From Hellea sp. (lineage in GTDB: Bacteria > Pseudomonadota > Alphaproteobacteria > Caulobacterales > Maricaulaceae): DNA of 64,000 bases. Positions 1 through 64,000 of this stretch are shown here, in pieces. The translations under genes were made by a program, and so were the position numbers. The stretch's first letter is position 1, and each line of letters opens with the position of its first letter. Location: contig JABABK010000014.1 of NCBI GenBank assembly GCA_014238285.1, positions 1-64,000 of the forward strand, read 5' to 3'. Under the pieces are notes generated by a model, which was not told the origin of the DNA, ran no database searches, and saw nothing but the letters and a program-made list of their open reading frames with translations.

Positions 1-251
1 GTCTCGCTAATCGCGCCGAGTACGGAAAGATCGATTATATGGTCTTCGCCTAGCCTTGATCCCCATTCAGGCTTTGACGCCGCTATTTGCGTACGAACCA
101 CGTCCCGGCACTGCATTTCAATGGAGTGACGTTGATCATAATCAAACCCTACGGTTTCCACACAGTCATATTTTTCGAGCGCCCACGCCAGACATGTGGC
201 CGAATCCTGTCCGCCAGAAAATAGTAATAAGGCTTTGTGCTCATTTTCCAT
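1..251 (-). CDS. queC: 7-cyano-7-deazaguanine synthase QueC, N-terminal part (cut by window edge)
   Basis: Reading the minus strand from an ATG at 251 gives [20 protein letters not shown] followed by a typical QueC N-terminus. SGGQDS at residues 12-17 is the ATP-pyrophosphatase (PP-loop) motif, and the later YDQRH stretch is also characteristic. QueC is a cytosolic ATP-dependent enzyme that turns 7-carboxy-7-deazaguanine into preQ0 for queuosine in tRNA. About 83 of the usual ~230 residues are visible; the rest lies left of the window. A purine-rich AGGAAAGG lies upstream of the start. No other queuosine gene is in view. Confidence 0.9.
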
Positions 252-397
252 GGGCGGGCCTATAGCCTTTCCTATTCGTTCTGACCAGTAGTGATAACTA
301 AGATGGATCGCCAAGTTGGATCACCGGTGGCACTATTCTTGAAATGATTATCCCGACTGTCCGAAAACAGGAACCAGAAGCAGAAAACGGGAAGCAA

Positions 398-892
398 ATG
401 AAGAAAAGATACATCGTTTTAGCGATTGCCTGCATCGAAATCGCCGCTTTGCCCGCTGCTGCACAAAAACTAGGGGCGTTTGAATTAAAAATTCCGTCAA
501 TCGTAGCCGCTTCCAAGCTCCCCGCCCCAATGCAAGAAACAGGCGCTCAGCGTTTTTTGGTTACCAGTGACGGACCATTTTCTATAGTTTCAGAAGGCGC
601 CGCAACAAATTTTGAATTGGTTTGGGTGAAGTCCGGATCTATGGGTGATTTACACTTTGGCAAACACGCCCAACTCCCCGGCGAAGTTTACAGCTGTGCC
701 CAGAGCCGCACTGTAGACAAAACGGTTATTTATGATGCTCCCCAAGCAACCTACGAAGATGACGGCGAAGTTGTAGATCAGGCGGTTCTCGTTGAAATCC
801 GATTTAATCAAGCGCAAGCCCCAAAAATCAAGTTCATTTCTGATAAGCGCGCCAAAAAACTACCCCGCGCCAAGGTTTGCTCGAAAGCCTAA
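398..892 (+). CDS. Small secreted protein of unknown function
   Basis: I do not recognise this family. The chosen start, ATG at 398, gives 164 residues beginning MKKRYIVLAIACIEIAALPA, a clear Sec signal peptide with a likely cut after AAAQ near residue 23. An in-frame ATG at 344 would add 18 charged residues in front and spoil the signal, so I reject it. The mature part is mixed beta-like sequence with two cysteines (in YSCAQS and KVCSKA) that could form a disulfide in the periplasm. It ends in a lysine-rich tail. A copy of a short palindromic repeat follows directly after the stop. Confidence 0.7.
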   Translation: MKKRYIVLAIACIEIAALPAAAQKLGAFELKIPSIVAASKLPAPMQETGAQRFLVTSDGPFSIVSEGAATNFELVWVKSGSMGDLHFGKHAQLPGEVYSCAQSRTVDKTVIYDAPQATYEDDGEVVDQAVLVEIRFNQAQAPKIKFISDKRAKKLPRAKVCSKA

Positions 893-922
893 CCCGCTCA
901 CTCTGGGCTTGATCTAGAGTCT
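893..922 (+). repeat. Alphaproteobacterial intergenic palindromic repeat, copy 1
   Basis: The segment starts CCGCTCA and continues into a short stem-loop whose loop contains CTTGA. It matches, in opposite orientation, the copy at 12613-12642 at 28 of 30 positions. The 31-bp arms at 6283-6394 share the same CCGCTCA lead and CTTGA loop but have different stem bases, which points to compensatory change. It sits just after a stop codon. Confidence 0.6.
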
Positions 923-1045
923 CGTAGCAATCTACACAACAATACTGGCCACACAAAGATATTGGCATGCGTCAGTATGTGGGGAATGTTAGTTTGCTTG
1001 CCCTAAACGGCCATCTTAGCTAACAACGCGTCAAAGGAGTGCTCA

Positions 1046-1498
1046 ATGGCGGGATTATATTTTGACGAGTTTGAAGTCGGGCATGTATTTAAACATGAGC
1101 TACGCCGAACGGTGACGGAAAGCGATAATATGCTGTTCTCAAACATGACACTCAACCCACAACCGCTTCATATTGATTTCGATTTTGCTTCAAAAACAGA
1201 GTTTGGAAAGCCCTTAGTGAACAGTCTTTTCACGCTTGGCTTGATGATTGGCATATCTGTCAATGACACGACCATTGGTACAACTGTTGGGAATTTAGGT
1301 ATGAGTGAAGTTAAATTTCCGCATCCTTTATTTCACGGCGATACAGTCCATGTTGAAACCGAAGTTAAAACCCTGCGAGAAAGTAAATCTCGACCCACAC
1401 AAGGCATTGTCACATTCGTGCACAAGGCCTTTAATCAAGATGATAAGCTGGTGGCGTTTTGCGAGCGGGCGGCCTTGATGCATAAAAAGCCGCAATAA
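1046..1498 (+). CDS. MaoC-like hotdog-fold dehydratase
   Basis: The 150-residue product looks like a single-domain MaoC/mesaconyl-CoA hydratase-type protein of the hotdog fold. It has the typical opening YFDEFEVGHVF and a hydratase-like stretch NPQPLHIDFDFA, where Asn/His residues would act on a 2-enoyl-CoA thioester. The later FPHPLFHGDTVHVETEV segment is also typical of the fold. The start at 1046 is preceded by an AAAGGAG ribosome-binding site at good spacing. The exact substrate cannot be told from sequence; (R)-specific enoyl-CoA hydration is the likely reaction. It stands alone and converges on the receptor gene. Confidence 0.85.
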   Translation: MAGLYFDEFEVGHVFKHELRRTVTESDNMLFSNMTLNPQPLHIDFDFASKTEFGKPLVNSLFTLGLMIGISVNDTTIGTTVGNLGMSEVKFPHPLFHGDTVHVETEVKTLRESKSRPTQGIVTFVHKAFNQDDKLVAFCERAALMHKKPQ

Positions 1499-1519
1499 AA
1501 AACCCCGCACAAGGCGAGG
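1497..1519 (-). terminator. Intrinsic terminator of the TonB-dependent receptor gene
   Basis: On the minus strand CCTCGC and GCGGGG pair as a 6-bp stem (one G-U pair) with a 5-base loop, followed by a run of six T. It lies 32 bases past the stop of the receptor gene and touches the end of the convergent maoC-like gene. Confidence 0.6.
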
Positions 1520-1550
1520 TCAATTAATCATAGTTTACGTTGTGGACGAA

Positions 1551-4067
1551 CTAGAAGTTCTTGCGAGCCGTCAAACCATACATACGCGGCTGTTGCACAA
1601 ATGTAGAGCGAGATCCGGAACGCAGGACCGTATTAAAGGTAACCGCGCGCGTGACTTCATTCGTGATATTGGTCGCCCAAGCTTCCAGCATCCAACCATC
1701 ATCTTGATCTCCGAAACCAGCGCGAAGGTTTAGCTTGGTATTGCTTTCTTGAATATCAAACGGGTTAAGCGCTTGCGTCGCGAGAACTACGGCTTGCGTC
1801 GATGTCCGGCGGTCGCTTTCATAGCGCATCTGGGCATTAAGGAACATTTTATAGTTATTCCCGACATCCGCAGCATATGTCGCGCCGGCAATGCCAACAG
1901 CCTTAGGTGCATTGGTCAATGAATTACCACAAAGCGATGTCACATTAATAGCCGTTTGATCGCCAGCGCAATCATCAGGATATTCGGCATCTAAAAGCGT
2001 TAAGCCACCGTTTAACGATAATGTATCTGTAACATTAGCTACGCCTTCGAGTTCGATACCTGTGGTCTCGGCCTTAGGGACGTTAAAGGTCACAAATTGA
2101 GCCCCGGTAAATTCGAGAACTTGGAAGTTTGAAAACTCCTCGTGGAATGCGGCCACATTAAATGTCACTCGGCCATCAGCAAGTTTCGTTTTCAAGCCAA
2201 GCTCGTAAGCATCGACTTCTTCCGAAGCAAAACTAGGATCACTACCACCAATGGCAGCCGTAGAATCTAGATTGAAACCACCTGACTTATAACCGTGTGT
2301 AAAGCTGGCATAGGTAGACGCACTTGGCCCAAGATTATAGGATATTTTACCAGTATAAATCAGCTCTTCATCTTCAAACTTTTCATTAAAAGAAACGGGC
2401 GTTGGCCAGAAATCCGGATCCGTTGTTGGAAGAAGACCCGTCGGTAGATCCGCAGGTGCCGTGAATGCAAAACAACCTGTCCCAAACAAATTTGGTGCAA
2501 ATAAAGCAGGGACAGTACCTGCGAGAATACCATCAACAATATTTGTACATAGCGGATTATTGACATCAGTCTGGTTAAATCCGCCCGTTTTACTTTCATC
2601 AGAATAGCGAAGTCCAACCGTCAGGCTTAGATCATCAGAGAAGTCATACACATTATGTGTAAAGAGCGAAAAGCTCTTACTATCTTGCGTATAATTATTA
2701 GTTGCTCGCGTAACAGATGGATCCACGCCGCCCCCAAATACCGATAATAGATTAGTCCCAAAAGCCAGACCATTCCCCGTAAGCCCCTCAATTGTATTAT
2801 AGAAAAGACCTGTAATTAACTCACCATAGTCCTCACCCAGGCCAAAGTTAGTCGTCTGAGCAATATCTTCATCAGAATAGTAAGCACCAACAAGCCAATC
2901 AAGTTTGCCGTCCATGGCATCACCTTGAACACGAAGTTCGTGGGTCATCGTATTAATACTGGTATTACTACCGTCCAAAACATTGAAAACATCGATCCCT
3001 GAGAAATCAGAATCATATTGTTCCGAGGCGTCATATTCACGGTAAGATCCGATATAAATCACATCAGCATTATCAGATACTGGTATCTTAATTTCACCCG
3101 TTATACCGATTTGGTCATTACTTGGATTTGGTACTTGATCACTAGAGGCATGGAGGCTCGCCGCCGCGCGTTCCGCTGTTGTGTTATCAGTTGGGTCAAG
3201 CGCAACAATCGGACCAGACATACCCCCGCGAGCACCAAGTCCTACATTGAAAAAAGACTGATCTGTTTCGAGAGGCGATTGCAGAACTTCGATCGCGGCG
3301 CAACATTCAGCCGTACTTTTGGAATAATCTACAACAATACGGCCCTCGATACCGCTATCACCTTCATAACCGAGTTGCGCCCGGATCATGTGCTGATCAA
3401 TACCGTTTGATTCGCCAAGCTTATTGCCTGCACTATCGTGAATATCCACATAACCATCACGTTTGCGAATGGCGCCCGTCAATCGAGCCGCCATGTTATC
3501 AGAAATCGGAAGGTTTACTGCGCCTTGCAAATTCATATGATCGTGATTGCCATAAGTCGCATTAACGAACCCACCTGTTTCGCCAATCACAGGCTTAACA
3601 TTGGTGACATTCAAAGCACCCGCTGATGTATTACGTCCAAATAGTGTGCCTTGTGGGCCGCGCAATACTTCAACTCGCTCAACATCGACAAATTCGCCGA
3701 GAGCAACACCGGGACGAGACTGATAAGCGCCATCAATAAAGACACCAACAGCTGATTCAAAACCGATATTATTGGATGTCGTACCAACACCGCGAATTCT
3801 TAGAACCACGGTTCCAGATGATGTTTGAGCGTTTGACGATGAAAAACTTGGCGCAACAGATGATAGGTTTTGTATATTAACAATACCTTGTTTCTCTAGC
3901 TGCTCTGGCTGAATAGCCGTAACGGCGATTGGAACGTCTTGGATGTTTTCCGCCCGGCGCGTCGCCGTCACAATAACTTCGTCTTCGAATACCTGGGCGA
4001 TCGCTATATCAGAAGCTGCGAGCGCCATCATTGAGACGGCGGTTAAGTATCGATTAAGTTTAGTCAT
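1551..4067 (-). CDS. TonB-dependent outer-membrane receptor
   Basis: The 838-residue protein has a signal peptide (about residues 1-24, ending AIAQ) and then a TonB box, DEVIVTATR, near residue 29. A plug domain follows at about 40-150 with typical text such as RVEVLRGPQGTLFGRNTSAG. The rest is a long beta-barrel ending in phenylalanine, as expected for BAM-dependent insertion. It imports a scarce substrate using TonB/ExbBD energy. No neighbour reveals the ligand and no Fur-type site was recognised, so siderophore, sugar or other substrates remain open. AAGGGGA sits ahead of the ATG. Confidence 0.93.
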   Translation of the reverse strand: MTKLNRYLTAVSMMALAASDIAIAQVFEDEVIVTATRRAENIQDVPIAVTAIQPEQLEKQGIVNIQNLSSVAPSFSSSNAQTSSGTVVLRIRGVGTTSNNIGFESAVGVFIDGAYQSRPGVALGEFVDVERVEVLRGPQGTLFGRNTSAGALNVTNVKPVIGETGGFVNATYGNHDHMNLQGAVNLPISDNMAARLTGAIRKRDGYVDIHDSAGNKLGESNGIDQHMIRAQLGYEGDSGIEGRIVVDYSKSTAECCAAIEVLQSPLETDQSFFNVGLGARGGMSGPIVALDPTDNTTAERAAASLHASSDQVPNPSNDQIGITGEIKIPVSDNADVIYIGSYREYDASEQYDSDFSGIDVFNVLDGSNTSINTMTHELRVQGDAMDGKLDWLVGAYYSDEDIAQTTNFGLGEDYGELITGLFYNTIEGLTGNGLAFGTNLLSVFGGGVDPSVTRATNNYTQDSKSFSLFTHNVYDFSDDLSLTVGLRYSDESKTGGFNQTDVNNPLCTNIVDGILAGTVPALFAPNLFGTGCFAFTAPADLPTGLLPTTDPDFWPTPVSFNEKFEDEELIYTGKISYNLGPSASTYASFTHGYKSGGFNLDSTAAIGGSDPSFASEEVDAYELGLKTKLADGRVTFNVAAFHEEFSNFQVLEFTGAQFVTFNVPKAETTGIELEGVANVTDTLSLNGGLTLLDAEYPDDCAGDQTAINVTSLCGNSLTNAPKAVGIAGATYAADVGNNYKMFLNAQMRYESDRRTSTQAVVLATQALNPFDIQESNTKLNLRAGFGDQDDGWMLEAWATNITNEVTRAVTFNTVLRSGSRSTFVQQPRMYGLTARKNF

Positions 4068-4397
4068 ATTTTCCCCTTTGCGGCATTGCGCCTATTTGGT
4101 TGTTGCTAGTATCCGATTCATTTGAACATATATTGCTGTCAGGCATCTCCCCGATGCTTGGGATTTTACAATTTGCACAATTGAATACAATTGAATTATT
4201 ATCTGTAATTTGTGAGCGTCTTTCAATAATAAGAGCGCTTTTGAAGAAGAAATCCTCCCGTTTAGTCTTTTCTTATTTTAGGCTTAGCTCAATTCCGCAA
4301 ATCGCGCCATAGCAATTCGCTTCATATGAAACTTTTTGCGTAATCGTGACCATTTTGTCACAGCGAGGATTAGGCTTAACCGATATAAAGAAAATAT
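4068..4397. other. 330-bp AT-rich gap between divergent receptor and ABC exporter genes
   Basis: This holds the promoters of two divergent genes. It is AT-rich, with a direct repeat CAATTGAATA/CAATTGAATT around 4181-4200. No convincing operator, RNA or small gene was found. Confidence 0.5.
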
Positions 4398-6275
4398 ATG
4401 GCTGAATTACAAACATCATCCCCCCGCCCCCATCAACGCAGCGGCGGCGCGGCTTACGCCGCTAAGATCGATCAGGATAGCGGACATCGCGACAAATCAC
4501 GCTCCGTTAAACCCCTCAAACACATTTGGCCATTCGTCGCTAAATATAAATCCTGGGTTATGTGGTTTTTGGTGTTTTTGACCCTGTCCTCCATAGCAAC
4601 TTTGACCCTACCAGCCCTTGTAAGAGTTATTGCCGATTGTGGGTTTGGTGAGATTAAGGCAAAAAACATTGAAATGTGTACGCGGATCAATGTCGGCGGC
4701 GCTCAAGACCTAGCCCCCTATTTTAAATTAGGCCTCATCTTTGCCGTTATATACTCCATCGTCGGGCCTATGAGGGCCTTTCTAATCAATACTTTAGGGC
4801 AGCGCGTCATAGCTGACTTAAGAAACGCTGTTTATTCCCACCTCCTTACTTTAAACCCAGCCTATTACGAAAAAGTCCGAACGGGCGAAGTCCTTTCCCG
4901 CCTTACGACAGACACAACTTTGATCGAGACGGTTGTCACGGGGTCTATATCTTTTGGCATACGCGCCCTCGCCACTGGCATTGGGGCTATTTTCTTGATG
5001 TTCTTTACCAATTGGAAAATGGCGTTAATGGTCGTCGCTATGCTGCCGCTTATATTGATCCCAGTTATCATTCTCGGCCGCCTAATTCGTAATTTATCAC
5101 GGGATGGTCAGGACCGAATTGCAGACGCGTCGGCTAGGGCTGGTGAAAGCCTATCCGCCATTCAAACGGTGCAAGCCTTCACCCGAGAGACCTTTGAAGA
5201 CCTGGCATTTACGAAAGTCGTCAACGACACTTACGACGTTCAGAGAAAACGAATTGTTATAAGAACAATCTTAACGTCGATTATTTCCTTCGTCGCCTTG
5301 GGCGGCATTATGGGCATTATGTGGTTTGGCGCGACCGAAGTTATAGCGGAACGCATGACTGGCGGGCAGATCCTGCAATTTTTTCTATATTCTAGTCTTG
5401 CCTTGATGAATTTTTCATTCTTGACAGAAACTTGGACGAACCTTTTACGAGCCGCTGGTGCATCGGAACGTCTCGTTGAAATCCTTCAAGTACAACCAGA
5501 TATTACCGTGCCAGAGAATCCAGTAATGCCGAAAAGCCCTATCAATATCAAATTCGGTGATGTCGGTTTCAACTATCCGTCTCGCCCCGATGATGTTGTT
5601 CTGAAAGGTGTTTCATTTGACGTTAAATCCGGCGAAACCGTCGCTTTTGTTGGACCGTCAGGCGCTGGCAAATCAACGCTATTTCAGTTGATGCTCAGAT
5701 TTTATGACGTCAGCAAAGGTGCTATCAAGCTGGGCGATGTCGGCATTGCTGAAATTGACCCTAAAGTCCTGCGTGAACAATTTGCAATCGTTCAACAAAA
5801 CACACCGCTCTTCTCAGGCTCTGCCATGGATAACATCCGTTATGGCCGTGAGGGTTCAACAGACGCCGAAGTCATTGCAGCTGCCAAAGCGGCCTATGCG
5901 GATGAGTTTATCATGGCTCTTCCTGAAGGATATCAAACTGACCTAGGCGAACGCGCGACCACGCTGTCAGGTGGGCAGCGTCAACGTATTGCCATTGCCC
6001 GTGCTATCTTACGAGACGCGCCGATATTACTTCTGGATGAGGCAACCAGCGCGCTCGACGCGGAAAGCGAACAGGCGGTGCAGAAAGCTTTTGAAGCGCT
6101 AGCCAAAGACCGCACAACGCTCGTCATCGCTCACCGCCTCGCCACCGTAAAACAAGCAGACCGCATTGTTGTCATGGATAAAGGTCAAATTGTTGGCCAA
6201 GGCACTCATAGCGCCCTTATGCGAAAAGGCGGGCTTTATGCGAGATTGGCGAAATTGCAATTTAATACGGGTTGA
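4398..6275 (+). CDS. ABC exporter, fused membrane and ATPase domains (MsbA/LmrA type)
   Basis: The 625-residue half-transporter has a basic, proline-rich N-terminal tail (about 1-40) and a six-helix type-I exporter domain (about 45-350). The nucleotide-binding domain has Walker A GPSGAGKST (from residue 419), signature LSGGQRQRIA (from 523), Walker B ILLLDEATSALD (D547, E548) and an H-loop IAHRLATV. Such proteins act as dimers in the inner membrane and export lipids, lipid-linked sugars, peptides or drugs. The substrate is not evident and no partner gene is adjacent. The ribosome-binding site before the ATG at 4398 is weak. Confidence 0.93.
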   Translation: MAELQTSSPRPHQRSGGAAYAAKIDQDSGHRDKSRSVKPLKHIWPFVAKYKSWVMWFLVFLTLSSIATLTLPALVRVIADCGFGEIKAKNIEMCTRINVGGAQDLAPYFKLGLIFAVIYSIVGPMRAFLINTLGQRVIADLRNAVYSHLLTLNPAYYEKVRTGEVLSRLTTDTTLIETVVTGSISFGIRALATGIGAIFLMFFTNWKMALMVVAMLPLILIPVIILGRLIRNLSRDGQDRIADASARAGESLSAIQTVQAFTRETFEDLAFTKVVNDTYDVQRKRIVIRTILTSIISFVALGGIMGIMWFGATEVIAERMTGGQILQFFLYSSLALMNFSFLTETWTNLLRAAGASERLVEILQVQPDITVPENPVMPKSPINIKFGDVGFNYPSRPDDVVLKGVSFDVKSGETVAFVGPSGAGKSTLFQLMLRFYDVSKGAIKLGDVGIAEIDPKVLREQFAIVQQNTPLFSGSAMDNIRYGREGSTDAEVIAAAKAAYADEFIMALPEGYQTDLGERATTLSGGQRQRIAIARAILRDAPILLLDEATSALDAESEQAVQKAFEALAKDRTTLVIAHRLATVKQADRIVVMDKGQIVGQGTHSALMRKGGLYARLAKLQFNTG

Positions 6276-6282
6276 ATAACCA

Positions 6283-6394
6283 CCGCTCATCCCGTGCTTG
6301 ACACGGGACCCAGCTGGAGTTTTCCACCTTGATTTTAAAACTTGGTTGTTGCCCAAACATTAACTGGGTCCCGTGTCAAGCACGGGATGAGCGG
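6283..6394. repeat. 31-bp perfect inverted repeat between convergent genes
   Basis: Bases 6283-6313 and 6364-6394 are exact reverse complements separated by 50 bases. Each arm is itself a small palindrome (CCCGTG / CACGGG around CTTGA) with the lead CCGCTCA, so this is an inverted pair of the repeat family also seen at 893 and 12613. It lies between the ABC exporter stop and the edd stop and could fold into a long hairpin that ends transcription from both sides, although there is no T-run. Confidence 0.75.
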
Positions 6395-6399
6395 GGATT

Positions 6400-8238
6400 T
6401 TATTCCATCCAGTCCGGTTCGCCCAGAAAGCTTGCGCCTTCTTCGGCGCTGCGGGAATTGGCACGCATAGGCGCGAACATATCCATACCCGTTATACCTG
6501 AGATATCTCGGCTTGGCATTTGAGCTTTTGGGCGATCAGCAAGGTCAATTCCGACAATTTCCAGCGTATTATTAAGAGGGTCAATCCGGATCATATCGCC
6601 TGTTTGCACTTGCGAAATGGGGCCTCCATCAAGCGCCTCTGGCACAAGGTGGATGGCTGCTGGGATTTTGCCAGATGCGCCGGACATACGGCCATCTGTG
6701 ACGAGGCCGACTTTAAATCCCTTATCTTGCAGCGCGCCCAATATCGGCGTCAATTTGTGCAGCTCTGGCATGCCATTAGCTTTGGGACCTTGAAACCTCA
6801 AGACAGCGACGAAATCTTTCTCGAGTTTACCCTCTTTATGCAAAGCCACAAGATCATCTTGGTGATCGACCACAACAGCGGGCGCTTCGACTAACCAGCT
6901 ATCACGCTTAACCGCCGAGACTTTCATAACGCTTCGACCAAGATTACCCTTGAGTAAACGAAGCCCCCCATCTGGGCGAAATGGCGCTTTAAAATCTGTC
7001 AGTATTTCGCGATCAAGGCTCTCATCAGCGCCTTTTCTAAACAGCACATAATCGGCGTCAGCATGTCCGTTACGAATAGGTTCTCGGGTATATTCATAAA
7101 GTCCCTCTCCGCCTGCAACGGTTGTCACATTCGTATGGACGAGGCCTTCACTAATAAGTTCAGCGATAAGATATGCCATACCGCCAGCGGCGTGAAAATG
7201 ATTTACATCAGCCGTGCCATTTGGATAGACTTTACAAATCAGCGGAACAACCGCCGAAATATCGGCAAAATCATCCCAGTCGATTTTAATCCCGGCTGCA
7301 CGGGCAATAGCAATCATATGGATAGCAAGATTGGTTGATCCGCCTGTAGCCATAAGACCGACAAGACCGTTGACTATGGCTTTCTCGTCAATCACTTCTC
7401 CGGCAGGTGTATAGTCCTCGCCAAGATGGGTAATCTGTACGGCGCGGCGCGTCGTTTGCGCGGTCATGGCGTCTCTGAGCGGCGTATTAGGATGAATGAA
7501 AGACGTGCCTGGAAGCTGCAAACCCATAATTTCCATCAGCATTTGATTGGAATTTGCCGTCCCGTAAAACGTGCAAGTCCCTGGCGCGTGATAAGACGCG
7601 GCTTCGGCGTTTATGAGTTCCTCTCGGCCTACTTTACCTTCGGCGAATAGCTGCCTAATTTTGGCTTTTTCCGGATTGGGAATGCCTGATGGCATAGGGC
7701 CTGCTGGTGCAAAAATTGCGGGAATATGACCGTAGCGTAGCGCGCCGATCAATAGACCTGGTACAATTTTATCGCAGATGCCTAAATAGATCGCCGAGTC
7801 AAACATGTCGTGGGACAGAGCCACCGCTGTGCTCATGGCGATTGTATCGCGCGACAGCATAGAAAGCTCCATACCGTCTTTGCCTTGGGTAACGCCGTCA
7901 CACATAGCCGGCGTCCCGCCCGCGACCTGCGCGGTCGCGCCGTTACGTCTTGCTGCATGCTTAATAAGACAGGGAAACTTTTCAAAAGGCTGGTGGGCTG
8001 ACAACATGTCATTAAACGCCGTAACGATGCCAAGATTAGCCCACTTTGCGTCAAAAATTTCTGTTTTCTCATGAAGCGGACAAGCGGCAGCTGCGTGGGC
8101 AAGATTACCTTCGGAGAGAAACTTACGCCGGGGGCCTTCACGGTAATTCGCTTTAATCTGCGCCAGATAACCAGCGCGGCTTTTCGCGGAACGCTTTCGA
8201 ATGCGATCAGTAATGGATGCGATTGTCGAGTTCATCAT
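6400..8238 (-). CDS. edd: 6-phosphogluconate dehydratase
   Basis: The 612-residue protein is a full-length IlvD/Edd-family dehydratase. It converts 6-phosphogluconate to 2-keto-3-deoxy-6-phosphogluconate (KDPG) in the Entner-Doudoroff pathway. Cysteines in [11 protein letters not shown] and [11 protein letters not shown] match the iron-sulfur ligands of the family, and [13 protein letters not shown] is typical Edd rather than IlvD text. It is the third gene of zwf-pgl-edd, starting 6 bases after the pgl stop, with two adjacent ATG codons. KDPG aldolase (eda) and glucokinase (glk), which often follow, are not here. Confidence 0.95.
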
Positions 8239-8244
8239 AGTTCC

Positions 8245-8931
8245 TTAGGGTGCCCACATGACTGTGAGGCGCTCACCGGCGGCTAGCAATGCCTTAACCG
8301 GAGCTTCAAAAACAGATTTCATCATCGCCGCTTCAAATACGCGAAGCTTTTCCTGCCCTGTGATTAACAAAAGCAAAGCGCCACTATTCATCACAGCGGG
8401 TAGCGTAAATGTGCGCCTGTGAGGATATTGACCAGCGCCCGGACACCCAGCCGCCTCAATCTCAATCACGGACTTGTCGGTATTGATAGCGAGTGCCTCT
8501 TCCAAATTCTTTGACCCTGGGAACCAAGACGCCGTGTGCCCATCCGTTCCCATTCCCATAATACAGATATCAAAACCAGAATTGGTCAAATCGCTCGCCG
8601 CGCTCATGTCTATCAATTCCATATGGCTAGCATTGTTTTGCATAAGTAGCTCGCGAACCATTTTGCCATTCGAACCACTTTCGCTATCACTGATACGTTC
8701 GTCGACCAGAGTCGCCTGAACCTGGCGCCAAGGCATATCCACAGATGACAAAGCCTGATAAATAGGTCTCGGCGTTGATCCCCCGGACAGAGCAAGACTG
8801 GCCTTACCTTTGTCTGCGATTGCGCCGCGTAAATGAGCCGCAATCCAATCCGTCGCCATAGCCTCTAATTCACCCCGGTCCTGTAACACTCGAAAGGCGT
8901 AATTCGTCTTATTGAGGTTGGCTAAACCCAT
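8245..8931 (-). CDS. pgl: 6-phosphogluconolactonase
   Basis: The 228-residue protein belongs to the DevB/Pgl family (NagB-like fold). LALSGGSTPRPIYQAL, VDERISDSESGSNGKMV and GMGTDGHTASWFPGS are the family's phosphate- and lactone-binding segments. It hydrolyses 6-phosphogluconolactone to 6-phosphogluconate in the cytosol. Its ATG at 8931 lies inside the last codons of zwf (10-base overlap), so the two should be translationally coupled. Confidence 0.94.
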   Translation of the reverse strand: MGLANLNKTNYAFRVLQDRGELEAMATDWIAAHLRGAIADKGKASLALSGGSTPRPIYQALSSVDMPWRQVQATLVDERISDSESGSNGKMVRELLMQNNASHMELIDMSAASDLTNSGFDICIMGMGTDGHTASWFPGSKNLEEALAINTDKSVIEIEAAGCPGAGQYPHRRTFTLPAVMNSGALLLLITGQEKLRVFEAAMMKSVFEAPVKALLAAGERLTVMWAP

Positions 8932-10448
8932 TTCGTACCATCCTTGCTGAGCATATCATTGGCTTCTTCTGGGCCGTCATGTCCAGCCTGATAAAGTTCT
9001 AGCCGTTGATCCGTGTCTTTCCATGCCGCGATTATGTTATCGACCCATTTCCACGCGGCTTCAACTTCATCGCCGCGCATGAACAGACTCAAATTACCCC
9101 TCACCACATCCATTAGAAGGCGTTCATAAGCATCCGGATAACGAACGGTGAAGTTATCGGCATAGGATAGGTTTAGCGGTAAGGTTTTTAATCGCATGCC
9201 CCCCGCCCCCGGTTCTTTGATTTCAAACCAAAGTTTCACGGCTTCATCAGGCTGCAATCTGATCACCAATCTATTGGGGTTAAGCTTGGTATCACCAAAG
9301 ACCGAGTGCGGTACGGGTTTAAACTGAATCACAATATCAGAGCGGCGTTTGGCCATACGTTTTCCTGTCCGAATATAAATCGGCACGCCTGCCCAGCGCC
9401 AATTATCAATATGGGCTTTAATGGCCACAAAAGTCTCCGTTTGGGAATCATCAAGACCCACATCCGTTAGGTAATCTGTCATGACCTCGTCGCCGACTTT
9501 ACCACGGGCATATTGACCACGAACGGTCGTGTCAGACACATTTTCACTTGTGATTGGACGCAGGGCTCTAAGGACTTTCAGCTTCTCTGTCCGAACATCA
9601 TCAGCATCAAGTGAGGCTGGCGTCTCCATCGCGGTGAGGCATAATAATTGAAGCAAATGATTTTGGACCATATCGCGCAGCGCGCCAGCCCCGTCATAAT
9701 AGGATCCACGTCCGCCAACGCCGATAGACTCGCCTACCGTGATTTCCACATGATCAATGGCACGGTTGGACCATAGCGGCTCTAGCAAAATATTGCCGAA
9801 GCGCAGGACAAGAAGGTTTTGAACCGTTTCCTTGCCGAGGTAATGATCAATCCGGTAAATCGAATTCTCTTCGAAAACCGAGCCAACACCTTCATTAATG
9901 GCCTTGGCCGACCCGTAATCTGTCCCCAAAGGCTTTTCTAAGACAACCCGAGAGTTTGGCGTCACGAGGCCAGCTGCTTTCAGGCCTTTGCAAATATCTA
10001 CGTAGAGCTTTGGTGGCACCGCCAGATAAAACACACGGGTGCGGTTTTTATCTTTGGATAAAGCTTTACCAAGCGCGGCCCAATCCGCTTTTGTATCGCC
10101 GACATCCAAAGACACATAATCCAGTAATGCAGCGAAATCTGACCAACACTTATCATCATAGTCATCATCGCCCGAAAATTCATGGTAGGCATTATGGACA
10201 AGTTGGACATAATCATCTCGCCCGTGATCAGAACGGGAGGTTCCTATGACTCGACTCTTACCTGTTATCTGACCATCGCAAAAACGGTGATAGAGCGCCG
10301 GGATTAACTTACGCCGCGCAAGATCACCTGTCCCGCCAAACACGACAAGATCAAAACTATCAACGGGCAGAAACGCAGACCCGGATTCAGATGCGTCGGG
10401 CGCCCGCGATCCACTCATGTCTTCATTCTTAGCGGAGCTATCAACCAT
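8922..10448 (-). CDS. zwf: Glucose-6-phosphate 1-dehydrogenase
   Basis: The 508-residue enzyme oxidises glucose-6-phosphate to the lactone with NAD(P)+. The nucleotide-binding motif VVFGGTGDLARRKLIP and the catalytic stretch RIDHYLGKE are both intact, with length normal for the family. An N-terminal extension of about 30 residues (MVDSSAKNEDMSGSRAP...) precedes the Rossmann fold. AAGGAGAG is placed well before the ATG. It is the first gene of zwf-pgl-edd. A LacI-type palindrome lies 38-51 bases upstream of the start. Confidence 0.95.
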   Translation of the reverse strand: MVDSSAKNEDMSGSRAPDASESGSAFLPVDSFDLVVFGGTGDLARRKLIPALYHRFCDGQITGKSRVIGTSRSDHGRDDYVQLVHNAYHEFSGDDDYDDKCWSDFAALLDYVSLDVGDTKADWAALGKALSKDKNRTRVFYLAVPPKLYVDICKGLKAAGLVTPNSRVVLEKPLGTDYGSAKAINEGVGSVFEENSIYRIDHYLGKETVQNLLVLRFGNILLEPLWSNRAIDHVEITVGESIGVGGRGSYYDGAGALRDMVQNHLLQLLCLTAMETPASLDADDVRTEKLKVLRALRPITSENVSDTTVRGQYARGKVGDEVMTDYLTDVGLDDSQTETFVAIKAHIDNWRWAGVPIYIRTGKRMAKRRSDIVIQFKPVPHSVFGDTKLNPNRLVIRLQPDEAVKLWFEIKEPGAGGMRLKTLPLNLSYADNFTVRYPDAYERLLMDVVRGNLSLFMRGDEVEAAWKWVDNIIAAWKDTDQRLELYQAGHDGPEEANDMLSKDGTKWV

Positions 10449-10485
10449 GGCTCTCTCCTTACGATTGCCCCCAATTACGCCAAAA

Positions 10486-10499
10486 TGACAGCGCTGTCA
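10486..10499. promoter_or_regulatory. Probable LacI-family operator upstream of zwf
   Basis: TGACAGCGCTGTCA is a perfect 14-bp palindrome with the central CG typical of LacI-family operators. It lies in the 53-base gap between the stop of the LacI-family gene and the zwf start, so the regulator next door is the natural ligand. That pairing is inference. Confidence 0.65.
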
Positions 10500-10501
10500 A
10501 T

Positions 10502-11509
10502 TCATTGTTTTGGCGCAGCGGTAGACTCACGGGTAATCAGGGCATGATCTAGATTAAAACTGGTTTCTATAATCTCGGCATCCTTAGATAAAAGTAGTTT
10601 CACCGCCGTATAACCCATTTCTTGGACAGGTTGCCGGATCGTCGTTAGTCTTGGCCAAACACTATCAGCCAAAGGCGAGTCATCAAACCCTGCAACAGAT
10701 AAATCATCTGGAACGCGAAGTCCCTTTTGACCAGCTATAGTCATCACGCCCGCTGCGGAATCATCATTACAGGCAAAGATCGCGCTAGGCCGAAAAGCGC
10801 CTGACAATATCTTGTCACCGGCTTCCACACCTGACTTAAATGTAAACAGGCCATCTTCGACCCAGTCAGGATTAATGCGAAGGCCAGCGGCACGCATCGC
10901 TTCGCGAAACCCTTGAAACCGGCGCGCGCTCGCACTGTGCTGTGGATTACCTTTAACAAAGCCAATATCTGTATGCCCCAAGCCGATCAAATGCTCTGTC
11001 ATTTCCCTGGCGGCTTTGACATCATCCATTTTCACAATCGGGATATCACCATGATTGGCGGAGGGAGCTATGGGAACATAAGGCGTGCCGCGTTGATTGA
11101 GTAGGCGTACGACGTCACCATTATCGCAAAGAGGCGGTGCTAAAATGATGCCATCGACCCGCAAATGCCCTAGCATGTTTTCAATGCTGACCATGAAATC
11201 ATCAGCCGAAACGTCAAGCGGCTCGACAATCAAGTGATAGCCAAATTCGCGGCAAGCTTTGGTTGCACCTTTTTGGACATTGATCGTATAGCCGGGACTT
11301 GGAATATCGTAGAGCATGGCAATCAAAAATGATTTAGACGTCGCCAGACCTCGGGCCGCAAGGTTTGGCGTATAGTTAAGTGCCTTGGCAGCTTGTTTTA
11401 CTTTTTCGCGGGTTTTTTCAGCTACGCTCGGCTCATTATTCATGACCCGCGAAACGGTTTTCATGGAAACGCCAGCCTGGCGCGCAACGTCCATAATAGT
11501 TATGCTCAT
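10502..11509 (-). CDS. LacI-family transcriptional regulator, probable Entner-Doudoroff regulator
   Basis: The 335-residue protein has the LacI helix-turn-helix at about residues 4-23 (MDVARQAGVSMKTVSRVMN), the hinge helix NLAARGLAT, and a periplasmic-binding-protein-like sensor domain. FACNDDSAAGVM and VAGFDDSPLADSVWPRLTTI are standard effector-domain motifs. It lies directly upstream of zwf-pgl-edd on the same strand, with a palindromic operator in between. It most likely represses sugar catabolism and is released by a sugar or a pathway intermediate such as KDPG; the effector cannot be read from the sequence. Confidence 0.92.
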   Translation of the reverse strand: MSITIMDVARQAGVSMKTVSRVMNNEPSVAEKTREKVKQAAKALNYTPNLAARGLATSKSFLIAMLYDIPSPGYTINVQKGATKACREFGYHLIVEPLDVSADDFMVSIENMLGHLRVDGIILAPPLCDNGDVVRLLNQRGTPYVPIAPSANHGDIPIVKMDDVKAAREMTEHLIGLGHTDIGFVKGNPQHSASARRFQGFREAMRAAGLRINPDWVEDGLFTFKSGVEAGDKILSGAFRPSAIFACNDDSAAGVMTIAGQKGLRVPDDLSVAGFDDSPLADSVWPRLTTIRQPVQEMGYTAVKLLLSKDAEIIETSFNLDHALITRESTAAPKQ

Positions 11510-11621
11510 GGCAAGTTTTTAGGCAGATAATCACTCATCCGCAAGCACACATCTAAATAATAACAAAATTGTAGACACAGGGCGCCTGTTCGCGTCCCCA
11601 AATATCTCTTTGAACCTTACG

Positions 11622-11687
11622 TTATCCGCCTAGCAAGAAAGCCATAACGAATATCATTAGCGCCACTATAATTTCTTTAAAATTCAT
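11622..11687 (-). CDS. Candidate 21-residue membrane peptide
   Basis: A short minus-strand frame starts MNFKEIIVALMIFVMAF and ends with a glycine pair before TAA. It is one hydrophobic helix behind a short charged head, like known single-helix small proteins. The upstream AGAGACGAG is only a weak ribosome-binding site. It sits alone in the gap between the nitroreductase and lacI genes. No family is recognised. Confidence 0.3.
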   Translation of the reverse strand: MNFKEIIVALMIFVMAFLLGG

Positions 11688-11795
11688 AACTCGTCTCTAT
11701 TGCCCTCATCACACATGCTTCATAGCCTAGCTTATGCAGATGAAATAGAGTCTTTTTTATGAAGAATGCGCAATAATTTTGTAATTAAAGAGGCC

Positions 11796-12485
11796 CTAAG
11801 TGTAAAAATGGACCAATTCATCCAGTTCAGCCCGGTCAGCCCATAAATTATTCACTGGCGCATCGGGGTTTCCATAACCCAAAGACATGCCGACAAGAAC
11901 TTCCTCATCATCTGGAAAGTTTAAATGCTCCCGCGCAGAATTCGGCCAAATACGCCACCAACCTTGCGGCGCTGTATGAAGTCCGGCCTCACGGGCAAGT
12001 AACATCAGGCTTTGAACATAGATGCCCACATCCAAATGCTGCGGCATGCCGAGTTTTACATTCCCAGTAATAATGATGCCCACCGGCGCGCCAAAAAACC
12101 GGACATTATTAGCCAGCCAGCGCATACGGCCCGGCTTGTCGTCTTTTGCGATACCAACCATGCTATACATGTCTTCACCAAGCTTATAACGCCAAGACCT
12201 TTGCGGCTCCCAAAGCGGGCTTGGATAAGCAGGATGGGTTTGCTCTTCCATCTGGCCCTTCATCATTTTACCTAGGCAATCATCGCGAAATTTATTTAGC
12301 GGGTCCCCAGTCATGACATGGATGCGCCAAGGCTGGAGGTTGCCGCCAGATGCCGTGCGCCTCGCCGTTTCAAAGATACCTTTTAAAACATCATCTGGAA
12401 CAGGTTTATCGAGAAAGTCCCGAACCGTGATGCGAGTCATCAAGGCATCCGTCACAGATGACGATTTATCAGTATTGAGGGACAT
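11796..12485 (-). CDS. Nitroreductase-family flavoprotein
   Basis: The 229-residue protein matches the NADH oxidase/nitroreductase fold. RITVRDFLDKPVPDDVL, RTASGGNLQPWRIHVM and LGYGNPDAPVNN are the usual FMN-binding and C-terminal segments. Such enzymes are FMN-dependent homodimers that reduce nitroaromatics, quinones or similar acceptors with NAD(P)H. The real substrate is unknown. It appears to be transcribed alone. Confidence 0.9.
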   Translation of the reverse strand: MSLNTDKSSSVTDALMTRITVRDFLDKPVPDDVLKGIFETARRTASGGNLQPWRIHVMTGDPLNKFRDDCLGKMMKGQMEEQTHPAYPSPLWEPQRSWRYKLGEDMYSMVGIAKDDKPGRMRWLANNVRFFGAPVGIIITGNVKLGMPQHLDVGIYVQSLMLLAREAGLHTAPQGWWRIWPNSAREHLNFPDDEEVLVGMSLGYGNPDAPVNNLWADRAELDELVHFYT

Positions 12486-12612
12486 GAAGCGACCTTATGC
12501 AATTAATTGAATATAAAACGACTACACAATATCTCTAGGCGCAAATCAAGACGATAATATAGATCACAAGCCGCTCATACTGGCGTAGGCCAGTATCTTG
12601 AAACCTAGGACT

Positions 12613-12642
12613 AGACTCTGGATCAAGTCCAGAGTGAGCGGG
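12613..12642 (-). repeat. Alphaproteobacterial intergenic palindromic repeat, copy 4
   Basis: This is the minus-strand counterpart of the repeat at 893-922, identical at 28 of 30 positions. ACTCTGG and CCAGAGT form the stem around a CTTGA-containing loop, next to CCGCTCA. Confidence 0.6.
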
Positions 12643-12654
12643 CTAAAGCATTTT

Positions 12655-12825
12655 CTACTTTTTAAGAAACTTCTTAATCACAACGACAAGAACATAATCC
12701 GCGATGGCAATTCCAAGCCCAGCACCAAGAGCGAGACTAGGACTATTGGTTTTCTGATGAACCAAATATCCAACACCCGCTCCAATAATGAGCGCACCGA
12801 ATGCGGGGCCTTCTTGGAGTTTCAT
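12655..12825 (-). CDS. Small 56-residue membrane protein
   Basis: The frame starts MKLQEGPAFGALIIGAGVGY and ends in a lysine-rich tail. A glycine-rich first helix (about 8-22) and a second helix (about 35-50) suggest a two-helix inner-membrane protein. Its ATG overlaps the TGA of the upstream 68-residue gene (ATGA at 12825-12822), which is strong evidence of translation as a coupled pair. No family is recognised. Confidence 0.65.
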   Translation of the reverse strand: MKLQEGPAFGALIIGAGVGYLVHQKTNSPSLALGAGLGIAIADYVLVVVIKKFLKK

Positions 12826-13028
12826 GAATTTCTCATCGTATCGGCGAGGAATTTTAAAACGAAATAATCAAGGACGCCAAACATCACCAACCCCACGCAA
12901 ACAAATGGCGCCATATCATCTTGCCAAAAATAATAGACCAGAACTGCCACAATCATCATAGTGATCGGAGCAATGACTTGCAGTTTCCGCAATAACTCGA
13001 CTTGGATGTCTTTTTCAGCTCGGTTCAT
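12822..13028 (-). CDS. Small 68-residue membrane protein
   Basis: The product has a charged N-terminus (MNRAEKDIQVELLRKLQV) and two hydrophobic stretches: about residues 19-36 (IAPITMMIVAVLVYYFW) and about 41-60. It is probably a two-helix inner-membrane protein. It is translationally coupled to the 56-residue gene downstream by an ATGA overlap and lies just downstream of gatB on the same strand (41-base gap), so it may be transcribed with gatCAB. No function can be assigned. Confidence 0.6.
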   Translation of the reverse strand: MNRAEKDIQVELLRKLQVIAPITMMIVAVLVYYFWQDDMAPFVCVGLVMFGVLDYFVLKFLADTMRNS

Positions 13029-13069
13029 GACGTGTCTCCCAGAAAAGGTTACCGAATAGATAGCAGAAA

Positions 13070-14548
13070 CTAAAGTCCCAACTTAGCTCGAAGTATTTTA
13101 TTCACTGCGCCTGGATTAGCTTTGCCGCCAGAAGCTTTCATGACCTGCCCGACAAAGAAGCCTAGGAGTTTTGGGTTTAGTTTAGCTTTTTCTACCTGAG
13201 CAGGATTAGCATCTAGCGCCTCTTGCACCATGGCTTCGATGGCCCCCGTATCTGTGACTTGTTTAAGCCCATCGCGTTCAATGATTTCATCGGCTGTGCC
13301 GCCGCCTTCAAACATTTTCTCAAATACTTGTTTAGCAATTTTACCCGATATTGTGTCATCGCCTATACGGTCCAAAAGACCGCCAAGAGCTTTCGCTGAA
13401 ACTGGGCTGTCAGAAAGATCAATTTGTGCTTTGTTCAGCGCGCCAAACAAATCCCCCATCATCCAGTTGGCGGCGATTTTGGCGTCACGGCCTGTAGCAA
13501 CCACTTCATAATAATCTGCAACGGTTTTATCGACCGTCAGAACACCCGCATCATAAGCTGGAATGCCAAATTCTGATACAAAGCGGGCTTTGCGCTGATC
13601 CGGAAGTTCCGGCAAGTTAGCTTTAATTGCATCAACAAAACTTTGCTCTAATTGCAAAGGCAGTAAATCCGGGTCCGGAAAATAGCGATAATCGTGAGCG
13701 TCTTCTTTGGACCGCATAGACCGAGTTTCGTTTTTAACACTATCATAAAGGCGGGTTTCTTGGTCAATCGTGCCGCCATCTTCGATAATGTCTATATGGC
13801 GGCGCGCTTCATGCATAATAGCCTGACGAATGAAACGCAGTGAGTTAACGTTTTTGATTTCGCAGCGCGTCCCAAGCTCCCCGCCGGGACGACGAACGGA
13901 TACATTGACATCGGCGCGCATATTACCTTTTTCCATGTCCCCATCACATGTGCCAAGCGCGCGGACAATCCCGCGAAGCTTGTCCACATAGGCCGAGGCT
14001 TCTTCAGGGCTACGCATATCGGGCTTTGAAACGATTTCCATCAGCGCCACACCGCAGCGATTGAGATCGACATAGGTTTCGTCATCCGACAGATCATGCA
14101 CCGATTTACCCGCGTCTTGCTCTAAGTGAAGACGCTCAATACCCACCATGACAGCTTCGCCGCCTTCGGGCTCAATTTCAATCTCGCCTTCGCCCACAAT
14201 AGGATGCTCGAACTGACTGATTTGATAGCCTTGCGGTAGGTCAACATAGAAATAATTCTTACGATCAAAACGAGAGAACAGATTAATTTTCGCATTCAGC
14301 CCAAGACCCGTGCGCACTGCCTGCTCAACACAAAACTCGTTCATCACGGGCAACATGCCGGGCATGCCCGCATCGACTAAAGATACTTGTGAATTTGGCT
14401 CTGACCCATATTTCGTGGCAGCACCTGAAAATAATTTTGAATTTGAAGCGACCTGAGCATGGACCTCAAGCCCGATAATGACTTCCCAATCACCGGTTTC
14501 ACCTTTGACCCAGTCTTTTTCGTCTGCGACGCGTTCTGCCGTAAACAT
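13070..14548 (-). CDS. gatB: Asp/Glu-tRNA(Asn/Gln) amidotransferase subunit B
   Basis: The 492-residue protein is Gat[12 protein letters not shown] near the N-terminus, the [31 protein letters not shown] block (given here only as a landmark at about 120-150), and the C-terminal helical YqeY-like domain ending in [12 protein letters not shown]. It phosphorylates the tRNA-bound Glu or Asp carboxylate so that ammonia from GatA can amidate it. It starts 2 bases after the stop of a serine hydrolase gene, an unusual neighbour within gatCAB. Confidence 0.94.
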
Positions 14549-14550
14549 AA

Positions 14551-15762
14551 TTATTCCGCTTCTATAATCGTTTTATTAAACTTGGAGACCATTTGGATGA
14601 AGGCCGGATCCGCCGCCGCTACATTACCATCATTAGCCGCAATCGCGTAAACCATATCTTGGTCTTTTAAGAGAACCAAAAGAGCATACCACATGGTGTT
14701 GCTACCATTGTGATAAGACACATCTCCCTCTGCCCAAGGCCGTGTTCCAAGCTCGGACCAACCCATGGCGTAATTTTCCCTATCTGGCGTATGAAGGACT
14801 TCAAAAGTCTCCGGCTTCAAATAATCTGACGTCCCGTTCATCCCTCTAATATGTTCCTGACCATATTTGGCCAAATCCTGAAGGTTCATATGAATAATTC
14901 CGGCAGGACCAATGATCGGTGTGTTATCGGCGCGGTCTATAGGATCATGGGCTTTTTTACCGGTTAGAGCCCCTGAATGCCCCCAAGCTACAGGTTTTCC
15001 ATCAATAGAATAAGGCGCCCCAAATCCGCCGCTTAAAAGGCCTAATGGCTCAAAAACTTCGCGAATAACAAGTGTCTCCCAGCTATAACCAGAGAGCTTC
15101 TCAGCCATGACACCCGCTATTGTATAACCGACATTTGAATAGATAAAATCTTCTCCGGGATTAAAGAGCGGCGGCTCGCGCATAACGCCCATCGTCCAGT
15201 CCCGCCGCGCTTTATTCAACGCCGCGGGATTATCGGGCCAGATAGTTTGCGACATAGAACTGAAATTCGCCCGCGATCCTGATGTGTGGGTTAAGAGCTG
15301 TCTTAAGGCAACATCATTCCAGGCTGGGTCGATATCATCTGACCTAAAGGCTTCGCCGATTGTTGTATCCCAAGATAGAACACCCTGCTCGACTAAGCGG
15401 CCAATCATGGTGGCTGTCATGGACTTCGTGATCGAGCCTATATGCCAGACTTCATCACCGCTAATCGGGACACCTTGGCCTAATTGTTTTTCGCCTGCGA
15501 TCGCGAGTTGAGTGATTTCGCTGTCGTGCATAATCAGGCCAGCAGCGCCGACAAGATCAACGCTTTCAACGGCAGCTTCAAGAGCCTTTTGCCACGGTAA
15601 ATTCTCTTCACTAATCACGACAGCCATTTCAGTTGGCCTTTCAACCACTGAATTACCTTCAGTGGTTTCAACATCAGTTGCTGGCACAGAGTCTTTTTGA
15701 CATCCGGCCACGAGTAGAATTGATCCCGCTAGTATTGACGATATGAAGAGATTTAATTTCAT
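14551..15762 (-). CDS. Class C beta-lactamase-fold serine hydrolase, predicted lipoprotein
   Basis: The ATG at 15762 overlaps the gatA stop (ATGA) and gives 403 residues. A lipoprotein signal with lipobox LVAGC ends near residue 23. The penicillin-binding-protein/AmpC-like catalytic set is complete: SITK (Ser110, Lys113), YSN (Tyr208-Asn210) and HNG (351-353) in place of KTG. Members are esterases, D-amino-acid peptidases or lactamases of the periplasm; HNG is common in the esterase/EstB-like and peptidase branches. The substrate is unknown. It sits between gatA and gatB with an overlap and a 2-base gap, so it must be co-transcribed with them. Confidence 0.88.
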
Positions 15763-17225
15763 ACCCACCACTTATTAGGTTTAGCCGTAAAGTTCGCTGC
15801 CTTTTCAAGGGCGCCCGCGGCGGCAAAGACCGTATCTTCATCAAGAGCTTTTCCGATGATTTGAAGACCAAGCGGCAAGCCGTCGCCATCTAGCGCCGCC
15901 GGAACAGAAATCCCCGGAAGTCCAGCAAGGTTAGCAGTAACCGTGAAAATATCATTCAGATACATTGTAATCGGATCATTGACCTTTCGGCCAATCGCAA
16001 ATGGCGCGCTTGGACATGTCGGCGTTAGAAGGGCGTCGCAAGTCTCCCAAGCGTTTTTAAAGTCTTGCGCAATCCGTGTCCGTACCTTTTGAGCCTGTAG
16101 ATAATAGGCATCATAATACCCAGCGGATAGCACATAAGTCCCGATCATGATCCGGCGCTGCACTTCTGGCCCGAAACCAGCGGCGCGTGTCCGCTCGTAG
16201 GTATCATTTAAATTCTCACCATCCACACGGGTACCATAGCGCATTCCGTCATATCTGGCCAGATTGGATGAGGCTTCGGCTGGCGCTACGATATAATAGG
16301 CCGGAAGAGCGTATTTTGTATGGGGCAGAGAGACAGGGACGATTTCGGCACCGGCATCTTTCATCCATTCAATACCTTGATCCCAAAGCGTTTGAATTTC
16401 AGACGGCATCCCGTCGACTGTGTATTCTTTCGGGATACCAATGCGCAGGCCCTTGATGGACTTTTCACATGACGCGACCCAGTCCCCATTATCAACATTC
16501 AGAGACGTGGAATCTTTTGGATCATAACCCGCCATACTATCAAGTAAGATAGCGCTATCTTTGACGGTCTTCGCAATCGGCCCTGCTTGATCCAGCGAGC
16601 TAGCAAAGGCGACAACGCCCCAGCGCGAACATCGTCCATAAGTTGGTTTAATACCAACGGTTCCCGTAAAAGAAGCTGGTTGACGAATCGACCCGCCTGT
16701 ATCTGTAGCCGTTGCGCCAAGGCAAATATCCGCAGCTACAGCAGCGGCTGAGCCGCCGGATGAGCCACCAGGGACAAGCTCTACATCTTTTTTCCATGGA
16801 TTGACGACATTGCCGTAAGACGATGTTTCGTTTGAAGACCCCATGGCAAATTCGTCAAGGTTGAGCTTGCCGAGCATGACCATGCCATCGGCTTTCATAT
16901 TCGTCGTCACAGAGCTTTCATAAGGCGGCTTAAAATCACCTAGAATTTGTGAGCCAGCCGTTGTCTTTACGCCCTCGGTACAGAACAAATCTTTCACGCC
17001 CAATGGCGCACCTTCCAAGGACCCAGCCTCACCTTTAGCACGTCGTTCATCAGAAGCTTTAGCCTGATTCAGGGCTTGTTCAAAAGTCGTCGTAACAAAT
17101 GCGTTTAAGTCAGAAGCTTCCATACAGGCGTCCACATGGGCGCGGGTAAGTTCAACAGAGCTAAAGTCACCTTTAGTCATGCCTTCTAAGGCATCTTCGA
17201 GTGTGAGTTTTGTTAAATCAGACAT
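15759..17225 (-). CDS. gatA: Asp/Glu-tRNA(Asn/Gln) amidotransferase subunit A
   Basis: The 488-residue protein is an amidase-signature enzyme. [10 protein letters not shown] carries the catalytic lysine, [13 protein letters not shown] the cis-serine, and [15 protein letters not shown] the nucleophilic serine. As GatA it releases ammonia from glutamine and passes it to GatB for Glu-tRNA(Gln) or Asp-tRNA(Asn). It follows gatC after 3 bases and overlaps the serine hydrolase gene downstream. Confidence 0.95.
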
Positions 17226-17228
17226 GCT

Positions 17229-17543
17229 CTACTCCACAGACCTAGGCACGACATAAAATCCACTATCGGATCTTGGCGCGTTAGCAAGAACATCGTCACG
17301 CTTATTACCATCTGTAATAGCGTCCGCGCGCAAAGGCGCCTTCATATCAACCGCTGATGTCATAGGCTCAACGCCCGCGACATCGACTTCGCCGAGCTGT
17401 TCAATCCAGCCCAAAATACCGTTAAGCTCATCAGCGAGCGGCACCAAGCGTTCTTCTTCCACATGCAGGCGCGATAGGCGCGCAATCTTGCGGACAGTTT
17501 CGGCGTCAACGCCAGTTTCAGGGCCAGTTTCAGGTTTACTCAC
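17229..17543 (-). CDS. gatC: Asp/Glu-tRNA(Asn/Gln) amidotransferase subunit C
   Basis: The 104-residue protein has the GatC core VRKIARLSRLHVEEERL and GWIEQLGEVDVAGVEPM, which wraps around and stabilises GatA-GatB. The start is GTG at 17543 with GGAG just upstream. It has a slightly longer N-terminus (MSKPETGPETG) than usual. It is the first gene of the gatC-gatA-hydrolase-gatB operon. Confidence 0.93.
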   Translation of the reverse strand: MSKPETGPETGVDAETVRKIARLSRLHVEEERLVPLADELNGILGWIEQLGEVDVAGVEPMTSAVDMKAPLRADAITDGNKRDDVLANAPRSDSGFYVVPRSVE

Positions 17544-17682
17544 GAGCGAGCTCCAATTTTAGCGGTGGGCTTATACCCACGCGAGAATTCTAATAGGAGC
17601 GCGGATTAGCAGTCCGGCGCGGTATGAGCAAGGGCGATTGATAGTGATTTTGGCTAACTAGGAGGTTTTGCCCTGAAATTCA

Positions 17683-19779
17683 TCAGTTCCCAATATGCTG
17701 GTCTAAGAATGACTTAATCGTTTCAAGATAAAGAATATCGTTTTCCAAATCCCAATTGTTGTGTCCCTCTTCTTCCAGCTCAAGATACGTGACGTCCTTC
17801 CCTGCTTTTTTGAGAGCTTTCTCCATTTTTTCAGCGTGATGAATTTCAACGCGGCCATCCCACTCACCATGTATCAACAAGACAGGGGCTTGAAAGTTAT
17901 CAGCAAAATTGACAGGTGACACCGCTGCAAGCATATTCTTTGCTCCTTTAGGGTCCCCAAGCGCCAGAGTTTTTTTCATACGCTCATAGCTTTTTTCATT
18001 AAGGTTATCCTTATCATCCTTCAACAATTTATTGAGATCAGAAACGCCGCCACCGCTCACAATGCACTTATACAAATTTGGCGTAGTTGCACCTGCCATA
18101 AGAGCGGCATATCCTCCAAAGCTATAGCCAACGATGCAGGTGTTTTCAGAGGTTGCTAGGCCATTATCGTGGAAAAACTTAGTTGTGTCGGTAATGTCAT
18201 CCATCATCAATCCTCCCCATTCTCCATAACCAGCTTCCTCAAAAACCCGCCCGTATCCGTTCGACCCTCGAAAATTCATCTGCACAACCTGATAACCCTG
18301 CGACACAAAGTATTGAACCCAAGAATCGAACCCAAAAGTGTCTCGTAAATGAGGACCACCATGTGGCATCACAATAAGTGGACGTCCGGATTGTTGTCCT
18401 TTTGGATAATAGTGATAGCCTGTTATTGTGGTTCCATCTCGCATGGGAACTTTAACAATCCTTCCGTCAGAATCTAAACCATCTTCGATTCCTGGCTTTC
18501 TGGATATTAGGTTTTCTACGTGTTTCGCGGCATAATTATAAAGGTAATATGCCCCAGAACTATTATGTGCGGACACATAGAATAAAGCCTGGTCACCATT
18601 TTTATTATAGCCGACAACACTTATATTCGCTTCGTGATCAAAAAATTTGTTCAGCCCATTATAATGATTCTGCAACACGGGGTCATTGATTTTGTAGGTC
18701 AATCTATCCTCATACAACCAAACCCCCATATAATCACCCGTGGTATTGCTCGTTAAAACTCCGCCCACATCCATAGTTGGGTGTTCATATACTGTTCGCG
18801 TATAGGCTTGCTTTTGCAGATCATAAATCTTCAGGGTCCGTCTCTCCGACGTGTCGTCATCTTCGTCCGAAAATATATAAATTTCATTTTCATTATCTGT
18901 CAGCGCAGCAGGAAAAAAGTCGGAGTCCCTGATAGTTTCATCTTCTTTGATTTTGATGTCGCGTATTTTTTCCCAATCTCCCGTTCCAGAATTCTGGGCA
19001 TAAACTTTTACTTTGTGGCAATAATCAAGGCCCACACAATCATAACGCAAAAGAGGCTTCCCTTTTTTGCTAGTATACCAAAAAAAAGTTCCTGACTTAC
19101 CCGCTGCAATTCGATTTGCTTCCCCTGTCAAAATATTGACTTTCCACAAATCCAAATCCACACCTTTTCGAGCTGGCATCAAAACATGATCTGGGTCATC
19201 ACGAAGCATATTTGTTACCCCGCTCAAACGATAATTGCTACGTAAAACCTTTTTCTGATCGCCAAATAACTCAATAAATTCAGTTTTACTTTCTTGATTT
19301 GGAAACACTGGGAAAGAGAGGATTCTAGACGCGCCCCTTGCCCACGCTCGCCGATTTTTACCGACGGTTGTCCTTGTTCCTATTGACGCTAGCAGACGGT
19401 CATCACTTGCAAACTCAAGCCATCCTACATAATAATTTTCGGGTGTAGGTAAAATCCTGATATGTTTTCCCTCCTCCAAATCGTAAATAACAACCTGATA
19501 AACAGAACGAAAAACTTTGTTCTTATCCTTACATTTCTTATCTCTAGCTTCAGTTCGGCCATACTTATCAAGACAGTAACTTCCCGTTTCTGTTTGAGAA
19601 AAAGCAACATACTTCCCACTCGGTGATATAACCAAATCGCCATTTCTGGCTGGTTTCATGAAATCATATGCACTCAAGGGTGATGCATATGCATTTGAAA
19701 CGGCCGTTAAAAAGACGGTGACCACACCAGTAAAAAAACGAATAAAATACAACATGATGTCTCCCACAATCTTTCCCAT
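17683..19779 (-). CDS. S9-family prolyl oligopeptidase-like peptidase, secreted
   Basis: The 698-residue protein has an N-terminal hydrophobic stretch (about 8-30, FIRFFTGVVTVFLTAV) that looks like a signal or anchor. A beta-propeller domain follows, then an alpha/beta-hydrolase domain (about 440-698). The catalytic triad is visible: Ser553 in GYSFGG, Asp641 in EWDGR and His673 in EGHNNW. The family cleaves short peptides or acyl-peptides; a periplasmic dipeptidyl-peptidase or acylaminoacyl-peptidase role is likely. It is a single gene, AT-richer than its neighbours in places. Confidence 0.9.
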   Translation of the reverse strand: MGKIVGDIMLYFIRFFTGVVTVFLTAVSNAYASPLSAYDFMKPARNGDLVISPSGKYVAFSQTETGSYCLDKYGRTEARDKKCKDKNKVFRSVYQVVIYDLEEGKHIRILPTPENYYVGWLEFASDDRLLASIGTRTTVGKNRRAWARGASRILSFPVFPNQESKTEFIELFGDQKKVLRSNYRLSGVTNMLRDDPDHVLMPARKGVDLDLWKVNILTGEANRIAAGKSGTFFWYTSKKGKPLLRYDCVGLDYCHKVKVYAQNSGTGDWEKIRDIKIKEDETIRDSDFFPAALTDNENEIYIFSDEDDDTSERRTLKIYDLQKQAYTRTVYEHPTMDVGGVLTSNTTGDYMGVWLYEDRLTYKINDPVLQNHYNGLNKFFDHEANISVVGYNKNGDQALFYVSAHNSSGAYYLYNYAAKHVENLISRKPGIEDGLDSDGRIVKVPMRDGTTITGYHYYPKGQQSGRPLIVMPHGGPHLRDTFGFDSWVQYFVSQGYQVVQMNFRGSNGYGRVFEEAGYGEWGGLMMDDITDTTKFFHDNGLATSENTCIVGYSFGGYAALMAGATTPNLYKCIVSGGGVSDLNKLLKDDKDNLNEKSYERMKKTLALGDPKGAKNMLAAVSPVNFADNFQAPVLLIHGEWDGRVEIHHAEKMEKALKKAGKDVTYLELEEEGHNNWDLENDILYLETIKSFLDQHIGN

Positions 19780-19879
19780 CCTACAAAATTCTTAGAAAAA
19801 CTCAAGTAACTACACTTGAATTTCTTCATTGCGCAAATGACGAGGCTCCATTATCCCGCTAGCTCGGGAGACATAACCA

Positions 19880-20485
19880 ATGAAGTTAAACAATCGCGTC
19901 GTCAGGCCATCTACACCCAAAATGGGAAATGCTTTTTCCCGCTTTATGGGCAGTGCTGTTCTCAAACTTCTCGGCTGGAAGATAGTTGGGCAACTCCCTG
20001 ATGAAAAGAAACTGATTATTTTGGGCATCCCGCATACATCCAATTGGGATTTCATTGTCGCCATGGCGTCCATCCAAGCTGTAGGTCTTCGCGTGTCTTA
20101 TATGATGAAAAAGGAAGCCTTCTTTTGGCCACTTGGAGGGTTTTTCAAATGGATGGGCGGTGTTCCAATCGACCGTGCTCAAAAAAATGACATCACAACG
20201 CAAATGGCCGACTGGTTTGGTGAAAATGACAATGAATGGCTCGGCATCACGCCCGAGGGGACACGCAAAAAAGTTAAGAACCTCAAAAAGGGGTATCTGC
20301 GCATTGCCAAAGCCGCCAATGTTCCGGTGGCTGTCATTGGTATTAACGGCGCAACCAAAGAAATATTGCTGCCCGAAACAATATGGGAATGGTCAGAAAA
20401 AGACTTTAATATCGATACCGAAAACAAAGCCATTAAGGCCTATGCCGACAAGACATTTACAGGCATTAACCCTGCGAACGGTTAA
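19880..20485 (+). CDS. PlsC-like acyltransferase family protein
   Basis: The 201-residue protein has LGIPHTSNWDF, a variant of the HX4D active-site box, and ITPEGTRKK, the second acyltransferase motif. It has one membrane-associating stretch. These fit the lysophospholipid acyltransferase (1-acyl-glycerol-3-phosphate type) superfamily, small-protein branch. The motif is HTSNWD rather than classical NHXXXXD, so the acceptor may differ from lysophosphatidate. It starts a run of plus-strand genes with short gaps: the next gene begins 6 bases after its stop. Confidence 0.85.
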   Translation: MKLNNRVVRPSTPKMGNAFSRFMGSAVLKLLGWKIVGQLPDEKKLIILGIPHTSNWDFIVAMASIQAVGLRVSYMMKKEAFFWPLGGFFKWMGGVPIDRAQKNDITTQMADWFGENDNEWLGITPEGTRKKVKNLKKGYLRIAKAANVPVAVIGINGATKEILLPETIWEWSEKDFNIDTENKAIKAYADKTFTGINPANG

Positions 20486-20491
20486 GCGTTA

Positions 20492-21088
20492 GTGAACTCA
20501 CCAACCCATGCACTGATTGCGCTTGCTCTATTATCGCGCAATGATAAGCCCCTGCAAAACCGGGCCGTTTTTATTGGCTCTCTCATTCCCGATGCTTTTA
20601 TTTACATATGCTGGGCCTGGCTGACATTTGTCGGCAAACAGCCTCAAAGTAAAATCTGGAACGAAATCTACTTCGATGCGCCGATGCAGCTCACAGCTTC
20701 GGTTTTTAATTCAGTGCCGCTATATGCTTCCCTCGCTCTTGCAGCCTATTTTTTCATAAAATCCAAATGGAAAATTCCGATGATCTGTTTTGCTCTAGCC
20801 GCGCTCATTCACATCGCCTTTGATTTCCCCGTCCATAATCACGATGCCTATGCCCACTTCTGGCCGTTTTCTGATTGGAAGTTTTACTCGCCCCTATCCT
20901 ATTACGAAGCAGACCACCACGCCGCATGGGTCAGCCTGTTTGAAATGGCCATAGCCTTGATATCTATCATCGTCCTTTGGCGGCGTTTTCCCAAGACTTG
21001 GGTGAAAATAATCCTAGGCAGTTTCGCGGCATTATACTTTGCCGTGCAAGTGATGATACGGGTTGCACCTTTTGGCGGCGCGGGATAA
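20492..21088 (+). CDS. Membrane protein of the family often mislabelled CobQ
   Basis: The start is GTG, 6 bases after the acyltransferase stop. The 198-residue protein has about five membrane helices. A TH pair in NSPTHALI, GSLIPDAFIY, and a conserved DFPVHNHDAYAHFWPFSDW block followed by SPLSYYEADHH give it a set of His/Asp residues typical of DUF457-like putative metal-dependent membrane hydrolases. Alphaproteobacterial relatives are commonly annotated as cobalamin biosynthesis protein CobQ, for which I see no support here. Function unknown. Confidence 0.7.
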   Translation: MNSPTHALIALALLSRNDKPLQNRAVFIGSLIPDAFIYICWAWLTFVGKQPQSKIWNEIYFDAPMQLTASVFNSVPLYASLALAAYFFIKSKWKIPMICFALAALIHIAFDFPVHNHDAYAHFWPFSDWKFYSPLSYYEADHHAAWVSLFEMAIALISIIVLWRRFPKTWVKIILGSFAALYFAVQVMIRVAPFGGAG

Positions 21089-21098
21089 GGCCTGCGTC

Positions 21099-21554
21099 AT
21101 GGCGATCATAACCCTCCTAGACCTAGCTGAAACTCAAGGCCCGCTTCTTGGCGTTGACCCCGGAACCAAGACATTTGGCCTAGCGGTCAGTGATCGTACC
21201 CGTATGATCGCGACGGCCCGAGATACTATCCGCCGTGAAAAGTTTAGCGTGGATGCTCAGAAAATACTCAAAATGGTCGATGAGAACGATATCAGCGCCG
21301 TCATCGTCGGCATGCCAATTAATATGGACGGGTCTCACGGACCGCGCGCACAATCCGTTCGTGACTTTTGCGCTAACTTACTCAAGATCAGAGACCTGCC
21401 GATTTTCATGTGGGATGAGCGCCTATCCACAATGGCCGTCACGCGTACCATGCTCGAAGGCGATATGAGCCGTAAAAAGCGCTCGCAAAACGTCGATAAA
21501 CTCGCGGCTGCCTACATCTTGCAAGGTGTTTTGGATCGACTAAGCATTAGCTAA
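21099..21554 (+). CDS. ruvX: Pre-16S rRNA nuclease / putative Holliday junction resolvase
   Basis: The 151-residue protein is RuvX/YqgF. LGVDPGTKTFGLAVSD carries the first catalytic Asp of the RNase H-like fold; VGMPINMDGSHGPRAQ, WDERLST and VDKLAAAYILQ are the later motifs. YqgF processes the 5' end of 16S rRNA precursor. The ATG at 21099 is chosen; an in-frame TTG 36 bases earlier lies inside the upstream gene. It lies upstream of pyrB. Confidence 0.93.
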   Translation: MAIITLLDLAETQGPLLGVDPGTKTFGLAVSDRTRMIATARDTIRREKFSVDAQKILKMVDENDISAVIVGMPINMDGSHGPRAQSVRDFCANLLKIRDLPIFMWDERLSTMAVTRTMLEGDMSRKKRSQNVDKLAAAYILQGVLDRLSIS

Positions 21555-21557
21555 AAC

Positions 21558-21617
21558 CGCTCTTCCCCGCGCAGGCGGGGACCCCTTTTCGAAAAAAGAC
21601 CTCCGCCTTCACGGAGG
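21558..21617. repeat. Two adjacent GC-rich hairpins between ruvX and pyrB
   Basis: CCCCGC/GCGGGG around GCAG and CCTCCG/CGGAGG around CTTCA-type loops lie in tandem just after the ruvX stop. They look like an intergenic repeat and may act as a terminator, though T-runs are short (a TTTT between them). Confidence 0.45.
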
Positions 21618-21687
21618 GGAACGAATTAGGATAGGTTGACTCTGCGTCTCGTCAGTTCTAAAGCGTCCAAAATCAAGATGAGGACTT

Positions 21688-22644
21688 ATGGCATCCAGTT
21701 ACGGATACCCGTTTCAAGCACAGCATTGTCTGGCTATTTCCCAATTCTCCCGTCCAGATATTGATACGCTACTTGCGCTGGGCGAACACTATCTCGATCT
21801 CAACGTTCAAAAATCCCAAGACCAGAAAATTCTAACCGGTAAAACCCTGGTTAATCTGTTTTTTGAAAATTCGACCCGAACCCAAAAAAGCTTTGAAATC
21901 GCCGGACGGCGGCTGGGCGCAGACGTCATCAATATGTCAGTCGCGCAGTCCTCGGTCAAAAAGGGCGAGACCCTTCTGGATACGGCCACGACACTCAACG
22001 CCATGAACCCTGATATTCTGGTTGTTCGGCATGGGTCATCCGGCGCGCCGGCGCTGCTGGCGCAAAAAGTTTCAGGCTCTGTTATTAATGCAGGCGACGG
22101 CATGCATGAACACCCGACCCAAGCTTTGCTCGATGCCCTCACTTTGCGACGTCATTTTGGTGCTGATTTTGGCGGTCTGAGAATTGCTATTTGCGGCGAC
22201 ATCACCCACTCTCGAGTCGCCCGCTCCAATGTGCAGCTTCTTAATATGCTTGGCTGTGATGTCAGACTTATCGGCCCGCCAACGCTTATACCGTCTGATG
22301 CAGACCGCTGGGGCGTTGACGTGTTTCACGACATGGAAACTGGTCTTAAAGGCTGCGACGTCATCATGATGCTTCGCCTACAACTCGAGCGTATGTCTGG
22401 CTCATTTGTGCCGTCCAAACGCGAATATTATCATTTTTACGGCCTCGACCGTGCCAAGCTCGCTTTTGCCAAACCAGGCGCCATGGTCATGCATCCCGGC
22501 CCGATGAACAGGGGCGTCGAGATCAGCTCCGATGTCGCCGATGACCCTGATGTCAGCCTAATCACGCAACAAGTCGAATCTGGCGTCGCCATCCGCATGG
22601 GAATATTACACGCCCTTTCGGAAGCCCAGGATGGTATCTCATGA
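21688..22644 (+). CDS. pyrB: Aspartate carbamoyltransferase, catalytic chain
   Basis: The 318-residue protein is a complete ATCase. [13 protein letters not shown] is the carbamoyl-phosphate site, [14 protein letters not shown] and [16 protein letters not shown] are active-site loops, and MLRLQLERM and [12 protein letters not shown] close it. It condenses carbamoyl phosphate with aspartate in pyrimidine synthesis. No regulatory pyrI is present; instead the gene overlaps a degenerate dihydroorotase gene (ATGA), the arrangement of the dodecameric ATCase-pDHO class. GAGGA precedes the start. Confidence 0.95.
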
Positions 22645-23903
22645 CCATGCTAAGTATCACAAATGCGCGCGTCATTGACCCGGAAACAGGCCGTGACGAA
22701 ATCGGCAACATTCTAATCGAAGATGGCTTTATCAAAGCCATAGGATCCATATCGCCCAACGGTGATACGATTAACGCAGACGGCAAAATAGCGGCCCCTG
22801 GCATCATCGATATGCGCGTCTCAACAGGTGAACCCGGAACGGAAAACCGCGAAACCATTGCCAGCGCTTCTGCGGCGGCAGCCAGAGGCGGCGTAACGTC
22901 CATGGTGATCATGCCTGATACAAACCCCGTGATAGATGACATGTCTTTGATCGACTTCATCCAAGGGCGCGGCGAAAACGTAGACGTCAATATCTATGTG
23001 GCGGGAGCCCTGACCAAAGGTCTTGATGGATCAAGCATGACCGAAATGGGCCTCATGAGCGAAGCTGGCGCGGTCATGTTCTCCAACGGGTCCACGCCGA
23101 TTTCTGACAGCCTTATCATGCGCAGGCTTTTATCCTACGGCGCACGCTTTAACGCGCTAATTACTAACCGCCCAAAAGACCCTGCATTATCTGCCAATGC
23201 TTGCGCCCATGAGAGCGACTTTTCAGCTCGCCTTGGCCTATCAGGACAGCCCAGCGCCGCCGAACGCATCATGATCGACCGCGACGCAGCTCTGGCCGAA
23301 CTTACTGGCGGGCGTCTTTTAATTGATATGATTTCCTCTAAGGACGGCGTTGAAGCCGTTGCGCGGGCTAAATCTCGCGACATCGAACTCGCCTGCTCTG
23401 TCAGCATTAATCATCTTGCGCTCAACGAAATTGATATTGGTGACTATAGAACATTTGCCAAACTCGATCCGCCTCTCCGGGAGGAGTTAGACCGCCAAGC
23501 GCTCTTAGCCGCCGTCAATGACGGCACAATAGATGTGATCGTCTCGGCCCATGATCCGCGCCCCGCGGGACAAAAACGTCTACCATTTTCAGAGGCTGCC
23601 AGCGGCGCTGTAGGGCTTGAAGTGTTATTAGCGGCAGGATTGTCACAAGTTGCCGATGGCAAGCTTGATTTGATGAAATTTCTCGCTGCTGTCACCATAA
23701 ACCCGGCGACCTTGCTGGATTTACCATCAGGCCGAATTGCCGTGGGCGCTCCGGCGGATATTGTCATTTTTGATCCCAACACACCGTGGGTCTGTGATGC
23801 AGATGATTTGTTGTCCAACTCACACAACACGCCATTTGACGGACGCCGCTTCACCGGGCGCGCTGTCACGACTATTTGCGGCGGACGCATTATTTCCCAG
23901 TAA
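22641..23903 (+). CDS. pyrC: Dihydroorotase-like PyrC', predicted non-catalytic partner of PyrB
   Basis: The 420-residue protein has the dihydroorotase fold and the PGIIDMR and [10 protein letters not shown] family text, but the metal site is missing. The usual DxHxHxREPG becomes D57-M-R-V-S-T-G-E-P-G, so both histidines and the arginine are replaced. The later HxH pair is absent ([11 protein letters not shown]) and the catalytic Asp of TDHAPH is Ala303 in SAHDPRP. In other bacteria such pseudo-dihydroorotases hold PyrB in an active dodecamer. Overlap with pyrB (ATGA) supports the same role. A working dihydroorotase must be encoded elsewhere. Confidence 0.88.
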
Positions 23904-23940
23904 ACTATTTTGAGTAACTATTTTGAGTAACTATTTTGGT
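23903..23940 (+). repeat. Three tandem copies of a 13-bp unit
   Basis: AACTATTTTGAGT occurs at 23903-23915 and 23916-23928, with a third slightly shortened copy at 23929-23940. The array starts at the last base of the pyrC' stop codon. It looks like a slippage product that may vary between strains. Confidence 0.75.
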
Positions 23941-24002
23941 TAGACATTGTATCTTAATCAAACCGTCCCATATGAATCTCCAGATAATTGGAGACTCTCA
24001 AT

Positions 24003-25010
24003 ATGAAAAACCTGTTCAAATTCTCGGCTTTACTTGGATCTTGCTTACTCGCCTTATCCGCCTGTAAATCTAAAACAGTCACTGACAATACCCCGAGCGC
24101 TCAAGCCCAAGCCGAACAGGTCAGTATTTCACTAGACGCGACTCCGCTAGAGCGCATGGAACAGGCACTCGAGCTGGCGCAAACAACCAGCGGCGATGGC
24201 AACCCCGCCATGTGGAAACTCGCAGATGATGATACCACCGTATATATTTACGGCACGGTTCATTTGTTACCGCCAGAGCTCAATTGGAAGACACCAGAAT
24301 TTGAACAAGCCTTTAAATCAGCTGACAAACTTTATCTTGAAGCGGATCTCAAAAGCCCTGAAGCCATGCAAACTATGCAGACAGCCATGATGCGTGAAGC
24401 CATGTTTACGGATGGACAATCACTCAAAACAGTCTTGAGCGAAGACCAATATAGCCAGGTTTCAACAGCAATTTCATCCATTGGCATACCTGCAGGCGCT
24501 ATGGACGGCGCCAAGCCGTGGACTGTCGGACTTCAGCTCATGGCCGGAGAAATGCAGAAAAGTGGCTACAATCCAGAGCTCGGCGTCGACACTGTTTTGG
24601 AAGCAGCGGCCAGCGCATCTGGGAAAACTTTTGGCTTTTTTGAAACGGCCGCTGATCAAATCCAATTACTAGCCGGCAACACAATCGAAGAACAAGTTGA
24701 AGCTTTGATGTTCCAAGTCGAAACCCTCGATAAAACCAATGATATGTTTGATATCCTTGTCGGTGAATGGGCCGACGGCGACACAACAGGCCTTGGCGTC
24801 ATTATGGGTGACCCTGCTATGTTTGGCTCGGTCGACGACTATAACGCCATGATCAAAGACCGTAACGCAAATTGGATCCCGCAGATTGAAGCTATCCTCG
24901 AAGAACCCGGTACCAGTTTCATCGCCGTAGGCGCAGGCCATTTGGCGGGCCCTGATAGCGTGATCAACATGCTAGAAGCTAAGGGCCATAAGGTTGAGAT
25001 GGTTCAGTAG
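24003..25010 (+). CDS. TraB/GumN family lipoprotein
   Basis: The ATG at 24003 gives 335 residues with a lipoprotein signal (lipobox LSAC, cysteine near residue 20). An in-frame TTG 15 bases earlier adds nothing. The domain starts with MWKLADDDTTVYIYGTVHLL, where GTVH is the GX2H motif of the TraB/GumN family, and ends with FIAVGAGHLAGPDSV, the second GX2H motif. The family resembles Tiki metalloproteases, so a metal-dependent periplasmic protease activity is plausible but unproven. Confidence 0.88.
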   Translation: MKNLFKFSALLGSCLLALSACKSKTVTDNTPSAQAQAEQVSISLDATPLERMEQALELAQTTSGDGNPAMWKLADDDTTVYIYGTVHLLPPELNWKTPEFEQAFKSADKLYLEADLKSPEAMQTMQTAMMREAMFTDGQSLKTVLSEDQYSQVSTAISSIGIPAGAMDGAKPWTVGLQLMAGEMQKSGYNPELGVDTVLEAAASASGKTFGFFETAADQIQLLAGNTIEEQVEALMFQVETLDKTNDMFDILVGEWADGDTTGLGVIMGDPAMFGSVDDYNAMIKDRNANWIPQIEAILEEPGTSFIAVGAGHLAGPDSVINMLEAKGHKVEMVQ

Positions 25011-25020
25011 AATATCCTTA

Positions 25021-25050
25021 ACCTCATCCTAAGCTTGTCCCGGCAATCCA
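25021..25050. repeat. Degenerate intergenic repeat fragment
   Basis: CTCATCCTAAGCTTGTCCCG followed by GCAATCCATG resembles the common alphaproteobacterial repeat built around a short stem with a CTTG-type loop. One half has decayed. It lies between convergent genes. Confidence 0.3.
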
Positions 25051-25065
25051 TGCGCTTGTGTAAGA

Positions 25066-26625
25066 TCAACGCTTATCTTTCACATCAATCGAAAAGGTCT
25101 CTTTTGATTCAGCTGGCACTTTAAACTTATAAGTCGGGATAATCTCTCCAGGCTTGCGATCATGACTTTCATTTCCAATCATATCATAGCGAATGGTTTC
25201 GCTTTGAATGGTGATCTCAACGGTTATCTCTTGAGGCGTAGCATTGTAAACATCCGCCTTAAATCGACGTTTTCCTTTAAGTTCCTCTGTCTCTATTCTC
25301 GGAAATATAGAAACCGCAGCACTTTCAGCAATCTTGACTTCAACCGGTAGATCAATCGCCAAATCCCTTAGAGTGTCTTCACCCAAGAACGCCGTCCGTC
25401 CGTCAGCGATGTCAGTCATAACCCGCATAATTCCGCGAGGTAATGGCTGCCCAAGATTACCATCTTTACTGTTATCAAGCTCATATTCCACGCGAGTTCT
25501 AAATGGCTGCCTCAAGGTAGAATTTCGATTTACATATTCCGAAAAATCATACTTGAATACTTTTTCAAACTCCACATTCGGCACCGATAGGAAAGCAATT
25601 TGTTTGGTTTGATGGGCTGCAACCATGACATCTTGCGGAGCGCGGTAAAGCTTATAATCCCCAAGGTCTTCTTGCTTTGCTTTGCGTTTAGACGCCGTGA
25701 CTACAATTTCATCCGATTCAGTGCGCATCATCATAGCAGGTGCTGGAGCCATCAACCCGTTCGAATATCCAGCAAAACCATCAAACCTCCCATCTTCATT
25801 TCGATTTTGGGAGACAGAAAAATCATATCCCGTTTTCCAGCACGTTGGAGAAAAACTCACATTAAAATTTTGCAGAGCAAATTCATTTTGCGAAACGCGG
25901 TTAAGTTCTCCTGCGACCACTGAAAGCCCTGTATCTTTAAAGGATTTGGATGTTGAGTTTGTTAAGGTCAACCAGCCCAATAGGCCTGCTTCACCCATTT
26001 GTTCTGGGCCAACATCCAATCGATAGTCTGCTGCCCAGCCAATGCCGCGGCTCAAATATGATAGAGAAATTTCTTTTTCACCTGCAATATCGGCGCGGAC
26101 ATCCATTGATAATACAGGCATTGGATTGAGAGCCTCTGGCATAGCGTTAAAAACTAGGCTTTCAAAAAGGCCTGAACACTCTAGGCCCTCCACACCATCA
26201 GACGTTTCAAACACGGCGCCTTGTACATGGTTATTCAGGCGTGATGCTGAAACCAGCTTAGCAGCTACATTAGTCACATCACCATCGCCGGCATTGATCC
26301 GGCGGATGCTAATGGTTTCGCCTACAGCTTTGTTCAGCAGCGACCCTTTTGAAATTAAGTCTCCGTCAAAATTGCTCTCAAGACTTATACCCTCAAAAGA
26401 CTGTAATATCGCGGTCTGAGCAATGATTTGATCACTCACCCCCAGAAACCGAATAGTAGACAGACCTGCTGGTACATTAATCCGGCGCACCTCTGTAATC
26501 ATAGCTAAGTCATTTGGATAAATCGTCAGGTAAGTTTTTTCGACTTTAGTGGAATCAACCTTTTCCTGCGCGCTGACATTCAGCGCAGAAAACAAAACAA
26601 TAATGGCGGCAAGGAGCGCGCGCAT
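25066..26625 (-). CDS. DUF4139 protein with an internal TonB-box-like motif
   Basis: The 519-residue protein has a cleavable signal (ending VSAQ near residue 19). Its body is recognisable as DUF4139: YLSRGIGWAADYRLDV, LLGWLTLTNSTSKSFKD and LGQPLPRGIMRVMTD are family-type segments. DEIVVTASK at 305-313 is identical in style to a TonB box, and it lies in a low-complexity linker just before LGDYKLYRAPQDV. DUF4139 proteins are predicted beta-rich periplasmic or surface proteins without a known role. It starts 5 bases after its paralogue, so the two form one transcript. Confidence 0.82.
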   Translation of the reverse strand: MRALLAAIIVLFSALNVSAQEKVDSTKVEKTYLTIYPNDLAMITEVRRINVPAGLSTIRFLGVSDQIIAQTAILQSFEGISLESNFDGDLISKGSLLNKAVGETISIRRINAGDGDVTNVAAKLVSASRLNNHVQGAVFETSDGVEGLECSGLFESLVFNAMPEALNPMPVLSMDVRADIAGEKEISLSYLSRGIGWAADYRLDVGPEQMGEAGLLGWLTLTNSTSKSFKDTGLSVVAGELNRVSQNEFALQNFNVSFSPTCWKTGYDFSVSQNRNEDGRFDGFAGYSNGLMAPAPAMMMRTESDEIVVTASKRKAKQEDLGDYKLYRAPQDVMVAAHQTKQIAFLSVPNVEFEKVFKYDFSEYVNRNSTLRQPFRTRVEYELDNSKDGNLGQPLPRGIMRVMTDIADGRTAFLGEDTLRDLAIDLPVEVKIAESAAVSIFPRIETEELKGKRRFKADVYNATPQEITVEITIQSETIRYDMIGNESHDRKPGEIIPTYKFKVPAESKETFSIDVKDKR

Positions 26626-26630
26626 AGCGA

Positions 26631-28112
26631 TTACCAGGGACAGGTTTCGCGGACTTTAAAGTCCAGCGTCGTTTCATCCTCAGAAGGCACATTCACCCCC
26701 CATGTCCGAGTCGAGTCATTTTTCTCAGTACCGTCCAGACTCTCAGCTAGAACTTTATAATCACACCAATAGGCGCGTGGTAATGATTGGAAAACATGAA
26801 CCGTGGCAGCTTTTTTACTGGCATTACGGACCTCATAAGTCATGTCAAAGTCCCTGACACGTTTACTAATATTTTCACTTTTACGCAGGGTTGGCTTAAC
26901 GGTGATATCAAACGCTTCACCAATTTTAATCGAGATGTCAGATCCGCCAGCAATGTGGCCGATTGCATCTTCGCCTATGAATTGCGCTTTGCCCCTTTTA
27001 TCTTCCATATAAACTCGGACTGTACCGGCTGGTAGCGCCTCGCCCATACCGCCAGCTTTACTGTTAGAAAATGCGATGCGACTATCAACGTTGAGCGGAT
27101 TATTTTGACTATTGAAGCCCCAATTATAAAGCTCGTAGACTTTTTCGGCTTTGACACCGTCAGCATCGATAAAACTGATCTGCTTTTTCTGTTTACTGGC
27201 AAGGGTTGTAAGGCCGGGTAGAGGATACAAATAGTTATCGCCAATACGTTCTGCCGTTCCAGCTTCGATTCCGCCGCCGCGCTGCCCTTTATTGACACTT
27301 CTGTTCCGGTTGCGAAGGTAATTACGGGACTCATTCCAAAACTGATAATATTGGGTGTTATATTGAGAACCATAATATTGCTGACTGTCTTTGCCGATAT
27401 AACCTGCAACAACGGATAGCTTTGCATCATGGAATGACGTGCTAGTTTTATTGTCTATCGTCGCCCAACCTTGCAGGCCCATACGTTTGTCGCCTTCATT
27501 AAATACCGCGACATAGTCAGCATCCCAGCTAAGTCCGCTACTCAGATAGGTCATATTGGCGTCCCTGTTGCCCGGCAGGCGGCTATTGACCCTTAAGGAT
27601 AAGGTCGGGCTAGCCCTCAAATTTTCTGGCACTTTAGGAAAGACAACCCGTGTCGGGATATTGTCATCGCGCAGGACTTCGATCCGGTCACCAACTTGAA
27701 TGACGACGCCATTATTAACCGACAGAACTTTGGCGCGCTCGACGGTCTCTTTACCTGTTGCCGGATTAGTTTTGACGATATCAACGGTTTGACCCACGGC
27801 CTTTTCCATGAGCTTGGCGGGCGTCAAAAGATCAAAATCAAAATTTTGCTCGATGATTTCCATACCTGAAGCAATAACGGTTACACTTTGCGGCAGAATT
27901 GCAGAAGAGACACCCGGTAATTCGATCACTTGCTCCCCCCCTTTAAAACTAAGCCGCCGATTATCTTCGATGAGCGCTCTGCCATCGCCGTAAATTGTTA
28001 ACGCTAGGTTTTCTGATTGATCGACATCAGTGGCCAAGGGATCAGACGACTGCCCTGCAGCCGTGCACCCAAGTAGAGCTAAAATTGAAATGGATAATAG
28101 ATAGCGCTTCAT
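26631..28112 (-). CDS. DUF4139 lipoprotein, paralogue of the next gene
   Basis: The 493-residue protein has a lipoprotein signal (lipobox LLGC, cysteine at residue 16). YLSSGLSWDADYVAVF, LQGWATIDNKTSTSFHD and MGEALPAGTVRVYMED align with matching segments of the downstream paralogue, as does the ending of charged beta strands. It is therefore a tandem duplicate, but anchored by lipid rather than released. A CtrA-type box and a 10-bp-stem hairpin lie 36-65 bases upstream. Function unknown. Confidence 0.82.
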   Translation of the reverse strand: MKRYLLSISILALLGCTAAGQSSDPLATDVDQSENLALTIYGDGRALIEDNRRLSFKGGEQVIELPGVSSAILPQSVTVIASGMEIIEQNFDFDLLTPAKLMEKAVGQTVDIVKTNPATGKETVERAKVLSVNNGVVIQVGDRIEVLRDDNIPTRVVFPKVPENLRASPTLSLRVNSRLPGNRDANMTYLSSGLSWDADYVAVFNEGDKRMGLQGWATIDNKTSTSFHDAKLSVVAGYIGKDSQQYYGSQYNTQYYQFWNESRNYLRNRNRSVNKGQRGGGIEAGTAERIGDNYLYPLPGLTTLASKQKKQISFIDADGVKAEKVYELYNWGFNSQNNPLNVDSRIAFSNSKAGGMGEALPAGTVRVYMEDKRGKAQFIGEDAIGHIAGGSDISIKIGEAFDITVKPTLRKSENISKRVRDFDMTYEVRNASKKAATVHVFQSLPRAYWCDYKVLAESLDGTEKNDSTRTWGVNVPSEDETTLDFKVRETCPW

Positions 28113-28147
28113 GTCTGTCTCCCACTATGAGCTGTTAATTAGCTCTC

Positions 28148-28176
28148 GTTAACTGCCTCGTTAATAGGCAGTTAAC
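28148..28176. promoter_or_regulatory. Hairpin (10-bp perfect stem) upstream of DUF4139 pair
   Basis: GTTAACTGCC (28148-28157) and GGCAGTTAAC (28167-28176) pair perfectly around a 9-base loop. The right half overlaps a TTAA-N7-TTAAC box. There is no T-run, so a protein-binding site is more likely than a terminator. Confidence 0.5.
28161..28176 (+). promoter_or_regulatory. Candidate CtrA box
   Basis: TTAATAGGCAGTTAAC fits TTAA-N7-TTAAC exactly, the binding consensus of the alphaproteobacterial cell-cycle regulator CtrA. It lies about 50 bases upstream of the DUF4139 lipoprotein gene. Confidence 0.45.
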
Positions 28177-28248
28177 CATGATTTGTGACGACAATAGGGC
28201 AAAACGCCTTGAAAGGGAAGGCAGTGTTACAGAATTACAATTAAAGTT

Positions 28249-28677
28249 TTAAGCGGCGCCGCGAACTTGTTGGCCAATAGGCGCTAATTTAGCATGCAGT
28301 TCGCGTGCTTTAGCGTAATTAGTCTTGAGGCCCTGACGCATTTTGTTATCGCCCAGTAAGGAAGCCAGCGTAATCGCGCTGCGATAAGCATCAATAGATC
28401 GGGATAACGCACCCACATCTTTTTGCGTTTTACCTAAAGTATAGAGCGTTTCAGCCAAAGCTTGACGAATTTCGGCCACTTCGCGTGGCGTATTTTCAGT
28501 CGAATAATACTCATCAGCCTTTTGCAGCGCATCAACAGCCTGAATAAGCGGCGCAGTGTCCCCTGACTTTGACGCCAATAGGATCATTTTTGCTGCTAAA
28601 TCACGGTTGAGACCGGCTAGCTGCCGTGTCGCATTACGCTGATCACGTCTTAAATCGATTTTTTTGCGTTTGGCCAC
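28249..28677 (-). CDS. Helical TPR-like protein of unknown function
   Basis: The 142-residue protein is almost entirely helical and highly charged at its N-terminus (MAKRKKIDLRRDQRNATRQL). Segments such as DALQKADEYYSTENTPREVAEI and LSRSIDAYRSAITLASLLGD have TPR-like spacing of small and aromatic residues, so a cytosolic protein-binding role is plausible. A perfect CtrA-type box lies about 45 bases upstream. It precedes the DUF4139 pair on the same strand. Confidence 0.65.
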   Translation of the reverse strand: MAKRKKIDLRRDQRNATRQLAGLNRDLAAKMILLASKSGDTAPLIQAVDALQKADEYYSTENTPREVAEIRQALAETLYTLGKTQKDVGALSRSIDAYRSAITLASLLGDNKMRQGLKTNYAKARELHAKLAPIGQQVRGAA

Positions 28678-28721
28678 TACGTCACTCCCGGTGGAATCAT
28701 GTATCAGATTCGCACACCATG

Positions 28722-28737
28722 GTTAACTAGAATTTAA
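28722..28737 (-). promoter_or_regulatory. Candidate CtrA box
   Basis: On the minus strand TTAAATTCTAGTTAAC fits TTAA-N7-TTAAC exactly and is followed by a second C, as in strong CtrA sites. It lies about 45 bases upstream of the start of the TPR-like gene, in the same orientation. Confidence 0.55.
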
Positions 28738-28754
28738 TTTTGTGTCTATTTTAG

Positions 28755-29324
28755 TTAAGTTTCTTTAACGAATTCGCTTATTTTCTTGGCGGCTAAACTG
28801 AAATTTTCACCGACTATTACCCGTGAAAGCGGAATACCCGCCTGCTTAAACAGCCCATTTTTCAAATCATCAGCATTTTTACTTTCAGGCCGGTGATGCC
28901 CCGGCCCGTCCAGTTCAACAGCCATAACCGGACGACCTTGCTTGTTTATGATCAGGAAATCCACATGACGTGAATTTACACGTTGACGCAGTTTCCAATA
29001 GATTTCCTTATTTCTGATCCCGGGCTTCACTCTGATAATGTCTTCCAGCCTCACCTTACTCATGACATAAAACCCTTCCGGTATTTCTTTATTCAGGCAA
29101 TGGAAAAAGGTCCGCTCAGGCGAATTGACAAATAGCGATGGAACCCTCTCAAAACTTCTAAAGGTAGCTTCACTGGCTGGTTTTGTTTGAGGTGTCCGAA
29201 AACTTGGCCGTCTCTTGCGCCAAAAATAGACCAGAACAACGATAATGAGGGCCAATCCAGCCCATTCAGAATTTTGCATAGATGCGACCAAGTTATCCCC
29301 AAATAGATTCGCTATTAGTGTCAT
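28755..29324 (-). CDS. DUF2726 domain protein with one membrane anchor
   Basis: The 189-residue protein has one N-terminal helix (about 20-36, WAGLALIIVVLVYFW) followed by a basic stretch and a DUF2726 domain (about 65-185). In that domain VDFLIINKQGRPVMAVELDG looks like the D-ExK-like core of restriction-endonuclease-fold proteins, followed by GHHRPESKNADDLKNGLF. The family is thought to be nuclease-like but has no proven activity. A membrane-tethered form facing the cytosol is the likely topology. Confidence 0.75.
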   Translation of the reverse strand: MTLIANLFGDNLVASMQNSEWAGLALIIVVLVYFWRKRRPSFRTPQTKPASEATFRSFERVPSLFVNSPERTFFHCLNKEIPEGFYVMSKVRLEDIIRVKPGIRNKEIYWKLRQRVNSRHVDFLIINKQGRPVMAVELDGPGHHRPESKNADDLKNGLFKQAGIPLSRVIVGENFSLAAKKISEFVKET

Positions 29325-29421
29325 ATTTGTTTAAAGAACCAAAGTCGAAGATTCTGTTTTAGGGCGCGAGCAATATCGCGCCTTTAATATGACAGAAAAC
29401 AAAAGAACTTAGAGGCAAAAT

Positions 29422-30714
29422 ATGGCAAATGTCGTCGTTGTTGGGTCCCAATGGGGAGATGAAGGCAAAGGTAAGATTGTCGATTGGCTTTCCAGCCGCG
29501 CCGATGTCGTGGTCCGTTTTCAAGGCGGCCACAATGCAGGACACACACTCGTTGTCGATGGTGTTGTCTATAAACTCAGCCTTTTACCTTCCGGGATTGT
29601 TCGCGGCGGAAAACTTTCCGTTATCGGTAATGGCGTCGTCTTAAACCCTTGGGCATTTTTGGACGAAGTTGAGCGCATAAAAAAACAGGGTGTTAAAATT
29701 AATCCAGATAACCTGCAAATTTCAGAATCTACAGCTTTGATTTTGCCGGTGCATTCCGAACTTGATGGTATTCGCGAAAACCGCGCCGACGGCATTAAGA
29801 TCGGGACGACCAAGCGTGGTATCGGACCTTCCTATGAAGACAAGGTAGCTCGCCGCGCTCTACGGGTCTGCGACCTCGCCGATCCAGAGCATTTGATGGC
29901 GCGGGTCGAAAACCTGCTACATCACCATAATGCGCTGCGTAAAGGCTTAGGCCACGCGCCTTATGACGCCGCAGAGCTTCATCAATCGCTGCTGGATGTA
30001 GCTCCGAAGATTTTACCTTATATGGCTCCGGTATGGAAAACCCTTGATGACGCGTCCCGAGCCGACAAAAAATTATTATTTGAAGGCGCCCAAGGGGCCA
30101 TGCTGGATATTGATCACGGCACATACCCATTTGTGACCAGTTCCAATACGATTGCTGGCCAAGCCGCCGCCGGTTCGGGCATGGGTCCAAGAGCTCTCAA
30201 CTATGTACTCGGCATTACTAAAGCTTACACGACACGCGTGGGTGAAGGTCCTTTCCCGACGGAACTATTTGATGACATCGGCAAGCGCATCGGTGAAGTC
30301 GGGCACGAATTTGGGACCGTCACAGGCCGTCAGAGACGCTGCGGCTGGTTTGATGCGTGTATGGTTCGTCAGGCCATTATTACGGGCGGCATTAACGGCA
30401 TCGCATTGACGAAACTTGATGTTTTGGATGGTCTTGAAGAAATCAAAATCTGCACGGGTTATCGTTTGAATGGTAAAATTATCCGTCACCTTCCGGCAGG
30501 CATTACCAATCAAGCAGGCGTGGAGCCTATCTATGAAACTATGCCAGGTTGGTCTGGCTCCACGCGCGGCGCACGCAGCTGGGCCGCCCTTCCTGCCGAA
30601 GCTGTAAAATATGTCCGCCATGTTGAAGAGTTGATCGGATGTCCGGTATCCATGGTATCCACCAGCCCAGAGCGCGAAGATGTCATCTTGATGCGCGATC
30701 CGTTTAAGGCTTAA
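29422..30714 (+). CDS. purA: Adenylosuccinate synthetase
   Basis: The 430-residue enzyme makes adenylosuccinate from IMP, aspartate and [22 protein letters not shown] is the glycine-rich GTP/IMP loop, and [14 protein letters not shown] and [19 protein letters not shown] are further signatures. [13 protein letters not shown] and [10 protein letters not shown] complete the family pattern, at normal length. It is the first of four closely spaced genes (purA-nadB-nadC-glycosyltransferase). Confidence 0.96.
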
Positions 30715-30723
30715 TTTGCTTAT

Positions 30724-32250
30724 ATGACAGATTGGAAACTGGATACGAAACGCCTGCCCAATGGGGCCGTCTTAATTGTCGGCGCGGGGCTCGCCGGATT
30801 ATATACAGCGCTAAAACTCGCGCCCCGTCCCGTTTATGTCCTAACGTCCAGACGTTCCAAAGAAGGTGCGGCTTCGGCTTGGGCGCAAGGCGGCATTGCA
30901 GCAGCCCTTGACCCGAATGATACAGCCGAGTCTCATGCCGCTGACACAATCGCGGCTGGTGATGGCCTGGTCGATCCGGATATTGCCCATATTTTAGCCA
31001 CAGAAGGCCCCGACCGTGTTCGTGACCTTGCTCGTCTTGGTGTTCCCTTTGATCGCAAAGAAGATGGCAGTCTTTATCTATCGCTCGAAGCGGCCCATTC
31101 TATGCCGCGTGTTGCCCGCGTCAAAGGCGATACAGCTGGCCGCGAAATCATCAATGTCATGGTCAAACACGCCAGAGCCGCCGACCATATTACGCCGCTA
31201 ATTGGCTGGCGCGCGGAAAGCCTATTATCAGATGGTCATGGCGGCATAGCCGGCGCTCTTGCCCGCCAGGACGATGGCTCTATGCTTGGTATCGAAGCTG
31301 ATCTCACAGTTTTAGCCACAGGCGGTGTTGGCGGTCTATTTGCCGTCACAACCAACCCAAAAACAGCACGCGGCGATTCCCTCGGTATGGCCGCCGTTAT
31401 GGGCGCGCAAATGCGCGATATGGAATTTGTACAGTTCCACCCCACCGCCATTGATATTGGCCGCGATCCTGCCCCGCTAGCAACTGAAGCCCTGCGCGGG
31501 GACGGCGCTATCCTGATCAATAATACGAGCAAACGCTTCATGACCAATTATCATCCGGATGGTGAACTTGCCCCGCGTGATGATGTAGCCCGCGCTATAT
31601 TTGCTGAAATCGCAGCAGGACGGAAACCCATGCTGGATTGCCGTAAAGCTGTCGGCGATCACTTCCCGGATCATTTCCCAACTGTTTTTGACGCCTGTAT
31701 GAGCGCAAACATCGACCCAAGAACTGCCGCCATTCCGGTCGCGCCAGCCGTCCATTATCATATGGGCGGCGTTGCAACAGACGGTTACGGGCAAACGTCC
31801 CTGCCCGGCCTACTTGCCGTTGGTGAATGTTCCGCAACAGGTCTGCACGGCGCCAATCGACTAGCCAGCAACTCTCTACTTGAGGCGATCGTCTTTGGTG
31901 GACGCGCCGCTGAAAAAATCCTCGAAAGCGAAGTCCCGGAACGCACGGCCGATAAAATTAGATCACAGCCTTGGCTTGCCATGACCCCCGAAGTCTCTCA
32001 AACACTCCGAAATGGTATGACTCGTTTTTGTGGCGTTCGCCGTAAGGCAGCTGGGCTTAACCAACTCATGGGCCAAATTGATGGCCTTATCGATCAGGTC
32101 GGGCGCGCCAACCCGCTCATTGCCTCTCGCATGATCGTTGGTTCCGCCATAGCCCGCGAGGAAAGCCGCGGTGGACATTTCCGTGACGATCATCCTGACG
32201 CGGCGAATAAAGCTGTGTCGTCTTATATTACATATGATATGCTGGATTAG
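30724..32250 (+). CDS. nadB: L-aspartate oxidase
   Basis: The 508-residue flavoprotein oxidises L-aspartate to iminoaspartate for NAD synthesis. VGAGLAGLYTAL is the FAD-binding motif, AWAQGGIAAAL and FVQFHPTAI are NadB text, and ATGLHGANRLASNSLLEA the conserved C-terminal FAD site. It follows purA by 9 bases and precedes nadC by 2. The gene for quinolinate synthase, nadA, is not in the cluster. Confidence 0.95.
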   Translation: MTDWKLDTKRLPNGAVLIVGAGLAGLYTALKLAPRPVYVLTSRRSKEGAASAWAQGGIAAALDPNDTAESHAADTIAAGDGLVDPDIAHILATEGPDRVRDLARLGVPFDRKEDGSLYLSLEAAHSMPRVARVKGDTAGREIINVMVKHARAADHITPLIGWRAESLLSDGHGGIAGALARQDDGSMLGIEADLTVLATGGVGGLFAVTTNPKTARGDSLGMAAVMGAQMRDMEFVQFHPTAIDIGRDPAPLATEALRGDGAILINNTSKRFMTNYHPDGELAPRDDVARAIFAEIAAGRKPMLDCRKAVGDHFPDHFPTVFDACMSANIDPRTAAIPVAPAVHYHMGGVATDGYGQTSLPGLLAVGECSATGLHGANRLASNSLLEAIVFGGRAAEKILESEVPERTADKIRSQPWLAMTPEVSQTLRNGMTRFCGVRRKAAGLNQLMGQIDGLIDQVGRANPLIASRMIVGSAIAREESRGGHFRDDHPDAANKAVSSYITYDMLD

Positions 32251-32252
32251 AC

Positions 32253-33116
32253 ATGACTGAACTTCCCTTACTCCCTCCAAGTGTAATTGAGCCGATAATC
32301 CGGTTAGCACTTAACGAAGATTTTGGCACGGCTGGCGATGTCACCGCTAATCTTTTGATCCCAGCCGAACAAAACGGACATCTTTACTTCAAGTCTCGGG
32401 ACACAGGCATTATAGCCGGCATGCAGGCCGCACAAATGACTTACGCCATGGTTGATCCGAGCATGGAATTAATCGTTCATTCCGGCAATGGCAGCCATGT
32501 CAAAAAAGGTGACATTATTGCCGAAGTCAAAGGCCCTGTCAGGTCTTTACTTATGGCAGAGCGGACAGCCCTTAACTTTCTCGGCCGTATGTCAGGCATT
32601 GCGACCTTAACCTCGCAATATGTCGCTCTCGTTAAACACACCAAAGCCCGCATTGCCGCGACGCGAAAAACAACACCTGGCCTAAGAGCTCTAGAAAAAC
32701 GAGCCGTGCTCGCTGGCGGCGGCACGACCCATCGGCAATCACTCTCTGACGCGATTATGATCAAAGACAATCATATCGCTATGGTTGGCGGGATTGAAAA
32801 AGCGCTCACACAAATTATGGCCAAAGCCGATCACATGGTTCGGATTAGCGTCGAAGTCGATACACTCGAACAACTGAAAAAGGCCCTACCCTTTGCGCCT
32901 CACGTGGTTCTGCTGGACAACATGGGCCCTGACATACTTCGAAAAGCCGTAAACATCGTCGATGATTTTGACGGGTCAAGCCCAACTCTTGAAGCTTCAG
33001 GCGGTGTCAATCTATCAACCGTCAAAGCCATCGCCGAAAGCGGGATAGATGTTATCTCTATTGGCGGCCTTACCCACTCTGCAACCAATTTTGATATCGG
33101 TTTGGATGCTGATTAG
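32253..33116 (+). CDS. nadC: Nicotinate-nucleotide pyrophosphorylase (carboxylating)
   Basis: The 287-residue protein joins quinolinate and PRPP to nicotinate mononucleotide with loss of CO2. ALNEDFGTAGDVT, AERTALNFLGRMSGIAT, ATRKTTPGLRALEK and LLDNMGPD are family motifs, with the catalytic arginines and lysines in place. It begins 2 bases after the nadB stop. Confidence 0.95.
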   Translation: MTELPLLPPSVIEPIIRLALNEDFGTAGDVTANLLIPAEQNGHLYFKSRDTGIIAGMQAAQMTYAMVDPSMELIVHSGNGSHVKKGDIIAEVKGPVRSLLMAERTALNFLGRMSGIATLTSQYVALVKHTKARIAATRKTTPGLRALEKRAVLAGGGTTHRQSLSDAIMIKDNHIAMVGGIEKALTQIMAKADHMVRISVEVDTLEQLKKALPFAPHVVLLDNMGPDILRKAVNIVDDFDGSSPTLEASGGVNLSTVKAIAESGIDVISIGGLTHSATNFDIGLDAD

Positions 33117-33127
33117 GCTGACCACAT

Positions 33128-34252
33128 ATGCCTGAGGCAAAACAAAAAGTCGGTTTTGTATTGCTCGGCGGCATTCATCATATATTGCATCTTATTCCGC
33201 CAGCTGCAGAGATGGCTAATCACCCAAGTCTTAAACCTATTATCTTCACGCGCACTCAAGAAGAAGCGGTTTATTGCCAAGATATCATTCAAAAGCTTGG
33301 CGCGGCCAAGTTACAAATTCAAATCCTAAAAGCTCCAAAACTATCCACCAAGATAAGCGATAAGTTAGCCCCTATTTTCTGGAATATTGGTAAACTCCAA
33401 AAAATGGACGCCCTTGTGGTCGCGGAACGGACTTCTACCATCTTGAAAAAACTACCGTTCAGTTTACCTTCAATGATTCATATCCCTCACGGTGCCGGCG
33501 ATCGAGCTAAGAGTTACGACAAACGCATTCGTCTTTTTGATCACGTCATTGTCGCCGGACCAAAAGATAAAAACCGCATGGTTGATTTAGATCTCGTCAC
33601 CGAAGAAAGCTGCTCCGTGTCAGGCTATGTAAAAGCGGCAGCGCTAAAACGCATATACCCTAACCGCGATCCTTTATTCTCAGACGACAAGCCTGTTGTT
33701 CTATACAACCCTCATTTTGACAAGAAACTGTCGTCTTGGTGGAAATTTGGTCCAAAAATTTTAGAGAGTTTTTCGAAACAATCCGAATTCAATTTCATAT
33801 TTGCCCCGCATATCCGGTTATTTTCGAATGCGCCAAACCAAACAAGGTCAGAACTCGAAGCTTTTGGTCGTGCCGATAATATCCTGATCGACCTAGGCAG
33901 TGAGAGCTCCACAGATATGACCTATACTTGCGCAGCCGATGTCTATATCGGCGATGTCAGCAGTCAGGTTTATGAATTTTTGATATCCCTTAAACCCTGC
34001 TTGTTTCTGGCATATAAGGAATTTACCTGGCGAAATAATCCAGATTACGCCCATTGGCAGTATGGACCCGTTGAAAGTCACACTTCAGATATCTTGCAAT
34101 CCGTTAAATCATCCATAGACACGCACCCCGCATTCAAATCCACACAAATAGCGGGGCGTGATCAAGCCTTAGGCGACCCAAAGCAAGACGCGTTAGCGAA
34201 TTGTGTTGCGCATATTTCCAATTTTTTAAAGAAATTAAATCACAATACGTAA
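33128..34252 (+). CDS. GT-B-like glycosyl/glycerophosphotransferase family protein
   Basis: The 374-residue protein resembles the CDP-glycerol glycerophosphotransferase-like group of GT-B enzymes. Support comes from the early GGIHHILHLIPPAAEM, IHIPHGAGDRAKSYD, VVLYNPHFDKKLSSWWKF, IFAPHIRLF and a late DVYIGDVSSQVYEFL with the acidic/serine nucleotide-binding pattern. A role in a surface or storage polymer is possible; donor and acceptor are unknown. It starts 11 bases after nadC but need not share its function. The N-terminus lacks a signal, so it is cytosolic or peripheral. Confidence 0.65.
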   Translation: MPEAKQKVGFVLLGGIHHILHLIPPAAEMANHPSLKPIIFTRTQEEAVYCQDIIQKLGAAKLQIQILKAPKLSTKISDKLAPIFWNIGKLQKMDALVVAERTSTILKKLPFSLPSMIHIPHGAGDRAKSYDKRIRLFDHVIVAGPKDKNRMVDLDLVTEESCSVSGYVKAAALKRIYPNRDPLFSDDKPVVLYNPHFDKKLSSWWKFGPKILESFSKQSEFNFIFAPHIRLFSNAPNQTRSELEAFGRADNILIDLGSESSTDMTYTCAADVYIGDVSSQVYEFLISLKPCLFLAYKEFTWRNNPDYAHWQYGPVESHTSDILQSVKSSIDTHPAFKSTQIAGRDQALGDPKQDALANCVAHISNFLKKLNHNT

Positions 34253-34304
34253 CATTATCACTTTGTAACTTGGTTACCCCGTTTGTTTAACTTAGGTCTA
34301 ACTC

Positions 34305-34970
34305 ATGCGCTCTCTGGCCGTCCTGATCCCCCTCGCATTTTTCCCCCAAATCGGGATGGCCGAGACGTATTTCTCTGAAATTCCCATTGGTACTTACAAA
34401 ACTGTGACCGTTACGACATCCGAGCAATGCTTAGAGCTTTGCTACGGGGATCCTCAGACTTGCCGCGGCAGTATTGCCATGCAGCCCGACATCACTAAAT
34501 CCACAATTCACTGTTACTTAAATGACGGTCTCAAAGCTGGGTCTCCTTTTGAATCAACGCCGCCTGAACCACTTGACCTGTATATTGCCTTAGCGGACTT
34601 CAATAATTACCGTGCGCGAAATGGGCTTACGCGCGTTAAACTCAATGAACGCCTGAATGCTGCTTCGATGACCCACGCAAATGACATGGCGAAACACGGC
34701 ATGATTTCTCATACCGGGACAGACGGGAGCTCTCATAGCGATCGCGTCCAGCTCAAAGGCTATGACTTTTCCTTAGCGGCTGAGAATGTTGCGACAGGGC
34801 AAGAAAGCTGGGAAAAGGTTTTCAAAGCTTGGCAGGATAGCCCGGGACATAACGTGAATCTGTTATTACCGGAGGTCACTGATTTTGGCGTTGCTCTGAT
34901 TTATGAACCAAAAACTCAATACAAATATTACTGGGCGATGCTGGTCGCAACCCCATTTAATAATCCATAA
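34305..34970 (+). CDS. Secreted PAN-CAP two-domain protein
   Basis: The 221-residue protein has a signal peptide (about 1-19, ending GMAE). A short PAN/apple-like module (about 20-85, with the cysteine spacing EQCLELCYGDPQTCRG...HCYL) precedes a CAP/SCP domain (about 90-221). The CAP motifs are visible: NNYRARNGL, ASMTHANDMAKHG, HTGTDGSSHSDR and AENVATGQESW, with WQDSPGHNVNLL near the end. Bacterial CAP proteins are extracellular or periplasmic; PAN modules bind carbohydrate or protein. The target is unknown. Confidence 0.85.
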   Translation: MRSLAVLIPLAFFPQIGMAETYFSEIPIGTYKTVTVTTSEQCLELCYGDPQTCRGSIAMQPDITKSTIHCYLNDGLKAGSPFESTPPEPLDLYIALADFNNYRARNGLTRVKLNERLNAASMTHANDMAKHGMISHTGTDGSSHSDRVQLKGYDFSLAAENVATGQESWEKVFKAWQDSPGHNVNLLLPEVTDFGVALIYEPKTQYKYYWAMLVATPFNNP

Positions 34971-34989
34971 ATTTACCATTTAAAAACTA

Positions 34990-35036
34990 TATACAACCAT
35001 TCTAGTTGTATACTTTATAAAAACACACTATAAAGT
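34990..35036. repeat. Two AT-rich hairpins in tandem
   Basis: TATACAAC/GTTGTATA (34990-34997, 35005-35012) and ACTTTATA/TATAAAGT (35012-35019, 35029-35036) each form an 8-bp perfect stem and share one base. They follow the PAN-CAP gene and precede a small gene, so they may end one transcript or bind a regulator. Confidence 0.5.
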
Positions 35037-35070
35037 TTCAAATAGTGATAAGTGTTGGGAAAATTTGGCT

Positions 35071-35328
35071 ATGGGGCATCAAAATATACTGGTAAATCAG
35101 GTCATGGAGTCTGTGCTTGGCGCGCATCCAGAATCTGTTGAAAATTCTACAGAAACTCAAAACAGCATAGATGAAGCAATGCTCTCACTTGCGCCCTTTG
35201 AACCGGCCGCCATTGATCGAGAAAACTTAAATCAAGACCTTTTGGAACATAAAGCGACCGATCTTGCCTGCAAGGCAGCTTGGGCTCTTTACAAGGACTA
35301 TATCCTTCATGCGGAACAGGCAGCCTAA
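35071..35328 (+). CDS. Small protein of unknown function
   Basis: The ATG at 35071 gives 85 residues: MGHQNILVNQVMESVLGAHP, then an acidic, probably helical protein with no signal or membrane segment. A TTGGGA lies about 10 bases upstream as a weak ribosome-binding site. Its only cysteine is near the C-terminus (DLACKAAW). No family is recognised. It lies between the two PAN-domain genes. Confidence 0.5.
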   Translation: MGHQNILVNQVMESVLGAHPESVENSTETQNSIDEAMLSLAPFEPAAIDRENLNQDLLEHKATDLACKAAWALYKDYILHAEQAA

Positions 35329-35353
35329 TCACGCTGCCAAGCCAGCATTATAG

Positions 35354-35369
35354 TTAACTAAACGCTAAC
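35354..35369 (+). promoter_or_regulatory. Near-match to a CtrA box
   Basis: TTAACTAAACGCTAAC differs from TTAA-N7-TTAAC at one base. It is 50 bases upstream of the PAN/proline-rich gene in the same direction. Weak on its own. Confidence 0.2.
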
Positions 35370-35418
35370 TCCTCTACCGCAATCTCGACAAAACCGAATC
35401 GAATTTTATCGAGGCTGT

Positions 35419-36399
35419 ATGCGACTCAATTTATCTACGTGCATGATCGCACTTTGCTTAACTCTCCCCTTGCCTGCTTTAGCTAGCGACATCGGAACTT
35501 ATCGGCCGGGCCAAGCTTATTTATCCGTACCAGCCAATAATCCAGGGCAATGTGTAGAGCAATGTCAAGGCGATGCCCAATGTAAAGGTTGGAATTTTAT
35601 TCAAATGCAGGCCCGTCAAAACCGCCCGCAACAAGCTATTTGCGAATTTAATGCTCGGAAAGCTACTCCAATTCCACATTACATGAGCATTAGTGGTGAC
35701 AACCAAACGACAACAGATTCACCGCGCATTATTCCAGTAGGTTATAGAACGACAAAAATAGGCCAACCTATGGTCAACAAAACCATATCCACACAAGTGA
35801 GACGTATCGGTCAAAGCCCTATCAGTTCTCAGCCTGCAACTTCGCGCCCTTTTGGCTATTCGCAAATGTCCCGCTCTCATTCAGTGACCCGGCCTATTCA
35901 GCAACCTGCTCCAAGAATAGCATCAACAACATCAGCGCCGCGCTTACAGCATTTAAAACTCCAGCTCGATGTTATGAAAGTTAAAAAGCCAGCGGCCATA
36001 ATAGCCCCGACAACTCCGCCATCTTTCCAACCTCAACTTGATACAAATGAGCGGCCGGTTTTCAGTCACCCTAACAAGCAGCAAGAGACAGCGTCAAATG
36101 GAACAGCCCCCCCACAAATTCAGAAGCCGCAAGTCGTTATGCCTTCAGCTCCAATGCCTCGATTATCGAATATAGAAATGGGTCTGCCTCCTAGATCCGC
36201 CTTGAGAGCAGCAGATCCAAGATTAGCCGGCGCTCCTATTAGTGTCGCGCGGGCACAACAATCCTTATTTGGATCTCTATATGATGATGTAAAAGCGCCA
36301 AGAGCTCTGAGCTTACAGGACATACCCGTAGATCCAGATGCCCCTATTCCAACTGTATCATCTGTACCAGTTGCACGTATCGACCAAAGTCCACTTTAA
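35419..36399 (+). CDS. Secreted PAN-like protein with long proline-rich tail
   Basis: The 326-residue protein has a signal peptide (about 1-22, ending ALAS). A PAN/apple-like module follows at about 23-95, with cysteines in GQCVEQCQGDAQCKGW and AICEF. The remaining ~230 residues are low-complexity, rich in Pro, Ser, Thr and Gln, without further cysteines, and likely disordered. The first module resembles that of the PAN-CAP protein 450 bases upstream. A surface or periplasmic binding role is plausible; the tail could span the cell wall or be a linker. Confidence 0.7.
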   Translation: MRLNLSTCMIALCLTLPLPALASDIGTYRPGQAYLSVPANNPGQCVEQCQGDAQCKGWNFIQMQARQNRPQQAICEFNARKATPIPHYMSISGDNQTTTDSPRIIPVGYRTTKIGQPMVNKTISTQVRRIGQSPISSQPATSRPFGYSQMSRSHSVTRPIQQPAPRIASTTSAPRLQHLKLQLDVMKVKKPAAIIAPTTPPSFQPQLDTNERPVFSHPNKQQETASNGTAPPQIQKPQVVMPSAPMPRLSNIEMGLPPRSALRAADPRLAGAPISVARAQQSLFGSLYDDVKAPRALSLQDIPVDPDAPIPTVSSVPVARIDQSPL

Positions 36400-36415
36400 T
36401 TGAATTTTTAATTTA

Positions 36416-36739
36416 GAGCGCCGTGGGTTAAGTTAGAGGCACTTTGATCGCTGTCATTTGTTTCTGGCGTAGGAGGGTTCTGCGTAGCGATGCTGGCATC
36501 GGTAAGCGGGACGGGACGCCCGCCAAGAGCAAATGACCGTGACTCGCCTTGCGAGTGGGGTGGAATTTTTAAAGAAAATTCAATAACATGTGTGAGCCGT
36601 GGGTTTCGCTTGGGCGATTTTTGCACGCCGTCGTCGTTGCATCTCTCAACCGATGCTACGGCATCGCTTTTCAAGCTGCGCCTAGACAGATTGCAAAACT
36701 CATCCCATCAAAGCGACTCTAACTTAACGCATGGCGCTC
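36416..36739. mobile_element. MITE-like element with 35-bp imperfect terminal inverted repeats and TA flanks
   Basis: The ends start GAGCGCC on each strand and match as inverted repeats at about 30 of 35 positions (left 36416-36449, right 36706-36739). Both ends are flanked by TA (36414-36415, 36740-36741), as expected of IS630/Tc1-type target duplication. The interior has several small hairpins: ACTCGC/GCGAGT at 36542-36556, and the same 6-bp stem CGATGC/GCATCG at 36488-36501 and 36651-36666, the latter with a TACG loop. It carries no credible gene. The stop codon of the adjacent membrane-protein gene is built from the right TA plus the first base of the element. Confidence 0.5.
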
Positions 36740-36754
36740 TAGCGCTGCGTTAAG
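36723..36754. repeat. Hairpin across the right boundary of the MITE-like element
   Basis: CTTAACGC (36723-36730) pairs with GCGTTAAG (36747-36754), with an inner GCGCT/AGCGC stem. One half is element terminus and the other is flanking gene, so the flank holds a partial, opposite copy of the terminal repeat. Confidence 0.5.
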
Positions 36755-37059
36755 GACCGCAGCCCCTTTGTAAAAGTGGATCCACATATATGGAACCAAG
36801 CTAAAACTACAAAGGCAACATATATATACAAAATGCCTGTCAGAATAATATTTGAAACAGGGTCCACAGGAATGTCCATTAGAGATAAGGCTGTCGAGCC
36901 GCCTGCGACGAAAGCAATCAGCGCTAAAAATCTCCAAAAACCTGCCCAATAAAAATTGACGACCTTGGATTCATATTTAACCAAGGTAGGCAATAACAAC
37001 ACACCTATAGCCACGAAAGTTATAACTAGCATTATTAATGTTGGTGCCCACTGTTCCAT
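36739..37059 (-). CDS. Small three-helix membrane protein, C-terminus at an element boundary
   Basis: The 106-residue protein has hydrophobic segments at about 7-25 (LIMLVITFVAIGVLLLPTL), 42-62 and 70-92, so three inner-membrane helices are likely. No family is recognised. It ends TKGLRSLTQR followed by TAG, and that TAG is formed by the TA next to the MITE-like element plus the element's terminal base, so the original C-terminus may have been longer. A perfect CtrA-type box lies about 73 bases upstream of its start. Confidence 0.6.
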   Translation of the reverse strand: MEQWAPTLIMLVITFVAIGVLLLPTLVKYESKVVNFYWAGFWRFLALIAFVAGGSTALSLMDIPVDPVSNIILTGILYIYVAFVVLAWFHICGSTFTKGLRSLTQR

Positions 37060-37470
37060 TATTGGTCAAATTCCTATGTTGTCTCTCTTCGGGGACATAC
37101 TAAGCAAAGCTCGGGCCAAAATCGAGACAATTTAATCTTTTGTTAACGAACAATGATTGGATCTGTCCAAAATTCTAACAATAAGTGTATTATGCATTAG
37201 CCGACATTCAATTATTTCGGCCTAGTCCTCTGCTTTTAGAGGTTTCTTTGAGTCCAAATAAATGCAAAATGCTCAAAGCAAATTTCTGTTCTGAATTTCG
37301 CTTGCCTTTTATAGGTGGTTTCGCTAATGAGCGCGCTGAATTTGAGGGAATCTCAAAAATACCGTCGAAAACACCCTTTAAAGGTTATTATGGCGATTGT
37401 TTTTTGAATAATCCCTCCCAAAACCCCCGTCAAATAATCAACGGGATAAGAATCAAAGAAGGACAAGGCC
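37060..37470. other. 411-bp gap upstream of rplY
   Basis: It carries a CtrA-type box at 37132-37147, then AT-rich sequence with a 10-bp palindrome CCTTTAAAGG near 37376. It must hold the promoter and leader of rplY, but no clear -35/-10 pair or L25-type autoregulatory structure was identified. A 105-codon frame over 37185-37502 overlaps the rplY start and looks like chance. Confidence 0.4.
37132..37147 (+). promoter_or_regulatory. Candidate CtrA box
   Basis: TTAATCTTTTGTTAAC fits TTAA-N7-TTAAC exactly. It lies between a small membrane-protein gene (minus strand, 73 bases away) and rplY (plus strand, 324 bases away), so its target is uncertain. Confidence 0.45.
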
Positions 37471-38130
37471 ATGAGTGGTATCTGTTTGGACGTTATAGTT
37501 AGAGAAGAAACTGGTACAGGACCAGCCCGTGAAGCACGCCGCGGCGGCGGCATTCCTGCTGTTATTTACGGTGGTGATGAGGGAGCCGTTTCTGTTGCAC
37601 TTCGTAAAAACGAAGTCTTGAAAGCCCTGAATTCAGGTCAATTTCTCTCCAATATGATTGAAATTTCACACAAAGGTGACAAACAAAAAGTCATCACTAA
37701 AGATGTTCAGTTCCACCCGGTAACAGATATGCCCGTGCATATCGATCTTTACCGCGTGACGGAAAAGACCATTATTGAGGTTGAAGTCTCTGTAAACTTC
37801 ATTGGGGATGAAGAATCTCCGGGCATTAAACTCGGCGGCACATTGAACGTTGTCCGTTACTCAATTGAAGTCAAATGTCCTGCAGGCAAAATTCCTGATA
37901 GTATTGACGTTGATATTTCAAAAATGGACATCGGTGACAGCATCCACATTAGCGAAATTACGCTTCCGGAAAAAGTCAAACCCTCTATTACTGATCGCGA
38001 CTTCACAATCGCTACCATGGTTGCCTCACGCGCAGCAGTAGAAGAAGATGAAGAAGCTGAAGCAGGCGTCGAAGGCGAAGAAGCAGCAACCGAAGGTGAA
38101 GCTGAAGCTGGCGAAGGCGGAGACGCGTAA
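37471..38130 (+). CDS. rplY: 50S ribosomal protein L25/CTC family
   Basis: The 219-residue protein is the long (TL5/CTC-type) form of L25. It has a 5S rRNA-binding N-terminal domain (RRGGGIPAVIYGGDEG, KDVQFHPVTDMPVHIDLYRV), a C-terminal beta domain (about 95-190), and a very acidic Glu/Ala/Gly tail of about 30 residues. AAGAAGGA precedes the ATG. The order rplY-pth-ychF is conserved in many Proteobacteria and supports the call. Confidence 0.95.
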   Translation: MSGICLDVIVREETGTGPAREARRGGGIPAVIYGGDEGAVSVALRKNEVLKALNSGQFLSNMIEISHKGDKQKVITKDVQFHPVTDMPVHIDLYRVTEKTIIEVEVSVNFIGDEESPGIKLGGTLNVVRYSIEVKCPAGKIPDSIDVDISKMDIGDSIHISEITLPEKVKPSITDRDFTIATMVASRAAVEEDEEAEAGVEGEEAATEGEAEAGEGGDA

Positions 38131-38147
38131 TTTTCGCGTTTCTACGG

Positions 38148-38165
38148 CGTCTCTTTGGCGAGACG
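38148..38165 (+). terminator. Short hairpin between rplY and pth
   Basis: CGTCTC/GAGACG form a 6-bp stem around TTTGGC, 12 bases before pth. There is no T-run, so it is a weak attenuator candidate or just an mRNA-processing site. Confidence 0.25.
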
Positions 38166-38177
38166 AAAGCAGAAGAC

Positions 38178-38783
38178 ATGTTACTTTGGGTAGGTCTTGG
38201 AAATCCCGGCGATAAATATGCCGGGAATCGTCATAACATTGGCTTTATGGCGATCGATACTATTGGCGATCTACACAACTTTTCTGACGAAAAATCAAAA
38301 TTCAAGGGATTGATCCGCGAAGGCAGCATTACGTCGGACGGACGCCCTGTTAAAATTCTCTTGCTTAAACCCATGACCTTTATGAACGAGTCCGGAAGGT
38401 CTGTTCAGCAAGCCATGCAGTTTTACAAAATATCGCTGGATAAAGTCACCGTCTTTCACGATGAACTAGACCTTGCGCCAGGTAAAATCCGTATGAAAAC
38501 GGGCGGCGGCATTGCCGGGCATAATGGACTACGATCTATTCGCCAACATGTGGGCGAAAATCACCACCGCGCGCGCCTAGGCATTGGTCACCCGGGTCAT
38601 AGAGAAAAAGTCCATAGCTATGTCCTCTCAGATTTTGCCAAATCCGAACAGCAATGGGTCGAAGACTACATAGACGCCCTCGCCCGAAGCGCCGAACATT
38701 TAGCCAACGCCGATCATGACAAATATCAAACTGCCGTTGACTTGCTCGCCCCTGCACCGGGTGCTAAGCCGCGCAGAAATTAG
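38178..38783 (+). CDS. pth: Peptidyl-tRNA hydrolase
   Basis: The 201-residue enzyme frees tRNA from prematurely released peptidyl-tRNA. VGLGNPGDKYAGNRHNIGF contains the catalytic His; KPMTFMNESG, HDELDLAPGKIRMKTGGGIAGHNG (shown here as a landmark around residues 95-118) and GIGHPGHREKV are the other family motifs. It lies 47 bases after rplY and 25 before ychF. Confidence 0.95.
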   Translation: MLLWVGLGNPGDKYAGNRHNIGFMAIDTIGDLHNFSDEKSKFKGLIREGSITSDGRPVKILLLKPMTFMNESGRSVQQAMQFYKISLDKVTVFHDELDLAPGKIRMKTGGGIAGHNGLRSIRQHVGENHHRARLGIGHPGHREKVHSYVLSDFAKSEQQWVEDYIDALARSAEHLANADHDKYQTAVDLLAPAPGAKPRRN

Positions 38784-38808
38784 AGCAATATTAAAATAGG
38801 ATTTTCCC

Positions 38809-39906
38809 ATGGGATTTAAGTGCGGTATTGTTGGCTTGCCTAATGTTGGTAAATCCACTCTTTTTAATGCTCTGACACAGACAGCCAGCGCGCAAGCCGC
38901 TAACTATCCATTTTGCACCATTGAGCCTAATATCGGTGATGTAGCCGTCCCTGAATCCCGCCTTGATAAAATTGCCGCCATTGGCGGGTCAGCTCAAATA
39001 ATCCCGGCTCGCATGAATTTCGTAGATATCGCAGGCCTTGTCCGCGGCGCCTCTAAAGGCGAAGGTCTGGGCAATCAATTTCTCGCCAATATCCGTGAAA
39101 CAGACGCTATCCTTTATGTGCTACGCTGTTTTGATGATGATGACATCACTCATGTGGAAGGCGTTATTAATCCGCTTGCAGATCTGGAGACGGTTGAAAC
39201 AGAACTTATGCTCGCTGATATGGAAAGCCTTGAAAAACGAAGACTAGGCCTTGAGAAGAAGATCAAGCAAAATGATAAAGAAGCCAAACTAACACTATCC
39301 CTACTTGAACGCGCTTTGGCCGTTTTGGAGGACGGTAAGCCAGCCCGCTATGCGCAGGTTGAAGAAGACGAGCAAAAGGCTTGGAAAATGCTGCAGCTCC
39401 TAACGGCCAAGCCTGTTATGTATGTTTGTAATGTAGATGAGGACAGCGCCGAAAACGGCAATGCCTATTCAGCCGTTGTGACTGAACATGCCGAAAAAGA
39501 AAACGCTGAGAGCGTCATTATATCTGCGCAAATCGAAAGCGAACTTGCGCTTCTAGACGGGGAAGAACGTGACGAATTTCTCGAAACTCTTGGTCTTTCC
39601 GAACCTGGGCTCAACCGTCTCATTCAATCGGGATATTCTCTTCTCGGTCTCAAGACATACTTTACAGTCGGTCCAAAAGAAGCCCGCGCCTGGACATTCC
39701 ATGACGGGTGGAGCGCGCCAAAATGTGCCGGTGTCATTCATACCGATTTTGAAAAAGGCTTCATTCGCGCTGAGACAACGGCCTATGATGATTACGTCAC
39801 CCTAGGCGGCGAACAAGCGGCTAAAGAAGCTGGCAAGGTCAGGCAAGAAGGCAAAGATTATATCGTAAAAGATGGCGACATCATGCTGTTCAAGTTTAAC
39901 GTTTAG
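38809..39906 (+). CDS. ychF: Redox-regulated ATPase YchF (Obg family)
   Basis: The 365-residue protein has the P-loop GLPNVGKSTLFNAL, the switch NFVDIAGLVRGASKGEGLGN, the ATP-preferring motif VCNVDED in place of NKxD, and a C-terminal TGS-like domain with TFHDGWSAPKCAGVIHTDFE (residues near 300). YchF/OLA1 binds ATP and the ribosome and is linked to oxidative stress. Normal length. Confidence 0.95.
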   Translation: MGFKCGIVGLPNVGKSTLFNALTQTASAQAANYPFCTIEPNIGDVAVPESRLDKIAAIGGSAQIIPARMNFVDIAGLVRGASKGEGLGNQFLANIRETDAILYVLRCFDDDDITHVEGVINPLADLETVETELMLADMESLEKRRLGLEKKIKQNDKEAKLTLSLLERALAVLEDGKPARYAQVEEDEQKAWKMLQLLTAKPVMYVCNVDEDSAENGNAYSAVVTEHAEKENAESVIISAQIESELALLDGEERDEFLETLGLSEPGLNRLIQSGYSLLGLKTYFTVGPKEARAWTFHDGWSAPKCAGVIHTDFEKGFIRAETTAYDDYVTLGGEQAAKEAGKVRQEGKDYIVKDGDIMLFKFNV

Positions 39907-39910
39907 GGCT

Positions 39911-40369
39911 CTAAGCGGCTAATCCATTTTTTTCGACGAGCCGGTAAATTTCATTTTTAGCCAAGCCCATTGCCTTGCCCACTGAAATAACTTTTTTCAT
40001 AAACGACATATCAAAACGCTGACTATTCGCAGTCATCGCACAAATGCTGTCAAATATTAAATAGGCTACATGATGGTCTTTGCGGTTTTTCAGTGGCTTT
40101 AAAATTTCATTGAGAGACAGGCTGTTCTCACTCATTTGCGCAACCAGGCGCCTTACATTTCGCCGATACGGGGCACTTATATTGAGGCTTCGCTCCATTC
40201 CCGCAATCGCTTGACGATCTAGATTTCCAAAAATATAGCAGCTCAACTTAATCGCCATCGATGTATTAAATCCAAGCGTGTCATTCTGAAAAGCAGAGCT
40301 TGCAGTCCCCATTACATAATGACGTTTGCGATCAAGCAATTTCCCGGGGTTACTAAATATGGCTTTCAT
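39911..40369 (-). CDS. Helical protein of unknown function
   Basis: The 152-residue protein is helical and basic, without a signal or membrane segment. Its C-terminal third, VISVGKAMGLAKNEIYRLVE, resembles the last helices of TerB/DjlA-like domains, but the match is too weak to name it. It converges on ychF with a 4-base gap and lies next to the BcsB-like gene. Role unknown. Confidence 0.55.
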   Translation of the reverse strand: MKAIFSNPGKLLDRKRHYVMGTASSAFQNDTLGFNTSMAIKLSCYIFGNLDRQAIAGMERSLNISAPYRRNVRRLVAQMSENSLSLNEILKPLKNRKDHHVAYLIFDSICAMTANSQRFDMSFMKKVISVGKAMGLAKNEIYRLVEKNGLAA

Positions 40370-40420
40370 AGATTTAGACTTTAAACAGTAAACCTAAACA
40401 AGTGATAAAACCCTAAGTTA

Positions 40421-42928
40421 CTATCCCCGCGGGCGGGCCAGCCCCATAATCATCAAGAACATCATCAGAAACAATGCCATTACCAACACATTAGCATGTG
40501 GACTACGGGCATTTTTATCTTGGAAAACACTGCTTTGCGCGCGGTTTATCAGGCGGTCAATACCACTTGCGGCATCACTATAAATGATGCTGGCTTTACG
40601 TTTCAGGCCCTCAAAGAAAGGTTCTCGAACTTTTGGCATAGTAGGCAAGCTTACCTTGAGGTTCGGCTTATATTGCGCCAAATCATATTTCTTAGCCACT
40701 CGATCAGTCTTTGCGGGCGCGACTTGCGAGGAAACAGGCATCGGCGCCGCTTGTACCGTTGGCCGAGCCATCTCCAAAGCATCTGTAATTTTTAAACTAA
40801 GTCCATTCCATGCATTGCCGATACCATTGGATACTGATTGACCAGCAAGGCTCAGGCGCGCTTGAACAGGGGCAAAATCCACTGCCGGCAGCTGCACTTC
40901 AGGCATGTTTATCTTGGGCACTTCAAACCCCTTACTAACTTTCTGCCGCGCAGGTGTTGAAATTTTTGCATCAAAAGCCGTCTTAGCCATTTCAATCATA
41001 TCTTTGTTCCAGCGCGTCAAACTACCTTGCAATTTGTTCCACTGATTACCGCGAAGCAGGTTCTCGACCGCTCGATTGAAACTCTGTCCCTTCGAACTGG
41101 TTATATAGCCGCGTAAGCGCCCTGTGTGAGCTTTATCTTCAAAAAGAGCGGCTATGCCGCCAGAAACTACCGTGTCCTCACGAACAGATGACAGTGATAT
41201 AGGCGGTATACCCAAGCTTGCGGTTTGAATGATTTTTGGTTTTTGCATACGGCCATCAATGAGACTCGCCAGACCGCGCGGCGCGGCGTCGTCGAGCTTA
41301 GGCCCAATCAAGAGCGTGTGCTTATTCTCATCTACTGGCGCTTGGCCGAGTTTATAATAACCCGCCTCAGTCAAACCAGATCCATAGGCCTTGGCCAACC
41401 GTGCTAATACTCTCAACGACGCGGTTTTATCAGAATTATAAGTTCCGCTCAAAATGATATTAGTATCCTGCCCAGCACTTTTTGAAAACGGAAAGGCTGA
41501 CGCCGAAAAGCGCGTAAGATCGCCGGCATATCCGGCCGCATCATTTTTGATGTTAATATAGGACTTATCTTCTAGAAAAAACTCGGGAATAGAAACGCCG
41601 CTCGCGCACCCGGCCTGAGAATTGGTAGGCGTCAAATCGGGCTCAATCCTTAAACGATTATGACTGCCCTGTAAAAGCCCGCGCGGAATGTCAAAGCGAA
41701 CAACATTACGCTTATGGGTCAATGGGATTGTACCCAGGCTTTGCCCGTTTAGCTCAATATTGACGCTAGATCCTGGCGCAACATTATCGCCGCGGCGGAA
41801 GTAGAGTTTGGTTTTTCCAGACGCTGTGATCGGATTATCAATATCAAATTCAATGGTTTGAGCATTATCGCCCCAGCCGCGCGCGAAATGTAAGTATTCG
41901 ATATCATAGATCGGAGTCTTGCCCTTTATGGATTTATAATTTTCAGAAAATCCCTTTTGCCACACAAAGTCACCGTTCGAGCTATAGCTGCGCGACGATG
42001 AAGGCATAACAAAAGAAGCATAGTTTTGAACAAGCTCTAAAAGATCAACTTCAGTATCAGCGGTCATCACCAAACGCAGAGGCGCGTTTCGGGTAACCCC
42101 GATCACGGCGCCTGTGGTTTTGTTAATTTCCGTGCCCCTTATGATCCTAGATAAGGCCTGACGCGTTCCAGCATAGATCTCCATGTCACCACTACCGGTC
42201 GTAAGGGAAAAGCGCGGCAGACCTGTCATGTTCAGAGCAGTTCCCTGCGCGATCAGGGCTTCATAAGATAATTTATCTGCGCCATTGGCAATAATGGACA
42301 CAGTTCCCGGCGCTGACAAAGATGATGATAGAATTTCTTTCACATCACTCATCTCAAATGTCGTTGAAGGCGTCGTCGATTTGACCAGTAAAAGGCTGTC
42401 GTCCAGATCAATGGTCCAGCTGCCATCAGAAGGCTCGATACACCCGCCTATTTTGGAATAGCTCAGACCGATCACATTGCGCCTAGCTTTGATGTAAGCT
42501 TTGTCGAGTTTTATCTGGGCCGTAAAGCTATGGCCCTTAGGGTAAACGGCCATTGGCGGCGCATCATTATAGTGCACATATAACGGCACGCGTTTATTGG
42601 GCTGATTTTCGGCGTGGACATTGAGATATAGATCAACACTGCTGACCCAATCACTTGCAGGAAGATCAAAGCTTACGTCAACCTTGGGATTACGCCAGTC
42701 TAGCTGAGGATTTGATAAATCCGTAAACGCACCGAGATTCGCTTTATAGGTCACTGACTTGCGTAGGTTATTATCATAGGTCTTGGCAAAGGCTGTAGAC
42801 GTGCCTGCAAACATTGACAACCACAAGATCAACCCCATACCTAAGATCACACGAAATATCGGAATCGAGGATTCAATAACCTTGTTGTGGTTGTTTTGGG
42901 ACAGTTTGGTATTAAATAGGCTTAACAT
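40421..42928 (-). CDS. BcsB-like cellulose synthase regulatory-subunit family protein, orphan
   Basis: The ATG at 42928 gives 835 residues; a TTG 39 bases earlier is a poorer start. A signal or anchor (about 25-48) is followed by a long periplasmic beta-rich region. PRGLLQGSHNRLRIEPDLTP, GQSLGTIPL and FLEDKSYINI are BcsB-type segments. The protein ends with a linker and a transmembrane helix (VLVMALFLMMFLMIMGL) with a basic tail. In cellulose synthesis BcsB sits in the periplasm beside the c-di-GMP-controlled synthase BcsA. No bcsA, bcsZ or bcsC is in this window, so the polymer and partner are unknown. Confidence 0.75.
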   Translation of the reverse strand: MLSLFNTKLSQNNHNKVIESSIPIFRVILGMGLILWLSMFAGTSTAFAKTYDNNLRKSVTYKANLGAFTDLSNPQLDWRNPKVDVSFDLPASDWVSSVDLYLNVHAENQPNKRVPLYVHYNDAPPMAVYPKGHSFTAQIKLDKAYIKARRNVIGLSYSKIGGCIEPSDGSWTIDLDDSLLLVKSTTPSTTFEMSDVKEILSSSLSAPGTVSIIANGADKLSYEALIAQGTALNMTGLPRFSLTTGSGDMEIYAGTRQALSRIIRGTEINKTTGAVIGVTRNAPLRLVMTADTEVDLLELVQNYASFVMPSSSRSYSSNGDFVWQKGFSENYKSIKGKTPIYDIEYLHFARGWGDNAQTIEFDIDNPITASGKTKLYFRRGDNVAPGSSVNIELNGQSLGTIPLTHKRNVVRFDIPRGLLQGSHNRLRIEPDLTPTNSQAGCASGVSIPEFFLEDKSYINIKNDAAGYAGDLTRFSASAFPFSKSAGQDTNIILSGTYNSDKTASLRVLARLAKAYGSGLTEAGYYKLGQAPVDENKHTLLIGPKLDDAAPRGLASLIDGRMQKPKIIQTASLGIPPISLSSVREDTVVSGGIAALFEDKAHTGRLRGYITSSKGQSFNRAVENLLRGNQWNKLQGSLTRWNKDMIEMAKTAFDAKISTPARQKVSKGFEVPKINMPEVQLPAVDFAPVQARLSLAGQSVSNGIGNAWNGLSLKITDALEMARPTVQAAPMPVSSQVAPAKTDRVAKKYDLAQYKPNLKVSLPTMPKVREPFFEGLKRKASIIYSDAASGIDRLINRAQSSVFQDKNARSPHANVLVMALFLMMFLMIMGLARPRG

Positions 42929-43012
42929 AGCCTTTTGACAGCAAGTTAAGTGCCAGCATCCTCGCAACGCGCAGGATTCACTTGGTAGGCGAAATTAGGA
43001 GACAGCACTCAC

Positions 43013-43342
43013 GTGTTTGGTTCAGTAAAAACCTCTTTTTGGGCCCCGGCCCTGATCCGCCGCGCCGAAACCGGAGGTGCCTACGCCACGGTCCTGTTTA
43101 AAGGTGATCCTGATGCCGGCGCAGCCCTGATCAAAGTACGATTAATGGATGGCCAAGCTGTCCTATATCGACCCATGCGCGACATGTCCGGCGAACGCAT
43201 TTGGCTCCCCAAAGGGCCTTTGGACGAAGCTGAAGTCGATCAAGATATCCTAAAACGCCGAAAAACCGACCCTGACCTTTGGGTCATAGAAGTCGAAGAC
43301 CGAAACGGCCGGCACTTTTTGACCGAAAAAGTTGAGGCATAG
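43013..43342 (+). CDS. DUF1491 family protein
   Basis: The 109-residue protein starts at GTG with AGGAGA 11 bases upstream. WAPALIRRAETGGAYATVLFKGDPDAG, GERIWLP and DPDLWVIEVEDRNGRHFL are typical of DUF1491, a small, alphaproteobacteria-specific cytosolic family without known function. It is divergent from the BcsB-like gene with 84 bases between starts. Confidence 0.85.
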   Translation: MFGSVKTSFWAPALIRRAETGGAYATVLFKGDPDAGAALIKVRLMDGQAVLYRPMRDMSGERIWLPKGPLDEAEVDQDILKRRKTDPDLWVIEVEDRNGRHFLTEKVEA

Positions 43343-43483
43343 AATCGACGTATCCAAGGACATGACCAAAAGCGAAACAGAATAGATTTTCTTACCCGTA
43401 ATTCTTTATAAATAAACCAACAATCAAAAGACCTGTTAGAGAATGGGGCCGTGGATTCCGTTTTGCTTTTAGTTGCGTTGTAC

Positions 43484-43513
43484 TTCCGGGTTCTCGCAGG
43501 GCGAGCCCCGGAA
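43484..43513. repeat. Intergenic palindromic repeat (TTCCGGG/CCCGGAA hairpin)
   Basis: TTCCGGG and CCCGGAA form the outer stem, with CTCGC/GCGAG inside around AGG, followed by TGACAG. It resembles the GGAATGAC-type repeats common between alphaproteobacterial genes. It lies in a 267-base gap before prfC. Confidence 0.5.
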
Positions 43514-43609
43514 TGACAGTAATTTGTTTATCAATGAGCTTGCCTTTGTCCTTGCTACAGAGGACCTCGCGCCTTATGTCTCAGCCAAATTATTGAACAA
43601 AGTTTATCC

Positions 43610-45208
43610 ATGTCTAAAGCCGCTATAGAGGCGCCGCGTCGGCGCGTATTTGCTATTATTTCTCACCCGGATGCCGGTAAGACGACGCTGACTGAAAATA
43701 TGTTGCACTCCGCCGGCGCTATTCACTTGGCAGGACAGGTTGCGGCGCGGGGTCAAGCACGGCGGACACAATCTGACTGGATGAAGATCGAGCAAGAGCG
43801 CGGTATTTCAGTCTCCTCATCTGTGATGACATTCGAGCATAAAGACCTGATCTTTAACTTACTGGATACGCCGGGCCATGAAGACTTCTCCGAGGATACT
43901 TACCGGACGCTGACCGCCGCAGATGCCGCCGTTATGGTGCTCGACGTGGCCAAAGGTATTGAGCCGCAAACGCTTAAGCTTTTCGAAGTCTGCCGCCTAC
44001 GTGACATTCCAATTATCACCTTAGTCAACAAGCTTGACCGCGAAGGCCTGGAACCTTTTGATCTTCTCGCCGAGATCGAAAACAAACTTGCCCTGGATGT
44101 ACGGCCTATGCAGTGGCCCGCTGCTTCCGGTCGCCGTTTTCGCGGTGTTGCCGATCTACGTACCAATGAGTTTCTCAAATACATTCGCCCGGATGAAGGC
44201 GGTGATGCCTCTATGGGTGCAGAGCGTACTCCCATGACTGGCGAGGCGATCAAGGCTCACTTTAATGACGATAAACTGCTCGCGGAATTCCAAGAGGAAG
44301 CAGAACTTGCCAAAGAATATGGCGAGTTCAATATCCAATCATTCCGTGAAGGCCATATGACACCGGTCTATTTTGGCTCGGCTTTACGGCGCTTTGGCGT
44401 GCGCGAATTACTCGATGCTTTAGCAGAATTTGTGCCCGGTCCTCAACCTGAAAAGGCTGAGAAATTTGGGAAGGAAATCATCCTAAATCCAACCGATAAA
44501 GAAGTCGCCGGCTTTGTATTTAAAGTACAGGCTAATATGGACCTGAACCACCGCGACCGCGTGGCGTTTTTGCGGCTCTGTTCGGGCGAATTTAAGCGCG
44601 GCATGAAGCTCAAAACCTTCGAAAACAAAACCATTTCAGTCCACAATCCGATCTTGTTTTTCGCCCAGGATCGAGAACTAGCGGATAATGCTTTTGCAGG
44701 TGATGTCATTGGCATTCCCAACCACGGGGCGCTCCGCGTAGGCGATAGTCTCTCTGAAAGCGGCAAGGTTAAGTTCGCGGGTATTCCAAACTTCGCGCCT
44801 GAAATCCTGCGTAAGGCCCGCACAAAAGATCCGCTTAAAGCCAAGCACCTGAAAAAGGCCCTCGAAAGCCTGGCCGAAGAAGGCGTGACGCAATTATTCA
44901 AGCCGCAAATGGGCAGCGATATTATCGTCGGCGCCGTTGGCGCCCTACAAATCGAAGTCATGTCCGAACGCATTAAAACCGAATATGGCCTCGAAGTGAT
45001 TTTCGAAGCCCCGCCCTATCAAACTGCGCGGTGGCTCTCTTGTGACGATCCTGCCAAAATCGAAGACTTCTCTGCCAAGAATCGTAACACCATGGCCGAG
45101 GATATTGACGGCGATCCTGTCTACCTAGCTAAATCATCATGGGATGTCGGTTACGCGGAAGAAAAGAATCCTGACATCAAATTTCTGAAAGCTAAAGAAC
45201 GCAGATAA
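43610..45208 (+). CDS. prfC: Peptide chain release factor 3
   Basis: The 532-residue GTPase recycles RF1/RF2 after termination. G-domain motifs are SHPDAGKTTLTENML (G1), ERGISVSSS (G2), DTPGHEDFSEDTYRTL (G3) and NKLDRE (G4), as in RF3 rather than EF-G. QFFDE... text is replaced by the usual RF3 C-terminal region ending in RWL...AKS. Length fits the family. It is likely transcribed alone or with the ADP-ribosylglycohydrolase gene downstream. Confidence 0.95.
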   Translation: MSKAAIEAPRRRVFAIISHPDAGKTTLTENMLHSAGAIHLAGQVAARGQARRTQSDWMKIEQERGISVSSSVMTFEHKDLIFNLLDTPGHEDFSEDTYRTLTAADAAVMVLDVAKGIEPQTLKLFEVCRLRDIPIITLVNKLDREGLEPFDLLAEIENKLALDVRPMQWPAASGRRFRGVADLRTNEFLKYIRPDEGGDASMGAERTPMTGEAIKAHFNDDKLLAEFQEEAELAKEYGEFNIQSFREGHMTPVYFGSALRRFGVRELLDALAEFVPGPQPEKAEKFGKEIILNPTDKEVAGFVFKVQANMDLNHRDRVAFLRLCSGEFKRGMKLKTFENKTISVHNPILFFAQDRELADNAFAGDVIGIPNHGALRVGDSLSESGKVKFAGIPNFAPEILRKARTKDPLKAKHLKKALESLAEEGVTQLFKPQMGSDIIVGAVGALQIEVMSERIKTEYGLEVIFEAPPYQTARWLSCDDPAKIEDFSAKNRNTMAEDIDGDPVYLAKSSWDVGYAEEKNPDIKFLKAKERR

Positions 45209-45261
45209 ATTCACTCGCTATATTGCAGAGAAATTGTTATTTCTTCGATAGGAGAATTAAT

Positions 45262-46038
45262 ATGTTAGGTGCCATTTGCGGGGATATCATTGGTTCTGTT
45301 TACGAACAAGATAACCTAAAATCCAAATCATTTCCTCTTTTCAGTAAAAGCTGTCATTTTACAGATGACACTGTTCTAACATGCGCTCTAGCGGACAGTC
45401 TTTTACATGACCGTCCATTTGCGGAAAACGTCAAACGCTTCTACCATTGGTATCCCAAAGCAGGCTATGGTTTCATGTTTTCAAAATGGGCCAAATCAGA
45501 CGAGACACGCGGATATTTTTCATATGGCAACGGTTCTGCAATGCGTGTCAGTCCGGTAGTTTGGGCATTTGACACTTTAGCCGAGGTTTTAGAAATCGCC
45601 GAAGCGAGTGCTGCCGTCACACATAATCATCCTGAAGGCATTAAAGGGGCGAAAGCCATTGCTGGCGCAGCTTTTTTGGCACGAAAACGTTTTGATAAAG
45701 ACGAAATCAAAACCTTTGCGGAACAACTCGATTACGACCTTTCTTTCACGCTTGATGAAATTCGCCCAGATTACTATTTTGATGCCACATGCCAGAACTC
45801 TGTCCCTCAAGCTATTGTTGCTTTCCTAGAATCCACTAATTTTGAAGACGCTATAAGATGCGCGATATCAATTGGTGGTGACAGTGATACGATTGCCTGT
45901 ATGACAGGCAGTATTGCAGAGGCGTTTTATGGCCAGGTTCCATCAAATATACGTGCCCAAACTTTGCCAATCCTAGACAGTAGACTGAGAGGGATATTGG
46001 AATTATTTGAAGAAAAATACATTGCAAGCAATAGATAA
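45262..46038 (+). CDS. ADP-ribosylglycohydrolase family protein (DraG-like)
   Basis: The ATG at 45262, with AGGAG 8 bases upstream, gives 258 residues; an in-frame codon at 45223 has no such site. MLGAICGDIIGSVYE, HFTDDTVLTCALAD and IGGDSDTIACMTGSI are the motifs that hold the two metal ions in DraG/ARH enzymes. Such enzymes remove ADP-ribose from proteins or nucleic acid. There is no DraT, toxin or macrodomain gene beside it. The coding sequence looks more AT-rich than prfC and may have been acquired. Confidence 0.85.
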   Translation: MLGAICGDIIGSVYEQDNLKSKSFPLFSKSCHFTDDTVLTCALADSLLHDRPFAENVKRFYHWYPKAGYGFMFSKWAKSDETRGYFSYGNGSAMRVSPVVWAFDTLAEVLEIAEASAAVTHNHPEGIKGAKAIAGAAFLARKRFDKDEIKTFAEQLDYDLSFTLDEIRPDYYFDATCQNSVPQAIVAFLESTNFEDAIRCAISIGGDSDTIACMTGSIAEAFYGQVPSNIRAQTLPILDSRLRGILELFEEKYIASNR

Positions 46039-46084
46039 AACTAAAACTACGTGACAGTCTTACGCCTTAAAGATATCAAAGTGT

Positions 46085-46735
46085 ATGAAATCACCTTTAA
46101 CGCTCTACATCGGCAATTATAATTACTCGTCATGGTCCTTGCGGCCTTGGCTGGTTTTAACCAAAGCCGAGTTGCCTTTTAAAACTAAGGTTATCGATCT
46201 CGATATTCCAGGCTATAAAAACAAACTTCTCGCCTTATCCGATGCTGGTACCGTTCCCGTTCTGCAAGTCGGTAAGGACAAAATCCCGGATAGCCTCGCA
46301 ATCTGTGAATTTGCTGCCAAAGCCGTCCCTAATTTATGGCCCAAAGACCCGGAAGATAAAAAACGTGCCCGCGAAGTCGTTGAGATGATGCATACAGGCT
46401 TTGAAGCGGTTCGGCACGAAGCACCCATGAACCTAAAGCGCCGAACATCCCTGCCTATGCCGCAGACTTGTCTGGACGAAGCCAGCGAAATCGATGATAT
46501 GTGGACCGAACTCTTGGCCCGCCATGATGGCCCCTACCTATTTGATGAGTGGTCCATAGCTGATGCGTTTTACACACCGGTTGCGACGCGGTTCGCATCT
46601 TATGACATACCGCGATCGGTTCGTGCAGATACTTATATATCTGAGCTCATGAGTGATCTTGATTTTCAAAACTGGGAAATGATGGCTTTTGGCGAGACGC
46701 ATATTCTACCCGAAACAGATGCGGTGAATAGATGA
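46085..46735 (+). CDS. Glutathione S-transferase family protein
   Basis: The 216-residue protein has an N-terminal thioredoxin-like domain (NYNYSSWSLRPWLVLTKAEL, with Ser residues at the place of the catalytic Ser/Tyr; SDAGTVPVLQ gives the cis-proline; DSLAICEFA the glutathione-binding acid/serine). A helical C-terminal domain follows. It acts in the cytosol on an unknown electrophile. The stop overlaps the start of the protease gene (ATGA), so the two are probably co-transcribed. Confidence 0.88.
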   Translation: MKSPLTLYIGNYNYSSWSLRPWLVLTKAELPFKTKVIDLDIPGYKNKLLALSDAGTVPVLQVGKDKIPDSLAICEFAAKAVPNLWPKDPEDKKRAREVVEMMHTGFEAVRHEAPMNLKRRTSLPMPQTCLDEASEIDDMWTELLARHDGPYLFDEWSIADAFYTPVATRFASYDIPRSVRADTYISELMSDLDFQNWEMMAFGETHILPETDAVNR

Positions 46736-47511
46736 AATCAGTCGGCAAGGTTTGTAAATTCTTATGGGCCTTTAGTCTGACGCAATTTTTATGGGCCGGA
46801 GTCGCCATGGCCTCAACCCCCGTGTCTATTGAAGCTTTGAACGCGAATCCATCGAACAATACGAGTGTTCTAAACCTTTATTGCCGCGATGATGACGGGC
46901 GATATTTCCAATCCCGTATTGCCCTGATAAATTCGTCCGACCCAAAGGCTGACTACGCGATTACAACGGCTCACGGTTTTACACCAACAAATGGGAAGCA
47001 TTTGACAAATTGCTATGTCCGTAGTTTTAAGCACGTCTATAAACTTACTGACGTCTTTATTGCCAATGACTTCAAACCTGGATCAGCAACGGATTGGGCG
47101 ATCATAAAACTGCCTCGCATCACAAAAAATGACATTGTTCGATATAAGCTTCCAGAGTTCTCTCTACCATCACAAAACGCCTTCAAACAACAAGCCAACA
47201 TAGTGACATTTCCAAAAGCTCGAGGCCTCGGTCATAACTCTCAAACTTGCTTATCATTACCCGGCGCCTATGTGGGAATTATAGAGTCAAATGTACTGGC
47301 CCATGATTGCAGAGTCACAGGAGGGCAATCGGGCTCTCCGCTGGCAACCTCCTATCTCGGGCAAGATGTTCTTATCGGAATTCATTTGGGACAAAGTTTT
47401 ATTGTTCAATCCCCTGTAACACTGCGGCCAGAGCGTATGGGGTATTTTAGGTTTTTTGATCGCGTAATGGTCGAAAACATCGACACCGCCATAAAGGAAT
47501 TTGGCCCATAA
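46732..47511 (+). CDS. Secreted trypsin-like serine protease
   Basis: The 259-residue protein has a signal peptide (about 1-27, ending AMAS). The chymotrypsin-fold triad is His81 in TTAHG, Asp121 in ATDWAI and Ser200 in GGQSGSPL. Its paired cysteines (in NLYCRD, LTNCYV, TCLSLP and AHDCRV) suggest two disulfides, so it is periplasmic or extracellular. The substrate is unknown. It overlaps the GST gene upstream. Confidence 0.85.
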   Translation: MKSVGKVCKFLWAFSLTQFLWAGVAMASTPVSIEALNANPSNNTSVLNLYCRDDDGRYFQSRIALINSSDPKADYAITTAHGFTPTNGKHLTNCYVRSFKHVYKLTDVFIANDFKPGSATDWAIIKLPRITKNDIVRYKLPEFSLPSQNAFKQQANIVTFPKARGLGHNSQTCLSLPGAYVGIIESNVLAHDCRVTGGQSGSPLATSYLGQDVLIGIHLGQSFIVQSPVTLRPERMGYFRFFDRVMVENIDTAIKEFGP

Positions 47512-47584
47512 ACAAGGTGTGAAAAAACCCACCTTGCTCACCGCTTAAATTCATGCTTTTCTGACAAAAATAGAGGGATTTTCC

Positions 47585-48400
47585 ATGCAACTTATTTGTG
47601 TATCCGGTCTACCACGCGCTGGTTCGACTTTATTATGCCAGCTTTTAGCCCAGCACCCCGACGTTTATTCAACCGGGCATTCCTCCCCGCTTGTTAGCGT
47701 TCTAGAGAATGTCCGCTCAACCATGAGCTCAAACGATTTCTCTCTGGCTCAGCTCGATGTAGATTTTGACCTCGCCTATAACCGCATCGAAAATGTCTTA
47801 CAATCCGTGTTATCAGGTTGGTTCGCTGAAACAGATAAAAAACATGTTGTCGACAAAAACCGTGGCTGGCTGCGCATGGCAGAAATGCTCAATGATCTGC
47901 ACGGTGATTGGAAAATTCTCGTCTGTATTCGCGATCTCACGCAGATTTACGGCTCGATTGAGTCCCAGCACGCCAAAACGCGATACCTAAACTTTGCTGA
48001 CGGTACAGATGCTCACGGCGGTATGGCCAGAGCTGATAAGTTATTCGCTAATGGCGGCGTTGTCGGGGGGCCGCTCAGCTTCATTCGCGACATTCAAGAC
48101 ATTCAAGACCGAGCCATTCATGACCGTATCCAATATGTACCATTTGAATATTTGACCCAAAACCCCAAAGAAGCTGTCGAAGAAATGTTTGACTGGCTTG
48201 GCCTAAAAAAAGCCAAAGTCAATCCGAACAAACTGACCACGCGGCCCCATGAAAGCGATAGCTATTACCGCTTTAAATATCGCCACGAAACCCGCACATC
48301 TATTTCTGCGCCTAGCCGGCACATCATCCCGCCGAGGGTCGAAGAAGGGTTACGTAAGAATTACAAATGGTATTTCGACCAGTTTTATCCGGGCCAGTAA
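47585..48400 (+). CDS. Sulfotransferase family protein
   Basis: The 271-residue protein begins MQLICVSGLPRAGSTLLCQL, where GLPRAGSTLL is the 5'-phosphosulfate-binding loop of PAPS-dependent sulfotransferases. ILVCIRDLTQIYGSIES fits the 3'-phosphate-binding motif. It would transfer sulfate from PAPS to a carbohydrate, protein or small molecule. The cofactor loop also occurs in related proteins of other activity. It follows the protease gene by 73 bases and precedes a large palindrome. Confidence 0.85.
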   Translation: MQLICVSGLPRAGSTLLCQLLAQHPDVYSTGHSSPLVSVLENVRSTMSSNDFSLAQLDVDFDLAYNRIENVLQSVLSGWFAETDKKHVVDKNRGWLRMAEMLNDLHGDWKILVCIRDLTQIYGSIESQHAKTRYLNFADGTDAHGGMARADKLFANGGVVGGPLSFIRDIQDIQDRAIHDRIQYVPFEYLTQNPKEAVEEMFDWLGLKKAKVNPNKLTTRPHESDSYYRFKYRHETRTSISAPSRHIIPPRVEEGLRKNYKWYFDQFYPGQ

Positions 48401-48435
48401 ACCATAGGCGTTGCCAACGGTACGCTTAAAATAGT

Positions 48436-48492
48436 ATATTAATAAATGGATATAGGGCCGCTTTAAGCGGCCCTATATCCATTTATTAATAT
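48436..48492. repeat. 57-bp almost perfect palindrome
   Basis: Arms 48436-48463 and 48465-48492 are exact reverse complements of 28 bp, with a single T at the centre. The core AGGGCCGCTT/AAGCGGCCCT is GC-rich and the outer part AT-rich. It follows the sulfotransferase stop by 35 bases. A terminator is possible, but no T-run follows; cruciform formation or protein binding is also possible. Confidence 0.8.
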
Positions 48493-48645
48493 TAGATGAT
48501 ATTTTGCATCAGCTCTAATTTTATGTTAAGCTAGCCAAGAGGTTGTGGGGATCTCGATCGACGATCCTCAGAATTCCATCTGTTTGTTAAATGAACAGGT
48601 CGATCAGACACATGGGGCGGTTTTGTCATGCAACAGGAGGCGTAA

Positions 48646-49213
48646 ATGACAAATACCTTAAATCTATTACCTCAAAAAACGACCGGACGTAAAGCTTTGG
48701 ATGATGGCTCTCACATCCAGCGCGGTTTTGAGCATAGCTCTAGCGTCTTCGGCGGCGGCAGAAAATAACGATATAGAAACCTATGACGGTAAAGTAGATG
48801 CGGCCTGCCTCGCACTAGAGCTGACGGCGCCGCCGCTGGATAGTTTGAACGGCAATGTGATTGCTGGACCGCCGCCATTGATGTGAACCGCCGGGAGATC
48901 ACCCGCAATAGCATCAAGATTGATCAAGCTTTTGCTAGGATCGATGCCAATACGGCGGCCATTGATGGCAATAGACAACGGATCTCGGATATTGAAGAAG
49001 GCCTGGCCGCTGTCGCCGCCCTGCCCGATATGTTCCTTGACCATGACGATACGATTGCTGCTAGCGGAGGCGTTGGCATTTATGGCGACCAAGTTGGTTT
49101 TGGCGCGACACTCGCGGATAAGAGGAAATGACAACTGGTCCTTTGGGGCGTCAACGGCCTTTTCGGAAGAAGGCGATATGGCCGGGAAACTACAAGTACG
49201 TTGGACCAAGTAG
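48646..49213 (+). pseudogene. Frameshifted YadA-like trimeric adhesin remnant
   Basis: Pieces of one protein are spread over alternating frames. MTNTLNLLPQKTTGRKA (from 48646) leads in another frame into a signal-like LTSSAVLSIALASSAAAEN (about 48701-48886). A return to the first frame gives ITRNSIKIDQAFARIDANTA and EEGLAAVAALPDMFLDHDD. A last shift near 49113 gives IRGNDNWSFGASTAF to the TAG at 49213. The end matches the YadA-like C-terminal anchor of alphaproteobacterial surface proteins. At least three indels are needed, while neighbours are intact. AGGAGG upstream and a terminator downstream remain. Confidence 0.75.
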
Positions 49214-49234
49214 TTCAAATAAACCCATGCTTTA

Positions 49235-49261
49235 ATACCGGGATTCCACCCGGTATTTTTT
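49235..49261 (+). terminator. Intrinsic terminator after the adhesin remnant
   Basis: ATACCGGG and CCCGGTAT form an 8-bp perfect stem around ATTCCA, followed by six T. This is a textbook rho-independent terminator for plus-strand transcription, 22 bases after the pseudogene stop and ahead of apt. Confidence 0.85.
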
Positions 49262-49304
49262 ACCCAGACTTGCCGCCAGTGTTAGGGCGTTCTATACAGT
49301 CCAA

Positions 49305-49832
49305 ATGAACCTCAAAGATACGATCCGTACTATTCCCGACTTTCCTAAAAAAGGCATTATGTTTCGGGATATCACAACCCTTATGACAAACCCGAAGGGC
49401 TTTACCGAGGCGGTGAAGCAGCTTGCCGCACCATATAAGAACACCCAAATTGATAATGTCGTCGGCATTGAAGCACGCGGTTTTATCTTCGGCGCAGCGC
49501 TCGCCGTTGAACTCGGCGCGGGATTTGTGCCGGTCCGTAAAAAGGGCAAGCTGCCTTTTGATACCTATGAGCAAGACTACGACCTTGAATATGGAACGGA
49601 CACGCTGGAACTTCATGCTGACGCTGTTCGCGGGCAAGAAAGAATCTTACTGATTGATGACCTCATCGCCACTGGCGGGACTGCAGAAGCGGCGGTTAAG
49701 CTGTTACGTAAAGCCGGCGGCAATGTAATTGCAGCGGCGTTTGTGATTGATCTGCCAGACCTTGGCGGGCGTCAAAGAATAGAAGCCATGGGTGTACCAG
49801 TGACAACACTCGTTGAATTTGACGGGCACTAA
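49305..49832 (+). CDS. apt: Adenine phosphoribosyltransferase
   Basis: The 175-residue enzyme salvages adenine to AMP using PRPP. It opens IRTIPDFPKKGIMFRDITTL and carries the PRPP motif ILLIDDLIATGGTAEAA, with ARGFIFGAALA between. Length and order are normal. The MOSC gene begins 2 bases after its stop. Confidence 0.95.
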   Translation: MNLKDTIRTIPDFPKKGIMFRDITTLMTNPKGFTEAVKQLAAPYKNTQIDNVVGIEARGFIFGAALAVELGAGFVPVRKKGKLPFDTYEQDYDLEYGTDTLELHADAVRGQERILLIDDLIATGGTAEAAVKLLRKAGGNVIAAAFVIDLPDLGGRQRIEAMGVPVTTLVEFDGH

Positions 49833-49834
49833 GC

Positions 49835-50647
49835 GTGCGAGTAGATGCTCTCTACATTCATCCCGTAAAATCATGTGCCCCGCTCACCGTAGACCAATCC
49901 ACTATTGAGCCTAGAGGTCTCGCGTGGGATCGGCGCGCTATTCTTGTGGGCGCAAATGGGAAATTTGTGTCTCAGCGTGAGCATGGTAAAATGGCGCAAA
50001 TCATTCCCATCATCGAAAACAGCGTTCTGTCGCTTAAAATCGACAATCACATCTACGTGGCGGCGCCAACGAATAAGCGCATTAAGGCGCAAGTCTGGCG
50101 TGACCAAGTTAACTTGGCACTTGCCGATAAAGAGATCAATCACGCCCTTTCAAAATTTTTGAGGCAAGATGTTAAGCTTGCTTTTATGGATGACATTAGC
50201 GCGCGGCACACAAACCCAGATTGGGCCGATAGCCCTACGAGCCTTGCCGATGGATACCCTGTTTTAGTCGCCAATACAGCCTCCTTAGACGATCTGGCAA
50301 GGATTGCGGGCATTCCCCTCACTATGGAGCAATTTCGTCCAAATATCGTTCTGGAAACGAATACGCCTTGGGTAGAAGATGAGTGGGCCGTCATTCAAAT
50401 CGGCGATGTCGTGCTTGAGCTGGTCAAGCCCTGTAGCCGCTGCGTCATGACTACATTACATCCCCAAACAGGGAATGCAGACTTCCCGGAAACAATGAAG
50501 GCTCTCATAAAGCGGCGGAAGTCTGGTGATAATCGTGTCAAAGGCGTTTTGTTTGGATGGAATGCGGTGGTTCGCAAAAGTGGAAAATTATCCCTCGGAA
50601 TGAAGGCTAAAATATTACAAACTCGGCCCCCTTGGCCAATGGCATAA
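49835..50647 (+). CDS. MOSC domain protein (molybdenum-cofactor sulfurase C-terminal type)
   Basis: The start is GTG, 2 bases after apt. The 270-residue protein has a MOSC N-terminal beta-barrel domain (about 1-95; YIHPVKSCAPLTVDQ, GLAWDRRAILVG) and a MOSC domain (about 110-265; KPCSRCVMTTLHPQTG). KPCSRC holds the conserved cysteine pair of YcbX/mARC-like proteins, which handle molybdenum cofactor in reductions of N-hydroxylated bases. Cofactor binding here is inference from family. Confidence 0.88.
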   Translation: MRVDALYIHPVKSCAPLTVDQSTIEPRGLAWDRRAILVGANGKFVSQREHGKMAQIIPIIENSVLSLKIDNHIYVAAPTNKRIKAQVWRDQVNLALADKEINHALSKFLRQDVKLAFMDDISARHTNPDWADSPTSLADGYPVLVANTASLDDLARIAGIPLTMEQFRPNIVLETNTPWVEDEWAVIQIGDVVLELVKPCSRCVMTTLHPQTGNADFPETMKALIKRRKSGDNRVKGVLFGWNAVVRKSGKLSLGMKAKILQTRPPWPMA

Positions 50648-50649
50648 TC

Positions 50650-52248
50650 TTATGCCCGCATCACCGGGATAATAATCTCTGCCGTTGTTCCAACGCCTTC
50701 ATGGCTCGAGAGTTCAAAACGTCCGCCATGTAATTCTGTTAGCGATTTGACCAGTGAAAGACCTAAGCCGCTGCTACGAGCGTCATTGGCGCGGCCGCTG
50801 TCGGATTGAGAATAAGGCTGCCCGATCAGCGCAATCTGGTCTTTGCTGATACCGGCTCCATTGTCGACGACACCAATTTTGATAAATCCATCTTCGGCTT
50901 CGCCGCGCACTAGGACCCGGCCACCTTTTGGTGTAAATTTGACGGCATTAGACAATAGATTTAACAATACCTGACGTAAGGCTTTACGATCAGCATCCAC
51001 TAAAAGCTCATCGGTTTCAGTCAATATTTCGACGTCAAGCTTAAGCTGGGCAGCGTCGGCGGAAGGCCGCAGCATTTTCACAGAGCTTCGGATTACGTCG
51101 GCTGCATCAAACTTATGATAGGTCAGCTCATATTTACCCGCGTCTACTCGTGATAAGTCCAGCACATCGCCGATCAAGTCCAGCATGTGCTGACCGCTAT
51201 CGTGAATTAAATCGGCATATTCAGCGTATTTATTAGGCAGCGGCCCAAACAAGCGCGAGCGCATCATGTCTGAAAACCCGATAATAGCATTTAGCGGTGT
51301 CCTGAGTTCATGGCTTACGCCGGCGAAGAATAGTGATTTTCCATCTGCGTCTTTTTCCGCGGTTGCAAGCGCTTGATGAAGAGAGTTTACACGGGATTCA
51401 TGGGAGGAACTGTCGTGAATGTGTAGCAAGACTTCATCGCCCTTTAAAGGCCCGCCGGTAATTTCAGCCGCCCGGAAGCCGCCAGATGGCTGTTTCAGTC
51501 GAAACTTACGGGAAACCTTTCGTCCAGACTGCCGGGATTTATCAATCACAAATAATAGCTCATCACGCATAGGGCCCTGATCAAAAATATCGGAAGCATT
51601 TAGGTTTTGAGCCTCATCGTTGAGCCCCAGCTGAGCCGCAGCAAGCGATGTCATCATTGAAATTTGATTGTCGGCCCCAACCCGTAATAACCCGCCCGGA
51701 ACGGCGTCTAAAATATCCATAGAAAGTCCATCCAGGCTAGGCTCAGGTTTGGACGCGGCGACACCGTAGAGGGCGGCAATTAATAACGAAATCGTAGCCG
51801 CAATGCCTGTTTTTGTTCCCCAATCGGTCTGACTCAAATTCGACAAATCTATATTTGCGGCAAGGCCAGACTGTTTATAATAATAAATGGCAGCTGCAGC
51901 TATAGCTGCAACGACCATCGTCTCAATAACTTTTTCTTTTTCAAACAAAGCTGCAATAGCCGGCGCGCATAAAAACAAAATGGCCATTGGGAAAAATGCC
52001 ATTGCCAAGCACGCAACAACCGCCAGCGCAATCCAAACAAAAATAACGGTGATTTTCGCCCATTCACGGCGTAAAAACGGTGTTAAAAGCAAACTTGCAA
52101 TAGCCGGAAAACTTGCTGTGACGGCAATGGGCACGAGACCGGAGACATCACCCGAGCGAAGCGCTGCGCCGATTAAGGCGGCGGCTATACAGATTAACCA
52201 GATAATACTGGCGATCCATATGCCTCTATGCCGTTCTATAGCCATCAT
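50650..52248 (-). CDS. Membrane-bound sensor histidine kinase
   Basis: The 532-residue protein has about five or six N-terminal membrane helices (residues 10-175) and a PAS-like sensory region (about 185-290). A HisKA domain follows with His313 in GVSHELRTPLNAIIGFSDMM, then a HATPase_c domain with N-box LLNLLSNAVKFTPKGG, DNGAGISKDQ and SGLGLSLVKSL. It resembles PleC/DivJ-type cell-cycle kinases of Caulobacter relatives in its C-terminal half, although the membrane part is different. No response regulator is adjacent. It diverges from sufE. Confidence 0.9.
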   Translation of the reverse strand: MMAIERHRGIWIASIIWLICIAAALIGAALRSGDVSGLVPIAVTASFPAIASLLLTPFLRREWAKITVIFVWIALAVVACLAMAFFPMAILFLCAPAIAALFEKEKVIETMVVAAIAAAAIYYYKQSGLAANIDLSNLSQTDWGTKTGIAATISLLIAALYGVAASKPEPSLDGLSMDILDAVPGGLLRVGADNQISMMTSLAAAQLGLNDEAQNLNASDIFDQGPMRDELLFVIDKSRQSGRKVSRKFRLKQPSGGFRAAEITGGPLKGDEVLLHIHDSSSHESRVNSLHQALATAEKDADGKSLFFAGVSHELRTPLNAIIGFSDMMRSRLFGPLPNKYAEYADLIHDSGQHMLDLIGDVLDLSRVDAGKYELTYHKFDAADVIRSSVKMLRPSADAAQLKLDVEILTETDELLVDADRKALRQVLLNLLSNAVKFTPKGGRVLVRGEAEDGFIKIGVVDNGAGISKDQIALIGQPYSQSDSGRANDARSSGLGLSLVKSLTELHGGRFELSSHEGVGTTAEIIIPVMRA

Positions 52249-52396
52249 GGCGTTTCCTTATAGCGAGTCGCAATTAAAATCTATCTCACCGCTTTTTTAT
52301 GCACAAAGCTAGCCAATTCCCGCATCAGGCGAAAACATTCTCAGCCCTTGAAGCGAGGGCGCCCGCTCTCTATGTGGAGCACTGACAAGGAATATT

Positions 52397-52822
52397 ATGA
52401 AACTGCCGGATAACATTCAAAACCTGATCGACGATTTTGAATTTCTAAGCGATTGGGAAGACCGCTATATGCATGTCATTGATATGGGCAAACAATTAGC
52501 GCCCTTCACTGACGCGCTGAAGGTCGATGCAAATAAGGTTAAAGGCTGTGTCAGCCAAGTCTGGGTTGTCACGAATTATGATGAAGCGGCAGACCAATTG
52601 ACGTTTCAAGGCGATAGCGATGCCCATATTGTCAAAGGTCTGGTCGCCATTGTTCTGGAAATTTACTCTAGCCGCACGCCAAAAATGATCTCTGACATGG
52701 ATGCGGAGCCTATCCTGGCGAAGTTAGGCCTAGCTGAGCATCTCTCGCCGCAGCGATCTAACGGTTTGCGGGCTATGATTGGGCGGATTAAGGCTGAGGC
52801 GGCTTTGCGCCAAACGACTTAG
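52397..52822 (+). CDS. sufE: SufE family sulfur acceptor
   Basis: The 141-residue protein accepts sulfur from the cysteine desulfurase SufS for Fe-S cluster assembly. NIQNLIDDFEFLSDWEDRYM is the family opening, and Cys51 in VKGCVSQVW is the acceptor cysteine. IVLEIYSSRTP is followed by the LGLAEHLSPQRSNGL end motif. It stands apart from other suf genes. Confidence 0.93.
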   Translation: MKLPDNIQNLIDDFEFLSDWEDRYMHVIDMGKQLAPFTDALKVDANKVKGCVSQVWVVTNYDEAADQLTFQGDSDAHIVKGLVAIVLEIYSSRTPKMISDMDAEPILAKLGLAEHLSPQRSNGLRAMIGRIKAEAALRQTT

Positions 52823-52829
52823 AGCCGGC

Positions 52830-53348
52830 CTAAGCCGTAACGCGCATCGGCTGGGCGGCGGGTTCTGCCGTCGCGACGTCAGACATTTTCACCAAATGGT
52901 CATAACCTAATATCAGGTCAACATCTGTTCCATTGCTTGATAGTGGCAGTCTTACCCAAAACTGCGCCAAGTGAGCCCCTAAAGGCGTACCCGGCTTCGT
53001 CACGCCAGCTGTCGGGCGCTTATTGTTAGCCACCTGACTTAAGACCCGCTGCCAATAGGCATGGCGATCGCCGCGAAAGGGTAGCTCATCAATATAGCGG
53101 CCTTGAATTTCGCTCTCGAATAAATCCCAAAACCCAGTCCCGGCTAGGCGGCACTGAAACCGTGGCTGCACCGCTGTTTTTTGAACTTCGATCAGAGAAA
53201 CCATCGGCAGATGAGACCTGATTTCCATGGGGTCTATATCTTCCCGGCTGGGCAAACGCCCTGCCCGGCATTTAGATCGCCAATAATCATAAACAGCTCG
53301 CTGCTCTGGCAATACCATCTGATGTCTTAGTGAATTCCCCGCTAACAT
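52830..53348 (-). CDS. PAS_5 domain protein
   Basis: The 172-residue protein matches the single-domain PAS_5 family of alphaproteobacteria. YDYWRSKCRAGRLPSREDID, FQCRLAGTGF and GYDHLVKMSD are typical. The family has PAS-like sensory folds without an output domain. A perfect CtrA-type box lies about 84-99 bases upstream, suggesting cell-cycle control. It converges on sufE. Confidence 0.82.
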   Translation of the reverse strand: MLAGNSLRHQMVLPEQRAVYDYWRSKCRAGRLPSREDIDPMEIRSHLPMVSLIEVQKTAVQPRFQCRLAGTGFWDLFESEIQGRYIDELPFRGDRHAYWQRVLSQVANNKRPTAGVTKPGTPLGAHLAQFWVRLPLSSNGTDVDLILGYDHLVKMSDVATAEPAAQPMRVTA

Positions 53349-53431
53349 GTAGCCCTCTTAATTATCCCTTATGTTTGGGATGGCTTGATTTGCGAGGTGT
53401 CTTCAAGCGTTAAGAAGTGTTAACCTTATGG

Positions 53432-53447
53432 TTAACGCCTTATTAAC
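53432..53447 (+). promoter_or_regulatory. Candidate CtrA box with flanking TTAAC copies
   Basis: TTAACGCCTTATTAAC fits TTAA-N7-TTAAC exactly. Two further TTAAC sequences (near 53410 and 53420) lie within 25 bases, and GTTAACC/GGTTAAC next to it forms a small palindrome. It is upstream of the PAS_5 gene. Confidence 0.55.
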
Positions 53448-53514
53448 CCTGTTTTTCGTCACGGTTCCGATTCAATTGGGGAATTACAGTAAATAGTCAA
53501 AGTAATACGCTGAT

Positions 53515-53598
53515 GGATTACCGGGACGGAGCCCGGTAATGACGATATAGATGCTGAAAGCCAATATTCCGTCATTACCGCCCTCGTGGCGGTAATCC
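53515..53598. repeat. Inverted pair of REP-like units
   Basis: Unit A (53515-53543) has ATTACCGGG/CCCGGTAAT around ACGGAG. Unit B (53570-53598) is its inverted relative, ATTACCGCC/GGCGGTAAT around CTCGT. GGATTACC and GTCATTACC frame both. The paired, inverted layout resembles BIME-type repeats. It lies between the PAS_5 start and the mucR-like stop. Confidence 0.7.
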
Positions 53599-53614
53599 AA
53601 ACGACTGGTTCAAC

Positions 53615-54025
53615 TTAATAATAATCCGGACGGTTTTTCCCAAGTCCCGATTTCTTCGCAAGACGCGAACGTTCTCTGGCATAGGCAGGGGACACCATGG
53701 GATAATCTATCGGCAGGTCCCAGCGTTTACGATAAGCTTCCGGGGTCATATTATATTTTGATTTCAAATGCCGTTTAAGGGATTTGTAAGGCTGGCCGTC
53801 TTCGAGCGAGTAGATGAACTCATCCGTGACTGACTCCTCAACGGGTATTGCAGGTTCACGGTCTTCTTGGTCTTGCATGTCTGGATTGGCCAGTGACTGA
53901 ACGGACCTGAACACAGTGTCCATCAAGTCCGGAATGTCTTTGGCCGGAAGTTCATTCCGGCCAACATAAGCGGTGACAATATCAGCCGCTATATAGAGCA
54001 TATCGATGCGGTCGATTTCGCTCAT
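53615..54025 (-). CDS. MucR/Ros family regulator with degenerate zinc site
   Basis: The 136-residue protein is clearly MucR-type: LYIAADIVTAYVGRNELPA, LEDGQPYKSLKRHLKSKYNM, and DLPIDYPMVSPAYARERS. The normal zinc ligands C-x2-D-x9-H-x3-H read Ser73-x2-Asp76-x9-His86-x3-Lys90, so two of four ligands are replaced. Some Ros-family proteins fold without zinc, so it may still bind DNA. Its ATG overlaps the stop of the last Mrp gene (ATGA), making it part of that operon. Confidence 0.85.
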   Translation of the reverse strand: MSEIDRIDMLYIAADIVTAYVGRNELPAKDIPDLMDTVFRSVQSLANPDMQDQEDREPAIPVEESVTDEFIYSLEDGQPYKSLKRHLKSKYNMTPEAYRKRWDLPIDYPMVSPAYARERSRLAKKSGLGKNRPDYY

Positions 54026-55752
54026 AACCTCGCCAGATAGATGACGAAGAACAGCACGACCAACATGCCGCCGGTTAAGACAGCCGCCATACCGCTTGGC
54101 GCGGCTTCGCTAAATGTGCCCGCGGGGCTAAACATTTGATAGAGCCTGCGTCCGGCCTTATCGATGAAGTTCGCGCGTATGACGGCAACATTGGCAGATA
54201 GGCGCGTCCACATCGCGTCAATCCAAACCGCAATACTTTTTCCAAGCCTCCGATAAGTCCAATCGAAATCAAGAATTTCGGCACGCCGCTCATCCGGATA
54301 TACCTTGGCTTTTTTAAGTAAGTTAAAGGCAAGGATAGCACCAAATAACAACTGTAGCTGCGTTACAACGTGATTTCCGGTATATGGGTTATAATGAACT
54401 TCCGGGTTTGGTAGGAGGCTGTAAAGGAATTGATAGCCTCCCCATGGAAAGGCGAAGAATACACACAAAAGCGAAGCAAGGCCCATGGCAACCAACATAT
54501 TCCAAGGCGCTTCTTCCACACGCTTACCGCTATCATGAGAGAAGAAAGTGAAATATGGCACTTTGATCCCAGAATGTTCCATCACACCAGCGGAAGCAAA
54601 GAGCAGCATAGCTAAAACAACCTCATGATGCTCATAAAGCGCAGCCGTCATAATCATTGATTTGGTGACAAAAGCCGATAGGAATGGGAAAGCTGCGATA
54701 GAACCCGCACCGATCAAACAGAAAACCGTTGTAAGCGGCATTGAGCGGAACAAGCCACCTAGATCCGATGCTTTCGCCGTACCTGTACGGTACATGACGG
54801 CGCCCATGGACATAAACAGAAGACCTTTGAAGATGACATCGGCGGCCAAGTGAGCTGCGACGCCGTTCATAGCGAGGTCGGTTCCGATCCCAATACCACA
54901 AACCATAAAACCGAGTTGGTTGTTCAAAGAATAGGATAGAACCCGGCGAAGGTCATTTTCAATCACGGCAAAGAAAACCGGGAAACAGGTCATAATCGCG
55001 CCGATATAAATCAGGATATCTTCGCCTGCAAAACAACGGGCTAAGGCATAAAGCGCAAGCTTGGTCGTAAAGGCTGAAAGAATGACCGTACCAGTGATAG
55101 AGGCTTTTGGATAAGCATCCTGGATCCAGTTATGTAGGAGCGGGAAACCACATTTAATACCCATAGCGAGCAAGAGTAAAAGCCCGCCCGGGTTTTCAAG
55201 ACCGACATGCCCGATGGTAAAGTCACCGCCATTATGTCGTCCCCACATCACCGCGCCCGCTAGGAGCAAGACGCCTGAAAGAACGTGGATAGCCAGATAA
55301 CGAACGCCAGCTGAGAACGAGTTTTCGCCGCCCTTCCAGACGAGCAAGACAGAGGATATGGCGGCCATTTCCCAGAAGATAAACAGGGTAAGAAAATCGC
55401 CAGCGTAAACCCCTGATATAGCGGCGCCCATATAAATAAGCGCCGAAGCATCCGTGATCTTGCACTTTTCATGGAGGCCATAAATGGCGTTGAGGACACC
55501 TGCGAGGCAGAAGACATAGCCCCATAGCATGGCCAGGCGGTCAATCCGCATCAGGATCATTTCTTGGCCCCCAACACTGATCGCGGTTCGGGCTGCTTCA
55601 GGGTCTTTAAAGGCAGTGAAAATTATAACAGCCGCTGCTATTGGCGCTGCGCCAACCAGAAACTTACGGATCGAGCTGATCGGTACTAGCGCGCAGAGCA
55701 CGCCTGCGATTATGACAAGAAAGCCCGGGTTTGAAAGGATAAGATCAATCAT
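54022..55752 (-). CDS. Third NuoL/M/N-like subunit of the Mrp-type antiporter
   Basis: The ATG at 55752, with GGAGGT upstream, gives 576 residues; the frame is open for 10 more codons. It is a proton-antiporter membrane subunit with about 14 helices. KCGFPLLHNWIQDAYPKA carries the conserved lysine/histidine-rich helix, and AAHLAADVIFKGLLFMSMG the second ion-channel helix. The C-terminal extension (about 430-576) adds further helices. It overlaps the upstream small gene by 8 bases and mucR by 4. Confidence 0.82.
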   Translation of the reverse strand: MIDLILSNPGFLVIIAGVLCALVPISSIRKFLVGAAPIAAAVIIFTAFKDPEAARTAISVGGQEMILMRIDRLAMLWGYVFCLAGVLNAIYGLHEKCKITDASALIYMGAAISGVYAGDFLTLFIFWEMAAISSVLLVWKGGENSFSAGVRYLAIHVLSGVLLLAGAVMWGRHNGGDFTIGHVGLENPGGLLLLLAMGIKCGFPLLHNWIQDAYPKASITGTVILSAFTTKLALYALARCFAGEDILIYIGAIMTCFPVFFAVIENDLRRVLSYSLNNQLGFMVCGIGIGTDLAMNGVAAHLAADVIFKGLLFMSMGAVMYRTGTAKASDLGGLFRSMPLTTVFCLIGAGSIAAFPFLSAFVTKSMIMTAALYEHHEVVLAMLLFASAGVMEHSGIKVPYFTFFSHDSGKRVEEAPWNMLVAMGLASLLCVFFAFPWGGYQFLYSLLPNPEVHYNPYTGNHVVTQLQLLFGAILAFNLLKKAKVYPDERRAEILDFDWTYRRLGKSIAVWIDAMWTRLSANVAVIRANFIDKAGRRLYQMFSPAGTFSEAAPSGMAAVLTGGMLVVLFFVIYLARL

Positions 55753-56146
55753 GATGATGGACCTCCACTTTTGGCGCGACAATGATTTCAGGCTCTACTT
55801 CTTCGCCGTAATAGTTTTCCTTGCGAGATAACAAGCGGAATAATGGCTCGGCCGAAATAACAACAATACTATAGGCCACCAAACCGATGATGGCCCAGCT
55901 GGCAAAGAAGTCCCAAGATGCTTTATGCGCGTCATCAAATGGATATATAAAGACAGCCATGGTAGAGATTATCAGGCCAATAATTGGAACCCAGATAAAT
56001 CCATCAATAACTTTTTGTTCCCCAAGCCATAAAAACTTACGTGAGAGAGGATGAATATATTCGTCTCGAACATCCATAGACGGTACATTATCTGTTGATC
56101 GCCGAGATGGTTTTTTGGAGGGTGTCTCTGTTGGTTTTTTGGCCAT
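55745..56146 (-). CDS. Small two-helix membrane protein of the Mrp operon
   Basis: The 133-residue protein has a basic N-terminus rich in Lys, Ser and Pro, two helices (about 50-67, FIWVPIIGLIISTMAVFI, and 80-100) and an acidic tail ending in EVHHHD. I do not recognise it as a standard Mrp subunit. It overlaps genes on both sides (1 and 8 bases), so it is part of the complex or its assembly. The natural poly-His end is unusual. Confidence 0.6.
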   Translation of the reverse strand: MAKKPTETPSKKPSRRSTDNVPSMDVRDEYIHPLSRKFLWLGEQKVIDGFIWVPIIGLIISTMAVFIYPFDDAHKASWDFFASWAIIGLVAYSIVVISAEPLFRLLSRKENYYGEEVEPEIIVAPKVEVHHHD

Positions 56147-57642
56147 TACAAAACACCTCCCGGAAGGATTGGCTTGAGGAAATTAGTCATATCTCCGGCA
56201 TAGAAGAACAAAATCAAAGCGCCCAGCGCCGTCAGAACAGGCGGAATAATTACCCAGCGATGCTTCTTACGGACTTCTGCAATATGTGCATCGTCCTCGG
56301 GATTATCCGGCGGACGCATAAAGCCGCGAATAGCGATAGGCACGAGATAAAGAACATTGAGAATAGACGACACAATCAGAGCTGCCAGGATAATCCCCTT
56401 GCCGCTATCAAGCGCGCCATACATCAAATAGAACTTCGGCCATGATCCACCCATTGGCGGGACGCCGATAATTGACAATGAACCGATCAGAAATGCGCCA
56501 AACACAAATGGCATGGTGCGACCAAGGCCATTGAGCTTAGAAATCTCTGTTCTGTGCGCAACGGTATAAATCGCCCCCGCACACATAAAGAGCGTAATTT
56601 TGCCCCACGCGTGCATGATGATCTGAAGGCCGCCGCCGATAATCGCCATGGGAGCCGCGAGCATTGCGCCCAAAGTAATATAAGAAAGCTGTGACACAGT
56701 TGAATAAGCCAACCGCGCTTTTAGATTATCCTGCCGCATTGCAATGACAGATGCGAGCACAATAGAAATTGCGGCCACCCATGTCAGTATCGTACTCATA
56801 TTCGATTCCGCCGCGAGAGCGGGCCCGAATGTATAGACAACGACTTTAAGCATGGTGAAGACGCCGGCTTTAACAACAGCCACTGCGTGCAACAGAGCAG
56901 AGACTGGCGTCGGCGCAACCATAGCATTGGGTAGCCAGCCATGAACCGGCATGAGAGCAGCTTTGCCGATACCAAAGGCGAAGAGGAATAATAGAACCGA
57001 AACAGCTAACGTGCCCGTGCCAGGAGGAAACACCCCTCCGACCATAAAGTCTGTCGTGCCTGCGATGACCTGCGTCCCTATAATGGCAGGCAATAGGAAT
57101 CCAAGTGATGTTCCCATTAAGACGAGCGCATAAATAGTCCCGCCGCGCTTGGCTTTCGCGTCGCCCTTATGGGTAACCAATGGGAAAGTCGATAAAGTCA
57201 GAGCTTCATAAAAAACGAATAAAGTGATCAGATTGCCGGAGGCTGCAATGCCCATAACACCTGCAATGGCGATCGCTACAAAGGCATAAAAACGTGTTTG
57301 GTTTTTCTCTTCATTGCCGCGCATATAGCCGATGGTGAAAAGCGTATTAAGTATCCAAAGCGAACTGGCAATCGCCGCAAAGACTGCGCCCAGCGGTTCT
57401 AGCACAAATTTAATTTCAAACCGTCCAGCAAATGTGCCTAAATGGAGTTCAGGGCGCGCGCCGTCCGCTACTATTTGAATCAAATAGATTACATTGGCGA
57501 GCAAAGCAAAAGCCGCGATTAACGTAACCGCTTCGCGAATATTTGGCTTTTTACCCACAATTGGAATTAAGACCGCTGCTATCAGCGGAATTATCAATAA
57601 AAGTGCGAGCGCCAGTTCAGCCGTATAAGCCATATTAGACAC
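56146..57642 (-). CDS. Second MrpD-like proton/cation antiporter subunit
   Basis: The 498-residue protein has about 14 membrane helices and the proton-conducting domain. FYEALTLSTFPLVTHKGDAKA contains the conserved Glu, KAALMPVHGWLPNAMVAPTPVSALLHAVAVVKAGVF (about 225-260) the Lys/His core, and QIIMHAWGKITLFMCAG the second channel. It belongs to the MrpA/MrpD/NuoL/M/N superfamily. It overlaps mrpD by 8 bases. Confidence 0.87.
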   Translation of the reverse strand: MSNMAYTAELALALLLIIPLIAAVLIPIVGKKPNIREAVTLIAAFALLANVIYLIQIVADGARPELHLGTFAGRFEIKFVLEPLGAVFAAIASSLWILNTLFTIGYMRGNEEKNQTRFYAFVAIAIAGVMGIAASGNLITLFVFYEALTLSTFPLVTHKGDAKAKRGGTIYALVLMGTSLGFLLPAIIGTQVIAGTTDFMVGGVFPPGTGTLAVSVLLFLFAFGIGKAALMPVHGWLPNAMVAPTPVSALLHAVAVVKAGVFTMLKVVVYTFGPALAAESNMSTILTWVAAISIVLASVIAMRQDNLKARLAYSTVSQLSYITLGAMLAAPMAIIGGGLQIIMHAWGKITLFMCAGAIYTVAHRTEISKLNGLGRTMPFVFGAFLIGSLSIIGVPPMGGSWPKFYLMYGALDSGKGIILAALIVSSILNVLYLVPIAIRGFMRPPDNPEDDAHIAEVRKKHRWVIIPPVLTALGALILFFYAGDMTNFLKPILPGGVL

Positions 57643-59161
57643 CTCCCCCTAGAAGAACCGAAGCGGCATTACGAGCTGCCTCTGAAACCAGATCAGCATT
57701 GATACCTATAGCGATTGAGAGCAGAGCCAAGAACCACATGGGGATTAGCATCATCAACGGGGCCTCATTTCTCACCACGACTTCGCCGTTGATTTCTGGT
57801 GGAGACTGGAAATAAGCCGCCAGCAATAATCGGCCGATATAAACCAGAGCCAGAATTGACGTTACCATAATGATAATAACAGCCCAGCCCCATCCGCGTT
57901 CCATGGCGGCAATAACAAGATTAAGTTTCGAGACAAAACCCGCTGTCGCCGGGACACCGATTAAAGACAGGCCGCCAATCGTAAAGGCGCCCATGGTCCA
58001 AGGCATCATTTTACCAAGGCCGTTAAAGTCTTCACACCGGGTAATACCGTAACGATACCAAAACGCACCTAAAGCAAAGAATAAACATCCTTTTATGACC
58101 GCGTGATTGAGTAGATGTAAATAACCAGCGGATAGCCCGGCTGCTGTCGCAATACCGACACCTAAAAGCATATAACCGACCTGCGCGATCGAAGAAAACG
58201 CTAGTGTTCTCCGAGCATCGGTTTGGAATATGGCCTGCAAAGACCCCAGTAGCATAGCGGCAACACCAACCCCCGTTAGAACATACATGATGACAGCCAT
58301 GACGTAATCAAAGGATGGATCAAATATCGTAAAAGTGAAACGAAGCATTAGATAAAGCGCAGCTTTGGTCGCTGTCGAAGCAAGAAACACCGTTACGAAA
58401 CTTGGTGCATGCGCATAAGCGCCTGGGAGCCACATATGCAGCGGGAACATAGCCAGTTTCAGTCCAAGACCTACCGTAATGAAGCCAAACGCCACCATGG
58501 CAACCCTGCTACCGCCATCAAGATCAGCCAGAATACGGCCAATGTCAGCCATATTGAGCGTGCCTGTTTCCATGTATAAAAAGCCTAATCCGATCACGAA
58601 GAACGTCGCGCCAATAGACCCCAAAATAAGGTAATTATAAGCCGCCTTAAGAGCTCTACGATCTCGGCTCGCACCCATAGCAACCAACACATAAGTCGAG
58701 ATTGAGGAGACTTCGAGGAAAACAAAAACGTTAAACGCATCGCCCGTGACAACCATCCCTAAAAGACCTGCAACACCGATTAAAAACGCGGCATAAAAAG
58801 GCGCCCGTTTCTTAGGTTCGACCTCAGCGGCTACGCTTGGTAATCCGTAGATAGTACAGAGCAATGCCATAGCCGAAATTAGGAATAGGACGGGCGTGTT
58901 GAGTCCGTCGATAACAAAAGAAATGCCATGAGGCGGATCCCAGCCCCCGAGTTTATAAAGCTGTGTTTCGCCTCCAAAAATCGTCAAAACCAGACCAAAA
59001 GCCGTCACGGTCAATATCAATGAAACGATCAAAGTAATGGCCCATGCCATTTTTTCGCGAGGCAAAATTGACACAATCGCGCCGAGTAAAAGCGGCAAGA
59101 CCACGAGTAAGGCTGCGCCGTGGGTAATTGGCCATGACGGGTAAGCAGATAAAATATCCAT
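57635..59161 (-). CDS. mrpD: Monovalent cation/proton antiporter subunit D
   Basis: The 508-residue protein is closest in position to MrpD, following mrpC. VFVFLEVSSISTYVLVA carries the key Glu, LAMFPLHMWLPGAYAHAP the Lys-type/His core and LHLLNHAVIKGCLFFALG the second channel. In the Mrp complex, MrpD moves protons in exchange with Na+ or K+ with MrpA. The start overlaps mrpC by 1 base (TGATG). Confidence 0.88.
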   Translation of the reverse strand: MDILSAYPSWPITHGAALLVVLPLLLGAIVSILPREKMAWAITLIVSLILTVTAFGLVLTIFGGETQLYKLGGWDPPHGISFVIDGLNTPVLFLISAMALLCTIYGLPSVAAEVEPKKRAPFYAAFLIGVAGLLGMVVTGDAFNVFVFLEVSSISTYVLVAMGASRDRRALKAAYNYLILGSIGATFFVIGLGFLYMETGTLNMADIGRILADLDGGSRVAMVAFGFITVGLGLKLAMFPLHMWLPGAYAHAPSFVTVFLASTATKAALYLMLRFTFTIFDPSFDYVMAVIMYVLTGVGVAAMLLGSLQAIFQTDARRTLAFSSIAQVGYMLLGVGIATAAGLSAGYLHLLNHAVIKGCLFFALGAFWYRYGITRCEDFNGLGKMMPWTMGAFTIGGLSLIGVPATAGFVSKLNLVIAAMERGWGWAVIIIMVTSILALVYIGRLLLAAYFQSPPEINGEVVVRNEAPLMMLIPMWFLALLSIAIGINADLVSEAARNAASVLLGGGV

Positions 59162-59661
59162 CAGTCAGCCGTCCCTTCAAGATTATAACTATGATCTATG
59201 TCGTTAATCACATCTTCCTCGATGGACCCGTAAACTTCGCGGATACGAACGACCAAGGCTAGGCCAATGGCGAGTGTCGCGACACCAACCACAATAGCTG
59301 TTAGGATTAGAACATGGGGTAGTGGGTTTGAATATATAACTTCACTTGCGTGGTGAGTTGCACTTCCTGCCGCCGTTACTGTTTCGCCAGCACTGGCCAT
59401 CATATTCGTTGCGGCTTCAACGTGATGTTCGTCACCGCCGCCGCCAGAGCTGGAGCTACCATGGTCTTCAACAAGGATAGGCGGCTGACCACCTTTAACT
59501 TTACCAATAGTAATATAAAGCAGAAAGACAGAGGTCTGAAATACTGACAAGCCAACAAGTTTCTTGATCAAATTACGGGATGAAAACACGACATAAAGCC
59601 CCGTCATCATGAGAACGATCACCACTGAATAGTGGTAATTTTCAAAAATAGTCGAAAGCAT
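59161..59661 (-). CDS. mrpC: Monovalent cation/proton antiporter subunit C, with a Ser/Gly/His insert
   Basis: The 166-residue protein is NuoK-like, with three helices: about 12-27, 37-52 and 112-138. The motif GGQPPILVEDHG and the PLPHVLILTAIVVG helix are MrpC hallmarks. Usual MrpC proteins have ~110-120 residues; here about 44 residues (66-109) rich in Ser, Gly, Ala and His are inserted between helices 2 and 3. It adjoins mrpB with no gap. Confidence 0.9.
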   Translation of the reverse strand: MLSTIFENYHYSVVIVLMMTGLYVVFSSRNLIKKLVGLSVFQTSVFLLYITIGKVKGGQPPILVEDHGSSSSGGGGDEHHVEAATNMMASAGETVTAAGSATHHASEVIYSNPLPHVLILTAIVVGVATLAIGLALVVRIREVYGSIEEDVINDIDHSYNLEGTAD

Positions 59662-60102
59662 CTACCAGTCCTCTTCCGTCAGGTCAGGTTGCCGCGATCC
59701 AAAGGCGTAAAAGATCGCCACCATCACACTGGCAACCGCCAGAAGGACGCCTAGTTCTACAAGCAGAATACCCCAATGTTGTCCATGTGACGGATGCTCT
59801 GGTGAAAAGACGCCGTAGTTCAAAAATTCACCGCCAAGCAACCAAGTCATGACGCCGGTTCCACCGTAAAGCAGGACACCCAAGGTCATACCAATTCGAA
59901 CCCAAGATGGCGGGATCGCTTTCTTGGCTTCCGCCAGTCCGAAGATCAGCGCGTATAGAATGACAGAGGCTGCCAAAATAACGCCCGCTTGAAATCCGCC
60001 GCCAGGTCCGAAGTCTCCGTGAAACTGAACATAAAAGGCGAACATTGCGATCAGCGGGATTAGGAACTTCGAGACAACCCGCAATATTACATGAGGCGTC
60101 AT
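59662..60102 (-). CDS. mrpB: Monovalent cation/proton antiporter subunit B
   Basis: The 146-residue protein has four helices. FYVQFHGDFGPGGGFQAGVIL is the MnhB/MrpB hallmark (around residues 23-43), and GGEFLNYGVF and WGILLVELGVLLAVASVM follow. The ATG overlaps the stop of the upstream subunit (ATGA at 60102-60099). Together with MrpC it bridges the ion-channel subunits. Confidence 0.92.
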   Translation of the reverse strand: MTPHVILRVVSKFLIPLIAMFAFYVQFHGDFGPGGGFQAGVILAASVILYALIFGLAEAKKAIPPSWVRIGMTLGVLLYGGTGVMTWLLGGEFLNYGVFSPEHPSHGQHWGILLVELGVLLAVASVMVAIFYAFGSRQPDLTEEDW

Positions 60103-60812
60103 GATTTTTCTCCCGTTTTCTTGGTCACCCGTTTTCTCGTCGCCTTAGGCTTAGCAGCTGGTTTAGGCGTTGGCTTCTGCGTGGGTTGCGGCGCATCTTT
60201 TGGCATAGGGCGCTTACGCGCAGCTGGCGCAGAAGCTTTTGAAATACGCACGCCGTTAGGCTGCGCTCTCCATTTACCGGCATTGCCGTTGAGACCCAAG
60301 AGTAACAAGACACCAAGGCCAGCAGAGAAGATCACGACGGTTTCGCCGAAGGTATCATAGCCTCGATAACTGGCTAAAACCGCAGTCACGACATTTGGAA
60401 TATGAATTTCTTCGGCTGTCTTCGCCATATAATCCATACCAACATATGAATTCGCGGCAGAGTGCGCGTCGCCATAAGCCGGCATATCGCCAAGGGCGTA
60501 AAACATCGCAAGGCCTGCAAGTATCACGACCAATAAGGGACCAAATTGACGGCTCATAGGGACAGGTTTTGAATCGCGATCAGCCAATAACATGGCGGCC
60601 AGCATTAAAACGGTCGACACCCCTGCACCGACGGCAGCTTCGGTGAAAGCGACATCAACCGCGTCAAGCGATACGAACCAAGCCGCACAAATAAGGCTAT
60701 AGACACCTTGCAACATGACAATGGCAAAGAGAGACCGCAAACGAATGATCGAAAAAGCGACCACGACCAACATGGCCATAAAGCCTATATCGAGTAAAAT
60801 AGTTGATGGCAT
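60099..60812 (-). CDS. MrpA C-terminal-like (MbhD/MbhE-type) subunit with basic tail
   Basis: The 237-residue protein corresponds to the C-terminal part of MrpA. A DUF4040/MbhD-like three-helix unit (about 1-75; GVYSLICAAWFVSLDAVDVAFTEAAVGAG, residues near 37-65) is followed by an MbhE-like part (about 90-185; FGETVVIFSAGLGVLLLL). About 50 residues rich in Lys, Pro, Arg and Ala are then added, probably in the cytosol. The large N-terminal NuoL-like half of MrpA is not fused here; one of the three D-like genes may replace it. Confidence 0.82.
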   Translation of the reverse strand: MPSTILLDIGFMAMLVVVAFSIIRLRSLFAIVMLQGVYSLICAAWFVSLDAVDVAFTEAAVGAGVSTVLMLAAMLLADRDSKPVPMSRQFGPLLVVILAGLAMFYALGDMPAYGDAHSAANSYVGMDYMAKTAEEIHIPNVVTAVLASYRGYDTFGETVVIFSAGLGVLLLLGLNGNAGKWRAQPNGVRISKASAPAARKRPMPKDAPQPTQKPTPKPAAKPKATRKRVTKKTGEKS

Positions 60813-60817
60813 ATCAG

Positions 60818-61246
60818 CTATCCTTTTCCAGAATTATTTTGGCCAATATCCTCGGCTGACGGCGCCTTATACTTACCAAGCAGTGGCTTCAAGCCAGCTT
60901 GATAAGCGGCATTTGCAACGGCGTGTGTTGCAGTTGGACTGGTCATTAACAGGAAAAAAGCCACTAACAGTATTTTAAGGCTCAAGAGAGTAAAACCGGA
61001 TTGAATGATAAGTCCGAGTAAAATCATTTCTGCGCCAAGCGTATCCGTCATCCCCGCGGCATGTAAACGTGTATAAAAATCCGGTAGACGTAAAACACCG
61101 AGGGTTCCGGCTAAAACAAAAAATAGACCTGAAGCCAGACAAATTATTGACAGGCCATTGCGGATCAACGCCCCGATGTCCATTGAAGATAAGGCCTGAC
61201 CATGAGCCGCGTCAGCTGCGGTCGTAAGTATGAGCGAGACTATCAT
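60818..61246 (-). CDS. mrpG: Monovalent cation/proton antiporter subunit G
   Basis: The 142-residue protein has three helices. LGVLRLPDFYTRLHAAGMTDTLG is the MnhG hallmark (around residues 49-71), followed by LLVAFFLLMTSPTATHAVA. The ATG overlaps the mrpF stop (ATGA). The next gene starts 5 bases downstream. Confidence 0.92.
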   Translation of the reverse strand: MIVSLILTTAADAAHGQALSSMDIGALIRNGLSIICLASGLFFVLAGTLGVLRLPDFYTRLHAAGMTDTLGAEMILLGLIIQSGFTLLSLKILLVAFFLLMTSPTATHAVANAAYQAGLKPLLGKYKAPSAEDIGQNNSGKG

Positions 61247-61566
61247 TCGGCCGCCCGATCATTTTGAGTACTATGGGCATTTTCCAAAGATATATCGAGC
61301 GCGCGGTAGCGGAAAAATTTAAGGACTGCGATTGTCGCGATAAAATTCATCAACGCATATAATAGTGCAATATCGACGCCGTCAGGACGACCGATGACAA
61401 AACAAAAAACACAAAGAAAAAGAACCGTCTTGGTTCCAAACGAATTAACTGCCAGCAATCGATCATAGAGCGTTGGCCCGATAAGCAAACGGCCCAACAT
61501 CATTGCCATACTGAGCAATAGAAACAGGGCGGCGCCAAGATTCACATATGCCATGAAATGTTCCAT
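61243..61566 (-). CDS. mrpF: Monovalent cation/proton antiporter subunit F
   Basis: The ATG at 61566 overlaps the mrpE stop by 1 base (TAATG) and gives 107 residues, beginning MEHFMAYVNLG; an open extension of 16 codons lies inside mrpE. MLGRLLIGPTLYDRLLAVNS is the MnhF hallmark, and DIALLYALMNFIATIAVLKF its third helix. A small three-helix protein needed for complex assembly and activity. Confidence 0.92.
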   Translation of the reverse strand: MEHFMAYVNLGAALFLLLSMAMMLGRLLIGPTLYDRLLAVNSFGTKTVLFLCVFCFVIGRPDGVDIALLYALMNFIATIAVLKFFRYRALDISLENAHSTQNDRAAE

Positions 61567-62075
61567 TATGGCTCTCCCTCCACTTTTGGCAGGTCTAGTT
61601 CGCCAACAGCCCACGCGGATTGTTCTGCCATTTTTGCAAAATCTTCGGCAGCGCTCATTTCTTCAAGCAATGCATGCACAAGAATTTCATCTTCCGACAT
61701 AACAACACTAACAGTTCCAGGCGTGAGCGTAATCGAATTGGCAAACATCGTTTTACCAATGTCAGATTTCGGCGTGGACGGTATCTTCACCATGGTTGGT
61801 GAGACTTCCAAGTCAGGACTAAGTACAGCCCTTACCACTTGAACATTAGCTTTGACGATTTCTTTGAATAGCCAGGTATAATAAGCTAGAGATTTTGGAA
61901 TATTGAGATAGGGGACGGTTTCTTCGTCCAAAATCTTCATTCGGGCGCAAAGACCCAAAACAAGAAATATTGAGATTACGCCTAATGTCAAAATCATGAC
62001 ATTGTCATAATAACCAGACAGCGATAGCCAATAGAGCCCTAAAGCCACTGCAAGCACTAAACCAAAACGCTTCAT
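61566..62075 (-). CDS. mrpE: Monovalent cation/proton antiporter subunit E
   Basis: The 169-residue protein has two N-terminal helices (about 7-45) followed by a cytosolic domain. YTWLFKEIVKANVQVVRAVL and SITLTPGTVSVVMSEDEILVHAL are MnhE motifs. It is the first gene of the antiporter operon, which runs E-F-G-A'-B-C-D-D-x-D-mucR. No clear operator was seen in the 113 bases upstream. Confidence 0.92.
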   Translation of the reverse strand: MKRFGLVLAVALGLYWLSLSGYYDNVMILTLGVISIFLVLGLCARMKILDEETVPYLNIPKSLAYYTWLFKEIVKANVQVVRAVLSPDLEVSPTMVKIPSTPKSDIGKTMFANSITLTPGTVSVVMSEDEILVHALLEEMSAAEDFAKMAEQSAWAVGELDLPKVEGEP

Positions 62076-62188
62076 TATCCCTCCATTGCGGCAATTATGA
62101 TTTACCGTTAGGGAAGCTTTAACGTTCTAAGCCTGTGGGGCCAAGTGAATTTGAACTGAATCTGTCAAAAACTTGTGAGAATCTAAGA

Positions 62189-63424
62189 CTAAACGGTTGG
62201 AGTTGGCTTATATCCGAACACAAGGGCCGCCGTGATCGCAGCTGCGCCATAATCCTCTTCGCGAGGAATCACTCCGTCTTTAATATGCCGTAATACATCA
62301 GCGTTCAAAGAGGATGTTAAAGACCAGTTCCAATACCTTAAAACCGTCTGCGCCTTGTCAGTCGATATCTCATCATAAACCGCAATAATTCGTGTCAAAT
62401 CCGGATGTTCATTGCCGTTTTCGTCAACTGTAGGACGCTTTAGCGCCCGCCACATTTTCGATACAAATTCACGTTTTAAGCCAGGCGCTTTACACAGGAT
62501 AGCAATCGCCTCGCCGGATTGATCCGTTAGGATTTGCGCGCCCGTCGCTGGCTTGACGCCGGCCATATAGGAAATTTCCTGCGTGATTTCACGGGTCAAC
62601 CCGCCGGCTTCCGCTGCTTCAAGCGCAGCTTCCAAACCTTCATATTGACTGCGATCAATCGCGGCGCGGTTTCTCTGGCGACGTTCGATAAATTGCAAGG
62701 CTTTGCGAACGGACGAATCAGACCAACCATTTTGGGCTGCCATTGGATAAAGGTCGGCACAAGAATCCTGCAAGACAGTTCGAGCGATCGAAAAGCGTTT
62801 AAGAATTTTGCGTCGTTCCTTTGGTTCAGCCCACCAAAACATCGTCAGACCATGAGATGGCCGTAATTCATCCCGGAGCAATAATAGCTCAACATAACGG
62901 TGATGATTTCGGCTCATGCGCAATATACGCTGCAAAGCCGTTTCTGAGAATTGCGCCGTTTTATTCATTAGCACAGTTTCAACAACGTCTTCTTCTAAAA
63001 ATTCGACCAAGACATCGACAACAGAATCCGTAATATTACGGCGTTGTGCTAAAACTTGGCGGTGTTCCATAGGAACTTTCCGAGCGATTTGGATTAAATC
63101 CGAATCTGTCAAGCTTCGGCTTTTTTCAAGGACATGCCGCGCAACTCTAAGATCGTCTTTGGCCAAGATCACCAATATGGTCCTAGGCGCTTCGTTGAGC
63201 ATAACCAAACGTTTAGCAACGCCTTCACGAAGTTCAATGTCGGCTTCTCTTAGAAGCTCAACCAACACATCCCCAGCCATATGCCGCTCTTGCGGCGCTA
63301 GCTGGCTTTCTGGAATACAGATAACATCAGCAAGGCGCTTAGCAAGCTGGCGACGTATCGCAGCTGTTTCCACAGGCTTGGACTGTGTTATCTCTGTGAG
63401 TTCAAGGGCAGCTTGCGCTTGCAT
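62189..63424 (-). CDS. DUF2336 domain protein
   Basis: The 411-residue protein is wholly helical with HEAT-like repeats. LAKRLADVICIPESQLAPQE, AGDVLVELLREADIELREGVAKRL (about 50-73) and IPMEHRQVLAQRRNITDSV-type segments are characteristic of DUF2336, a family widespread in stalked and swarming alphaproteobacteria. The C-terminal half (about 215-411) has an extra helical domain with GGLTREITQEISYMAG. No signal or membrane segment. Likely a cytosolic protein-binding scaffold; role unknown. Confidence 0.82.
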   Translation of the reverse strand: MQAQAALELTEITQSKPVETAAIRRQLAKRLADVICIPESQLAPQERHMAGDVLVELLREADIELREGVAKRLVMLNEAPRTILVILAKDDLRVARHVLEKSRSLTDSDLIQIARKVPMEHRQVLAQRRNITDSVVDVLVEFLEEDVVETVLMNKTAQFSETALQRILRMSRNHHRYVELLLLRDELRPSHGLTMFWWAEPKERRKILKRFSIARTVLQDSCADLYPMAAQNGWSDSSVRKALQFIERRQRNRAAIDRSQYEGLEAALEAAEAGGLTREITQEISYMAGVKPATGAQILTDQSGEAIAILCKAPGLKREFVSKMWRALKRPTVDENGNEHPDLTRIIAVYDEISTDKAQTVLRYWNWSLTSSLNADVLRHIKDGVIPREEDYGAAAITAALVFGYKPTPTV

Positions 63425-63566
63425 GATTCACCTTAATTACAGTTTCAGCCAAAAGCATAAAAGCATAGGGTTAACCAAGCATGACCATTTTTGCTGGAAT
63501 TAACGATGAAAAGCTTGTGCTTGGCACCTTCAGCCTTATGTAAAGCTCAGAATTAGCGAGAAAATT

Positions 63567-64000
63567 ATGCCGTACACCCTGCACACCCCCCCAATGCCTC
63601 CCAAGGCGCAAAAAGTCGCCGCAACCTTCTCTCAGCTCGGCCGAGATCGCGTCGATGAATATTCTTGGATGAAAGATCCTAATTGGCAAGCGGTTATGCG
63701 CGATCCATCTTTACTCAATAACGACATCCGATCACATTTGGATATGGAAAATACTTATACCAAAGCCGTGCTTGCGCCGCTTGAAGCCCTCAAAGATGCA
63801 ATCTTCGAAGAAATGAAAGGCCGCCTGGAACCAGAAGATGCCGATGTTCCTGCGCCTGATGGGGATTACGCCTATTATCATCGTTATCGTTCAGGTGATC
63901 AGCACGGGTTGTTTGCCAGAAAACCTATTACGTCTGGTGATATCAATCAAGCGGGTGAAGAAGAAGCCTTGCTAGACGCCGATATACTCGCCAAAGCTCA
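63567..64000 (+). CDS. Oligopeptidase B-like S9 peptidase, N-terminal part (cut by window edge)
   Basis: The frame opens at ATG 63567 and runs off the window after 144 codons. PPKAQKVAATFSQLGRDRVD, DEYSWMKDP, LDMENTYTKAV and YAYYHRYRSGDQHGLFARKP are typical of the beta-propeller N-terminus of oligopeptidase B/prolyl oligopeptidase enzymes, which cut short peptides after basic residues or proline. The catalytic domain is outside. No strong ribosome-binding site is visible. Confidence 0.88.
   Translation, partial: MPYTLHTPPMPPKAQKVAATFSQLGRDRVDEYSWMKDPNWQAVMRDPSLLNNDIRSHLDMENTYTKAVLAPLEALKDAIFEEMKGRLEPEDADVPAPDGDYAYYHRYRSGDQHGLFARKPITSGDINQAGEEEALLDADILAKA

Follow-up and report, generated by a model that had tools for sequence, protein, structure and literature searches.

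A conserved receptor-like TonB-box motif in a predicted disordered loop of a non-receptor DUF4139-like envelope protein

The window analysed here is a 64,000-nucleotide stretch of a Hellea sp. genome (contig JABABK010000014.1, positions 1 to 64,000 of the forward strand). Two adjacent genes on its minus strand, separated by 5 nt, encode DUF4139-type paralogues, here called protein 1 and protein 2 in their order of reading. A linker in the middle of protein 2 contains a peptide resembling the TonB box of TonB-dependent receptors (TBDRs), and the window also contains a genuine receptor that can be used for comparison. The features are:

25066..26625, minus strand: protein 2, a secreted MuiA/DUF4139-like protein of 519 aa with a TonB-box-like linker (ORF; paralogue of protein 1)
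25687..25713, minus strand: TonB-box-like motif DEIVVTASK, residues 305-313 of protein 2 (sequence, conservation and own-genome TBDR profile)
25699..25833, minus strand: predicted disordered linker, residues 265-309 of protein 2, pLDDT < 50 (AlphaFold2 model)
26631..28112, minus strand: protein 1, a DUF4139 paralogue of 493 aa without the box (ORF; Pfam)
28065..28076, minus strand: lipobox LLGC, residues 13-16 of protein 1 (sequence)
1551..4067, minus strand: genuine TonB-dependent receptor with N-terminus FEDEVIVTATRRAENIQDVPIAVTAIQ (Plug PF07715 at G000:C55:3615-3944; motif L168)

The N-terminus of protein 1 reads MKRYLLSISILALLGC followed by TAAG and contains a lipobox, while protein 2 starts with the SecI-type signal MRALLAAIIVLFSALNVSAQ. 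An earlier note on this DNA had described both the lipobox of the first paralogue and a DEIVVTASK peptide at residues 305-313 of the second, and we were able to verify both features in the reading frames. Protein 1 matches DUF4139 (PF13598) with 41.1 bits (E = 2e-10), above the Pfam cut-off of 31.8, and protein 2 matches it with 17 bits (E = 0.005), below that cut-off. A direct comparison of the two proteins (E = 2.5e-35, 35% identity) identifies them as clear paralogues. In NCBIfam, the MuiA family TIGR02231 gives protein 1 a score of 19.6 bits, which is under its curated cut-off of 112.6, and has no match in protein 2. The locus is shared with Hellea MAGs (Caulobacterales, Robiginitomaculaceae), which are the nearest named relatives that carry it. 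Several relatives (e.g. L004-L008 and L010) have a C-terminal extension of about 150 aa that is missing from protein 2 of the window. Two cysteines of protein 2, C150 and C262, are invariant in 32 orthologues; one of them lies at the start of the linker, and they could form a disulfide.

The paralogue pair is one conserved unit that occurs in essentially every intact locus. In 106 of the 110 loci with enough flanking sequence, the gene directly upstream of protein 2 encodes protein 1; the four exceptions are a truncated locus or second protein 2 copies within 1-2-2 triplets. The earlier note, which described a lipobox in the first paralogue, suggested that the pair may form an envelope system. 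The pairing is supported, whereas a general role for the lipid anchor is not: a simple regular expression finds a lipobox in about 5 of 74 protein 1 orthologues, which rules out a lipid-anchored partner as a defining property. Only the pair is constant, and neither TonB/ExbBD nor any other neighbour genes are common across lineages. Triplets occur in G003 (L041/L136) and G087 (L116); the first protein 2 copy of the G003 triplet has no box and the tandem second copy (L019) has one. In the G020 MAG, paralogue 1 is split by stops or a frameshift (L031/L049), which may reflect a pseudogene or an assembly error.

Of 398 genomes of the order, 70 have matches to the protein 2 family. In a class-wide sample, the five genomes outside the order that encode protein 2 have 17-48 Plug matches each, and 17 of 21 genomes with paralogue 1 only have five or fewer. 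The source genome itself has 27 Plug and six TonB_C matches. Four genomes of family f44 are rich in TBDRs and contain paralogue 1 without protein 2. Protein 2 thus tends to go with TBDR-rich genomes, an association that is only suggestive because the genomes are related to one another.

Conservation of the motif was examined in orthologues from several sources: 61 relatives, 37 named contigs, and larger sets of 398 genomes from the order and 385 from the class. A single-protein query against the genome contigs returned no match, and an alignment query retrieved the family. The resulting set contains 60 non-redundant orthologues with a delimitable linker from Caulobacterales and Sphingomonadales. 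The linker is the least alignable part of protein 2, ranging from Asn/Ser-rich to Pro-rich and varying greatly in length and composition. The earlier note had named conservation across orthologues as a check on the motif, and within these unalignable linkers the strict core [IVM][IVM]VT[GA] is kept in 43 of 60 (shuffled linkers: mean 0.09 per 60, maximum 2) and a looser pattern in 48 of 60 (shuffled mean 1.0). The strict core is confined to the linker in the 60 protein 2 orthologues and is absent from all 54 non-redundant paralogue 1 proteins. In the alignment, D305 (72%), V309 (81%) and T310 (69%) form an island among columns that are mostly below 35%. There are 57 distinct 15-nt versions of the core in 66 motifs, so the conservation is at the peptide level. 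The full box pattern is present in 61 of 93 protein 2 sequences, against three of 349 other ORFs with a length of 250 aa or more from the window and its related loci. By reading, all three of these background ORFs have TBDR-like N-termini, and one is the receptor at 1551-4067. The box is found in both deep halves of the protein 2 tree. It has no recognisable counterpart in a few orthologues (L007, L009, L008, L015, L119 and L127) and is therefore not essential everywhere; some rows labelled box-less on the tree carry variants that the pattern misses (LVITA in L116 and EIIVTGSGGKR in L051).

The linkers also resemble receptor N-termini beyond the core. The TBDR N-termini of the source genome read DEIIVTATKR or DEIVVTG.R, and a profile built only from 19 of them scores the linker of the window's protein 2 at 19.8 bits (best of 12,000 shuffled linkers, 12.0). 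With this profile, 21 of the 60 linkers beat the best of 12,000 shuffles and 37 beat the 0.1% level. A 44-residue segment of the L053 linker has 52% identity to annotated TBDRs (E = 8e-5), and L053 aligns over 52 columns to a receptor of its own genome. Masking the box in L053 leaves a score of 15.9 bits, compared with 10.7 for the best masked shuffle. Five other linkers (L116, L132, L133, L017 and L267, a Sphingobium plasmid copy) contain the TonB box and a following stretch of the 'Q.VP.AVTA' type. The pieces borrowed by L065 and L125 come from inside the plug rather than from the box; the L065 linker contains the last part of a plug, with a Plug match (E = 3.7e-4) that falls just short of the Pfam cut-off, and tblastn gives no plasmid matches to either linker. 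Extended TBDR pieces account for seven state changes on the tree and differ between species. These longer, apparently TBDR-derived segments strengthen the likeness of the linker to a receptor N-terminus.

Structure prediction places the motif in an accessible position. In the AlphaFold2 model of the window's protein 2, the box is at the C-terminal end of a low-confidence loop inside the DUF4139 domain. A Brevundimonas orthologue gives a second, diverse model that shares the confident beta-rich core and the low-confidence loop ending in the box. Burial of the motif in the fold, which the earlier note had considered, is thus not predicted in either model, and the loop is predicted to be disordered. 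Pfam finds neither a Plug domain (PF07715) nor a 22-stranded outer-membrane barrel in the 519 aa of protein 2, and the strands of the model form a DUF4139-type core around the loop. Fold comparisons are less informative. A Foldseek search of the model returned nothing usable, with oligosaccharyltransferase chains as the top matches (TM about 0.1), and a VIA fold search gave single domains only with Z of at most 8.5. No beta-propeller is among these structural matches to the protein 2 model, although a missing match is not proof. For protein 1, a sequence search against solved structures yielded nothing significant.

A motif search of the source genome finds the box in three further non-receptor proteins (L172, L175 and L192). 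The first is a YfbK-type VWA protein (G000:C80:66746-68719, minus strand; PF12450, PF00092 and PF12034) with a TonB box and a plug-like N-terminal linker. The looser box pattern is present in 14 of 21 linkers of YfbK orthologues (L223-L252; shuffled mean 0.6, maximum 3) and never in their folded part. In genome G038, a 54-aa query from the YfbK linker (L251/L274) matches a TBDR of the same genome (L279) with 79% identity over 53 residues (E = 5e-24), and the match covers the N-terminus and the start of the plug of the receptor. The YfbK protein of a second genome has a version that is 63% identical to this query. L192 is a small secreted protein with no family assigned (G000:C146:24012-24773, minus strand), and its relatives in the same order (L257-L264) keep the box right after the signal peptide. 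L175 is a large TPR/DUF2135 protein (G000:C83:20438-22966, plus strand) with a mid-protein DQIIVTGSRR box, for which one relative was found. Judged from sequence, receptor signal segments in envelope proteins that are not receptors are a recurrent theme in this order.

A TonB box binds the C-terminal domain of TonB as an added beta-strand (PMC11658791, PMC6118199). The soluble protein TolB is bound by TolA in the same manner through its disordered N-terminus, and TolA is proposed to detach it from Pal by pulling (PMC7066135, PMC8928145). The affinities reported for TonB-TBDR and TolA-TolB complexes are 40-250 uM (PMC7066135). Because protein 2 has an export signal, a predicted disordered and exposed segment, a box of its own genome's type and a constant partner, it could be a soluble client of TonB, which would pull or hold its loop. 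TonB binding by protein 2 is plausible on this basis. The fuller proposal, in which TonB binds the box of a soluble periplasmic protein 2 by beta-strand augmentation and pulls on this client to change its association with a partner, seems to us about evenly balanced between right and wrong. If it is correct, then protein 2 would be soluble in the periplasm, as its signal peptide suggests, and the disordered loop within its beta-rich DUF4139-type core would display a functional TonB box. The C-terminal domain of TonB would add to this box as it does to those of TBDRs and as TolA does to TolB, and the proton-motive force would pull protein 2 through TonB. The pull could alter how protein 2 associates with protein 1 or a different envelope component. 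The loop itself would be refreshed repeatedly by TBDR signal or plug segments, of which only the TonB-box core would be consistently retained. Several observations weigh against a TonB client: some orthologues have no box, the TBDR-rich f44 genomes have no protein 2, L065 and L125 have plug-interior pieces, and no neighbouring genes link the pair to TonB.

The client proposal competes mainly with two other readings, in which protein 2 is a TonB decoy or regulator, or its motif is recognised by a factor other than TonB. In the latter case, a chaperone, protease or assembly factor of the periplasm that also acts on TBDR N-termini might read the motif, with the segments being kept as a tag. The plug-interior segments of L065, L125 and the YfbK protein L251 would fit such a factor, since they exceed what TonB binding needs, but it is precisely the TonB box core that is retained with the greatest consistency. 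We know of no factor shared by TBDR N-termini and these segments, and we consider this explanation fairly unlikely. A decoy or regulatory role, in which protein 2 would bind TonB and limit or meter how the many receptors use it but would not be pulled, is also unlikely. The same sequence facts, the abundance of TBDRs in protein 2 genomes and the presence of the box in several unrelated envelope proteins are all compatible with a decoy, which would nevertheless have no need for a conserved paralogue partner or a conserved folded core.

The two remaining explanations assign no function to the motif. If the linker were a tolerant insertion site where fragments of abundant TBDR genes land by recombination and persist, then extended TBDR pieces would be expected to arise repeatedly and differ between species, as they do, in linkers as variable in length and composition as these. 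Neutral capture of receptor fragments accounts for the extended pieces and not for the retained core, which is present in most linkers with diverse codons, is found in both deep halves of the tree and never appears in paralogue 1. As a complete explanation it is improbable. Chance likeness in a low-complexity linker is far less probable still. The motif is short and the linkers are rich in hydrophobic residues, yet the frequency of the strict core in shuffled linkers and the 21 linkers that outscore every shuffle by the TBDR profile exclude chance at the sequence level. A chance or low-complexity origin is ruled out by the shuffles together with the paralogue and background ORF controls.

The standard view of TonB is that it energises import across the outer membrane. 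In the literature that we searched, TonB boxes are described only for receptors and imported colicins, and no open-licence article was found that connects the TonB box with VWA proteins or with other proteins of the cell that are not receptors. No functional account of DUF4139 or MuiA was found in the open-licence literature either, where DUF4139 appears only in irrelevant contexts; both absences are weak evidence. The new observation, confirmed in sequences and models, is that conserved, receptor-like TonB boxes, predicted to be exposed, are present in an envelope protein that is not a receptor, and that at least one unrelated family has such boxes too. The retention of the box while the loop around it changes suggests a role for TonB beyond the driving of nutrient receptors. 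More tentatively, and with slightly less confidence than we place in the client role of protein 2 itself, we propose that Alphaproteobacteria rich in TBDRs possess a class of TonB clients that are the cell's own proteins and not receptors. This class would include protein 2, the YfbK/VWA proteins and at least the small secreted L192 family, with some boxes copied from receptors, and its members would be worked by TonB as TolB is by TolA, so that the Ton motor serves envelope functions beyond uptake. If true, the conservation of boxes in envelope proteins that belong to the cell and are not receptors would broaden the tasks of the Ton motor, in parallel to Tol-Pal, and would provide a first functional handle on DUF4139. 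Inner-membrane VWA proteins with a fold likened to YfbK have been described as TonB/TolA-like force transducers (PMC12204202), which is a different claim about the same pathway.

Several known systems share part of this arrangement. The box of protein 2, DEIVVTASKR, is of the same type as those of the genome's TBDRs (Plug PF07715 plus barrel), and some orthologues also carry the start or end of a plug; unlike a TBDR, protein 2 has neither plug domain nor barrel, and its box is in the middle of the protein rather than just after the signal peptide. Both paralogues share the domain of the DUF4139/MuiA family (PF13598, TIGR02231), and orthologues have weak DUF4140 similarity at the N-terminus; no box was found in paralogue 1. 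Group B colicins such as colicin M are also non-receptor proteins with a TonB box (PMC11658791), but they are imported toxins, whereas protein 2 belongs to a conserved chromosomal pair of the cell and has no toxin domain that we could find. TolB of the Tol-Pal system is, like protein 2 as proposed here, soluble in the periplasm and has a short disordered segment for pairing with the C-terminal domain of a TonB/TolA-type transducer (PMC7066135, PMC8928145). This analogy is incomplete because protein 1 is usually not a lipoprotein; in addition, the partner is a paralogue, the segment of protein 2 is internal and no beta-propeller is seen. The YfbK-type VWA proteins of the order differ in having an unrelated folded domain and a box in the N-terminal linker, but they share with protein 2 a TBDR-like box and plug segments within a Pro-rich linker.
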